Shown in pieces: positions 1 through 42,201 of a stretch of 42,201 nucleotides of DNA (position 1 is its first letter; every line of letters starts with the position of its first letter). Both the position numbers and the translations under genes were made by a program. The notes beneath the pieces were generated by a model. That model did not search any database, was not told the DNA's origin, and was given only the letters and a program-made list of their open reading frames with translations. This DNA comes from Deltaproteobacteria bacterium (GTDB lineage: Bacteria; Myxococcota; Myxococcia; Myxococcales; SZAS-1): the NCBI GenBank assembly GCA_018266075.1, contig JAFEBB010000063.1, positions 1 through 42,201 of the forward strand, in the 5' to 3' direction.

Positions 1-88
1 AAGAAAGCAGCCTGAGTGCTATCAACTACGTGTCTCAGAAATCGGAAGCGGTACAGAGTCATGGTGCCAGAGGCAGTACACTCGATCG

Positions 89-565
89 GTGCTCGTGGTC
101 CGACATCAAAAGGCTTGGCCCAAGACGCTCGGATTCGTCCTTGCGGTGCCCATCGTGCAAGCGCTGGGGACGCAGTCCGAGTGGGCCTGTAGTGGCCCAC
201 ATGCCCTCGAGACGATTCTCGCGAACGAGCACCTTGGTTGGGCGACGTGGTTCGCAAGTTGCGCCGCGGTTGTTGGCTTCGCTGTCGAGCGAATACTGCG
301 GCTCCGAACGTGGCACGGGATCGGCGTGCCTGCGCTTCTCGTGGGCGTTCATCCCGGGTGGTGGATGAGCGCGAGGTCGGGCGACTGCGGGTACTTGGTG
401 CGCCACGCGTCCGAGGCGACGAGCGCAGTCATTGTTGTGGTCCTGGCCGTGCTGCTGTGGCGGCGGATGGCGAAGAAGCCTCGCACCGAGCTCACGAAAC
501 TCGAGACGGCAGGTGTGTGGGTTCTCGTGTTGGCTGGATTCGGTGTCGCGGCATTCCTCCCCTGA
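89..565 (+). CDS. Small multi-pass membrane protein, unknown function
   Basis: The GTG-started frame encodes 158 residues with about four hydrophobic segments: near residues 12-27, 48-68, 112-127 and 142-157. Basic residues (WRRMAKKPR) follow the third segment, so that loop is probably cytoplasmic. I recognise no family or catalytic motif. The stop lies 25 bases before the next gene on the same strand, so the two may be co-transcribed. The GTG start is uncertain because no clear Shine-Dalgarno sequence precedes it. Bases 1-15 read as the last codons of an upstream plus-strand frame ending in TGA, but that is too short to call. Confidence 0.6.
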   Translation: MLVVRHQKAWPKTLGFVLAVPIVQALGTQSEWACSGPHALETILANEHLGWATWFASCAAVVGFAVERILRLRTWHGIGVPALLVGVHPGWWMSARSGDCGYLVRHASEATSAVIVVVLAVLLWRRMAKKPRTELTKLETAGVWVLVLAGFGVAAFLP

Positions 566-590
566 CGTCTGGCGCGGACGAGGTCGAGCG

Positions 591-1097
591 ATGCGCAACA
601 AGGCTGGGTGGTTCGTTCTGCTGGGGCTCGCCGCGTGCGCCGCGGCGCCGAACAAGGATCCACAAAGGGGAAGCTCGGCAGGAGCGGTCGACGCGCCGTT
701 CATCAAACTCGAGCGTGGGTCCTGCTTCGGAACTTGCCCGGTCTACACGCTGGCCATTTCCTCAACCGGGAGCGTGCAGTTCGACGGACAGAGCTACGTG
801 GCCCGTGTCGGAGAGCACACCCGACAGCTCACGCCAGATCAGATGAAGCAACTCCGCGCCGCGGTCGCTTCGGCGCAGTTCTTCCTGGTGAAGCCGGACC
901 ACAGACTTGTGCGGACGACTGATCGACCGACCCTGGACCTGACCATCACCGAGGGAGGTCAGACGCGACACATCCACGTCGATGCCGCAGGCGACGAGTG
1001 GTGGCCTGGTTCCATCGGTGAACTGGCCAGCGAGATCGACGATGTCGCCGACACCTCGGAATGGGTTCAAGCGCGGCCGCACCTCGATCGGCGGTGA
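591..1097 (+). CDS. Lipoprotein with DUF6438-like domain
   Basis: This 168-residue protein starts at the ATG that gives a clean lipoprotein signal (LLGLAAC lipobox, Cys near residue 15). An upstream in-frame extension has no signal and overlaps the previous gene. The mature part opens with a segment reading LERGSCFGTCPVYTLAI, the pattern I associate with DUF6438: two cysteines in a CFGTCP motif, then a beta-rich region. The domain's function is not known. Expected location is the periplasmic face of a membrane. Family assignment rests on the motif only. Confidence 0.72.
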   Translation: MRNKAGWFVLLGLAACAAAPNKDPQRGSSAGAVDAPFIKLERGSCFGTCPVYTLAISSTGSVQFDGQSYVARVGEHTRQLTPDQMKQLRAAVASAQFFLVKPDHRLVRTTDRPTLDLTITEGGQTRHIHVDAAGDEWWPGSIGELASEIDDVADTSEWVQARPHLDRR

Positions 1098-1178
1098 CGG
1101 GCAAGTCGGGGACAACCCCGAACGCACTCAACATTTGCATCATTGGTTTGAGCCCATCCGCCGCTCGCAGTGACCTGG

Positions 1179-1772
1179 CTAATTGCCGCCCAACTCTCTG
1201 CAGACCGAACCCGGTCCATCGATCAGCCTGCACTCCATCGGCGACGGGCACGTGTCACGGGTCGTGTCGCTGGCTGGTTGGCAAGGGATCTCGCAACGAG
1301 ACTCCGCGCCCTTCACGAGCGTCGACTCGGTTGCGCAGATCTGATCGCCTCCGCAATCCGAGTCACTGTGACACCTCATGTGCTGCCGGATGGTCACGGC
1401 GTCGAGGGGAACCCAGATGGTCGCGGGTTCGCACGTCAGCTCGCCGTAGGACGGCTTGGACGAGAACGGCCCCGCGCAACACGCGCAGGTCGGAACGTCG
1501 GGCGCAAAGCCCACATCGACCCGCAGGAGCTTGCCTGTTGAAGCATCGAAGGCCAGGGATCGCCGGGTGGTGACGTCGGGAGCGTCGAAGAGCCAGATCA
1601 CCCGTCGGGTGCCTTCGCGGCAGGCCGAAATTTCAGTGGCCTGACGCCGCTCGTCGTCGAGTGAGGTTGGCAGTGGCGCGAGGTCTTTCGGGTAGGCGGT
1701 GATGGGCTGCACTGGATGCGCGTGGGTGCATCCGAGTAGAAGCAAACTGGCGGTGACACGGACGAGCCTCAT
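1179..1772 (-). CDS. Cysteine-rich lipoprotein, unknown function
   Basis: A 197-residue protein with an N-terminal lipobox (LLLLGC, Cys15) and many later cysteines: CACC near residue 95, then a C-terminal cluster including CHSDSDCGGDQIC and CEIPC. The C-terminal spacing resembles the short disulfide-rich repeats common in myxobacterial and planctomycete surface proteins. No enzymatic motif is visible. It starts six bases downstream of the stop of the gene at 1778-2262, so they form a probable unit. It converges with the gene ending at 1097. Confidence 0.7.
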   Translation of the reverse strand: MRLVRVTASLLLLGCTHAHPVQPITAYPKDLAPLPTSLDDERRQATEISACREGTRRVIWLFDAPDVTTRRSLAFDASTGKLLRVDVGFAPDVPTCACCAGPFSSKPSYGELTCEPATIWVPLDAVTIRQHMRCHSDSDCGGDQICATESTLVKGAESRCEIPCQPASDTTRDTCPSPMECRLIDGPGSVCRELGGN

Positions 1773-1777
1773 CTTGC

Positions 1778-2262
1778 TCAGCGCCCGCGTGGCTTCCCTG
1801 CGAAGCGGGCAATCCTCTCGTCACGGAGCAGGTAGATGAGCTCTTTGGGCTCGTGATCCGAAAGCTGCTTTAACGCTTTCGCTCGACTGCGCACGTGCCT
1901 CATGGCTTTGCGCATGCCGTCTTCGAGCGCCCTGGCCATTTGCGGCGAGACGCGCCGGTCATCCGGCGAAGGAAACCCGAGGTCGCCGTCGGTTCCGGCA
2001 TCCCACGAAACCGGTGGAGCAAGCACTCGCAGTTCGATCCCGTTCGAACCATCGCCAACTGGAGGGCCTGAACTGCCTCGACGCCCCCCGCGTATTGGAT
2101 TCGATTGAACCCAGGCGCGCGCATGTGGAATGGGCAGAAGTACCCGCCGCGTCCGCGAAAGCGCCAAGGCTTTCCAAACTTGACGACGAGCTTCTGGCCG
2201 CGTTTGCCGACGACGTCGAACGTGCGTTCATCGAAGACGGGCCCGATTGATTTGATCAGCAT
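1778..2262 (-). pseudogene. DUF6968-like protein with an apparent frameshift
   Basis: Two overlapping minus-strand frames look like halves of one protein. The first (from ATG 2262) reads GKPWRFRGRGGYFCPFHM, then YAGGVEAVQALQLAM. This fits the DUF6968 pattern of a glycine-tryptophan strand region followed by a helix. After about base 2055 that frame turns Arg/Ser-rich. The other frame then continues as NGIELRVLAPPVSW and WDAGTDGDLGFPSPDD, plus a charged helical tail, and stops at 1778. The DGDLGFP segment matches what usually follows the helix in this family. The crossover lies around 2035-2060. It could be a real disruption or a sequencing error. Function unknown. Confidence 0.6.
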
Positions 2263-2335
2263 TCAGAAGTGCCCCAGTCATTCGACGAGCCACATCGCTC
2301 GGATGGGCGAGCGGAGGTTCGCCCGGCCGCGCATG

Positions 2336-2743
2336 TCAGGCCGGATCGTGCGCCCAAACGATGTTGCGGATACCGGGATGCGAGCGGAGAACGGCCTCGA
2401 GCGCGCCCGCGAGCCGCTCCACAGACTCCACGGCGCTCACCTTGTTGAAGAACCCCCGCCGGACGTCGGGAGTGGTCGGGTCAATGGCGCAGACGCATCG
2501 GTGATTCTCTGCGGGCAGCGGCCCGTGGCAGCCGATCCACGGATTCACCGGCGGGTCGCGCGTGTACACCGCCCAGCCCCAGTCCTCGTTGTCGATGGAC
2601 TCAACGTTGATGCCGAACTTCGGCAGCTCACGCTGAAGGAACTCGGCCAGGCTGCGGCCGCCACAGCCCGGATTGATGCCTTCTTCGTCGTCCGGGTAGA
2701 GCCGGAAAGCCTCGGACCAGAACTCGACGTGGGTGCGCATCAT
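2336..2743 (-). CDS. Conserved hypothetical protein
   Basis: A 135-residue cytoplasmic protein with features such as AEFLQRELPKFG, EDWGW and NPWIGCHGP. I have a sense of this pattern (an acidic N-terminus, an AEFL helix, an EDWGW motif and a WIGC strand) from unnamed bacterial proteins, but I cannot attach a function. Its ATG overlaps the thiS-like stop codon in an ATGA arrangement, so translation is probably coupled. It is the last gene of the operon 3725-2336. Confidence 0.7.
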   Translation of the reverse strand: MMRTHVEFWSEAFRLYPDDEEGINPGCGGRSLAEFLQRELPKFGINVESIDNEDWGWAVYTRDPPVNPWIGCHGPLPAENHRCVCAIDPTTPDVRRGFFNKVSAVESVERLAGALEAVLRSHPGIRNIVWAHDPA

Positions 2744-2940
2744 CCGCCGCCCACGAACGCCACGATCTCCACCTGCTCACCCGCCCTCAGCACGCGCGCG
2801 CCGTAATCCGCCTTCTTCACCACCTCGGCGTTCACCTCCACGGCCACGCGCGCCGCTCGGACGTCCAAGAGCTCCAGCAGCGCGGCGACGGTCGTCCCCT
2901 CGGGCACGCTCTTCGCCTCGCCGTTCACCTGGAGCTCCAT
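2740..2940 (-). CDS. thiS: ThiS/MoaD-type sulfur carrier protein
   Basis: A 66-residue beta-grasp protein. It starts with the ThiS-type strand MELQVNGEAKSVPEGTTVA, has the helix ALLELLD and a VAVEVNAEVV strand, and ends in the expected tail AFVGGG. In the family the C-terminal glycine is adenylated by ThiF and converted to a thiocarboxylate. That sulfur goes to the thiazole of thiamine through ThiG, or to other pathways. The start overlaps the upstream stop by one base (TGATG) and its own stop overlaps the next start (ATGA). No thiG, thiF or other thiamine gene is adjacent, so the biological partner is open. Confidence 0.85.
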   Translation of the reverse strand: MELQVNGEAKSVPEGTTVAALLELLDVRAARVAVEVNAEVVKKADYGARVLRAGEQVEIVAFVGGG

Positions 2941-3725
2941 CAGAACTTCCTCGCCAGCACCAGCCCGCCCGAGCCCGGCGCCACCCAGGGCGCCACCGAC
3001 ACCGGCTGCGCCCGCAGCGTGCGCCAGAGCAGGGTGTTGTGCGCGTTGGCCAGATCCTTGGCCTCCAGCGGCGTCACCGGCGTGGGGTCCCAGCGGTAGG
3101 CCCCAATCCCCAGCACCGCGCCGATGACGATGCCCCCGGTAAGAAAGCCCGCGGCCATCGCGCCGTGCCGGTCCGCGTCGGGCACGCACTCGGTGTTGTA
3201 CACGGTCGCCGAGGACGCGCAGTGCTGGCTGTTCAGGTCCGGACGCGTTTGGTACTCGATGACCGCCGCGCCGACGCCGACGGCTGCCACCCCGGCTGCG
3301 ATGCCCATGATGAGCTTTCGGGTGCGCTGGTTGTCGGTGAGCTGGTCGGCGAGGTCCGGCCGGCCTGCTTCGCGGAAGAACGCGCCCTCCTCGAGGGCTT
3401 CGTGCGCCTTGCCCCGGGTCGGGTGCCCATCGAAGTCCACGGCGAGGTACCGGGCCTGGAACTGCACCAGCACGTCGTGCGGCACGCTCGTGGCCCCCGC
3501 GAGGTTCACCGGCTCGACCTGGGGCTCGGGCGCGGCCGGCGCTGCGGACTGGGCGGGGGCGGGCGGGGCGGCGGCGGCAGGCTGCGCGGGAGCCACGGAA
3601 GGCTGAGCAGGCTGGGCCGGCGCCGGTTGCGGATCCAACGGGGCCGTGGGCAAGGGGAGGGCGATGTCGGCGGCGTAGGTGGGAGCCGCGGCGAGCAGGA
3701 GCAGGGCGGGCAGGAGGAGCCTCAT
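2940..3725 (-). CDS. Exported Pro/Ala-rich membrane protein, unknown function
   Basis: The 261-residue product begins with a signal peptide (RLLLPALLLLAAAPTYA, cleavage after AYA-type residues near 18). A Pro/Ala/Gln-rich linker runs to about residue 70. Next come a soluble stretch, two hydrophobic segments (about 140-157 and 190-208) and a short C-terminal domain. This resembles PEGA/outer-surface proteins of myxobacteria, but no domain can be named. The longer open frame upstream is an artefact of the opposing crp gene. It is the first gene of a three-gene operon with the thiS-like gene and diverges from the crp-type gene across 69 bases. Confidence 0.72.
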   Translation of the reverse strand: MRLLLPALLLLAAAPTYAADIALPLPTAPLDPQPAPAQPAQPSVAPAQPAAAAPPAPAQSAAPAAPEPQVEPVNLAGATSVPHDVLVQFQARYLAVDFDGHPTRGKAHEALEEGAFFREAGRPDLADQLTDNQRTRKLIMGIAAGVAAVGVGAAVIEYQTRPDLNSQHCASSATVYNTECVPDADRHGAMAAGFLTGGIVIGAVLGIGAYRWDPTPVTPLEAKDLANAHNTLLWRTLRAQPVSVAPWVAPGSGGLVLARKF

Positions 3726-3794
3726 GGCCCGCACTCTAGCGCCGCTCCAACGCGAAATTGGGATACAACGAAAGCACCCGAGGGGGCAGCACAC

Positions 3795-4478
3795 ATGCCG
3801 CAGCGGATCGACTGGCTCAAGCGCGTCTCCATCTTCTCCGACCTGGACGAGCCTTCGCTCGCCTCGCTGGAGACGCTCTTCAAGGAAAGAACCTTCGAGA
3901 AGGAAGCGGTGGTCGTGGGTCAGGAAGATCCCGGCGACTCGCTCTACGTGCTCACCGAAGGCCGGGTGAAGGTGGTGCTCTTCGGGCCCAGCGGGCGCGA
4001 GGTCATCCTCAGCGTCTTCAAGCCGGGCGAGTTCTTCGGCGAGATGAGCCTGCTCGACAACCAGCCGCGCTCGGCCAACGTCATCGCCCTGGAGCCCAGC
4101 AAGATGCTGGTGCTGGAGCGCTCCGCCTTCGCCAAGCACCTCCAGGCGCACCCCAAGACCGCGCTCAACGTGCTCGCGGAGATGAGCAAGCGCCTGCGCC
4201 GCGCCGACGCCATCATCGGCAACCTGGCCCTCCTCGACGTCTTCGGCCGCGTGGCCCGCTTCCTCCGCGAGCTCGCCAAGACCGACGGCAAGGAGGTGAA
4301 CGAGGGCATCGAGATCACCAAGCGGCCCACGCAGGCGGAGATCGCCGCGATGATCGGCACCTCGCGCGAGACGGTGAGCCGCGCCCTGAGCGAGTTCCAG
4401 CGCCGCGGCTTCCTGGACATGACGGGCAAGCGCATCGTGCTCCGCCACGGCTTCGAGAACGAGCGCTTCAACGACTAG
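3795..4478 (+). CDS. Crp/Fnr-family transcription regulator
   Basis: This 227-residue protein has the standard two-domain layout. A cyclic-nucleotide-binding-type beta-roll spans about residues 10-125, with GDSLYVLTEGRVKV and the phosphate-cassette-like PGEFFGEMSLLDNQPRSA. A C-terminal helix-turn-helix spans about 165-215 (TQAEIAAMIGTSRETVSRAL). The GE(M)SLL..RSA segment keeps the residues that in CRP contact cyclic nucleotide phosphate, so ligand binding is plausible. No Fnr-type cysteine cluster is present. The start follows a GGGGGC purine run. Downstream is a dispersed hairpin repeat, and the aldolase gene converges on it. Confidence 0.93.
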   Translation: MPQRIDWLKRVSIFSDLDEPSLASLETLFKERTFEKEAVVVGQEDPGDSLYVLTEGRVKVVLFGPSGREVILSVFKPGEFFGEMSLLDNQPRSANVIALEPSKMLVLERSAFAKHLQAHPKTALNVLAEMSKRLRRADAIIGNLALLDVFGRVARFLRELAKTDGKEVNEGIEITKRPTQAEIAAMIGTSRETVSRALSEFQRRGFLDMTGKRIVLRHGFENERFND

Positions 4479-4480
4479 CT

Positions 4481-4532
4481 GAAACCCCATCCCCCCATCC
4501 CCTTCCCCGTCTCACGCGGGGAAGGGGAGTCC
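4481..4532 (+). repeat. Dispersed hairpin repeat, copy A
   Basis: A GC-rich unit made of CCCCATCCCCCCATCCCC followed by a hairpin: CCCCTTCCCC and GGGGAAGGGG, a ten-base stem around GTCTCACGC. It lies just after the crp stop. An inverted copy sits at 4613-4664 and a third at 30262-30312. It may also serve as a terminator for the convergent pair, although no T-run follows. Confidence 0.85.
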
Positions 4533-4545
4533 TGTTGCTCATGAC

Positions 4546-4584
4546 GACATGGACTCCCGCGGCAGACGGGGAGGAGGAGTCCTT
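4546..4584. repeat. Degenerate internal repeat/hairpin between copies A and B
   Basis: A weaker palindrome is bounded by GGACTCC and GGAGTCC and contains GCAGACGGGGAGG. This resembles the AGACGGGGAAGG core of the flanking copies. It looks like a decayed third unit between two inverted full copies. Confidence 0.5.
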
Positions 4585-4612
4585 CTTTGTTAACCGTACG
4601 ATTACAAATAAG

Positions 4613-4664
4613 ACACCCCTTCCCCGCGTGAGACGGGGAAGGGGCGGGGGGATGGGGCTTGCGC
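4613..4664 (-). repeat. Dispersed hairpin repeat, copy B (inverted relative to A)
   Basis: The reverse complement of this stretch matches copy A over about 45 bases, including the full ten-base stem CCCCTTCCCC/GGGGAAGGGG. The 80-base spacer between A and B has an AT-rich segment (TTGTTAACCGTACGATTAC) unlike the surrounding DNA. The inverted pair is therefore MITE-like. Confidence 0.85.
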
Positions 4665-4674
4665 AGCGGCTGAA

Positions 4675-5595
4675 TCAGCTCGCGAAGATCTTCATCACGT
4701 CCTTGAGCAGCTTCACGGCCTCGTCGTGTGGGCGCTGGAAGGCGTTGCGGCCCATGATGCTGCCGAACGCGCCGCCGTCGCGCAGGCCCTTGATCTCCTC
4801 CAGGAGCTCCGGCGTGCCCTTGGCCTCGCCGCCCGAGAAGATCACGATGCGCTTGCCGTTGAAGGCGCTCTGCACCGCGTGCTTCACGCGGTCGGCCATG
4901 GTCTTGGTGGAAATGCCCGCCTTCTCGAAGGCCTTCTTCGCCTCCTCCTGGCCGAACACGTCCTTGGGCGGCTTCACCTTGATGACGTGCGCGCCGAGCT
5001 GCGCGGAGATCTGCACCGCGTAGCCGCAGATGTCGACGCCCTGCTCGGCCTCCTTGGGCACGCCCGCGCCGCGCGGGTAGGCCCACACCACCGTGGGCAG
5101 ACCCACGTCGCGCGCCTCGCGGATGAGCTCGCGGAGGTCCTCGTACATGCGGTTGCGCTCACCCGAGCCGGGATAGATCGTGTAGCCGATGGCGGCGCAG
5201 CCCAGGCGGAGCGCGTCCTTCACGCCGCTGGTGACCGCGCTGATGGGCTCGATGCCCTTGCGGCCCAGGGTGTCGGAGTTGTTCACCTTCAAGATGAGCG
5301 GGATCTGCCCGGCGAACTTGGCCGCGCCCGCCTCCAAAAAGCCCAGCGGGGCCGCGTAGGCGTTGCAGCCGGAGTCGATGGCGAGCTGGAAGTGGTAGTC
5401 CGGGTCATACGAGGGCGGGTTGGGGCCAAAGCTGCGCGCCGGGCCGTGCTCGAAGCCCTGGTCCACCGGGAGGATCACCATCTTGCCCGTGCCGGCCAGG
5501 GTGCCGGTGTTGAGCATGCGCGCGAGGTTGGAGAGCACGCCCGGGCTCTCGCCGGCGTACCACGAGAGGATCTGGCGAACGCGGTCGGTCATCAT
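4675..5595 (-). CDS. fbaB: Class I fructose-bisphosphate aldolase (DhnA/FbaB type)
   Basis: A 306-residue aldolase of the archaeal/bacterial DhnA class I family, which cleaves fructose 1,6-bisphosphate to two triose phosphates through a lysine Schiff base. Visible hallmarks are VDQGFEHGP near residue 44, LKVNNSD, GYTIYPGSGERN and the HVIKVKPP strand (Lys206/Lys208, one being the expected Schiff-base lysine). IVIFSGGEAKGTPELLEEI and GSIMGRNAFQRP form the phosphate-binding end. Length is normal for the family. The start is the first of two adjacent ATGs, with AGGAA upstream. The diacylglycerol kinase gene lies 115 bases upstream on the same strand. Confidence 0.93.
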   Translation of the reverse strand: MMTDRVRQILSWYAGESPGVLSNLARMLNTGTLAGTGKMVILPVDQGFEHGPARSFGPNPPSYDPDYHFQLAIDSGCNAYAAPLGFLEAGAAKFAGQIPLILKVNNSDTLGRKGIEPISAVTSGVKDALRLGCAAIGYTIYPGSGERNRMYEDLRELIREARDVGLPTVVWAYPRGAGVPKEAEQGVDICGYAVQISAQLGAHVIKVKPPKDVFGQEEAKKAFEKAGISTKTMADRVKHAVQSAFNGKRIVIFSGGEAKGTPELLEEIKGLRDGGAFGSIMGRNAFQRPHDEAVKLLKDVMKIFAS

Positions 5596-5710
5596 TCAGG
5601 GTTCCTTTTGCCCAGGCGGGCGAACGAGCGGCTGGTCGAGTGGTCGCGACTCTGCCAAATGCGGCCCTGCGGCTCAACCGAAGCCGCGCGGCGGTGTCGG
5701 CGGCAATTCT

Positions 5711-6346
5711 TCAGGCCTTCCTGCGCCAGCGCAGCTCGTACGCCGCCGCGGCCTGCAGGCAGAGCAGGCTGGCGATCATCGCGCTGAAGACGGGGCTGGC
5801 CGTCCACGAGCCGGTGGCCACCCAGAGCGCCAGGGCGGCGAAGAAGGCGAGGGCGTCGAAGATGTGGGGGCGCGGCCGCTTCCACGGCAGCGTGGCGCCG
5901 AGCGCCGCCAGGGGCGTGCCCACCGCGAGCTGGCGCAGCACCTCCTGCGGGTGGCCCATGACGATGTGCCAGTCGTTGTCGAGGATCACCGCGAAGACGA
6001 CGAAGGTGCCGATGCTCAAGACCAGCACGCCCGCGGCGGCGGTGTCCTTCGCCACCTTGGCGAGGTCGTGGTAGCGCTCGGTGTGCAGATCCACCAGCGC
6101 CTCGAGCGCGCTGTTGATGACCTCGGAGAAGAAGACCAGCATCACGCAGAACACCAGGGTGACCTTCTCCGGCAAGCCCAGCGGAATGCCGCTGCCCACG
6201 CAGCCCACCAGCACCGCCGCCAGCACGTGGAACTTCATGTTGCGCTGGTAGGCCGTGGTCCAGACCAGGCCGTCCCAGGCGTGCAGGAACGCGCCCACCC
6301 AGCCAGGTTGGCGGTCAGGGAGGGGCGGTTGTTTGGACAGATCCAT
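5711..6346 (-). CDS. dgkA: Diacylglycerol/undecaprenol kinase (DgkA family)
   Basis: A 211-residue integral membrane kinase. The DgkA signature is intact: RN at 35-36, EVINSALE with Glu75, Asn78 and Glu82, and the KVAKDTAAAGV segment (Lys100-Asp101) at the start of the next membrane helix. DgkA enzymes phosphorylate diacylglycerol or undecaprenol with ATP at the inner membrane. The protein is longer than the usual 120-130 residues. About 85 extra C-terminal residues hold two more predicted membrane segments, a layout seen in some Gram-negative members with a C-terminal extension. A short disordered N-terminus precedes the domain. Confidence 0.9.
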   Translation of the reverse strand: MDLSKQPPLPDRQPGWVGAFLHAWDGLVWTTAYQRNMKFHVLAAVLVGCVGSGIPLGLPEKVTLVFCVMLVFFSEVINSALEALVDLHTERYHDLAKVAKDTAAAGVLVLSIGTFVVFAVILDNDWHIVMGHPQEVLRQLAVGTPLAALGATLPWKRPRPHIFDALAFFAALALWVATGSWTASPVFSAMIASLLCLQAAAAYELRWRRKA

Positions 6347-6411
6347 CGCCGGTCGAAACTAAGGCCGGCGGGCAGGCCTGTCGATTTCGCGGCGCCCGTC
6401 CACCTCTCGCA

Positions 6412-6439
6412 TTGACGCCGCGCGCCGCCTCTGGAAAAT
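6412..6439 (+). promoter_or_regulatory. Candidate sigma-70-type promoter for the 6466 gene
   Basis: TTGACG at 6412-6417 is followed after 16 bases by GAAAAT at 6434-6439. It lies 27 bases before the ATG, in the divergent gap with dgkA. The -35 is near consensus and the -10 is only fair. Confidence 0.45.
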
Positions 6440-6465
6440 CTCTCGCCCTCGACCGGGAGCTCGCG

Positions 6466-7752
6466 ATGCGCGCACGCAACGTGGTGGTGGCAGGACTTCT
6501 GACGCTCGCAGGCTGCAAGGGCTGCAAGCAGACGCCGCCTCCGCAGCCGAAGGTGCAGCCGGAGTCGTCGGCTGCGCCGAGCAAGGCCCCGCCGGCCAAC
6601 TTCGCGCTGGTGTCGCAGCGCTCCGGCGACGACGGCGACTTCGGCAAGGGCCTCTCGCTCGCCTTCGACGGCGCCGGCGCGCCCCTGCTGGCCTGGGTGC
6701 AGCGCGACCCGCAGAACGCCGCCGACGCCCAGTCCGACGCCATCATGTTCGCGGGCTGGGACGCGCAGAAGAAGGTGTTCCGCGCGCCGGTGCGCGTGGC
6801 CCCGCGCCGCATCACCAACGACACCGCGAACCGCCCGCTCGGCTTCGCCCGCGATGACAAGAGCGGCACGCTCCTCATCACCTTCGACACCGAAGCCGAC
6901 GGACATGACCGGATCGCGCTCGCCACCTCCAAGGACGGCGGCGCCACCTGGAAGACGGGCATGCTGCCCGCCGAAGCGGGAACGCCCCGCGCGAACCAGT
7001 GCGCCGTCGCCGCCGCGGGCGGGCAGGCGCACGTCATCTGGGTGGGCGAGCCGGGCATCCTCTACACGCACGCGGCCGTCGACGCCGACCCGGCGAGCTG
7101 GCCCGCGCCCAAGATCCTGCCGCAGCCCAAGGGCGTCGAAGGCGTCCACGCGCGCGCGAACCCGAGCATCGCCGTCGATTCCAAGGGAAGCCCGGGCGTC
7201 GCGTACGGGACGGGCAGCAAGGACGAAGGCGTCCAGGTGCGCTTCTACTTCGTGCGCCCCGGCGACGCCGAGCCCACCAAGGTCCTCGACGTGAAGAACC
7301 AGAACGACGACTTCGACGCGCGGCTGGTCTTTGCGGGCACCAACCCGCGCATCGCCATCGCCGCGGCCATGAACGACATGGGCGACCCGCCCGACGCCTG
7401 GAGCGTGAAGAGCGACGACGGCGGCAAGACCTGGTCCAAGGCGCTGGCCATCCCCGCCGACGGCAACCACTCGCTGGCCCGGAGCGTCTCGTTCGCGCTC
7501 AGCCCCACGGGCAAGGCCGCGTTCACCGCGGGCATCCGCGCGGGCAACAACGACGACTCCAAGTGCAAGGACCCGGTGCTCTCGCGCGGCGACCTCTCCA
7601 GCTGGAGCACCTGCAGCCCCGCGCCGAGCGCCGACTTCTTCTTCCAGGCCGACTTCCCGGTGGTCGCCTTCCACGGCGAGAAGCTCGCCATGGCCTTCGT
7701 GAACAACAACCCAGAGGCCATGGCCAAGGGCATCGTCTACTGGACCGAGTAG
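6466..7752 (+). CDS. Lipoprotein with BNR/sialidase-like beta-propeller
   Basis: The chosen ATG gives a 428-residue lipoprotein with the signal VVVAGLLTLAGCKGC. The frame extends 18 codons upstream, but that would bury the signal. A Pro/Gln/Ala linker follows. Then comes a repeated beta architecture with Asp-box-like motifs such as SKDGGATWKTG and SDDGGKTWSKA, typical of BNR repeats. These propeller proteins are often glycan-binding or hydrolytic, but I see no sialidase catalytic set, so enzymatic activity is not claimed. A candidate promoter lies just upstream. Confidence 0.82.
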   Translation: MRARNVVVAGLLTLAGCKGCKQTPPPQPKVQPESSAAPSKAPPANFALVSQRSGDDGDFGKGLSLAFDGAGAPLLAWVQRDPQNAADAQSDAIMFAGWDAQKKVFRAPVRVAPRRITNDTANRPLGFARDDKSGTLLITFDTEADGHDRIALATSKDGGATWKTGMLPAEAGTPRANQCAVAAAGGQAHVIWVGEPGILYTHAAVDADPASWPAPKILPQPKGVEGVHARANPSIAVDSKGSPGVAYGTGSKDEGVQVRFYFVRPGDAEPTKVLDVKNQNDDFDARLVFAGTNPRIAIAAAMNDMGDPPDAWSVKSDDGGKTWSKALAIPADGNHSLARSVSFALSPTGKAAFTAGIRAGNNDDSKCKDPVLSRGDLSSWSTCSPAPSADFFFQADFPVVAFHGEKLAMAFVNNNPEAMAKGIVYWTE

Positions 7753-7769
7753 CGCCTCGGCCATGAAAT

Positions 7770-7797
7770 TTGCGGCTCTGCGGGCCTCCGCTACACT
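7770..7797 (+). promoter_or_regulatory. Candidate promoter for the penicillin-binding protein gene
   Basis: TTGCGG at 7770-7775, a 16-base spacer, then TACACT at 7792-7797. It lies 38 bases upstream of the GTG start at 7836. Confidence 0.5.
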
Positions 7798-7835
7798 CGC
7801 GGACAAGCCTGTTGCACGCGCTTCGCGGAGCTCAA

Positions 7836-9191
7836 GTGAACCCGCAGGATCCGCAAGGTCGCCACGCCCCGTTCCTGCTGCTCGTGGTCCCCATCGCGCT
7901 CGTCGCGTCGCTGGTGGGCATTCGCGCGCTCGCTGAAGGCGTGACCGTCGCGAACCCCGTGCTGCCCGGCGCCGTGGTGGATGCGGGCGCGCCGGTGGTG
8001 GCCGTGGTCGACGCGGGTGCGCCGGGAGCCGTGGCCGCGGCCGATGACTCGGACGACAGCGACGACGCCGACGCCGACGACGAGGGCGCCGAGTTCGACG
8101 GCCACATTCCGTCGATCGCCGCGCTCTCGCCGTACCCCGAGGCCGATGACCTGCTCGCCCACGCGACGCCCGGCCCGAACGGCAAGCTCTGGAGTCTGCA
8201 CGACGGCAAGCCGGTGCCGCTGACGATCGACACCGCGCTGCAAGCGAAGATCGCCGCGCTGCTCAAGACCTACAACCCGCCCTACGCCGCCGTGGCCGCC
8301 ATCGAGCCCGCGACGGGCAAGGTGCTGGCGCTGGTGCAGAGCTCGCGCGACCAGGGCGCCAAGGCGCTGGGGCTGCGCGCGGTGTATCCGGCGGCGTCGG
8401 TCTTCAAGGTGGTGACCGCGGCGGCGCTGCTGGAGAAGGGCGTGGATCCCGAGCGCGAGGTCTGCTTCCACGGCGGCAAGCACCGCATCCAGAAGAAGCT
8501 CCTCGAGGACAGCCCGCGCGACCGCACCTGCTACGACATGGGCACGGCCATGGCCAAGAGCGCGAACGTGGTGTTCGCCAAGCTCGCCCGCGACAACCTC
8601 ACGCCCGCGCAGCTGCGCGCCGAGGCCTCGAAGTGGGGCTTCAACCGCGAGCTCGACTTCGACCAGCCGGTGGAGAAGAGCGCCGCCAACATCCCCGACG
8701 CGCCCTTCGACTTCCAGACCACCGCCGCCGGCTTCGGGCAGGTGTTCCTCTCCCCGCTGCACGGGGCCCTGCTCGCTTCGGCGGTGGGCAACGGTGGGGT
8801 GATGCCCACGCCCACGCTCGTCGACGACGGTCAGGTGGCCCCCGGCAAGAAGGTGCTCGAGCCCGCGCTCGCGGCGACCATCGCGAACATGATGGGCCGC
8901 ACGGTGAGCGAGGGCACCGCGCGCAAGAGCTTCCGCGAGCGCGGCCGGCCGGTGATGAAGGGCATCGAGGTGGCGGGCAAGACCGGCTCCCTCGACGACA
9001 AGCACCCCTTCCACGACTACACCTGGTTCGTGGGCTTCGCGCCCAAGGACCACCCCACGATCGCCGTGGCCGCGGTGGTGGTGAACGACCTCATCTGGCG
9101 CGTGCGCGCGCCGTACATCGCGCGCGAGTCGCTGCGCTACTACCTCGCCGACGATGCCAGGTCGGGCAAGCGCGTGCAGGCGCGTCGCTAA
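7836..9191 (+). CDS. Penicillin-binding transpeptidase, single-domain, membrane-anchored
   Basis: A 451-residue protein whose GTG start has GGAG five bases upstream. One N-terminal membrane segment (about residues 14-31) is followed by an Ala/Asp-rich acidic linker. The transpeptidase domain then begins near residue 130. All three active-site motifs are present: S188-V-F-K191, S242-A-N244 and K382-T-G384-S. It lacks a dimerisation domain and a transglycosylase domain. It therefore resembles small class B or PbpA/FtsI-like enzymes, or class D beta-lactamase relatives, that cross-link peptidoglycan in the periplasm. The stop overlaps the convergent DUF4388 gene by four bases. Confidence 0.9.
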   Translation: MNPQDPQGRHAPFLLLVVPIALVASLVGIRALAEGVTVANPVLPGAVVDAGAPVVAVVDAGAPGAVAAADDSDDSDDADADDEGAEFDGHIPSIAALSPYPEADDLLAHATPGPNGKLWSLHDGKPVPLTIDTALQAKIAALLKTYNPPYAAVAAIEPATGKVLALVQSSRDQGAKALGLRAVYPAASVFKVVTAAALLEKGVDPEREVCFHGGKHRIQKKLLEDSPRDRTCYDMGTAMAKSANVVFAKLARDNLTPAQLRAEASKWGFNRELDFDQPVEKSAANIPDAPFDFQTTAAGFGQVFLSPLHGALLASAVGNGGVMPTPTLVDDGQVAPGKKVLEPALAATIANMMGRTVSEGTARKSFRERGRPVMKGIEVAGKTGSLDDKHPFHDYTWFVGFAPKDHPTIAVAAVVVNDLIWRVRAPYIARESLRYYLADDARSGKRVQARR

Positions 9192-10354
9192 CCGCGCAGC
9201 CGCACCAGCCCCGCATCCACGAAGCGCAGGAAGTACTTCAGCGCCTCGAGCTCCTTCAGCGGGGCCACGGCGATGATGCCGCGGATGTCGCGCTTCCCGT
9301 CGATGCGGGAGAGCAAATACTTCTCCGGCGGCGACAGGTCCGCGGCGCGCAGCCGGGCCGAATCGACCGCGAGCTCGGGCACGCGCGGCGGATTCAAGAG
9401 CTGCGCCGCGAGCGCGTTGTGCAGCCCAGCCTCGGCCTCGCGCAGGAGCTCGGCGGCCTTGGCGTCGTTGGGCGAGAGCTCGAGGATGTGGCGGATGAGC
9501 ATGTCCGCCTCGGCGTACTGCCCACTGGAGACGAACTCGCGCGCGTGGGTGAGCATGCCCTCCATCGGCGTCTCTTCGCCGATGGTCTCCACCGGCGCCT
9601 CGGGGAGCCCCGGCGACGTGGCCGGCCGCTTCAGCTTCTTGGCCGGGCCCGGCGCGAGCGCGCCCTGGCGGTAGAGCGCGTAGAGCCGCTGGTAGAGGTG
9701 GAAGTCGGTGGTGTGCAGGCTGAACACCATCTCGTCGATGGTCTGGCCGTCGCGCGCGCTCTCGAAGAGCTTCTGGTCCATCGAGCCCGAGCCCGTGACC
9801 TCCTTCGAGAGCCGGGCCTCGTCGAGCTTGATGGTCACGTCGCCCGCGGGGAACACCGAGCGGATGGCCTGCCACGCGGTCTCGCGGAACTCGCCCTCGC
9901 GGTGGATGTCGAGGAGCGGCACCTCGCCGTTGACCGACTCGTTCGGTGGCTCGGGCGGCGTGGGATCGAACGAGAACTCGCCAGCCGGCCAGCGGAAGCA
10001 GGCGAGCAGGGTCTCGCGCGCCTTGATCTGCAGCACCGTCCGCAGCTTCTCCTCGGTCACCAGGTTCACCATGAGCAGCACCTTGCCCAGCGAGACCTTG
10101 GTCTCCTGCTGGGTCTTCATGGCCTTGGTGAGCTGGTCCTCGGTGAGGTAGCCGAAGTTGATGAGGAACTGGCTGAAGTACTCGCGCGGGTCGTTGCTGG
10201 AGCTGGCGACGACGATGCCCTCGAGCAGCGAGGCGGTCTTCTTCACCGTGCCCTGGGTGAGGGTGAGCGTGCCCGAGAGCTGGCGGTTGCCCAGGTACAG
10301 CGCCAGGTCCTGCATGGGCATGACCTTGAGGTCACCCGAGAGTCCAACGGGCAT
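9188..10354 (-). CDS. DUF4388 (PATAN-like) domain protein
   Basis: I chose the internal ATG that begins with MPVGLSGDLKVMPMQDL, which matches the usual DUF4388 N-terminus. Upstream residues look like unrelated Arg/Pro-rich read-through. The 388-residue protein has the N-terminal DUF4388 domain (about 4-130), with a YLTEDQL.KAM segment of the kind seen in PilZ/PATAN proteins. A central charged region follows, then TPR-like helices about 285-325 (FVSSGQYAEADMLIRHILEL). A C-terminal winged-helix-like segment reads ISRIDGKRDIRGI-like with SPPEKYLLSRIDG. In myxobacteria and Geobacter such proteins are linked to gliding, signalling or chemosensory modules, but the exact role is unknown. Confidence 0.82.
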   Translation of the reverse strand: MPVGLSGDLKVMPMQDLALYLGNRQLSGTLTLTQGTVKKTASLLEGIVVASSSNDPREYFSQFLINFGYLTEDQLTKAMKTQQETKVSLGKVLLMVNLVTEEKLRTVLQIKARETLLACFRWPAGEFSFDPTPPEPPNESVNGEVPLLDIHREGEFRETAWQAIRSVFPAGDVTIKLDEARLSKEVTGSGSMDQKLFESARDGQTIDEMVFSLHTTDFHLYQRLYALYRQGALAPGPAKKLKRPATSPGLPEAPVETIGEETPMEGMLTHAREFVSSGQYAEADMLIRHILELSPNDAKAAELLREAEAGLHNALAAQLLNPPRVPELAVDSARLRAADLSPPEKYLLSRIDGKRDIRGIIAVAPLKELEALKYFLRFVDAGLVRLRG

Positions 10355-10460
10355 GCGGGCATTGTTTCCCGGGGACCTGGGCGAGGCAAGGATCACGCGT
10401 CCATCCATGCGGGGCGCCATGGCAGCGCTGGGGAGCGCGTGTTAAACGAACCGCGACCGC

Positions 10461-11315
10461 ATGAACGTCGAGCTCTACAGCCGGCCCAACTGCCACCTCT
10501 GCGACGAGGCCAAGGCCACGCTCCTCGAGGTGCAGAAGGAGATCGACTTCGAGCTGCTCGAGGTGAACATCGAGACCGACCCGCTCTTGAAGGAGCGGTT
10601 CCTGCGCGACGTGCCGGTGGTCTTCGTCGACGGCAAGGCCTGGTTCAAGCACAAGGTTGACAAGGAAGATCTCAAGAAGCGCCTCGACCGCGCCCGCAGC
10701 TTCTCGCTGGGCACGCTCGATCCGCAGAAGACGCTCTCTCGCACCGCGCCCGTCTCGCGCGCCACCAAGGTGGGCTTCGCGCTGGTGGCGGTGGCGGCCA
10801 TCGTGGGCGTGTTCGCGAGCAAGGCGTACGTGAAGCTGGTGCTGGATCCCGAGCGCGGCGTGGAGAGCCTCTCGCCCATGCGCCAGGACAGGCCCGCGCC
10901 GGACTTCGCCGTCGAGGTGCAGGGCGGCCCGGCGCGCACGCTGGCCAGCTATCCGGGGAAGCTCCTGGTGCTCAATTTCTTCGCCACCTGGTGCGGTCCT
11001 TGTCGCGAGGAGATGCCGTCGATGAGCGCCCTCGCCCAACAAACCAAGGGTGAGAACATCGCCGTCGTCGCAGTCGACGTGCAGGAGGACTGGCCCACGC
11101 TCCAGAAGTTCTTCGGCGAGCAGAAGCCCAGCTTCGAGCTCGGGCTCGACGCCAGCGGCGCCGCGGCCACCGCCTACGAGCAGAAGAAGAACCTCCAGTT
11201 CCCGGAGACGTTCATCATCACGCCGCGCGGGCAGGTGGTGGCCAAGTTCGAGGGCGCCCGCGACTGGACCGACGCGGCCATGCTCCGCTACCTGCGCGGG
11301 CTGAGCCGCAGCTGA
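10461..11315 (+). CDS. Glutaredoxin-like domain fused to membrane-anchored TlpA/ResA thioredoxin
   Basis: A 284-residue fusion. Residues 1-80 form a short thioredoxin-fold domain of the glutaredoxin-like DUF836 type, with active site C11-H-L-C14 and the cis-Pro motif DVPVVFVDG. A membrane helix spans about 95-115. Residues 140-284 are a TlpA/ResA-like thioredoxin domain with W177-C-G-P-C181 and the cis-Pro region FPETFIITPRG. The topology implied is a cytoplasmic N-terminal dithiol domain and a periplasmic C-terminal reductase. That would suit electron transfer across the membrane or two independent redox activities. The start has no strong RBS and lies 106 bases from the divergent DUF4388 gene. 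Confidence 0.88.
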   Translation: MNVELYSRPNCHLCDEAKATLLEVQKEIDFELLEVNIETDPLLKERFLRDVPVVFVDGKAWFKHKVDKEDLKKRLDRARSFSLGTLDPQKTLSRTAPVSRATKVGFALVAVAAIVGVFASKAYVKLVLDPERGVESLSPMRQDRPAPDFAVEVQGGPARTLASYPGKLLVLNFFATWCGPCREEMPSMSALAQQTKGENIAVVAVDVQEDWPTLQKFFGEQKPSFELGLDASGAAATAYEQKKNLQFPETFIITPRGQVVAKFEGARDWTDAAMLRYLRGLSRS

Positions 11316-11369
11316 CACGGCGGTCGTCCTCTGGACGAACCTGTCGAGCTCGGCTCGACGCACCCAACC

Positions 11370-11411
11370 AGCCCCCAGCCCCCAGCCCCCAGCCCCCAGC
11401 CCCCAGCCCCC
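11370..11411. repeat. Heptanucleotide tandem repeat (AGCCCCC)x6
   Basis: Six exact head-to-tail copies of AGCCCCC lie between the thioredoxin fusion gene and the sigma-54 promoter of the next gene. Copy number of such short repeats often varies between strains. Confidence 0.95.
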
Positions 11412-11423
11412 AGCTCGTAGCTG

Positions 11424-11440
11424 TTGGCACACGTGTTGCT
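11424..11440 (+). promoter_or_regulatory. Sigma-54 promoter upstream of the NtrC-type regulator gene
   Basis: TTGGCAC, five bases, then TTGCT: the invariant GG (11426-11427) and GC (11438-11439) are exactly ten bases apart, as required for sigma-54. It points toward the enhancer-binding protein gene at 11593, leaving a leader of about 140 bases. Expected transcription start is near 11451. Confidence 0.75.
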
Positions 11441-11592
11441 CACGTTGTCCGTCGCGACCGCTGCGGGTGCGGGAGCGCCGTGTCGCGCGGGCTTGGGCGT
11501 GCACAGCTTTGCGCGGGGCGGAAGAAACGGGTGGGGCAGCGTGGCCGGGTCAGGAAGTTTTTTCCCGGCGGTCGGCGGAAGGGAACTCGTTC

Positions 11593-13152
<1,560 letters not shown>

Positions 13153-13200
13153 CCGCGCATCGTTGCTGCGCGAGGTGCTTGCTTCCGCTAGCGTGCGCGC

Positions 13201-14541
13201 ATGACCACCCCGGACGCTGCACCGGAGCCTCGCGTGCGCGCGCGCGAGCTGGGCCTCCCCCTCGGACGCTTCAAGCCTGGCAAGTACAACGCCATCACCG
13301 ACGTGGCCGGCGTGCGCGTGGGCCACTCCACCATCATCCGCGGGGCGGGGCCGCTCAAGCCCGGCAAGGGCCCGGTGCGCACCGGCGTCACGGCCATCTG
13401 GCCCAACCGCGCGAACGTCTTCGAGCAGCGCGTGGTGGGCGGCGGCTTCGTGCTCAACGGCGCGGGCGAGCTCTCGGGCATGACCCAGGTGATGGAGTGG
13501 GGCCTCATCGAGACGCCCATCCTGCTCACCAACACGCTGAGCGTGGGCGCAGTGAGCGACGCCACCGTGCAGTACATGATCGAGCAGTACCCGGGCATCG
13601 GCGATTACCACGACGTGATCATCCCCCTGGTGGGCGAGTGCGACGACAGCTGGCTCAACGACATCGCCGGCCGGCACGTGAAGCACAGCCACGTCATCGA
13701 GGCGCTCAAGACCGCCACCGACGGCCCCGTCCCCGAGGGCAGCGTAGGCGGCGGCACGGGCATGATCTGCTGCGACTTGAAGGGCGGCATCGGCACCGCG
13801 AGCCGCAAGCTCCCCGAGGTCTTCGGCGGCTACACCATCGGCGTGCTGGTGATGAGCAACTTCGGAAAGATGCACAACCTCCGCTTCGGCGGGTTGCCGG
13901 TGGGCGAGGTCCTCGAGGAGCACTTCAAGAGCTTCCCGCGGCGGCAGCAGACCTACGGCTCCATCATCGCCGTGGTGGCCACCGACGCGCCGCTCCTGCA
14001 GCACCAGCTCAACCGCCTCTGCAAGCGCGTGGCGCTGGGCATCGGCCGGGTGGGCAGCTTCGCGGCGCACGGCTCCGGAGAGATCGTCTGCGGCTTCTCC
14101 ACGGCCAACCAGATCCCGCGCGAGACGCAGAAGATGGTCCACCGCATCAAGGTCCTCCTCGATACGCGGCTCGACCCGCTCTACGAGGCGACCATCGAGG
14201 CGACGGAAGAAGCGATCCTCAACTCGCTGTGCATGGCCCGCGACATGGAAGGGCAGGGCGGAAACTACGCGCCCGCGCTGCCGCTGCACGTGGTGCGCGA
14301 CTACGTGGCCGCGCACAAGAAGATGCTGGAGAAGCCCATCCCCGTGAGCGTCCCGCAGACCACGCGGCCCAAGACCGCACCGGCGATGAAGGCCGTGGAG
14401 CCCAAGGCCGAGGTGAAGACCGCCGAGGCGCGGCCGAGCGACGTGCGCGGCGCCGAGGGCTTCCCGCTGCCCACCGCGCGCGAGGAGCAGCTCCCGCAGA
14501 AGCCGGAGAAGCCCGACAAGCCGCGCGACGGCAACGGCTGA
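13201..14541 (+). CDS. P1-family (DmpA-type) N-terminal-nucleophile aminopeptidase
   Basis: A 446-residue member of the DmpA/BapA (S58) family, which hydrolyses N-terminal D- or beta-amino acids from peptides. The precursor normally cleaves itself to expose a serine nucleophile. The N-terminal family motif ITDVAGVRVGHST is present, and the processing site is visible as TYG253-S254-IIAVVATDAPLL. GGGTGMICCDLKGGIGTASR and FAAHGSGEIVCGFSTAN are also typical. Residues from about 375 form a Lys/Pro/Glu-rich tail not needed for the fold. No signal peptide is evident. The gene begins 48 bases after the regulator's stop, with CTAGCGT just before the ATG, so its transcript may be nearly leaderless. Confidence 0.9.
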   Translation: MTTPDAAPEPRVRARELGLPLGRFKPGKYNAITDVAGVRVGHSTIIRGAGPLKPGKGPVRTGVTAIWPNRANVFEQRVVGGGFVLNGAGELSGMTQVMEWGLIETPILLTNTLSVGAVSDATVQYMIEQYPGIGDYHDVIIPLVGECDDSWLNDIAGRHVKHSHVIEALKTATDGPVPEGSVGGGTGMICCDLKGGIGTASRKLPEVFGGYTIGVLVMSNFGKMHNLRFGGLPVGEVLEEHFKSFPRRQQTYGSIIAVVATDAPLLQHQLNRLCKRVALGIGRVGSFAAHGSGEIVCGFSTANQIPRETQKMVHRIKVLLDTRLDPLYEATIEATEEAILNSLCMARDMEGQGGNYAPALPLHVVRDYVAAHKKMLEKPIPVSVPQTTRPKTAPAMKAVEPKAEVKTAEARPSDVRGAEGFPLPTAREEQLPQKPEKPDKPRDGNG

Positions 14542-14584
14542 CGGCCTTGGCCCACGCGCGGTACGCTCGAAGCGGGAGGTGTCG

Positions 14585-15394
14585 ATGCGGACGTGGTGCG
14601 TGCTGAGCGTGTTGCTGCTCGCGAGCCCGGCGCTGGCCGCCAAGCCGCCCAAAGTCATGGTGATGGATTTCCCCGCCACCAACGCGTTCCCCGCGGACGT
14701 GGTGGCGGTGCTCAACCAGTTCCTCGCCGGCGCCGTTCGCGACCAGGGCTTCGCGGTGATGACTCCTGCCGACATCGGCGCGGTGATCGGCGTGGAGCGC
14801 CAGCGCCAGCTGCTGGGCTGCGCCGAGGACAGCTGCCTCGCCGACCTCGCCGGCGCCATGGGCACCGAATACATCGTCTACGGCCGCATGGCCGCGCTCG
14901 AGAAGGACACCGCCCTCACCATCTCGCTGGTGACCAGCCGCACCGCGCTCAGCACCCAGGTGCGCGAGGTGGTGCCCAGCCACTCGTCGAGCGACCTGCT
15001 CCACGCCATCGAGAAGCTGGTGCCCAAGCTCATGGCGCCCGCGCGGCCCGTGGACCTCGCCGCCGCGAGCCCCAAGCCCGCGCCAGAGAGCGCCGGCGGG
15101 CTCCAGCCGAGCAGCGCGGTGGGCGCGAACGCGAGCGAAGGTTCGGGCTCGCCGGTCCTCGGTTGGGGCCTGGTGGGCGGCGGCGCCGTGGCGCTGGCGG
15201 TGGGCGGCATCTTCGGCGTGATGGCGCACAACAACCAGAACACCGCGAACGAAGCCGTGGCCGCCGGCAACCTGGTTCCGACGGCGACGTCGAGCGCCAT
15301 CCGCACCGACGCCTGGGTGTCCACGGGCGCGATGACGGCGGGAATCGTGGCCGCGGGCGTGGGCGCGGGCGTGCTGTTGTGGAGCTCGCGATGA
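14585..15394 (+). CDS. Exported protein with penicillin-binding activator LpoB-like domain and membrane anchor
   Basis: The ATG with GGGAGG six bases upstream gives 269 residues. A signal peptide (LSVLLLASPALAA) comes first. Then an alpha/beta domain (about 22-150) follows with KVMVMDFPATN, a helix VVAVLNQFLAGAVRDQGF, the segment GVERQRQLLGCAEDSCLADLAGAM and GTEYIVYGRM. This pattern is common in myxobacterial TolB/LpoB-like proteins that bind cell-envelope partners, but no specific partner is shown. Two glycine-rich hydrophobic segments near the C-terminus (about 195-215 and 245-265) may anchor it. The stop overlaps the next start by ATGA. Confidence 0.72.
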   Translation: MRTWCVLSVLLLASPALAAKPPKVMVMDFPATNAFPADVVAVLNQFLAGAVRDQGFAVMTPADIGAVIGVERQRQLLGCAEDSCLADLAGAMGTEYIVYGRMAALEKDTALTISLVTSRTALSTQVREVVPSHSSSDLLHAIEKLVPKLMAPARPVDLAAASPKPAPESAGGLQPSSAVGANASEGSGSPVLGWGLVGGGAVALAVGGIFGVMAHNNQNTANEAVAAGNLVPTATSSAIRTDAWVSTGAMTAGIVAAGVGAGVLLWSSR

Positions 15395-16440
15395 AGCGGC
15401 TCGTGATTGCGCTGGTATTTGCGTGCAGCGGCTGCATCGCCTTCGTCGACCCGAACCCGAAGTGCGGCCCGAACCTGGCGTGCAAGGTGGGCCAGTGCGT
15501 GGACGGCGTGTGCGTCACGCCGACGACGGGGGCGACCGCGGGCGCGTCGACGAGCCCGAGCTCCAGCGGCGCGTCGACGGGAACGGAGTCGACCGGAAGC
15601 TCATCCGGCTCGAGCAGCGCGACGTCTTCGTCGTCGAGCAACGCGACCTCTTCGTCGAGCGGCACGAGCAGCAGCACGTCGACGACGGGCACCAGCGGCT
15701 CGAGCGCGTCCAGCACGTCGAGCACGACTTCATCCACGGGCTCGTCCGGAACGTCGGGGTCGTCGACGACGTCATCGACGGGGAGCACGGGCACGTCGAC
15801 GACGGGCACCACGGGCAGCTGGAGCTTCCAGGGTGCGCGGTACCTGGACGACGTCGAGAGCTCCACCTCGCCGCTGATCGGTCTCCCCGCAGCCACCCAG
15901 CCCAACGACCTCATCGTGCTGGCTTGCGCCACCGGCGGTCAGGTTTCGCTACCGCCGGTAACGCTGCTGGTGACGGACGGTGGCATCACCACGCCCATCG
16001 TCCACAACGGGACCAACTCCTACACCACGGACTTTTCGGCCTACGCGTACGCGCGGACGGACCTCGCCTTCGGAACCGACGTCTTCTCGCTCAGCGCTTC
16101 ACAGAAAACGAACTGCGCCATCCACGTCTACCGAGGCGGGCGGGTGCTCAACAACGCCATCGCGGAGTCCAACGGCGACTACAGCTCCAACGGGCTCGTC
16201 TCCTGCGGCCCGCTCACGGCGCAGGCGGGCGGGCTCGCGTTTTTCTACGTGGAGATCCTCGGCGAGACGTCGGGTTCTCTGACCCTCGTCGACAACGACG
16301 CCGGGTTCGTGATCCGCACCACCGGCTACGACGGCAATCCATCCGGCGACGTCACGCCCACGCAGGACGGCGCGGTTGGCTTCTCCATCTCCGAGCTGAA
16401 CCTCGACTACGGCTGCGAGATGCTCGCCTTCCCGCCGTGA
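15391..16440 (+). CDS. Lipoprotein with long Ser/Thr/Gly low-complexity linker
   Basis: A 349-residue lipoprotein with lipobox FACSGC and a short cysteine-containing head (CGPNLACKVGQCVDGVC). About 95 residues of almost pure Ser/Thr/Gly/Ala follow, then a beta-rich C-terminal domain of about 200 residues. That domain resembles the jelly-roll-like domains fused to such linkers in myxobacterial outer-surface proteins. Translation is coupled to the preceding gene through ATGA. The linker probably displays the C-terminal domain away from the outer membrane. No catalytic residues can be assigned. Confidence 0.8.
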   Translation: MKRLVIALVFACSGCIAFVDPNPKCGPNLACKVGQCVDGVCVTPTTGATAGASTSPSSSGASTGTESTGSSSGSSSATSSSSSNATSSSSGTSSSTSTTGTSGSSASSTSSTTSSTGSSGTSGSSTTSSTGSTGTSTTGTTGSWSFQGARYLDDVESSTSPLIGLPAATQPNDLIVLACATGGQVSLPPVTLLVTDGGITTPIVHNGTNSYTTDFSAYAYARTDLAFGTDVFSLSASQKTNCAIHVYRGGRVLNNAIAESNGDYSSNGLVSCGPLTAQAGGLAFFYVEILGETSGSLTLVDNDAGFVIRTTGYDGNPSGDVTPTQDGAVGFSISELNLDYGCEMLAFPP

Positions 16441-16523
16441 ACGCTGCGCGCGAGAAGTGATTCGCGTTCACCCCAAACCTGCTAGAAGTGCGCCCGCTGA
16501 ATCACGACATCCTGGAGGAACGC

Positions 16524-16631
16524 ATGGCCCGCTCGAAGAGCAAGCACCGCCGGCTGAAGTCCCGGCGCCAGATGCAGTACAAGGCGCGCATGAAGCGCAA
16601 GAAGGCTGCGGCCAAGGCCGCCAAGAAGTAG
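16524..16631 (+). CDS. 35-residue highly basic protein
   Basis: A very short frame with a strong Shine-Dalgarno GGAGG six bases before the ATG and an intrinsic-terminator-like hairpin 24 bases after the stop. The product starts MARSKSKHRRLKSRRQ, and about half of its residues are Lys or Arg. The terminator and RBS support a real gene. The composition suggests nucleic-acid or ribosome binding, but that is inference. Upstream, GTGATTC (16457) and GAATCAC (16500) form a seven-base inverted repeat around a TAGAAG -10-like element. Confidence 0.75.
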   Translation: MARSKSKHRRLKSRRQMQYKARMKRKKAAAKAAKK

Positions 16632-16654
16632 TTCGCCGCCGAAGCAACGCAGGA

Positions 16655-16692
16655 GGGCCGCCAGGCACACGCCGGCGGCCCTTCGCATTTTC
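16655..16692. terminator. Intrinsic terminator between convergent genes
   Basis: GGGCCGCC (16655-16662) and GGCGGCCC (16674-16681) form an eight-base stem with an eleven-base loop, followed by TTCGCATTTTC. It serves the small basic-protein gene and perhaps the opposing lipoprotein. Confidence 0.7.
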
Positions 16693-17208
16693 TCAGTCGC
16701 TGGTGAGCGAGGCTTCCAGGGTGCAGCTGGAGTCGTCGGGGACGCCGGTGCTGTTGGCCACCAGCGCGTCGCGCATGGTGCCCGAGACCTTGATGGTGCC
16801 GTCGCCGCCCTTGGTGAAGGTGAGGTCGATGGCGGTGTCGTCGGCGTAGTCCCAGGTGGTGCCGTCGGTGGGGCTCACGATCTCCAGGTGCGGGATGTGC
16901 TGGGAGAACGAGGCGGTGTTGTCGGTGAAGAGCGTGCCCTGGACCTGAATGCCGACGTTCCCCTCGAAGTTGAACTCCAGCGAGGAGCCGTTCTGGGTGA
17001 GGGTGAAGGGCGCCTGGAACGCGCCGTTCGCGTCGCCGCTCACCACGTACACGATGTTCTTGCAGGTGTTGCCCGAGGGCGGTGAGCTGGCCTGGACGTT
17101 GTAGTTGCCGGCGACGTTCAGGCACGCCGCTCCCGAGCAGGGCGTGCGCTTCGCACCGCCACAGCCTGCGAGCAGCACCGCGACCAAGGCCACCACAGCA
17201 CGCCGCAT
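16693..17208 (-). CDS. Small lipoprotein, unknown function
   Basis: I chose the second ATG, which gives 171 residues with a proper lipobox (VAVLLAGC). The longer form adds ten residues before the signal. The mature protein has a few cysteines (CSGAAC, CKNI, SSCTL) and an otherwise beta-rich sequence. It has the character of a periplasmic lipid- or ligand-binding beta protein, but no family is recognised. It stands alone on the minus strand, downstream of the ATP-grasp gene. Confidence 0.7.
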   Translation of the reverse strand: MRRAVVALVAVLLAGCGGAKRTPCSGAACLNVAGNYNVQASSPPSGNTCKNIVYVVSGDANGAFQAPFTLTQNGSSLEFNFEGNVGIQVQGTLFTDNTASFSQHIPHLEIVSPTDGTTWDYADDTAIDLTFTKGGDGTIKVSGTMRDALVANSTGVPDDSSCTLEASLTSD

Positions 17209-17283
17209 GGGTTCCCCCGGGAAGAACGAGGAACCCACAATAACCCAGGAGCTGGGGCTCGACGAGATCCTTCGCGGGCCGCC

Positions 17284-18729
17284 TCAGCCCTCGATGCGCA
17301 CGTGCGGCACCAGCGAGGCGCCGCGCTGGGTGAGGTTGACGATCGCCGCGCGCGAGGCCCGGCCCATGGCCGTCACGCCGCGCAGGGTGGCGAAGAAGCC
17401 GCACACCACCAGCAACTCCTCGTGATCCCAGCCGTCGCCGCGGCGCACGGGGAAGGCCTGCCGCGGCAAGGGGCGGAAGCGCTGCACCACCCAGCCGCCC
17501 GGCTGCGAGAGCGCCTCGTGCAGCCGTGCGTCCCAGGTCTCGTCGTTGACCTCGGCGCCGATGACCACACCCTGGCCGCCGTAGGAGCGGTTGGGCTTGA
17601 GCACCAGCTCCGCGCGGTGGCGGCGCACGAAGGGCACCAGCTCGAGCTCGGCGCCGTCGGGGCCGTCGGTCTTGCGCTCCTTCATCAGCCGCGTCCAGAG
17701 CACGTGCCGCGCGAACACCCGGCGCTCGGCGTCGGTGAAGTGCGAGGTGAAGCGCGCCGAGGTGAAGAGCTCGAAGGTGCTCTTGTGATCGAAATCTCCC
17801 GCGAGCGTGGACACCACCCGGTTGGCGTCGAACGCCTGCCAGAGCGGATGGAGCGCCTTGCCCACGTCGAGCTCCTCCAGCTCGCGGAGCTCGGGGAAGC
17901 GGTACACGAGATCCACCGGCTGGCCGGCAGCGAGGAGCTGGTTTCCGTCCCAGGAGAGCGTGCGCACGTCGACGTGGTGCGCCTTCGCGCCCTGGCTGCG
18001 GAAGTACTCGGCGATGAGCCGCAGCTCGTTGGTGCCGAAGGTGTCGCGCAGGTCTTCCACGAGCGCCACCCGCAGCGGCCCGCGCAGGCCCAGGCCTCGG
18101 GCGCGGTCCTGGAGGTGCTCGAGCATGAGCTGGCGGGAGTCGAGCGGCGGCAGGATGGGCGCGTTGCCGAGCCGCGGGCGGACGACCTCCGCCCAGAGCT
18201 TCTCGCCCAGCGCGGTGTAGCGCACGCCGCCCACGCCGACGACGTTGGGCTCGAGGAAGGCCAGGGTGCGATCCCAGGTGGGGCTGGTGGGATCGATGAT
18301 GGCGTCGAGGCGGGCGAAGAGGTTCTGGTCGCCCAGGTCGGCGCCGGAGCGCGCGAGGGCGCGGATGCGGTCTTCCTCGTACGGCGCGAGCGGGAGCACC
18401 TCGCGGACGGCGGCGTCGTCGAGCCAGGCGGGGAGCAGCCGCGCCAGGGCGCCCTGGACGGTGAGGCAGGCGTGGCGGACGAACTCGCACTGGCGGGTGG
18501 TCCACACGCGGGGGCGGAGCTGGAGCGGCACGGGATCGAACCCGCCGTCGCGGCGCTCCCAGGTGAAGCCGGTTGCGAGCGAGGCCTGCTGGAGGTCGTG
18601 GGCGAGGTCGCGGTAGGCGTCTGGGGGGAGTTGGAGCAGGGCGCGCTCGAGCTCGGCTTCGAGGGCGGGGGCCGCCGGTTCGGGAGGTTCATCCCGGTCG
18701 AGCGGTGGCGTGGCCAGCGAGGGCGCCAT
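17284..18729 (-). CDS. Circularly permuted ATP-grasp family protein
   Basis: A 481-residue protein of the ATP-grasp type, related to the circularly permuted group that includes glutathionylspermidine-synthase-like enzymes. The C-terminal half carries ELVLKPNRSYGGQGVVIG, a lysine plus glycine-rich loop expected to bind ATP phosphates. VQRFRPLP and a final strand with NLTQRGASLVPH follow. The N-terminal half has HACLTVQGALARLLPAW and LRVALVEDLRDTFGTNELRLI, seen in relatives. These proteins join an acid to an amine or peptide using ATP, but the substrate cannot be told here. No partner alpha-E domain or transglutaminase gene is nearby. Confidence 0.75.
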   Translation of the reverse strand: MAPSLATPPLDRDEPPEPAAPALEAELERALLQLPPDAYRDLAHDLQQASLATGFTWERRDGGFDPVPLQLRPRVWTTRQCEFVRHACLTVQGALARLLPAWLDDAAVREVLPLAPYEEDRIRALARSGADLGDQNLFARLDAIIDPTSPTWDRTLAFLEPNVVGVGGVRYTALGEKLWAEVVRPRLGNAPILPPLDSRQLMLEHLQDRARGLGLRGPLRVALVEDLRDTFGTNELRLIAEYFRSQGAKAHHVDVRTLSWDGNQLLAAGQPVDLVYRFPELRELEELDVGKALHPLWQAFDANRVVSTLAGDFDHKSTFELFTSARFTSHFTDAERRVFARHVLWTRLMKERKTDGPDGAELELVPFVRRHRAELVLKPNRSYGGQGVVIGAEVNDETWDARLHEALSQPGGWVVQRFRPLPRQAFPVRRGDGWDHEELLVVCGFFATLRGVTAMGRASRAAIVNLTQRGASLVPHVRIEG

Positions 18730-18782
18730 GGGCGTTTGGCCGGCGCCGGGGACACCACCCGAAACCAGCCAGCGTCATATCT

Positions 18783-18848
18783 GGCGCCTTTCCGGGGGCG
18801 GCGCAAGCAAAGCAGCGGAACGCCACGCCCGCCCCTCGGAAAGGCGCC
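18783..18848. repeat. Long hairpin in the 18730-19153 intergenic region
   Basis: GGCGCCTTTCCGGGGGCGG (18783-18801) pairs with the reverse complement at 18829-18848 (CCGCCCCTCGGAAAGGCGCC), with about one mismatch or bulge and a 27-base loop. It lies 53 bases upstream of the ATP-grasp start. No T-run follows on either strand. Confidence 0.75.
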
Positions 18849-18902
18849 CGGCCGGCCCCCCCCGGGCCCAATGGATTCGCGATCTCGGGGGCCTGGAGGT
18901 GT

Positions 18903-19065
18903 GGGATGCGAAGTTCCCGCCACTTTCCTCAGGCGCGCGCGTACCTGGGGAACGGTACAGGTGATTGGTTCTCGGTGATCGGCGCCGATCACCGCACACC
19001 GATCACCGTCACCGTTTCCCAAGCAAGTGAGCGTCCGAGTGCAGTGGTGGAAACTTGGGTATCCC
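18903..19065. repeat. 163-base imperfect palindrome in a divergent intergenic region
   Basis: Two arms of about 81 bases meet at a perfect GGCGCC centre (18981-18986). Hand alignment of arm 1 to the reverse complement of arm 2 gives 59 identities in about 82 columns with one gap. The inner part holds four copies of GGTGATYGG or its complement. In arm 1 (plus) and arm 2 (minus) a frame reads KFPPL followed by a different tail and a stop, and differences often fall at third positions. The region lies between the divergent ATP-grasp and HAD genes and could be a paired operator, an inverted duplication or a mobile-element relic. The rest of 18730-19153 shows only the hairpin at 18783. Confidence 0.75.
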
Positions 19066-19153
19066 GGGCCATGCCGGCGGCCCCTCGGCCGACGGCCCCG
19101 CGGCCATCTGTACGCTTCGGCCAACTCTCGCGCTGCCGGCTAGGATGTCGTCC

Positions 19154-19864
19154 ATGTCCTGGCAGCGGCACTTCGATCCGTCGACCCTCGCGCGCCTCGA
19201 GCCCGTGCTCGCCGACGGACGGCTCGCCGGCAGCTGTGCGGCCTTCGACGCCGATGGGACCCTCTGGGCCGGCGACGTCGGCGAGCTGGTGCTCCAGTCG
19301 CTCATCGGCCTCGGCCGCGTCCCGCCTGAGGTCTGGTCCCGCTACGAGGCGCTCCTCCCCGTCGACGCGCCCGCCGCCTGCGCCCTCTGCGTGGAGGTGA
19401 TGCGCGGCGCCACCGTCGCCGAGCTCGAGCGCTGGAGCCACGAGCTCGTCCAGGCCCGCCAGCACGGGCCGCTCTTCTCCGCCACCGTCGAGCTGGCCCG
19501 CGAGCTCGAGCGCCGGGGCTGCGAGGTGTGGATCGTCTCCGGCTCCAACGCCTGGACCGTGGGCACCGCGATTGCCGCCGCCGGCCTGAACGCGTCGCGC
19601 GTCCTCGGGCTCACCTCGCCCGCGCCGGAGGGCGTGCTCAGCGGCGTCGTGGATCGGCCGCTCACCTGCGCCCGCGGCAAGGTCGAGGCCCTCCGTCGCC
19701 GAACCGACAAGCCGCTCGTGCTTGCCGCCGGAAACGCGCTCTACGACGTCGATCTCCTCGAGCACGCCGAGCTGCCTCTCGCGGTCGCCCCGCGCGGCAA
19801 GCCCACCGCGCTCCGTGAGCTGGCGATGGCCCGAAAGTGGTCGATCGTCGACGTCGAAGGCTGA
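19154..19864 (+). CDS. HAD-family phosphatase (phosphoserine phosphatase-like)
   Basis: The start at 19154 has AGGA eight bases upstream. The ATG nine bases earlier sits inside a TAGGAT -10-like element. The 236-residue product has all HAD motifs: motif I F-D32-A-D34-G-T36, motif II VSGSN, a lysine in RGKVEALRR and motif IV AAGNALYDVDLL. A helical cap lies between motifs I and II. The overall form matches SerB-like haloacid dehalogenase phosphatases that hydrolyse small phosphomonoesters in the cytoplasm. The substrate is not defined. The large palindrome lies just upstream. Confidence 0.85.
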   Translation: MSWQRHFDPSTLARLEPVLADGRLAGSCAAFDADGTLWAGDVGELVLQSLIGLGRVPPEVWSRYEALLPVDAPAACALCVEVMRGATVAELERWSHELVQARQHGPLFSATVELARELERRGCEVWIVSGSNAWTVGTAIAAAGLNASRVLGLTSPAPEGVLSGVVDRPLTCARGKVEALRRRTDKPLVLAAGNALYDVDLLEHAELPLAVAPRGKPTALRELAMARKWSIVDVEG

Positions 19865-19926
19865 GCCGGGAAGCGAACGCCCACCTGGATGTTTCCTGCC
19901 TGGATGTCGTCGCGCACTGCGTCGAT

Positions 19927-19969
19927 GCCGAGCGAGTCCCTCGTGCTTACAAGCATGTAAGCGCTCGGC
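19927..19969. promoter_or_regulatory. Two-tier palindrome upstream of the protease gene
   Basis: An inner perfect palindrome, GCTTACA-AGCA-TGTAAGC (19945-19962), is nested inside GCCGAGCG (19927-19934) and CGCTCGGC (19962-19969). It lies 47 bases before the ATG at 20016. The TTAC-N6-GTAA core looks like a dimeric repressor operator. Confidence 0.6.
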
Positions 19970-20015
19970 TGGCCCCGCGCGTGTCGGCTGGACGATGATC
20001 GGCAGTGGAGGTCAC

Positions 20016-21560
20016 ATGCGCAGGCTGTACCTCGGGCTCGTGGGGGGCTTGTCGCTCCTCACGGTGGGAGCATCGGCGAGCACGCCCACCAAGCCCACTG
20101 CGCAGCCTGCGCACTCCGAGTTCGCGCCCTGGCGCGTGGTGAGCCCCACCTGCACCGGCGAGTACGCCGACTTCCTGAGCGATCTGCTCCCCGCCAACGC
20201 CGCCTTCGAGAAGGGCCCGGACTCGAACTACTCGTACTGCCTGCGCACCGTGGCCACCTACGAGCACGTCTATTACGGCCGCGGCGGCAAGCTGAAGCGC
20301 ACGTACTTGAAGGCCGAGTCACACGGCACCGGCTTCGCCTACAAGATGAAGGACGGCGACTACTACCTGGCCACCAACGAGCACGTGGCCGAGTATCCAG
20401 AAGTCACCGACGACGAGCACAACGTCGACGGCGTGCCCACGGGCAGCCGCAAGGTGCGCGAGGTGGTGAAGATCGTCGCCAACGAGAGCGACGACTACGA
20501 GCCCGGCCAGGTGCAGCTGACCAAGGTCCTCGCCGACTCGGGGCTCGACATCGCCATCTTCAAGACCCACCACCCGCTGAAGATGATGCCCTACCGCATG
20601 GGCCGCTCCGGCGGGCTGCGCGCGGGCAACGTGCTCCTCGCGCGCGGCTACCCGCTGGGCGTCTTCCCGGCGTCGAACACGGGCAAGGTGATCAACCCCT
20701 ACCAGGAGGACGACGACGCGCGCTGGCACCACGTGGACTTCGTGTCCGACGCGCTCCTCAACTCCGGCAACTCGGGCAGCCCGGTGTTCGCGGTCTCGTG
20801 TCGGACGGGTGAGCTGGAGCTGGTGGGCGTGTACCACGCGCACTACACGGGCGGCACGGGACTCGGGCTCGTCATCGGCATCGACCAGCTCCGCGACGTG
20901 CTCGAGACCATGAAGCTGCCCACCGCCGATGTCGTGGCCGCGCAGGCGTCGCTGCAGGAGGACCGCAAGCGTGGGCAAGCCGCGCTGGCGAAGTCCTCGC
21001 CGCTGTACTTCCCCTTCGGCGACCAGGTGGTGCGCGTGGAGCGTGAGGTCGACGGCGCGGTGCGCTTCGTCCTCTTCCGCGACTTCCCGCTCACCGAGGA
21101 CGTGTACCTCGCGCTCACCGATCGCGAGGGCAAGGTGGCGCTGGAGATGCCGACGCGCGTGTCGCGGCCGGTGCCGTTCGCGGCGCTCGACCCGCAGTTC
21201 CGCGATCCCATGGAGCACCTCACGGACATGCTCTGGCACAGCCTGCGCTCGGTCGCGGACTTCCGTGCGCTGGATGCGCGAAGTGCGGCATCGCCCGAGG
21301 CCACGCACCAGCTCACCGACATGAAGACCCGCCTCAACGCGCGCACCTCGGAGCAGAAGGACATCCTCTCCACCGTGAGCTTCGAGGCCGACGACGCCGC
21401 CTGGCCGGTGATCGTGGATGCCACCCAGCGCCTCGAGGAGTCGCTCACGATGCCCGACGGCGGCGCGCTGCTCGAGGCCGACGAGCCCGACGCGGGCGTG
21501 GGCAACGCAGCCGTGCCGCTCCATGCCATGCGCCAGGACCTGCGCGACGGCGGGCACTGA
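20016..21560 (+). CDS. Exported trypsin-like serine protease
   Basis: The ATG has GGAGG four bases upstream. It begins a 514-residue protein with a signal peptide (LGLVGGLSLLTVGASA). A chymotrypsin-fold domain spans about 100-300 with the catalytic triad visible: His123 in ATNEHV, Asp178 in LDIAIFK and Ser255 in NSGNSGSPVF. The GNSGSP context resembles HtrA/S1C and V8-like proteases, but no PDZ domain is evident. The remaining 200 residues are helical and charged, with no recognised domain. The role is probably periplasmic or extracellular proteolysis. The stop abuts the convergent gene at 21561. Confidence 0.88.
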   Translation: MRRLYLGLVGGLSLLTVGASASTPTKPTAQPAHSEFAPWRVVSPTCTGEYADFLSDLLPANAAFEKGPDSNYSYCLRTVATYEHVYYGRGGKLKRTYLKAESHGTGFAYKMKDGDYYLATNEHVAEYPEVTDDEHNVDGVPTGSRKVREVVKIVANESDDYEPGQVQLTKVLADSGLDIAIFKTHHPLKMMPYRMGRSGGLRAGNVLLARGYPLGVFPASNTGKVINPYQEDDDARWHHVDFVSDALLNSGNSGSPVFAVSCRTGELELVGVYHAHYTGGTGLGLVIGIDQLRDVLETMKLPTADVVAAQASLQEDRKRGQAALAKSSPLYFPFGDQVVRVEREVDGAVRFVLFRDFPLTEDVYLALTDREGKVALEMPTRVSRPVPFAALDPQFRDPMEHLTDMLWHSLRSVADFRALDARSAASPEATHQLTDMKTRLNARTSEQKDILSTVSFEADDAAWPVIVDATQRLEESLTMPDGGALLEADEPDAGVGNAAVPLHAMRQDLRDGGH

Positions 21561-22874
21561 TCACCTCGCCTCCTTCGGCGCGGGTGCGCAACCCTTGAGC
21601 GTGGCGTCCGCGTTCTTGTGAGGGAGGGAGTCGGGCCGCGTGATCTTCACGATGTGCTGGGCGCCCGTGCACGAGTGCACGTCGAGTGTGGCGGCGTAGG
21701 CCTCGAGATCCGCCAGGCAGCCGCTGACGCTGAGGTTCGCGCGCGTGAGCGCGTAGCCGCTCATGCACTTCTGAAACGCGGTGGCGTCGTTGCGCTTGCC
21801 GAGCTCGTAGGTGCCCTGATCGGCGAAGAGGGTGGCGCACTTCTCCCGATCGTCCGCGACGAAGTCCGACTCCGAGTCGGTGGGCATGAAGGTGTGCTCG
21901 AGCGCGATCTCCTGGTCGAGCGCCTTCGCGCACTGCTCCGCGACCTTGCCCCGTGCGTCGGCGTGGACCTTGAACGCCGCCTCTGCGGCGTCGTGGATGC
22001 GCTGGCCAAGCGCGGGATCCCGGCCGTGCTTGGCGTAGTCCGCGAGCATGGCGATCCCGGAGTTCGGCGTGCGCGTGTACCGGTACACCGCCTCGGCGAG
22101 ATCGGGGTCCTCGTACTTCTTCCGGATCGGCCACCGGGTGTCGCCGAAGATGTGCGTCCCGGGCGGCAGCATGTCGAAGTGGTACTTGAAGTTGCAGACG
22201 TACTGGTAGCGCTCGTTCGCGTGGTCATTCAGCTCGAGGAACGCCTTCTGGTAGGGCGCGTCACGGTCCTCGGTGTCCAGCACGCAGGCGATGTCGTGGA
22301 ACTGTTTGCACGCGTCCCAGGCCTTCGCGTACTGGCGCGCGTTCTTCGCGCGGACGCAGTCGTCGCCGTGGCGGCGCATGATCGTGAGCAGCGTCGCCTT
22401 GTACAGGTTCTGCACCTCGCTCCGCGCGGAGGTGTTTCGATCCGCTTGGGAGAGCGTGTCGAGCGCTGCATCGAGCTCACCCGCATCGAGCTGCTTGCGT
22501 GCGCGCGCGAGGATCGGCCGCTGCGCCAGCTCGGTCTGGGCGAGCGCCTTGCGCTCGAACGCCCTCACGTTGCCCGGGTCCTGCTCGTGCGCCGTGGTAC
22601 AGAGCTGCAGCACCCGGTCCCACGCGGCGGTCTGGCCCTCGCCAGGATTGAAGTCGAGACAGGCTTGGACCGACGGCGACGGAACGGGCGGCACGAACTT
22701 GGGGCCCGCACCCACAGGCGCGGCCTTCATGGCCGGCGCGGGCGGTGGCGGGGGTGGCTTCGCATTCAGCGCGCCGCGGACAGCGAGCACGGTGGTGCCG
22801 ATGGCGATGACCACGCCCAGACCGAACGGCGCCAGGGTTCGTCCGGAGCTCGCGCGCCTGGGCCCGCCGGCCAT
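21561..22874 (-). CDS. Membrane-anchored protein, unknown function
   Basis: The ATG at 22874 has GGAGG upstream and fits better than the much longer open frame. The 437-residue product has one N-terminal membrane segment (LGVVIAIGTTVLAVRGAL), a proline-rich linker and a largely helical domain. The early helices (ALAQTELAQRPILARARKQL, then AALDTLSQAD) have a TPR-like character. Many scattered cysteines in the second half suggest an extracytoplasmic disulfide-bonded domain. No family is recognised. It diverges from the DUF4239 gene across 235 bases. Confidence 0.7.
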   Translation of the reverse strand: MAGGPRRASSGRTLAPFGLGVVIAIGTTVLAVRGALNAKPPPPPPAPAMKAAPVGAGPKFVPPVPSPSVQACLDFNPGEGQTAAWDRVLQLCTTAHEQDPGNVRAFERKALAQTELAQRPILARARKQLDAGELDAALDTLSQADRNTSARSEVQNLYKATLLTIMRRHGDDCVRAKNARQYAKAWDACKQFHDIACVLDTEDRDAPYQKAFLELNDHANERYQYVCNFKYHFDMLPPGTHIFGDTRWPIRKKYEDPDLAEAVYRYTRTPNSGIAMLADYAKHGRDPALGQRIHDAAEAAFKVHADARGKVAEQCAKALDQEIALEHTFMPTDSESDFVADDREKCATLFADQGTYELGKRNDATAFQKCMSGYALTRANLSVSGCLADLEAYAATLDVHSCTGAQHIVKITRPDSLPHKNADATLKGCAPAPKEAR

Positions 22875-23109
22875 CGTCGTGCCTCCTGCCAACTCCAGCT
22901 TGGCACGAATGCCCGTGCGTCCGCCGCGTGGGCCGGGAAGGGCGATCGGAATTGAATTGCGATTCGACAGCATTGAAATGACGTTCAACCGGAACCACGG
23001 CTCGCAAGCCCGCGAAACGCGCGGCTGCGCGCTGGCACGCGGTGCGCAATGCTGGACGTCGCTCCGGACGCGCGCGTCGCGCCCGTGAAGCGGAGAGGAG
23101 GGTAGGGCC

Positions 23110-23844
23110 ATGGTGATCGCCATTCGCGCCTTCATCGCTGCGGCGCTCGCTGTCTTCGTGGCGCTGGCGCTCCGGGCCATCGCGCCCGCGGTGCTCACGA
23201 GCAACGTCGACGCCGTTGCGGGCTTCCTGCACGTCTTCGGCGCCATCTACGGCACGGTGCTGGCCTTCCTCATCTTCGTGGTCTGGGGCCAGTTCAACGG
23301 CACCGAGGCCGGCGTGGCTCGCGAGGCGCGCGCGCTACAAGAATTGGTGCGCCTGTGTCGCGCGGGGCGGGGCCAGGGCTGCCGCGAGGTGGTCGAGGCG
23401 GTGCACACCTACGGCCGCTTCGCCGCGGAGGACGAGTGGAAGCTCCTGGGGCAGGGCAAGCCCTGCCCCTCGGCCGACGACGCGTTCCTCAAGGTGCAGG
23501 AGGCGGTGCTCAAGACCAACGCGGGCACGGAGATCGAGCTGCTCACGCGCGACACCGTCATCCGGGTGGCGGAGCGCGCAGCGGCCCTGCGCTCCGAGCG
23601 GCTCGCGCTCTCGAGCACGCGCATCCCGCCCACGCTTTGGCGCACGGTGCTGGTGGCCACGGCGGTGCTCGGCTTCTCGGTGTGCTTGCTGGGCACCACG
23701 GAGCCCGCGCTCACCATGTACCTGAGCGGCGGCTTCACACTGGTGGCGACGCTGATCCTCGGCGTCGTCGCCGACATGGATAACCCGTTCGACGGCGTCT
23801 ACAACGCCTCGAATGCGCCGCTGAAGGCGCTGGTGCACGTGTAG
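23110..23844 (+). CDS. DUF4239 (bestrophin-like) membrane protein
   Basis: A 244-residue protein with a strong purine-rich RBS upstream. Two N-terminal membrane segments (about 5-30 and 40-60) are followed by a cytoplasmic helical region. Two C-terminal segments (about 175-195 and 200-220) come last, ending ADMDNPFDG. FLHVFGAIYGTVLAFLIFVVWGQF and the DMDNPF tail are characteristic of the DUF4239 family, distantly related to bestrophin-type channels. Channel activity is not demonstrated. A strong hairpin follows the stop. Confidence 0.85.
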   Translation: MVIAIRAFIAAALAVFVALALRAIAPAVLTSNVDAVAGFLHVFGAIYGTVLAFLIFVVWGQFNGTEAGVAREARALQELVRLCRAGRGQGCREVVEAVHTYGRFAAEDEWKLLGQGKPCPSADDAFLKVQEAVLKTNAGTEIELLTRDTVIRVAERAAALRSERLALSSTRIPPTLWRTVLVATAVLGFSVCLLGTTEPALTMYLSGGFTLVATLILGVVADMDNPFDGVYNASNAPLKALVHV

Positions 23845-23872
23845 CGCGCACCCGAGGTCGGTCACGGAAATC

Positions 23873-23913
23873 GGCGCCGCGGCGGGCGGGGTTCAGCTGC
23901 CCACCGCGGCGCC
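23873..23913 (+). terminator. Strong hairpin after the DUF4239 gene, possible terminator
   Basis: GGCGCCGCGG (23873-23882) and CCGCGGCGCC (23904-23913) form a perfect ten-base stem. An inner GGGC/GCCC pair extends it. Only ATTTC follows rather than a T-run, so termination efficiency is uncertain. Confidence 0.55.
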
Positions 23914-24023
23914 ATTTCAAATCTGCGATGGCACCGGAGGCGTGGTGACCGCGCGATCCGACGAGGTGAACGACTGCCCCCGGCCGAGGTCGATGAATGG
24001 CTTGGGGGTGGAGGCTGTGCGCG

Positions 24024-25622
24024 ATGGGTCGTAGGCTTGGTGGCGTAGGGGCTGCACTCGCGGTGGCACTGCTGGCAACAGGTTGTGGCGCGAAGTACGC
24101 GTCGGGCGGCGACCTCCCGGCCACGCCCACCACCGGCAACGGAACGGGCGCCACGGGAACCGGCGCCAGCGGCGGCGGCAATGGCTCGGGCACCACCGGC
24201 AGCTGCGGCACCGATACCTGGAACAACTACGCCGCGGCGTTCTTCGCCAACAATTGTGAGTCGTGCCACCAGCACACCACCGAGTTCTCGTCGGAGTCGG
24301 CAGTGCTGGCCAAGGCGAGCAGCATCGAGAGCTACGTCAACCAGGGCCTGATGCCGCAGGGCGCCCCGCTGTCCCAGGCCGACCGTGACCGGCTCGCGGC
24401 CTGGCTCGGCTGCCCCGATGGCGCGCCCGCGACCAGCACCGGCACCACCACCGGCTCCACCACCGGCGCGACGTCCACGAACGGAACCGGCGGCACCAGC
24501 GGGAGTTGCGACACCTGGGCCAACTCCGTGGGCGCATGGTTCTCCAACAATTGCGCCGCGTGCCACGTGGGCCCCAACAGCCCCAACGCGCCCGGCGCCA
24601 CGCTCGACGCCACCAACGAGGTCTCGGTGCTGACCGACAACGCCATCCCCACGCGCCTGGGCATCGCCGCGGGACAGCCGCTGGCCATGCCGCAGGGCCA
24701 GCTCCCCGGCACCTCGCCCACCGACGCGGAGAAGCAGCGCATCGTGACCTGGTGGAACAACCGCGACAACTGCCCGAGCACCACCACCGGCACCACGGGC
24801 ACGAGCACCAGCGGGACGACGTCGACCAGCGGCAGCACCGGCACCACCGGCACCTGCTCCACGTACACCTGGGCGGACGTGCAGCCCCTCTTCGCGAGCT
24901 ATTGCGTGAGCTGCCACAGCGCCGCGGGCACGTACCCGCAGTACGTGCACCTCGACGACCAGGCGGCGTCCACCGCCGACGCGGCGAACATCTTCGCCTA
25001 CGTGAACGCGGGGGCCATGCCGCTCTCGGGCTCGCCCGCGCTGTCCGCGAGCGACAAGGCCATCGTGCTCGGCTGGGCCAGCAACCCGTCCGGCCAGTGC
25101 GGCGGCTCGAGCGGCAGCACGGGCACCACCACCGGCACGACGGGCGCCACCACCGCGGGTTCACTGGGCCTGCAGGCCGCGTGCGTGAACGACAACTGGG
25201 GCTCGGCCGGGCCCGTCTGGGACGGCGACTCGAACATGAACCCCGGCGACAACTGCTTCCAGTGCCACAACACCAACCCCAACACCTCGGGACAGAACGG
25301 GCCGCTCCTGGAGTTTGGCGGAACCGCGTACGACTCCATGGCGGGCGCCGCGCTCTCGAGCGACGCGACGATCACCGTCATCGACTCGGGGGGACGCACG
25401 GCGACGGTCTCCACCGACATCTGGGGCAACGGGAACGGCAACTTCAGCACGCGCGGGACCTCGCTGGTGCCGCCCTACCAGGTGAGCATCTCGCGCAACG
25501 GCAGCACGCTCTACATGCTGCACCTGGCGCCCAGTGGGGCCTGCAACAGCTGCCACACCCAGAGCCCGGCGGCGTCCTGCAGCTCGGCCGGGGTCACGCC
25601 GGGGCGCGTCTTCGCGCCCTGA
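24024..25622 (+). CDS. Five-heme c-type cytochrome lipoprotein
   Basis: The ATG at 24024 gives 532 residues with lipobox VALLATGC. Five CxxCH heme motifs occur at about residues 78 (CESCH), 177 (CAACH), 294 (CVSCH), 411 (CFQCH) and 507 (CNSCH). They sit in modules separated by Thr/Gly/Ser linkers. The first three modules each carry a proximal-type segment such as GLMPQGAPLSQADRDRLAAWL, typical of mono-heme cytochrome c folds with distal Met ligands. The last two lie in a different beta-rich domain. Covalent heme attachment implies export and a cytochrome maturation system elsewhere. Likely location is the outer membrane, carrying electrons at the cell surface. It converges with the large flavoprotein gene. 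Confidence 0.85.
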   Translation: MGRRLGGVGAALAVALLATGCGAKYASGGDLPATPTTGNGTGATGTGASGGGNGSGTTGSCGTDTWNNYAAAFFANNCESCHQHTTEFSSESAVLAKASSIESYVNQGLMPQGAPLSQADRDRLAAWLGCPDGAPATSTGTTTGSTTGATSTNGTGGTSGSCDTWANSVGAWFSNNCAACHVGPNSPNAPGATLDATNEVSVLTDNAIPTRLGIAAGQPLAMPQGQLPGTSPTDAEKQRIVTWWNNRDNCPSTTTGTTGTSTSGTTSTSGSTGTTGTCSTYTWADVQPLFASYCVSCHSAAGTYPQYVHLDDQAASTADAANIFAYVNAGAMPLSGSPALSASDKAIVLGWASNPSGQCGGSSGSTGTTTGTTGATTAGSLGLQAACVNDNWGSAGPVWDGDSNMNPGDNCFQCHNTNPNTSGQNGPLLEFGGTAYDSMAGAALSSDATITVIDSGGRTATVSTDIWGNGNGNFSTRGTSLVPPYQVSISRNGSTLYMLHLAPSGACNSCHTQSPAASCSSAGVTPGRVFAP

Positions 25623-25637
25623 GCCGGCAGCGACGCC

Positions 25638-28600
25638 TCAGACGCGGAGCATGTTGCGGCGCCGCAGCAGGTGATCCAGCCAGAGGTTGGCGAGCTTCTC
25701 GAGCGCGTCGTTGGCGCGCAGGCGCTGCCCCAGGTACGCGAAGTCGACGACGTCGAGCTCCTGGTCCTGGTTGGTGCAACTAAACACAAATGTTTCTTTT
25801 CCGGTGCGCGGATCGACGTGGCGCTGCAGGCACTGGGCGCAGATCTCCTTCATCATGCACTGCATGGGCGAGTTGATGCTGCCCAGCGCCACGTGATCGC
25901 GCTTGAGCAGGCCCGCGAGCACGCCGTGGCGCGCGTCCTTCACGGCCTTCATCATCCGGTCGCTGCCGATGGCGATGATGCGGTCCACGTCGCTGAGCGC
26001 GATCTTCGGCGCGCCGAGCTTGCCCTCGCCGTAGGCGATCATCGCCTGCACGATGTTGCCGCTGAAAGAGAGGTCCTGCGGGCGGCGCGGCTGAACCTCG
26101 GGGCCGGAGTCGGTGCTCCAGACCACGAGGTCGGTGGCGGCCTCGATGTCGTCGGCGTGGTACAGGTCCTCGCGTTTGCGGAAGCCGGCGAAGTAGAGGA
26201 CGCGGCAGCCCGCAGCGCGCAGCGCCCGGCCAATCGAGAAGAGCACCGCGTTGCCCAGGCCGCCGCCGGCGAGCAGCACCGTCTGGCCGTGCGGGATCTC
26301 CGTCGGCGCGCCGGTCGGGCCCATGAGCACCACGGGCTCGCCGGGCGTGAGCGCCGCGCATAGACGCGACGAGCCGCCCATCTCCAGCACGATCGTCGAG
26401 AGCAGTCCGCGCGCGGGATCCGTCCACGCGCCGGTGAGCGCGAGGCCTTCCATCGCCAGCCGCGTGCCCTCCACCTCGGGCGCGTTCGCCTCGTAGTTCT
26501 GCAGCCGGTAGAACTGCCCGGGCCGGAAGTGCCGCGCTGCGAAGGGCGCGCGCACCACCACCTCGACGATCGTCGGCGTGAGGCGGATGACCTCTTTCAC
26601 GGTTGCCAGCAGGCCGTCATCGAGCCCGGCGGCGAACGCGGTGAAGGCCTCGTCGCGCGCGGGCTGCTGCGCGGGGTCGAGCCGGTCGATCTCCGCTTGA
26701 AACAATTTGGTTACGTGGGGGTAGCCATCCTTGGCCGAGGCCATGGCCTTCACCACGTTGCCAAAGTAGCTGGGGTGGTTGTCGCCGTAGAATGTGACGA
26801 AGCGGCCGTCGCGCGCGTAGTTGGTGAAGAAGCCGGTGGGGCTCTTGGGCGCGTCGCCGATGGCCACGGGCTGGAGCGTGAAACGGCCGTCCTCGCCGCG
26901 GACGGCGTCGTGGGCGCGGAAGTACTCGTCGTTCTCGTCGAGGGCGAAGGTGTTCGGGTGCTCGCGCGTGTAGGTCACGTTCGGGCTCGTGCCCGCGGCC
27001 ACGCAGACCGTGCGCGCCGGCAGCGTCACCTTCTCGCCCGAGCCCTTCCAGCGGCCGTCCTCGTTCTTGGCCTGCTTCTCGAAGACGATCGCGCTCACCG
27101 CGCCCGTCGGACCCGGCACCGCCTCGATGGGCGAGAGCTTTTCGATATATCGAATTCCCTCTTCGAGGCTCTTGGTCACCTCTTCGGGGTTGAGCTTGTA
27201 CGCGGGCGAGTCGTGGATGCCCTTGCGGTACACGAGCGAGACGCCGCCCCACTTGCGCACCAGGGGCACGAAGTCCGGCAGCTCGCCGGCGGCCTTGGCG
27301 CGCTCGCGCTCGGCGCGCACCGCGCGGCCGTGGTCGAGGAAGGTCTTCATCGCCGGCAGCTCTTCGGGGTCGAGCTTGCTCCAGAAGCCGGCCTCGCCCG
27401 CCTCGGCCGCGATGCGCTCGTAGCGCTCGAGCGCCTTCTCCACCTGCACCGGGTAGTAGGCGAAGAGCTCGGTCGCGGTGTCGATCGCCGTCAGCCCGCC
27501 GCCGATGACGACGGCCGGCAGCTGCACTTGCAGGTTGGCGAGGCTGTCCTTCTTGAAGGCGCCGGTGAGCTGCAGGGCCATCAAGAAGTCGCTGGCCTGG
27601 CGCACGCCGCGGATGAGGCCGTTCTTCATGCCGACGAGCGTCGGCTTGCCCGCGCCGGCCGCGAGCGCCACGTGGTGAAAGCCGAGCTCCCAGGCGTCGT
27701 CCAGCGTGAGCGTGCCGCCGAGCCGAACGCCGCCGTAGATGCGCAGCTTGTCGCGCCGCGCGAGCTGCAGGTGGAGCAGGGTGAGGAAGTTCTTGTCCCA
27801 GCGAACGGTGATACCGTACTCGCTCACGCCGCCGAAGCCCGCGAGCACGCGCTCGTCGAGCTCCTGCGCCACCTCACGCTGGAAGTCGAAGATGGGCGCG
27901 AAGCCCTGGCCGTTTCGGCCCGCGAGCTTCTCGGGCATGGGCTCGATCTTCAAGCCGTCGATCGCCACCACACCGAAGCCGTCGTTGAGCAGGTGGTGCG
28001 CGAGCGTGTAGCCCGCGGGCCCGAGCCCGACCACGAGCACGTTCTTGCCGTTGTACGCGCGCGCGTGCGGCCGCGCGACGTCGAGCGGGTTCCAGCGCTG
28101 CAAGAAGCCGTAGATCTCGAAGCCCCAGGGCAGATTGAGCACGTCGGTGAGGATCCGCGTCTCGATCTGCGGGATGTTCACCGGCTCCTGCTTCTGGAAG
28201 ATGCAGGCCTTCATGCAGTCGTTGCAGATGCGGTGGCCGGTGCCCGCGCACATCGGGTTGTCGAGCACCACCATCGCGAGCGCGCCGAGCCCTTCGCCGT
28301 GGCTCTTGAGCAGGTGCGCTTCGCTGATGCGCTCGCCGAGGGGGCAGCCGCCCAGCGGCGTGCCGAGCGGGTCGGCCTTGAAGCTGCCGTCCTTCTGCTT
28401 CATGCCCGTGGAGCAGCTGTCCTTGCCGCGCTCGTGGCAGTAGAGGCAGTAGTCGACCTCGTTCGCGACCTGGCGCAGCGGGTAGCGCCGATCGGTGAGC
28501 TTGAAGCCGTCGCGACGCCGCAAGTGATGATGCGGCCCCTCGTGCGCCTCGGGCATCGCGGGCTCGGGGTTCTGCATCTCCACGAGCTGCGCGAAGTCGA

Positions 28601-29408
28601 GCGACTTCGGCTGCTGGTGGCTCACCCAACCCGCGAGCTGCTTCTTGCCCTCGGGGTGCAGCATCCGCGCGAAGGTCCAGCGATCGAGCAGCGAGAGCGC
28701 GGCGCTCACGCGCGCGTGCGCGTCGGCGCCCTCGAGGAGCTTCGCGAGCTGCCTCTGCGCGCGCGTGTCGGACTTCAAGCGCGCTTCAACATCGGCCCAG
28801 AGCCGGGCGGGCGTGCTCTCCGGCGTCGGCGCACCGGACGCGTACTGCTTGTCCACCTCGAGCAGCGCATTCACTGCGCGCGCGAGGGCGAGCTCCGCGT
28901 CGGGCTCCTGGTGCATGCCCGGGAACGCGAGCTCGAGCAGCAGGCGCGCGTCGGCGTCGAGGGCGGGGAACTCGTCGGCGGTCGGCCGGTTGGGTGCGCC
29001 CTTCTTGAGCACGCGGCGCTGAACGAAGTCGCGCTTGAAGTCGAAGAGCGGGCGCTGGCCGGTCATCGCCAGCTGATTGGCCTGGGCCTCTGCCTCCACG
29101 CCGAACAGCCGCGCGACGAAGCGGCCCACGTGCGGCGCCAGGGCCACCAGCAGCTTGCTCTCCTCCAGGGCAGGCAGGCTGCCGGGCCCCTTCTGGCGAT
29201 ACGCGTCCCACGACGCGTGCAGCGTGGGGTCGAGCTGCGACACCTCGCGCAGGAACAGCGCGTGCAGCTGGGCGAGCTTGTGCGGCCGGTAGAGGTCTTC
29301 GAAGTCGAAGCCGGGCACACCGAGCTGGAGTGCGGGCGGTCGCTCGCGCGAGGAGCTTGGGGGGACGCCTGGCGCGGGAGGCTGAGTCATCGGGACGGGA
29401 GAAGACAT
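25638..29408 (-). CDS. Giant flavoprotein: GltD-like FAD/NAD domain fused to PyrK-like FNR domain
   Basis: 1256 residues, starting at the ATG at 29408 because the longer start adds only a Gly/Arg/Pro tail. Residues 1-310 are helical and unrecognised. From about 319 comes a cysteine-rich region (CLYCHERGKDSC, CPLGERI, CAGTGHRICNDCMKAC) like the Fe-S domain of GltD and dihydropyrimidine dehydrogenase. An FAD Rossmann motif VVGLGPAGYTLAHHL lies near 457 and a second nucleotide motif VVIGGGLTAIDTA near 636. From about 945 an FNR domain resembles dihydroorotate dehydrogenase electron-transfer subunits, with FRPGQFYRLQNY and LLAGGGLGNAVLF. A final cysteine cluster (CMMKEICAQC, then FSC) could hold a 2Fe-2S centre. 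It probably passes electrons between NAD(P)H and an unknown acceptor. The donor and acceptor are not shown. Confidence 0.85.
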   Translation of the reverse strand: MSSPVPMTQPPAPGVPPSSSRERPPALQLGVPGFDFEDLYRPHKLAQLHALFLREVSQLDPTLHASWDAYRQKGPGSLPALEESKLLVALAPHVGRFVARLFGVEAEAQANQLAMTGQRPLFDFKRDFVQRRVLKKGAPNRPTADEFPALDADARLLLELAFPGMHQEPDAELALARAVNALLEVDKQYASGAPTPESTPARLWADVEARLKSDTRAQRQLAKLLEGADAHARVSAALSLLDRWTFARMLHPEGKKQLAGWVSHQQPKSLDFAQLVEMQNPEPAMPEAHEGPHHHLRRRDGFKLTDRRYPLRQVANEVDYCLYCHERGKDSCSTGMKQKDGSFKADPLGTPLGGCPLGERISEAHLLKSHGEGLGALAMVVLDNPMCAGTGHRICNDCMKACIFQKQEPVNIPQIETRILTDVLNLPWGFEIYGFLQRWNPLDVARPHARAYNGKNVLVVGLGPAGYTLAHHLLNDGFGVVAIDGLKIEPMPEKLAGRNGQGFAPIFDFQREVAQELDERVLAGFGGVSEYGITVRWDKNFLTLLHLQLARRDKLRIYGGVRLGGTLTLDDAWELGFHHVALAAGAGKPTLVGMKNGLIRGVRQASDFLMALQLTGAFKKDSLANLQVQLPAVVIGGGLTAIDTATELFAYYPVQVEKALERYERIAAEAGEAGFWSKLDPEELPAMKTFLDHGRAVRAERERAKAAGELPDFVPLVRKWGGVSLVYRKGIHDSPAYKLNPEEVTKSLEEGIRYIEKLSPIEAVPGPTGAVSAIVFEKQAKNEDGRWKGSGEKVTLPARTVCVAAGTSPNVTYTREHPNTFALDENDEYFRAHDAVRGEDGRFTLQPVAIGDAPKSPTGFFTNYARDGRFVTFYGDNHPSYFGNVVKAMASAKDGYPHVTKLFQAEIDRLDPAQQPARDEAFTAFAAGLDDGLLATVKEVIRLTPTIVEVVVRAPFAARHFRPGQFYRLQNYEANAPEVEGTRLAMEGLALTGAWTDPARGLLSTIVLEMGGSSRLCAALTPGEPVVLMGPTGAPTEIPHGQTVLLAGGGLGNAVLFSIGRALRAAGCRVLYFAGFRKREDLYHADDIEAATDLVVWSTDSGPEVQPRRPQDLSFSGNIVQAMIAYGEGKLGAPKIALSDVDRIIAIGSDRMMKAVKDARHGVLAGLLKRDHVALGSINSPMQCMMKEICAQCLQRHVDPRTGKETFVFSCTNQDQELDVVDFAYLGQRLRANDALEKLANLWLDHLLRRRNMLRV

Positions 29409-29515
29409 GGGGCGAGGCGCCGGGATTCCTAATCCGGATTTCCCCCGGGCGCCTCCTACCACCCAATCGGCTACCGTTCACGCGCTGGATGCGACCGCCC
29501 GCTTGTCCGCTCGGG

Positions 29516-29782
29516 CTACGCAGCGGGCGTCTGGTGCCGGCGGCGGGTGGCCACGTGGTAGATGGCCAGCAGCAAGATCGCGCAGGCGATGGACATGAAG
29601 AAGCCGCCGCGCTGACCAGGCCCGTACATGCCGAGCGCGCGTCCGATCACGCCGCCGAGCAGCGAGCCAGCAATGCCCAGCAGGATGGTGATGATGAAGC
29701 CGCCCGGGTCCTTGCCAGGCATGAGCAGCTTGGCGATGAGGCCCACGATGAAGCCGAAGATGATCAGCGTGATGATGCCCAT
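29516..29782 (-). CDS. GlsB/YeaQ/YmgE-family small membrane protein
   Basis: 88 residues with three hydrophobic segments and the family pattern IIFGFIVGLIAKLLMPGKDPGGF...ILLGIAGSLLGGVIGR. These transglycosylase-associated-type proteins are often stress-induced, with unknown biochemistry. It lies 30 bases after the SPW-type gene, probably in one transcript. Confidence 0.9.
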   Translation of the reverse strand: MGIITLIIFGFIVGLIAKLLMPGKDPGGFIITILLGIAGSLLGGVIGRALGMYGPGQRGGFFMSIACAILLLAIYHVATRRRHQTPAA

Positions 29783-29812
29783 GTCCTTCTCCTTGCGGTG
29801 TCGTTGATCCCC

Positions 29813-30148
29813 TCAGAGGGTGGCGCGGCGCCTCGTGGGCGGCGCGAGCGTGCCTTCCTCGGGCTCGGGGGAGAGCGAGGCCACGAAGAGCACGGCAGCG
29901 CAGATGAGGTTGTTCCAGAGCGTCACCGGCGACGCGGCGTGAAATGCCAGCGTGCCGATGACGAGCCAGATGGCGAGCAGGGTGTTGAGCCAGCGCGCGG
30001 CGCTCCAGGTGAGCGCGAGCACGGCGAAGATCACCGCGAGCACGCCGGTGATCCAGGTGTTGCTGAACTCGGCGCCGCGGTGAACCCACACGAAGGCCGA
30101 GATGAAGAGCCACGCGCCGACGATGATGTTCACGAAGCGTGCGGACAT
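29813..30148 (-). CDS. SPW-repeat membrane protein
   Basis: The ATG at 30148 removes a ten-residue leader of doubtful value and leaves 111 residues. Four hydrophobic segments are arranged as two similar halves: NIIVGAWLFISAFVW and LNTLLAIWLVIGTLAF. This repeat of a W-L-F/V-I segment fits the SPW family of vitamin-K-epoxide-like small membrane proteins. Function unknown. It is followed closely by the GlsB-type gene. Confidence 0.75.
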   Translation of the reverse strand: MSARFVNIIVGAWLFISAFVWVHRGAEFSNTWITGVLAVIFAVLALTWSAARWLNTLLAIWLVIGTLAFHAASPVTLWNNLICAAVLFVASLSPEPEEGTLAPPTRRRATL

Positions 30149-30261
30149 GGGGCCGCTCCACGGCCAGGACCTACGCACAATGGGTAAGCACCCGAGTGCG
30201 CAGTACGAAGCGGCGGTTGGAAGCCTGCTTGGTGGCTCGTGGCTGGTCGTGAAATTCCAAA

Positions 30262-30312
30262 GCAGACACCCTTCTCCGCGTGAGACGGGAAAGGGGATAG
30301 GGGGATGGGGTT
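30262..30312 (-). repeat. Dispersed hairpin repeat, copy C
   Basis: The reverse complement carries GAAACCCCATCCCCCTATC and the CCCGTCTCACGCGG core shared with copies A and B at 4.5-4.7 kb. The stem is imperfect (TTTCCC against GAGAAGGG). It lies between the 3' end of the E1-like gene and the SPW gene. Confidence 0.85.
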
Positions 30313-30329
30313 TCGCGAACGGAGGCGGG

Positions 30330-30908
30330 CTACTGATTCGTCGCCGTCACGGAGCTCAGCGACACCATCGCATCTCTCCGCGTGCCGCTCGCCACGAAGT
30401 CCTGAATCGCGCGCGCGAGCGTGGCGCTGAGCACGCCGAGCAGCGGCAAGTGCGCGCCGCCTTCGCAGGTGGGCTGGCCGGGCTTGTCCTCGGCGTCGGG
30501 CGTGAAGCGCTCGTCCCAGCGCACCAGGCCGAACGTGCCAGCGCCGTCGATGCCCGCGTGAATCAGCGGAATCGAATTCGCGCGGGCGTGATCGCTGAGC
30601 AGCTTGCGGCTGGCGGCGTTGTCGAAGCAGTCCACGAGCAGGCCTGCGCCCGCGGCGAGCTGGCCCACGTTCTCGGCCGTGAGCCGCACGCCGAAGGCCT
30701 CGGCCTTCACGCCGTGGAGGTTCAAGAGCTGCAGCTTGAGCGCCTCGGCCTTGTTCTTGCCGAGCGAGGGCTTCACGTAGGCCTGGGCGAGCAGGTTCTT
30801 GCTCTCCACGCGATCGAAGTCGACGAAGGCGAGCGTGGCCTCGAGGTTGCGGCAGAGCATCACCGCGTGCGAGCCGATGGCGCCCACGCCGCAGAAGAGG
30901 ATGCGCAT
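30330..30908 (-). CDS. ThiF/E1-like adenylating enzyme of a ubiquitin-like pathway
   Basis: A 192-residue Rossmann-fold protein of the E1/ThiF/MoeB superfamily, short for the family. Visible: nucleotide loop G7-V-G-A-I-G12, acidic pair D30/D32, Lys51/Lys53 in the LGKNKAE segment, and D93-C-F-D-N-AASR, the usual magnesium-ATP region. Family enzymes adenylate the C-terminus of a ubiquitin-like protein. The Arg normally found in the NLxRQ motif is replaced: here N38-L-L-A-Q42. Cys148 in PTCEGG is the best candidate for a thiolating cysteine. It is the last gene of the operon, 67 bases after the Ubl gene, and the Ubl is its probable substrate. Confidence 0.85.
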   Translation of the reverse strand: MRILFCGVGAIGSHAVMLCRNLEATLAFVDFDRVESKNLLAQAYVKPSLGKNKAEALKLQLLNLHGVKAEAFGVRLTAENVGQLAAGAGLLVDCFDNAASRKLLSDHARANSIPLIHAGIDGAGTFGLVRWDERFTPDAEDKPGQPTCEGGAHLPLLGVLSATLARAIQDFVASGTRRDAMVSLSSVTATNQ

Positions 30909-30974
30909 CGGACTCGACCTCGCGGTTACTTGGAGCTCAAACGAAAGCGGGGACCGGACGGAGCTGGCCCCCGG

Positions 30975-31220
30975 TCAGGCGCCGAAGGGCACCTTGGGGC
31001 GCAGGTAGATGCGGTCCGCGCCCTGGGGCGAGACGAAGCGGTCGACCACGAAGTGATCGAACGCGTTCTCGGCCAGGTTCGCGAGGTGCAGCCCGGGGAC
31101 GCCACCCGAGCGCACGACCTCCACCGCGATGCGGCGGATGTCGTGGTCGGTGACGCGCGTCTCGAGCTCCATGGGCACATCGGCCGACATGCCGTTGTAG
31201 GTGATGTTCAGGGTCGCCAT
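30975..31220 (-). CDS. Small beta-grasp ubiquitin-like protein
   Basis: An 81-residue protein whose predicted strand order fits the beta-grasp fold. An N-terminal hairpin (LNITYNGMSADVPMEL) is followed by a helix (DHDIRRIAVEVVR), a middle segment and a last strand (RIYLRPKVPFG). It ends in Gly-Ala, not Gly-Gly, so a trimming step or a variant C-terminus is implied. It lies between JAB peptidase and E1-like genes on the same strand, the arrangement expected of a conjugated or sulfur-carrier Ubl. It shares no close sequence with the ThiS-like protein at 2740. The Ubl call rests on fold pattern and context. Confidence 0.72.
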   Translation of the reverse strand: MATLNITYNGMSADVPMELETRVTDHDIRRIAVEVVRSGGVPGLHLANLAENAFDHFVVDRFVSPQGADRIYLRPKVPFGA

Positions 31221-31260
31221 TCGTCACCTCCAGTGAAGACGCGTAGACGCGCGCCCGAGC

Positions 31261-31611
31261 TCACTCTGACTTCATCCCCGACGCGCTCCGCAACAACGCC
31301 GCCCACCACGGCTCATTGTGCACAACCGCGTCGCCGCCCGCGATGCGCCGAATCATCTCACCCGGTGCCACGACCGAGAACCAGAGCTCGCGTCCCAGCG
31401 CCTGCCGCAGTGCGGCCATCGTGGACTCGTCCTCGGCGGAGAACGCGTTGGGCCCAACCGGGTGGCTGTGCGCGATCTCGACCAGCGCCGCACGCCGGGA
31501 CCAGATCGCCTCCCAGCGCGCCCGCGAGTCGGGCAGGGCGATGGGCGACACCGACGCGTCGCTCCAGAGCACCGCGTCGTTCTCGCCGATGAGGAAGCAG
31601 ACCTCTCGCAT
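31261..31611 (-). CDS. JAB/MPN (JAMM) metallopeptidase
   Basis: A 116-residue JAMM-type zinc peptidase. The metal-binding motif is intact: H48-S-H50-P, seven residues, S58-x-x-D61. A glutamate in the first half (Glu34 region or Glu10) is the probable catalytic acid. JAMM enzymes cut isopeptide bonds or process ubiquitin-like precursors at the glycine. The gene begins four bases after the stop of the 317-residue gene and sits 41 bases before the Ubl gene. Expected jobs are trimming the Ubl C-terminal Ala, or removing the Ubl from targets. Confidence 0.88.
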   Translation of the reverse strand: MREVCFLIGENDAVLWSDASVSPIALPDSRARWEAIWSRRAALVEIAHSHPVGPNAFSAEDESTMAALRQALGRELWFSVVAPGEMIRRIAGGDAVVHNEPWWAALLRSASGMKSE

Positions 31612-31614
31612 GCG

Positions 31615-32568
31615 TCAGTCCCAGTGCCGGGTGATCACCAGCCGGCCGTGCTCGATCGCCTCGCGAATCACGCTGGGCAGGCTCTCCAACGTGACCATCG
31701 AGTCCGCGCCGGCGAGGCACACGCCCGAGTCGACGACCTGCAGGCTCTCGTCGTGGACGATGGAGATGAAGGTCTCGCCCATGAAGTCCCAGGTGACCTC
31801 GACCTGGTGGCCGCTGAGCTGTCGCGTGCGTCGCATGCGCGCGCCCGCATCCTGCAGCGCGGCCTCGGCGCGCTCATCGAACGACGCGAACCGCCGCGGT
31901 CGGCGAAAGATCTCCGGCACGCGCACGTTGGGGCCGGCCGTCGGCATCGGCCGCGCCGCGAGCATCGCCTGGTACGCGCGTCGCTCGGCGTCGAGACGTC
32001 GCAGCACGCGCTCGGCTTCGGGCACGCCGCCGTCCGCGATGGCGCCCACGTGCGGCTGCAGCTCGAGCGGGTGCGCAGGGAGCTGCAGCGTCCGTCCAAC
32101 TTGGTCCGCGAGCGCGTACGCGAAGGCGCTCCGCAGCGGCGCCGGAACACCCTTGAGCTCCGCGAGCGTGCGCCCATCTTCGAGCGCACGCCGCACGTCT
32201 TCCTCGATGCCGCTCTCGAACTCGAGCCCATCGAAGATCAGCGCGCCGCCGTGCCAGCGACGCGCACTCGCGGGCGCAAAACGCGACGGTTGCTCTTCGG
32301 GCATCAGGTTCACGCGCTCGGCGCTCCCGCGATCGCCCACGAGCCGCGGCCCGAGCAGAAATCCACGCACGCGCGGGAGCTGCGAAAGGTCTGGCGCGTC
32401 GGTCGGATCCTTCGGCGTCGCGCGCCGGCCGCTCACGGAGAAACGCCACCAGCCCGGCGTGAGCTCGGCGTCGAGCCGCAAGCTGCGATCGGGCGCGTCG
32501 ACGCGCAGGCCGCCCAGATACGGCAGCACCAGCTCCTGCGCGGCGCCGAGGTGCTTGCGAAAATCCAC
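31615..32568 (-). CDS. Unrecognised 317-residue component of the Ro/Ubl operon
   Basis: No family is recognised. The protein has a beta-rich first half (WWRFSVSGRRATP, VRGFLLGPRLV, GGALIFDGLEFESGIEEDVRRAL), a helical middle and a C-terminal beta/alpha region. It has exactly one cysteine, Cys284, in DSGVCLAGADSMVTLESLP. The GVCL-then-TLESLPSVI order is reminiscent of the E2 active-site stretch (G-x-I/V-C-L followed by a TL helix), but the spacing is shorter. No HPN motif is present. It lies seven bases after the TROVE stop and four before the JAB start. An E2-like or adaptor function is an inference from position and that single motif. Confidence 0.65.
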   Translation of the reverse strand: MDFRKHLGAAQELVLPYLGGLRVDAPDRSLRLDAELTPGWWRFSVSGRRATPKDPTDAPDLSQLPRVRGFLLGPRLVGDRGSAERVNLMPEEQPSRFAPASARRWHGGALIFDGLEFESGIEEDVRRALEDGRTLAELKGVPAPLRSAFAYALADQVGRTLQLPAHPLELQPHVGAIADGGVPEAERVLRRLDAERRAYQAMLAARPMPTAGPNVRVPEIFRRPRRFASFDERAEAALQDAGARMRRTRQLSGHQVEVTWDFMGETFISIVHDESLQVVDSGVCLAGADSMVTLESLPSVIREAIEHGRLVITRHWD

Positions 32569-32574
32569 GGCGAC

Positions 32575-34350
32575 TCAGCCGACCTTGAGCAGCGGCGTCT
32601 TCATCACGCGCTCCACCCAGCCCGACTGCGGCGCGCCCACGCCCGCGGCGATGGGCGCCTCGAGCAGCGTCGCGAGCACGCGCGGCACCTGGTACGGGTC
32701 GTCGAAGGTGTTGACCTGCACCTCGCTGAACGGCACGCGGAGCGTCCGCGCGCAGATGCGCACCGTGCTCCCGCGGCCGTTCGACACGCTCACCAACAGC
32801 GCCATCGCCGCCGGCGAATAGCCGAGCTGCGTGAACGCGCGCGCGAGCTGCTCGCCCGACTCGCCGGCCTCGTCGCCCACGACGATCACGATGAGCTTGG
32901 CCTCAGCGGGAATGCGCACGCCCGCATTGTGGAAGGCCTGGAGCGCCGCCGCGTGCACGGTGCCTCCCGCGGCCTTGATGGAGGCGAGCATGTGCGCCAC
33001 GGCCGCGCGGTTGGCGGCCTTGGGCACGAGCACGGTGCCCATGGTGTCGAAGCTGGCGATGTGCACGCGCTCCGCGGGGAAGCCGGCGAGGATCTTGGTC
33101 AGCGCCTCCTTCGACTGCTCGATCGCGCCCTCCATCGAGCCCGACTTGTCGATGAGGAACATCACGCGCACCTCGGCCTCCTTGGTGGCCTCCTTCACGG
33201 CGGCGCGCGCGGCGTTGTCGCTGGCCTCCTCGAGCTTCTCCTTCAGCTCCTTGGAGCGGACGTTCTTCGCGATGTGTAGACCGCGCTGATCCGTCGAGCT
33301 GGCGATCGACTTCTCCCAGCGGGCGCGCACGTCCGGATCGGCCATGAGGCCGAGCTCCTCGAGCGTGGGCGTGAGCATGCGCAGGTCGCGATCGCTCAGC
33401 GACGGCAGCAGCGCCACGAGAATGGCCGGCGTGAGCCCGAGCTCCTTGGGCAGACGGCCGACGGCGTCCTTGTAGCTCAGCCGCTGCTCGACGATCGCCT
33501 CACAGATCTCGGCCTCACTCAGCCCGTCGAAGCGATCGCGCTTCTCGAGCTTGAGCGCCGTCAGTCCGACGGTGCGGTGACCGCCTGCCGACTGCTTCTG
33601 CTTCCAGCCGAGGATGGCGAAGAACTTGTCGCTCTCGGGCTTGTAGCCGGCCTTGCGCGCGATCTTCTTGATCGTCTCCTTGAAGCCCGCCTTCACCAGG
33701 CCCTCGAGCATGGCCGGGTTCTTCTCGCGGAGCTGGAGCCACTTGGTGGCCGCGCGCTTCCAGCGGCCGAGCGGCGCCTTGCGCGACGCGGGATCGCCGA
33801 AGCCCGCCCGCTTGTTCATGGCGGCGATGTCGCTGGTCTCGAGCAGCTCGGCCACGCGCAGCACGGCCTTGGGCGTGAGCATGCGCGTCGACTTGCGCTC
33901 GTAGTGGAGCAGCATCGCCTCCCCAATGGCCCGATAGTCGTCGTCGTAGAACGCGACCTCACCGCCGTCCTTCACCGGCTGGCCCGAGCGCTGCTGCACG
34001 AGCATGAGCGCGGCGCAGGCGACCTTGAGGTCGCGCCAGTCGGTCTGGGTGAGCGCGTAGCTCGCGAAGTGGGCGAAGAGCGTGGCGTTGAGCGCGTAGA
34101 TCTCGAGCAGCCGCGCGTAGAGCTGCGTCGCCGCAGGCACGAACAGTCCCGGACGACACGCGCGCGCGCCGCGCGGGAGCTGCGCCGCGCCGCCCGAGCG
34201 CCCGCGAACTTGCGGGTGCCAGACGCCGTTCAGGTCGTAGCCGGGCCGGTTGTGCCAGAGGTGCGCCGAGCTGCTGAGCACCAGGTCGAGCAGCTTCTCG
34301 GCGGGGCCCATCTGGGCCTCGGGGAGCGGGGCGTTCGTGCGCGTGGTCAT
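32575..34350 (-). CDS. rsr: Ro60/TROVE-domain protein with C-terminal vWA domain
   Basis: A 591-residue Ro protein. The TROVE domain (about residues 15-380) consists of helical HEAT-like repeats, with segments such as FAHFASYALTQTDWRDLKVACAAL split by basic helices. The vWA domain (about 395-570) has the MIDAS set D401-K-S403-G-S405-M, Thr in FDTMG and Asp in VVGDEAGES. In other bacteria Ro (Rsr) binds Y RNAs and works with exonucleases or ligases in RNA quality control. It has a GGAGGG RBS, starts 45 bases after the Y RNA terminator and heads the operon with the 317-residue protein, JAB, Ubl and E1 genes. No RtcB or PNPase gene is adjacent. Confidence 0.93.
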   Translation of the reverse strand: MTTRTNAPLPEAQMGPAEKLLDLVLSSSAHLWHNRPGYDLNGVWHPQVRGRSGGAAQLPRGARACRPGLFVPAATQLYARLLEIYALNATLFAHFASYALTQTDWRDLKVACAALMLVQQRSGQPVKDGGEVAFYDDDYRAIGEAMLLHYERKSTRMLTPKAVLRVAELLETSDIAAMNKRAGFGDPASRKAPLGRWKRAATKWLQLREKNPAMLEGLVKAGFKETIKKIARKAGYKPESDKFFAILGWKQKQSAGGHRTVGLTALKLEKRDRFDGLSEAEICEAIVEQRLSYKDAVGRLPKELGLTPAILVALLPSLSDRDLRMLTPTLEELGLMADPDVRARWEKSIASSTDQRGLHIAKNVRSKELKEKLEEASDNAARAAVKEATKEAEVRVMFLIDKSGSMEGAIEQSKEALTKILAGFPAERVHIASFDTMGTVLVPKAANRAAVAHMLASIKAAGGTVHAAALQAFHNAGVRIPAEAKLIVIVVGDEAGESGEQLARAFTQLGYSPAAMALLVSVSNGRGSTVRICARTLRVPFSEVQVNTFDDPYQVPRVLATLLEAPIAAGVGAPQSGWVERVMKTPLLKVG

Positions 34351-34394
34351 GCGTTCCCTCCGCAGGGTGGGAAGTATCGGAGGTCGGACGGCAG

Positions 34395-34433
34395 AAAAAA
34401 AGGGCGCGCTCGACCCGGTCAGGGGAGCACGCC
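34395..34433 (-). terminator. Intrinsic terminator of the Y RNA array
   Basis: On the minus strand GGCGTGCTC pairs with GAGCGCGCC (nine pairs, one G-U). An inner CCC/GGG pair encloses TGACC, and seven Ts follow. It ends transcription between the last Y RNA and the Ro gene, which supports a separate short-RNA unit. Confidence 0.88.
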
Positions 34434-34444
34434 GCCAAAAACAT

Positions 34445-34596
34445 CGCGCCCGAGTGGCGAAGCCGCGAATTGCACGATCCGTAGTCGTGTGCCGGATCCA
34501 ACCGGCGGTTCGTCTCCACAGCGAGCGGAGACGGAGGGATTCGAACCCCCAAGCCCTTGCGGGCCGTGGCTTGTATGGCCTTACCGGCCGGACGCG
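34445..34596 (-). ncRNA. Y RNA-like RNA, copy 4, with near-complete permuted tRNA module
   Basis: 152 nt. The basal stem CGCGTCCG/CGGGCGCG pairs fully (one G-U). A GGCC hairpin and the inner stem AAGCC/GGCTT follow. The tRNA-like core comes in permuted order. It opens with a variable-arm hairpin GCCC-GCAA-GGGC and a T arm with loop TTCGAAT in GGGGTTCGAATCCC. Acceptor strands CGTCTCC and GGAGACG then pair across a nine-base loop. The D-like arm GCCGG/CCGGC and an anticodon-like arm CACGA-CTACGGA-TCGTG complete it. That loop resembles tRNA-Arg(ACG). This is the most tRNA-like copy. It would present T-arm modification sites to tRNA enzymes and bind Ro through the basal stem, by analogy with YrlA. 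Confidence 0.8.
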
Positions 34597-34629
34597 AAAA
34601 TCGAAACGATTTGGTTAAGCGAAATGAGC

Positions 34630-34766
34630 TACGCCCGAGTGTGGAAGCCGTACTTTTTTAGCGTCTGCTCTCCCGTTGAGCTACGCGCCCCTGGATGGAC
34701 GCGGGCGGAGTCGAACCGCCGACAGGACGTTGAGTTGGGCTTGTTTGGCCTCCAAGGCCGGACGCA
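34630..34766 (-). ncRNA. Y RNA-like RNA, copy 3
   Basis: 137 nt. The basal stem TGCGTCCG/CGGGCGTA pairs throughout with G-U wobbles. Next come the GGCC-TTGGA-GGCC hairpin and the inner stem AAGCC/GGCTT. The permuted tRNA-like core has T arm GGCGG-TTCGACT-CCGCC, acceptor strands CGCGTCC and GGGCGCG (seven pairs, one G-U) closed by ATCCAG, and D arm GCTC-AACGGGA-GAGC. A short CGTC/GACG stem stands in for the anticodon stem. The 3' stem is preceded by CCACACT, as in copy 2. Confidence 0.82.
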
Positions 34767-34800
34767 GAAGTTTGAAAGGGTTTGGTTACACGAATGAGGG

Positions 34801-34936
34801 TGCGCCCGAGTGTGGAAGCCGTTCTTTTAAGCACGCGCTCTGCCGCTGAGCTACACGCCGGTGAGTCGGCGTGGACGGAGTCGAACCGCCTTCCTCGTGC
34901 TCCCGTTGGCTTGTTTGGCCTCCAAGGCCGGACGCA
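34801..34936 (-). ncRNA. Y RNA-like RNA, copy 2
   Basis: 136 nt. The basal stem TGCGTCCG/CGGGCGCA pairs throughout. The GGCC-TTGGA-GGCC hairpin and inner stem AAGCC/GGCTT match copy 3. The permuted core has T arm GGCGG-TTCGACT-CCGTC and acceptor strands CACGCCG and CGGCGTG, seven perfect pairs closed by ACTCAC. D arm GCTC-AGCGGCA-GAGC follows, and AGCACG pairs with CGTGCT as the anticodon-stem equivalent. The 5' half of one module does not pair with the T half of the following copy, which confirms the permuted reading. Confidence 0.85.
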
Positions 34937-34965
34937 AAATTGAAAACGTTTGGTTAAGAAAAGAA

Positions 34966-35082
34966 GGTGCCCGAGTGGTGAGGCCGCTCTTGTGGTTCCC
35001 CGAACCCGGGGAGACGGAGGGAATCGAACCCTGAGCCTTGCGGCCCTGCCAAGTGCGTGTAGGACCTCTCCTGCCGGACACC
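34966..35082 (-). ncRNA. Y RNA-like RNA, copy 1, shortened D side
   Basis: 117 nt. The basal stem GGTGTCCG/CGGGCACC is complementary at all eight positions but differs in sequence from the other copies, so the pairing is conserved by covariation. An AGGA/TCCT hairpin and an inner stem GGCCGC/GCGGCC follow. The T arm AGGG-TTCGATT-CCCT is tRNA-like. The following stem TCCCCG/CGGGGA closes over GGTT, and the D arm is missing. It is the first transcribed copy. Confidence 0.75.
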
Positions 35083-35370
35083 AAGTTGCTGTGGACCGTG
35101 CTGCCCGTCCGCATGCCCGCCTTGACGCTGCTCGCGCACGCGCCTGACACCGGTTGACCGACCAACCAGAAACGAGGAACCAGGAACCAGGAACCACTGA
35201 ATTTTTTCCTGTCAGGCTCGCTCGCCGCCCAGCGTCAGGCGGCCGATGCGAGAGGAACTTCAGACCGCCGCGCAGGACGCGCCTTCGTGCTACGGTCTGG
35301 CGCCCCAGGGCCCGGACGTTAGCCCGCTTCAAGGTTCGTCCAACCCGCGGTTCCCTGCTTCCTCGCTCGC
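35083..35370. other. Divergent intergenic region between Y RNA array and sigma factor gene
   Basis: 288 bases must hold the promoter of the Y RNA array (minus) and of the sigma gene (plus). No convincing -35/-10 pair or sigma-54 site is visible on either strand. Features seen: the heptamer repeat at 35175-35195, a CCTGACA (35143-35149)/TGTCAGG (35210-35216) inverted repeat around it, and a GGTTG/CAACC palindrome near 35152-35167. Confidence 0.5.
35175..35195. repeat. Heptanucleotide tandem repeat (AGGAACC)x3
   Basis: Three exact copies of AGGAACC, with a degenerate fourth (AGAAACG) just before. It is the second heptamer repeat in the window and, like the one at 11370, lies in a promoter-bearing gap. 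Confidence 0.9.
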
Positions 35371-36024
35371 ATGCCCCTCCTCGACCTCCAAGACGAAGAG
35401 CTCTTCGCCGAGATCAGCCGCAAGCGCGCGGCCGGCGAGGACGTGCGCGCCGAGGTTGGCGAGCTCGTCCGGCGCTGGCGTCAGCCTGCCGCCGCCGTCA
35501 TCCGCAAGATCCAAAAGAGCTACATGCGCGGCTCGCCCGACGACGAGGGCGACATCTTCCAAGAGGCCGTCGCCAAGTTCATCGCCAAGGGGCTCGACCA
35601 GTTCCGCGGCCAGAGCATCGAGAACCCGGGCACGGCTGCGGCGCCCATGGCGTTCTTCCTTCGCATCGTCAAGCACGTCGCGATTGATCGCTATCGGCGG
35701 CAGCGCGAGCACCTCGCGCCCGACCGCGGCGACGAAGAGCGTGAAGAGGAGCCGCACGAGGTGGAGCGCGGCGTCCATGCGGCGCGGCGCCGTGAAGAGC
35801 AAGGTGAAGCGAGCGAGCTCTATTGGGCCGCATTTCACCGGCTGGAGCAGGAGCATCCCAACGAAGCCAAGGCATGGGACCTGTACCGCCACCAGGACGT
35901 CGAGGATCACAACGAATGCGCACGCATACTCGGAATAACCGTGGCCAACTCGTACAAGCGCGTGAGCCGCGCGCAGGCGTACCTGCGGGCGTACCTGCTC
36001 GAGTTGATGGACGCGCAGCGATGA
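35371..36024 (+). CDS. RNA polymerase sigma-70-family (ECF-like) factor
   Basis: 217 residues. A region-2-like segment (about 40-115) includes SPDDEGDIFQEAVAKFIAKGL and FFLRIVKHVAIDRYRRQRE. An acidic linker follows, then a region-4-like helix-turn-helix (about 160-205) with DVEDHNECARILGITVANSYKRVSRA. The family directs RNA polymerase to alternative promoters. No RBS is seen before the ATG, so initiation may be leaderless. The following gene, 28 bases away, has a zinc-finger-like segment suited to an anti-sigma factor. The gene is divergent from the Y RNA/Ro locus. Confidence 0.85.
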   Translation: MPLLDLQDEELFAEISRKRAAGEDVRAEVGELVRRWRQPAAAVIRKIQKSYMRGSPDDEGDIFQEAVAKFIAKGLDQFRGQSIENPGTAAAPMAFFLRIVKHVAIDRYRRQREHLAPDRGDEEREEEPHEVERGVHAARRREEQGEASELYWAAFHRLEQEHPNEAKAWDLYRHQDVEDHNECARILGITVANSYKRVSRAQAYLRAYLLELMDAQR

Positions 36025-36052
36025 CTCGCTTCATTTGCTCGGAGCAGCAGTC

Positions 36053-37168
36053 GTGAGCACGCCCGACTTCGAGGCCCTGGCGAAGAAGCTGGCGGGCGCC
36101 AAGCACACCCGTGAACGCAGCGCGGTGGCGGGCGAGATTCTGGGGGCAGCGGGGGCGCTGATTCGCGGGGGGCAGCAGGCAGCAGATGGGCCGCTGAAGG
36201 GGTTGAGTCGCGACGACGTCGAGGGCTGGCTCTCCGTCGTCGATGCCGAGGCGCTGAAGGCTGACTTGCAGCGCGGGGCCGAAGCAGCGTTCGAGGCGGT
36301 TCTCGCCGAGAGCGAATCCGAAGCGAAGGAGTTCCAAGCCTGGGCGCTGGAGGCCCTGCACGGCCGCGACACGCTCGAGGCCGCGCTGGTGGGCCTGGCT
36401 GCCTGGGAGGCGGCCACGGGTTCGCTGGGTGAAGCAGGAAAGCGACTTCGCGAGCGGCTCGCGGAGAAGCTCGCGCGCGTGGACGCCCAGGGTGCTGCGC
36501 TCTCGCGCCGGCTGGTGGGCATCAACGCCGCGCGCCGCGCTGCCCGCGACAGGCTCGCGCCGCAGTATCGCGAGCGCGCCTGGTGGTTCTCCTCGCGCGC
36601 CGAGTGCGATGACCTCGCGGCGCTCTGGAAATCGACGGACGCCGGCAAGGCCTCGGCGCACTGTCCCGCGTGCGCGCGCGATCGCGACAACGCCAAGCTC
36701 GCCGAGCGGCCCCCAGGGGCCTGCGCCACCGAGGACGAGCTCTGGAAGCTCGACTCCGACGAGATGCCCACCGCTCGCCGCCGCCTTCTGGAGAAGCACG
36801 CCCGGGCCTGCCCCGAGTGCGCGCTGGCGCTCCAGGCGGTGGCGGTGCCGCTCTTCGACGCGCCCGAGACGCCCTCGTCGCCCGAGCTGGGGCGACCCAC
36901 GTCGGCGCCGCCGGAGGTCGTGGCGAGCCGCCCCGAGTTCAAGGTGCTGCGATTTCGCGGTCCCAACGCCCGACTGGTCGTCGAGCCTGCGGGGGGACAA
37001 AGACTCCTCGCCGCGGCGCTGAAGGTGGGCTCGGCCTCCGCGTCGATCGCCGGGCAGTCTGTCGGGAGCGCGCTCGAGTGCGACCTGAAGGGCGTCGCGG
37101 GAAAACGCGGGACGCTCCGGGTGGAGCTTCCGGGCGGCCGCAGCGTGGATGTCGACGTCGACATTTGA
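36053..37168 (+). CDS. Putative zinc-finger partner of the sigma factor, unknown function
   Basis: The GTG start with GGAG nine bases upstream gives 371 residues. The first 200 residues are helical and charged. A cysteine region has CPACARD near 200 and then EKHARACPECALAL near 255. HxxxCxxC is the pattern of ZAS-type anti-sigma factors and zf-HC2 domains. The rest is a beta-rich C-terminal domain with no membrane helix. Placement right after the sigma gene supports an anti-sigma or co-regulator role, but the length and the N-terminal region are unusual for that family. Confidence 0.62.
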   Translation: MSTPDFEALAKKLAGAKHTRERSAVAGEILGAAGALIRGGQQAADGPLKGLSRDDVEGWLSVVDAEALKADLQRGAEAAFEAVLAESESEAKEFQAWALEALHGRDTLEAALVGLAAWEAATGSLGEAGKRLRERLAEKLARVDAQGAALSRRLVGINAARRAARDRLAPQYRERAWWFSSRAECDDLAALWKSTDAGKASAHCPACARDRDNAKLAERPPGACATEDELWKLDSDEMPTARRRLLEKHARACPECALALQAVAVPLFDAPETPSSPELGRPTSAPPEVVASRPEFKVLRFRGPNARLVVEPAGGQRLLAAALKVGSASASIAGQSVGSALECDLKGVAGKRGTLRVELPGGRSVDVDVDI

Positions 37169-37176
37169 CGATTTGG

Positions 37177-37353
37177 TTATGTCCCTGCGCGCCGGTGCTC
37201 GATGCCCAGGTTGACGAAGCCGATGAAGATCAGCATCGCCGCGGCCACGAAGACCAGCCAGGCGAACCAGGGCGCGGCCACGCCCGCGGTGCCCAGGGCG
37301 TAGACCCAGAGCACGCCCAGGCCAATTCCAATCAGCAGCACGAACCAGCTCAT
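37177..37353 (-). CDS. 58-residue two-helix membrane protein
   Basis: The ATG at 37353 has AAAGAGGTG-type purines upstream. The product is two hydrophobic segments (about 2-22 and 30-50) joined by a short turn, ending GIEHRRAGT. The longer frame extending to 37536 is read-through opposite the next gene. No function can be given. Confidence 0.65.
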   Translation of the reverse strand: MSWFVLLIGIGLGVLWVYALGTAGVAAPWFAWLVFVAAAMLIFIGFVNLGIEHRRAGT

Positions 37354-37444
37354 GGGCACCTCTTTGCGCACGGTGGGGCTCGGCGTCGCGCTGGGGCAAG
37401 GGCCCGCGAGCGGGTAGGCTGGCGCCGGCATTCCGGGAGGCCAG

Positions 37445-38587
37445 GTGGCTGCGCTCTTCGAGACCGACGTCCACACCGCGCTGCGCGCGCAGGCTCGCCG
37501 CTTCGCGGAGAGCGAGATCGCGCCGCACGCGCGCAAGTGGGAGGAGGATGAGATCTTCCCGCGCGAGCTCTACGGCAAGTTCGCAGAGCTCGGCTTGCTC
37601 GGCGTGGGCTATCCCGAAACGGTGGGCGGCTCCGGCGGCGACATCACCCACGTGCTCGCGGTGGCCGAAGAGCTGATCATCCATGGCAAGTGCGTGGGCG
37701 CGGTGGTCGGCGTGGGCAGCCACGGCATCGCGCTGCCGCCCATCGTGCGACATGGGAGCGCGGCGCAGATCGACCGCTTCGTGAAGCCGGTCTTGCGCGG
37801 CGAGAAGATCGCGGCGCTGGGCATCACCGAGCCGGGCGCAGGCAGCGACGTGGCCGGTATCACCACCCGCGCGCGCCGCGAGGGCGACTTCTACATCATC
37901 GACGGGGCCAAGACGTTCATCACCTCCGGCACGCGCGCCGACGTCGTCACCTGCGCGGTGCGCACCGGCGGCCCGGGCCACGGCGGCATCTCGCTGCTGG
38001 TGGTGGAGAAGGGCGCGCCCGGCTTCAGCGTGAGCAAGAAGCTCGACAAGCTCGGCTGGCGCGCGAGCGACACCGCGGAGCTCGTCTTCGAAAACGCGCG
38101 CGTGCCTGCCGCGAACCTCATCGGCGAGGAGAACGCGGGCTTCGGGTACATCGTCACCAACTTCGTCGACGAGCGATTGCTGCTCGCGGGCAACTGCGTG
38201 GCCATCGCGGAGCTCGCGTACCGCGAGGCGGTTCACTACGCGAAGGAGCGGAGCGCGTTCGGCAAGTCGCTGATGGGCTTTCAGGTGACGCGGCACAAGC
38301 TCGCGGAGATGGCCACGCGCCTCGCGGCCGCGCGGGCGCTCACAAACGAGGTCATTCAGCGGCACATGGCGGGCGAGGTCTGCTTTTCGCTCGCGGCCAT
38401 GGCCAAGAACACCGCCACGGACATGTGCAGCTTCGTCACCGACGCGGCCGTGCAGCTCCACGGCGGCATGGGCTACATGCGCGAGAGCGTGGTCGAGCGG
38501 CTCTTCCGCGACGCGCGCCTCTATCCGATTGGAGGCGGCACGCGAGAGATCATGAACGAGATCATCGCCAAGGCCGAGGGGTACTGA
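37445..38587 (+). CDS. Acyl-CoA dehydrogenase
   Basis: 380 residues from GTG. GAGGCCAG just upstream supplies the RBS. All family landmarks are present: ALGITEPGAGSDVAG, the FAD/substrate segment FITSGTRAD, a helical C-terminal domain with ERSAFGK and GFQVTRHKLAEMATR, LHGGMGYM and the closing RLYPIGGGTREIMNEII. The family oxidises acyl-CoA to enoyl-CoA with FAD and passes electrons to ETF. The Glu of GGGTREI is in the region of the catalytic base in short-chain and branched-chain enzymes. Substrate length is not determined. It overlaps the next start by TGATG. Confidence 0.94.
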   Translation: MAALFETDVHTALRAQARRFAESEIAPHARKWEEDEIFPRELYGKFAELGLLGVGYPETVGGSGGDITHVLAVAEELIIHGKCVGAVVGVGSHGIALPPIVRHGSAAQIDRFVKPVLRGEKIAALGITEPGAGSDVAGITTRARREGDFYIIDGAKTFITSGTRADVVTCAVRTGGPGHGGISLLVVEKGAPGFSVSKKLDKLGWRASDTAELVFENARVPAANLIGEENAGFGYIVTNFVDERLLLAGNCVAIAELAYREAVHYAKERSAFGKSLMGFQVTRHKLAEMATRLAAARALTNEVIQRHMAGEVCFSLAAMAKNTATDMCSFVTDAAVQLHGGMGYMRESVVERLFRDARLYPIGGGTREIMNEIIAKAEGY

Positions 38588-38871
38588 TGTCACGCCCACT
38601 CGTACTCGCCGCCTTCCTGATGGCCCTGGCGGCCTGCGAAGAGGGAAAGCTCGCGCAGCAGCCTTCGAGCGCAGCCCCCGCGGCGAATCCTCCGACGAAC
38701 GCGGCGCCCGACGCGGGCATCCCGGACGCGGGCGACTTCCGTGCGACGCGAGCGCGCATCGACAACTCACAAGTACTAAGCGGCGACTACGGCCCGCACA
38801 TCCGGCGCACGGAGACCACCCAGGTCATCAAGGGCACCAACGAGAGCGCGCCGAGCCCCAAGTCAAAGTGA
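38587..38871 (+). CDS. Small lipoprotein
   Basis: 94 residues with lipobox FLMALAAC (Cys17). An Ala/Pro/Asn-rich stretch with two DAG segments follows, then a short polar tail. Its ATG overlaps the dehydrogenase stop by one base, so translation is probably coupled. No family is recognised. Confidence 0.72.
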   Translation: MSRPLVLAAFLMALAACEEGKLAQQPSSAAPAANPPTNAAPDAGIPDAGDFRATRARIDNSQVLSGDYGPHIRRTETTQVIKGTNESAPSPKSK

Positions 38872-38889
38872 GACCGATCGGTTGACCGA

Positions 38890-40734
38890 TCAGTCCACTT
38901 CCACCAGGAAGAACTTGTTGGAGCTCTTGTCCACGATGCGCATGTGGTACTTGTCGCCGAGGATCTGGCGCAGGTTGTTGAACCGCGCCTGCTCCACGAT
39001 CACGTACTCCGGCCCGGGCTGACCCACGAACTGCAGCAGGTGCTGCGCGTCGTTGATCTCCTTGATGGTGTCGCGGCCGTAGAAGGTCTCGCCGCGCCAG
39101 CCCGCGCCCAGGATGAAGCCGGTGATGGGCTCGTTGGGCAGCCGCTCCTTGTAGAGCGCCCAGAACTCGTCGCGCTGGCTCCAGTGGTGGCTCATCGCGC
39201 GCCAGAAGAACCAGCTGCACCAGACGGCGAGCACCACCGCGAGCACGCCGAAGCTCGCGAAGAGCCAGCCCTTGGCGCGCCAGAGCAGCGCCACCAGGAT
39301 GCCCGCGCCGCCCAGGACGCAGATCCACCCGAAGACCTCGGGGTGGTCGTAACCGAAGGGGTAGGGCCGCGTGTAGTTGTAGACGAAGAGATCCGTGAAG
39401 TGCTTGAGGCCCGAGTGCGGTCCCTGGTCCTCGTGCCAGACGTAGAGCCCATTGGCGATGAGCACGAAGATGCACAGGCCCACCAGCACCGGAAACCAGT
39501 GCTTCTCGAGGCCGTCCTTCCAGAGGCGGTCCACGTAGAGCGCCACCAGGAACGCCATCGCTGGCAGCGCCGGGAAGATGTAGTGGTGGAACTTGGTGCC
39601 CGAGAGCGTGAAGAGCGTGAACAGCGCCGCGGCCCAGCCACCAAAGAACAACGTGGCGCGCGTCTGCGGGTCGTTCTTGCTGCGATCCACGCGACCGAGC
39701 GCGAGCACCGCGCCCGGCAAGAGCGCGATCCAGGGGAAGAAGCCCCAGCCGAGCTGCTCGATGAAGTAGGTGAACGTCCAGCCCGGGGTGGTGGTGTGCA
39801 CCTGGGCGAAGAAGCGGTCGATGTTGTCGTGGACGAGCCGGGGGCCAAAGCTCACGAACTCGTCGTCGCGGCCGTAGAAGTTGAGCATCGCGGCGTACCA
39901 GGGGCCGCAGATGGCGAGGAACAAGCCCGCGCCGGGCAAGAGCCGCGCGCGCTTGAGCAGGTTCCAGTCACCCGAGAGCACCAGGTAGGTGAAGATCACC
40001 AGGCCCGGCAGCGCGATGCCCAGCGACTCCTTGGCGAGCGCGGCGAACGCGGCGAACGCGTACATCACGTACCACCACACGGGGTTCGCGGGGCCGCTCG
40101 GCTGATCGCCGGCCTTGCCCGGACGCTGCGTGAGCTCAGCGATGAGGAACGCGCCCAGCGCGATCTCCAGGCACGCCACGAGCGGCATGTCCTCCATGCA
40201 CTGGCGCGCGAGGAAGAAGTAGAACGGGCTGGTCACCAGCACGAACGCGGTGAGGAACGACAGGCGCCGGCCGAAGATGCGGCGCACGGCGAGCGAGAGC
40301 ACCAGCACGCCGGCAATCGCCAGCAGCGCCACGGGCAGGCGCATGGCCCACTCGACATAGGTCGGCAGCGGCTGGTGGATGGGGTTGTCGTTGACCCCCA
40401 CGATGTTCATGCCCACTGACATCATCCACATCAGCAGCACGGGCTTGCTGAAGAAGTAGGCGTTCTCCCAGTAGGGGAAGACGTAGTCGTGGCGCCAGAT
40501 CATCTCGCGCGCCACTTCGCCGTAGTGCGGCTCCCATGGATCCCAGAGGCCGACGGCGCCGAGCCAGGGGATGAAGAGCAGCGCCGCGAGGACGCCGATG
40601 ACCCAGAGGTCGCGGGCCTCGTCGGTCTTGGCGAACGATTTGACGAAGCTCTGGAGGGTGGCGTCGAGCGAGGCCGGGAAGATGCGCCGGCTGTCCTCGG
40701 CGTCAGGGGTCTTGTCGAGCGTGGGGGAAGTCAT
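38890..40734 (-). CDS. GT39-type (ArnT/PMT-like) membrane glycosyltransferase
   Basis: I chose the ATG at 40734; upstream residues do not look like protein. The 614-residue product has about a dozen membrane helices and the catalytic-type first loop GLWD65PWE68PHYGE73 characteristic of lipid-linked-sugar glycosyltransferases of the GT39/ArnT/PMT clan. A C-terminal soluble region of about 100 residues (QHLLQFVGQPGPEYVIVEQARF) follows. Such enzymes transfer sugar from a polyprenyl donor to lipid A or protein at the outer face of the inner membrane. Substrate unknown. It converges with the small lipoprotein gene. Confidence 0.85.
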   Translation of the reverse strand: MTSPTLDKTPDAEDSRRIFPASLDATLQSFVKSFAKTDEARDLWVIGVLAALLFIPWLGAVGLWDPWEPHYGEVAREMIWRHDYVFPYWENAYFFSKPVLLMWMMSVGMNIVGVNDNPIHQPLPTYVEWAMRLPVALLAIAGVLVLSLAVRRIFGRRLSFLTAFVLVTSPFYFFLARQCMEDMPLVACLEIALGAFLIAELTQRPGKAGDQPSGPANPVWWYVMYAFAAFAALAKESLGIALPGLVIFTYLVLSGDWNLLKRARLLPGAGLFLAICGPWYAAMLNFYGRDDEFVSFGPRLVHDNIDRFFAQVHTTTPGWTFTYFIEQLGWGFFPWIALLPGAVLALGRVDRSKNDPQTRATLFFGGWAAALFTLFTLSGTKFHHYIFPALPAMAFLVALYVDRLWKDGLEKHWFPVLVGLCIFVLIANGLYVWHEDQGPHSGLKHFTDLFVYNYTRPYPFGYDHPEVFGWICVLGGAGILVALLWRAKGWLFASFGVLAVVLAVWCSWFFWRAMSHHWSQRDEFWALYKERLPNEPITGFILGAGWRGETFYGRDTIKEINDAQHLLQFVGQPGPEYVIVEQARFNNLRQILGDKYHMRIVDKSSNKFFLVEVD

Positions 40735-40964
40735 GGGTGCCCGTGCGCGTGCGAACGAAGGCCGTGGCCATAGCACAGAAGGCAACGGATCGCGCGCGTT
40801 GTCGCGCTGCCAAACGCCGGGGCGCCCTGGGCATTCCTGCGATGTGGAGGGGGCGCAGAGATGCTCGAAAGAAACGTCGAGCGCTCCGCCGCTTGCCTCT
40901 TCCGCAGGCCTCGCGTTCCCGGAATGGACCCCCACGCGACGGCGGTTTGAAGCCACCGATCGCC

Positions 40965-41744
40965 ATGCGAATCGCGCTGCTCGCAACCCTGGCTGCTGCG
41001 GCCCTCGTGGGTGCCCCTGCGCCGTCGACCTCGCCGCCCGACGGGCCGCCGCTCGGTGCGCAGCCGGCCAAGCTCGCGCTTTCGCGACTGCCGCGGCTGC
41101 CGTTGCCCCACTTCCCTCGCGGACTGCCCAAGGTGCCGCACGGCGGAATTCCCAAGTTCCCGCGCATCGACCAGCTCAGCGAGCGCACCGCCGACGGCCA
41201 CAAGAGCGAGAACGCGGGCATGAACTGCATCCCCGCGTCGCTGGCGGCCGGGCTCGAGTACCTCACGGGCAAGCCGTACACCGCCGACCAGGTGAAGGAG
41301 GCCGTGTACGGCCGCGAGTACGTGGGGCCCACGCAGATCTATCGGTACCTCGCGTTCGTGAAGTCGCAGGGCGTGGAGATGAAGCCGGTGCTCTCGCGCG
41401 ATTCCAAGGTGCTCGTGGGCCAGCTGCACAAGCTGCTGGAGGAGGGCACGCCCGCGGTGATCAGCATTCCGGGCGAGGTGGGCAGCGTGCCTGCGGACCC
41501 GCTGCATCCGACCGGGCTCACGCACGTGGTGATCGCCGCCGGTGTCGACGCGGATGGGAACATCGAAGTGATGAACCCCTGGGGCGGACGATGGGTCGCC
41601 GGCGATGACGCGTATTGGGCGTCGCGGATTTGTTACGGCGAGCTGTGGCCGATGAGGCTGCAGTCGGCGGCGAGGCCGTTGCGGAGCTCGGTTGTTCAGA
41701 AGCTCGGCGCGACGACGATCACTGCGGTTGCGCCAGTGCGCTGA
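40965..41744 (+). CDS. Exported C39-like cysteine peptidase
   Basis: The ATG at 40965 gives 259 residues with a signal peptide (LLATLAAAALVGAPAPS). After a proline-rich segment comes a papain-like core with Cys88 in AGMNCIPASLAAGLEY. The expected histidine lies in PTGLTHVVIAAGVD and the Asn/Asp in GNIEVMNPWGG. The C-x-P-A-S and MNPWG patterns match C39-like peptidases. The role is probably periplasmic or extracellular proteolysis. It diverges from the glycosyltransferase gene across 230 bases in which I see no clear promoter. Confidence 0.8.
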   Translation: MRIALLATLAAAALVGAPAPSTSPPDGPPLGAQPAKLALSRLPRLPLPHFPRGLPKVPHGGIPKFPRIDQLSERTADGHKSENAGMNCIPASLAAGLEYLTGKPYTADQVKEAVYGREYVGPTQIYRYLAFVKSQGVEMKPVLSRDSKVLVGQLHKLLEEGTPAVISIPGEVGSVPADPLHPTGLTHVVIAAGVDADGNIEVMNPWGGRWVAGDDAYWASRICYGELWPMRLQSAARPLRSSVVQKLGATTITAVAPVR

Positions 41745-41801
41745 GCGCGCGCGTCCCGCACCGACGCTGGTCGCCGGCCCACTTGAGCTCGGCGGGGTTC
41801 C

Positions 41802-42185
41802 TCATGGCGAGAGCCACGTACACGTCACAACCCCGTCGCTGATCACGCATGCTCCACTGGGCGCTTGGTCACACACGCCTGCGCTCGAGTTGAAGCACGC
41901 GCACGTCGGGTTCGTGTCGCACGACTGGTCTTCGATGCATGCAAACGTCGTCGTAGTGGTCATACCCGGACCCCCCAACGTCTGTTCGACGCAGAATTGA
42001 CTCGAATTGCATGTTCCGGCGTCCGCACACTGCAATCCAAGTACAGCTCCTCCGTCGACGGCTCCGCCCGACGTCGTACCCGTGTTCGCGGACGACCCAG
42101 AGGCACCTCCGCTGCCCGAGGTGACGCCAGATCCGGAGCTGCCTCCCGGGCGTAGTCCCGCGTGCTGTTGAAAAGGAGGTGGCGG
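41802..42185 (-). CDS. Partial Cys-rich exported protein, 5' end outside or disrupted
   Basis: Within this minus-strand frame, a Gly/Ser-rich linker (GGSSGSGVTSGSGGASGSS) leads to a cysteine-rich domain: CADAGTCNSSQFCVEQ, FACIEDQSCDTNPTCACF and CDQAPSGACV. It has the look of a myxobacterial surface lipoprotein. The frame meets a TGA at 42188-42186 before any start or signal sequence. Either the true start is in another frame, or there is a frameshift near the window edge. No ATG initiates this frame in the window, and the first candidate is TTG 42035. Confidence 0.55.
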   Translation of the reverse strand, partial: PPPPFQQHAGLRPGGSSGSGVTSGSGGASGSSANTGTTSGGAVDGGAVLGLQCADAGTCNSSQFCVEQTLGGPGMTTTTTFACIEDQSCDTNPTCACFNSSAGVCDQAPSGACVISDGVVTCTWLSP

Positions 42186-42201
42186 TCACCCCCGCCCTGA
42201 T

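What the first reader, a model, noticed from the sequence alone, without database searches (positions are those of the whole stretch)
30330..35082. Ro60 protein, four tRNA-mimicking Y RNAs and a compact Ubl/E1/JAB pathway in one locus
Seen: four related RNAs with a terminator, then an operon in the order TROVE-vWA, 317-residue protein, JAMM peptidase, beta-grasp protein, ThiF/E1-like enzyme, with gaps of 7, 4, 41 and 67 bases. Known: bacterial Ro (Rsr) binds Y RNAs, and YrlA-type Y RNAs mimic tRNA; E1, Ubl and JAMM genes together mark prokaryotic ubiquitin-like pathways. Inferred: the Ro ribonucleoprotein or its RNA-processing partners are controlled by Ubl attachment and removal. I know of no experimentally described system combining all of these. 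The usual Ro partners RtcB and PNPase are absent nearby.
Basis: partly seen in the sequence, partly recalled or inferred. Interest (0 to 1): 0.95.

Follow-up and report, generated by a model that had tools for sequence, protein, structure and literature searches.

The report
Ro RNA-protein operon with ubiquitin-like cassette
A bacterial relative of the human Ro60 autoantigen and its tRNA-mimicking Y RNAs travel across several bacterial phyla as one inherited unit with a small ubiquitin-like activation pathway, a pairing I could not find described, which suggests that a protein-tag or sulfur-carrier chemistry acts on this RNA machine.

Summary
The 591-residue protein escapes Pfam's TROVE model, but its AlphaFold model matches TROVE/Ro60/Rsr structures along its whole length. 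All four upstream RNAs score with a covariance model built here: a 7-bp plus 9-bp "Y" stem closing a circularly permuted tRNA (T arm, 7-bp acceptor hairpin, D arm and, in most relatives, an anticodon arm), with strong covariation. A few relatives carry an unpermuted tRNA instead. Ro, Ubl and ThiF occur in exactly the same 75 of 145 genomes of the order; Ro and Ubl in the same 75 of 174 of the phylum, JAB in 74 of these; Y RNAs in 74 of 75 Ro-positive and no Ro-negative genomes. The gene order recurs in Polyangia, Virgisporangium (Actinomycetota) and MAGs labelled Planctomycetota and Acidobacteriota. The small protein ends in an invariant RPK[VT]PFG plus a variable tail. The three genomes without JAB all lack the tail, one predicted beforehand, so JAB's main job looks like maturation. 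E1, JAMM and MIDAS residues are intact. Whether the Ubl is conjugated, to what, or carries sulfur instead, is untested. The Ubl's beta-grasp fold and an E2-like role for the 317-residue protein remain inferences.

The parts
34967..35081 (-). Y RNA 1: Y stem and T arm, degenerate tRNA-like module without a clear D arm
   Evidence: R1 46.7 bits, E 2.7e-5; not used to build R1
34802..34935 (-). Y RNA 2: Y stem (P1+P2) enclosing a permuted tRNA-like module
   Evidence: R1 102 bits, E 8e-15 (part of the training set); Rfam YrlA E 1.9e-6
34631..34765 (-). Y RNA 3: same architecture
   Evidence: R1 E 1.6e-14 (part of the training set); Rfam YrlA E 1.4e-5
34446..34595 (-). Y RNA 4: same Y stem, longer inner module
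   Evidence: R1 82.6 bits, E 1.9e-11; not used to build R1
32575..34350 (-). Divergent Ro60-like protein, 591 aa (helical TROVE-like ring plus vWA with complete MIDAS)
   Evidence: Foldseek 9kop E 1.3e-9, Ro60 1yvp E 4.7e-8; VIA 2nvo Z 13.8, 422 aligned, rmsd 4.9; D401, S403, S405, T464, D493 invariant in 27/27
31615..32568 (-). 317-aa partner: N-terminal beta domains resembling tandem OB folds, helical middle, C-terminal alpha-beta4-Cys-alpha domain with invariant Cys284; possible E2-like transfer protein
   Evidence: AlphaFold mean pLDDT 87; VIA Z 7.8 to Mpa OB region over residues 10-118; Cys284 invariant 19/19
31261..31611 (-). JAB/JAMM peptidase, proposed to trim the Ubl tail
   Evidence: Prok-JAB 4e-7; E3, H48, H50, S58, D61 invariant where aligned
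30975..31220 (-). Small Ubl-like protein, 81 aa, ending RPKVPFG-A
   Evidence: RPK[VT]PFG invariant in all members, then a 0-16 residue variable tail
30330..30908 (-). E1-like ThiF/MoeB adenylyltransferase, 192 aa, with conserved Cys148
   Evidence: Pfam ThiF 6e-20; profile to MoeB 1jw9 E 1e-13; GxGxxG, D30, D32, R33, N38, Q42, K53, D96, C148 invariant 17/17

Best explanation
The locus encodes one system: a Ro60-like ring protein, its dedicated Y RNAs and a minimal ubiquitin-like pathway. The Y RNA stem docks on Ro and the tRNA-shaped module recruits a tRNA-binding client. JAB trims the small protein to a C-terminal Gly (...RPKxPFG); the ThiF-like E1 adenylates it and takes it on Cys148; it is then passed, probably through Cys284 of the 317-residue protein, onto Ro or a client bound to the RNP, so that tagging changes assembly or activity of the RNA machine. 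Shown here: gene and RNA content, conservation, Ro fold, intact active-site residues, tail/JAB coupling. Inferred: Ubl fold, transfer by the 317-residue protein, conjugation, target, effect.
For: Identical phyletic sets for Ro, ThiF and Ubl in 145 genomes of the order and Ro, Ubl, JAB in 174 of the phylum (JAB missing in one). Operon order kept in Polyangia, Kofleriaceae, Nannocystaceae, Virgisporangium and MAGs labelled Planctomycetota, Terriglobia, Schekmanbacteria. Y RNAs in 74/75 Ro-positive and 0/70 Ro-negative genomes at E<=1e-5, and upstream of Ro in other lineages. Covariation of the permuted tRNA module. Invariant E1, JAMM and MIDAS residues. Tail lost where JAB is lost.
Against: No conjugate, adenylate or interaction has been seen. 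The small protein has no detectable sequence similarity to any beta-grasp protein and could not be folded here. The 317-residue protein is not recognised as an E2 by Pfam, NCBIfam, PDB profile search or hhalign, and E2s were not among the fold matches listed. The E1 has no extra domain. Lineages without JAB keep the system, so removal of the Ubl is dispensable.
Confidence: 0.5

Rival explanations
1. Sulfur-carrier model. The small protein is a thiocarboxylate sulfur donor like TtuB, Urm1 or ThiS, activated by the ThiF-like enzyme, and serves thiolation of the tRNA-like module of the Y RNAs or of tRNAs held by the Ro RNP. JAB only matures the carrier.
For: E1 closest to MoeB/ThiF. T loop and D arm of the RNA kept as in real tRNA, the kind of site TtuA/TtuB thiolates at position 54 (PMC7138817). 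JAB behaves as a maturation enzyme and can be lost.
Against: No rhodanese, cysteine desulfurase or PP-loop thiolase in the five-gene set; no CxxC zinc motifs in the E1 (sequence). It gives no role to the invariant Cys284 of the 317-residue protein.
Confidence: 0.25
2. Anti-phage or other conflict system of the Bil/CBASS type, in which Ro and Y RNA sense damaged RNA and the Ubl is attached to foreign or host targets.
For: A four-protein Ubl cassette resembles Bil in composition (from memory). The E1 matches PADLOC E1-E2 proteins, best E 5e-10. Tandem tRNA decoys would suit tRNA-cutting effectors.
Against: Single copy and near-universal in whole genera, with vertical-looking 70-77% identity, unlike patchy defence genes. 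No PADLOC match for the Ubl, the 317-aa protein or Ro.
Confidence: 0.1
3. Shared transcription only: the genes are co-regulated stress genes with no biochemical link between the Ro RNP and the Ubl pathway.
For: In Myxococcaceae the Ubl-ThiF pair has drifted about 4-24 kb from Ro-B317-JAB or to another contig, so tight adjacency is not needed.
Against: None of the 174 genomes keeps Ro without the Ubl or the reverse, even where adjacency is lost; order and content recur in distant lineages.
Confidence: 0.1

Closest known systems
Bacterial Ro60 (Rsr) with Y RNA and PNPase (RYPER), Deinococcus radiodurans; rsr-yrlBA-rtcBA operon of Salmonella
   Same: Ro60-fold ring protein with vWA; Y RNAs encoded next to it; tRNA-like effector module at the end of a long Y stem
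   Different: Ro is undetectable by the Pfam TROVE model; always accompanied by the Ubl/E1/JAB/317-aa genes; no rtcBA in the five-gene unit; longer Y RNA arrays
YrlA RNA (Rfam RF02553)
   Same: Order Y stem, T arm, acceptor-like hairpin, D arm (permuted tRNA)
   Different: Scores below Rfam's gathering cut-off; distinct Y stem (GCGYCCGGCC...ACTCGGGCGC); most relatives add an anticodon arm, whereas a review lists only D, T and acceptor arms for YrlA (PMC8394870); some members hold an unpermuted tRNA
Prokaryotic Ubl cassettes (Bil; PRTRC plasmid system)
   Same: E1-like, JAB and Ubl-like genes together, with a fourth conserved protein
   Different: No detectable homology of the fourth protein or of the Ubl to the PRTRC/Pfam families; coupled to Ro and Y RNA; chromosomal and vertically inherited in Myxococcaceae
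TtuB/TtuC and other Ubl sulfur carriers
   Same: Small protein with C-terminal Gly, MoeB/ThiF-like activator, tRNA-related context
   Different: No thiolase in the set; E1 without zinc-binding CxxC motifs

Membership tests
Ro60/Rsr | Helical-repeat ring plus vWA, full-length structural match | tested here: met
   Foldseek top hits are TROVE/Ro60 (E 1e-9 to 5e-7); VIA Z 13-14 over 414-454 residues, tied with vWA-only matches
Ro60/Rsr | Pfam TROVE PF05731 match | tested here: not met
   No hit
Ro60/Rsr | MIDAS DxSxS...T...D | tested here: met
   27/27 sequences
Ro60/Rsr | Binds Y RNA and misfolded RNA | not testable with these tools
   Only co-occurrence with Y RNAs
YrlA RNA (RF02553) | Score at or above Rfam gathering cut-off | tested here: not met
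   37.4 and 34.5 bits against 69
YrlA-type Y RNA architecture | Y stem plus permuted T, acceptor and D arms supported by covariation | tested here: met
   16 pairs with two-sided changes, 98.5% paired, 0/500 shuffles as high
JAMM/JAB peptidase | E, HxH, SxxD zinc and catalytic residues | tested here: met
   Invariant where aligned; Pfam 4e-7
E1-like ThiF/MoeB | Adenylation residues and Cys in crossover loop | tested here: met
   profile E 1e-13 to MoeB
Ubiquitin-like (beta-grasp) | Beta-grasp fold | tested here: inconclusive
Ubiquitin-like (beta-grasp) | Conserved C-terminal Gly, exposed by protease | tested here: met
   RPK[VT]PFG invariant, tail absent in 3/3 JAB-less genomes; cleavage itself not tested
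E2 conjugating enzyme (317-aa protein) | UBC fold with active-site Cys | tested here: inconclusive
   Secondary-structure order and invariant GxCL motif fit; no profile match; fold searches dominated by the OB region
PRTRC system | Matches to PRTRC A, B, C and ThiF models | tested here: not met
   Only a sub-cut-off ThiF match, 24.5 against 144.75 bits; hhalign to PRTRC B 0.5%
Bil / CBASS Ubl systems | PADLOC matches for the cassette | tested here: not met
   Only generic E1 similarity; PADLOC 2023 may lack Bil models

The most novel reading that the evidence does not exclude
A categorically new bacterial system in which a Ro60 ribonucleoprotein with tRNA-decoy Y RNAs is itself the substrate or platform of a dedicated ubiquitin-like conjugation pathway (Ubl, E1, JAMM maturase and a new E2-like protein), linking protein tagging directly to RNA surveillance.
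Probability: 0.45. Interest if true: 0.95.

Novelty: new variant of a known kind. Interest (0 to 1): 0.87.

Why it matters
Ro60 is a major human autoantigen whose RNP is poorly understood, and bacterial Y RNAs are its simplest model. A strictly co-inherited Ubl pathway would make the question of how Ro RNPs are regulated directly testable in Myxococcus xanthus, would extend bacterial ubiquitin-like systems beyond the settings I know of, and would supply a Y RNA family that builds a tRNA shape in two different connectivities, a natural experiment on what tRNA mimicry is for.

Tried and rejected
PRTRC membership was the first lead, from the weak TIGR03736 hit, but no PRTRC B/C similarity was found; a phylum scan for Prok-E2_D rang nowhere, controls included, so it says nothing. 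Pfam TROVE was sought through the order: only two marginal partial hits. A Ubl pairwise shuffle test against ubiquitin, ThiS and MoaD gave mean z under 1. Whole-model Foldseek and VIA of the 317-aa protein found only weak OB-type matches; E2s were not listed, and the C-terminal domain could not be folded alone. A weak PP-loop (Asn_synthase) match in 2 of 19 members was judged chance, as the model shows no such domain. Literature: no Ro plus Ubl system found in the papers held; key subscription papers (Burroughs and Aravind 2016; Wolin reviews; Chen 2014) are not held, so priority is not proven.
Full report
OBSERVATION. The gaps are 6, 3, 40 and 66 nt. Pfam identifies ThiF, Prok-JAB and VWA only; the small protein and the 317-residue protein match nothing in Pfam, NCBIfam or PADLOC.

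RO IDENTITY. PF05731 does not match the 591-residue protein, nor any place in its own genome. An AlphaFold model from 27 diverse relatives (A7; pLDDT 82, pTM 0.54) has as its best Foldseek matches the crystal structure of a TROVE domain (9kop, E 1.3e-9), Xenopus Ro60 with RNA (1yvp) and a Thermus phage Ro60 (9l5y), each aligned over about 550 columns at 12-15% identity. VIA gives Z 13.8 to D. radiodurans Rsr (2nvo, 422 residues, rmsd 4.9); many vWA-only entries tie with it, but only Ro entries align over both halves. The MIDAS residues are invariant. It is therefore a divergent Ro60-fold protein. Canonical TROVE genes are essentially absent from the order: two marginal partial hits in 145 genomes.

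DISTRIBUTION AND LINKAGE. Ro, ThiF and the small protein occur in exactly the same 75 of 145 genomes of the order; two further vWA-only hits are noise. In 174 genomes of the phylum at least 85% complete, Ro and the small protein occur in the same 75 and JAB in 74 of them. These counts are dominated by one family and are not independent events. Independent support comes from a scan of 84,980 species genomes: 75 loci. Of 58 loci with enough downstream sequence, 16 hold all four partner genes within 4 kb, 36 hold B317-JAB, 2 hold B317-Ubl-ThiF, 2 hold Ubl-ThiF. The full operon occurs in Polyangia, Kofleriaceae, Nannocystaceae, two cultured Virgisporangium species (Actinomycetota) and MAGs labelled Planctomycetota, Terriglobia and Schekmanbacteria; MAG labels may be wrong. 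In Myxococcaceae the Ubl-ThiF pair has drifted, commonly to 4-24 kb downstream, yet is never lost.

Y RNAs. A motif scan found about 60 distinct RNAs with a shared Y stem, nearly all upstream of Ro and on its strand. The motif fixes the outer ends by construction, so conservation there is not evidence. The inner helices were not selected on: the T stem (5 bp, 7-nt TTCRANT loop), a 7-bp hairpin in the place of the acceptor stem, the UA linker and the D arm. Over the whole structure 16 pairs show two-sided changes, 98.5% of cells are paired against 87.5% in shuffles, and the covariation score is 0.32 against 0.12, with no shuffle of 500 as high and slid controls far lower. Twenty of the 29 sequences also have an anticodon-like arm of 5 bp with a 7-nt loop. 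The order of arms is a circularly permuted tRNA, as in YrlA, for which a review lists only D, T and acceptor arms (PMC8394870). Rfam YrlA finds two window RNAs below its cut-off, so I call them YrlA-like, not RF02553 members.

Model R1, built from these 29 Myxococcota RNAs, finds Y RNAs beside Ro in many further loci, including the MAG loci L123, L129 and L131 and the actinobacterial L134 and L140, and in 74 of 75 Ro-positive against 0 of 70 Ro-negative genomes of the order at E<=1e-5 (the one miss is 85% complete). Kofleriaceae locus L117 has an array of six in about 1 kb. In L117, L111 and L108 one RNA carries a tRNA in normal order inside the Y stem, recognised by ARAGORN and, in L117 and L108, by Rfam. 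The same tRNA shape is thus built in two connectivities, which argues that the shape is what is selected.

UBL PATHWAY. The ThiF-like protein keeps the adenylation residues and Cys148. The JAB keeps all JAMM residues. The small protein always ends ...RPK[VT]PFG followed by 0-16 residues of unconserved sequence, the pattern of a precursor processed to a C-terminal Gly. Two JAB-less genomes (L127, L144; searched genome-wide) have no tail. For a third JAB-less genome, G146, I recorded the prediction of no tail before reading it, and it was met...VRPKTPFG-stop. Counts: 3/3 without JAB against 2/35 with JAB, Fisher p 0.0012, not corrected for relatedness. JAB's conserved role is thus probably maturation.

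317-RESIDUE PROTEIN. The AlphaFold model (pLDDT 87) has N-terminal beta domains resembling tandem OB folds (weak, Z 7.8 to the Mpa interdomain), a helical middle and a C-terminal alpha-beta-beta-beta-beta-Cys-alpha domain with invariant D280, G282, C284 and L285. That order and the GxCL motif recall an E2, but no profile or fold comparison supports it. I hold the E2 idea at about even odds.

MECHANISM. Best reading: Ro binds the Y stem, the tRNA mimic recruits a client, JAB matures the Ubl, the E1 activates it, and the 317-residue protein may transfer it to the RNP or a client. The main rival is sulfur transfer to the tRNA-like module, as TtuB does for tRNA position 54 (PMC7138817). Nothing here separates the two.

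NOVELTY. No paper held describes Ro with a Ubl cassette, but key papers are not held. Components are of known kinds; the obligate combination, the divergent Ro family and the two-topology Y RNAs are, to my knowledge, undescribed.

Noticed in passing
L117:7067-7194, L111:6752-6879, L108:2195-2330: Y RNAs enclosing an unpermuted tRNA-like sequence (Ser-cga, Ser-cga, Ile-tat by ARAGORN) beside permuted ones in the same array.
   Followed up: partly
G000:C21:29719-29855 (own genome, outside the window): A fifth Y RNA (R1 E 4.5e-14) far from the Ro locus; many relatives also have extra Y RNAs, often in tandem pairs, elsewhere in the genome.
   Followed up: no
L171:4123-4945: In G146 the Y RNA array seems to lie downstream of ThiF, at the other end of the operon (one clear hit, E 2.6e-9; three weak ones).
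   Followed up: no
L036:6739-6814 and L131:7830-7914: Very short Y RNAs (76 and 85 nt) with the Y stem but without the permuted tRNA module; L036 has only one 5-bp, 7-nt-loop hairpin.
   Followed up: no
L146, L148 (cyanobacterial plasmids): ThiF relatives about 30-33% identical to the window's E1, outside the Ro context where annotated; possibly another uncharacterised cassette.
   Followed up: partly
L141: Record named Comamonas sp. KCTC 72670 carries a Myxococcaceae-like Ro locus (71% identity with the same Y RNAs); probably a misnamed or contaminated assembly.
   Followed up: no
G081, G084: Genomes with two full Ro paralogues, one next to B317-JAB and the other near Ubl-ThiF or Ubl.
   Followed up: no
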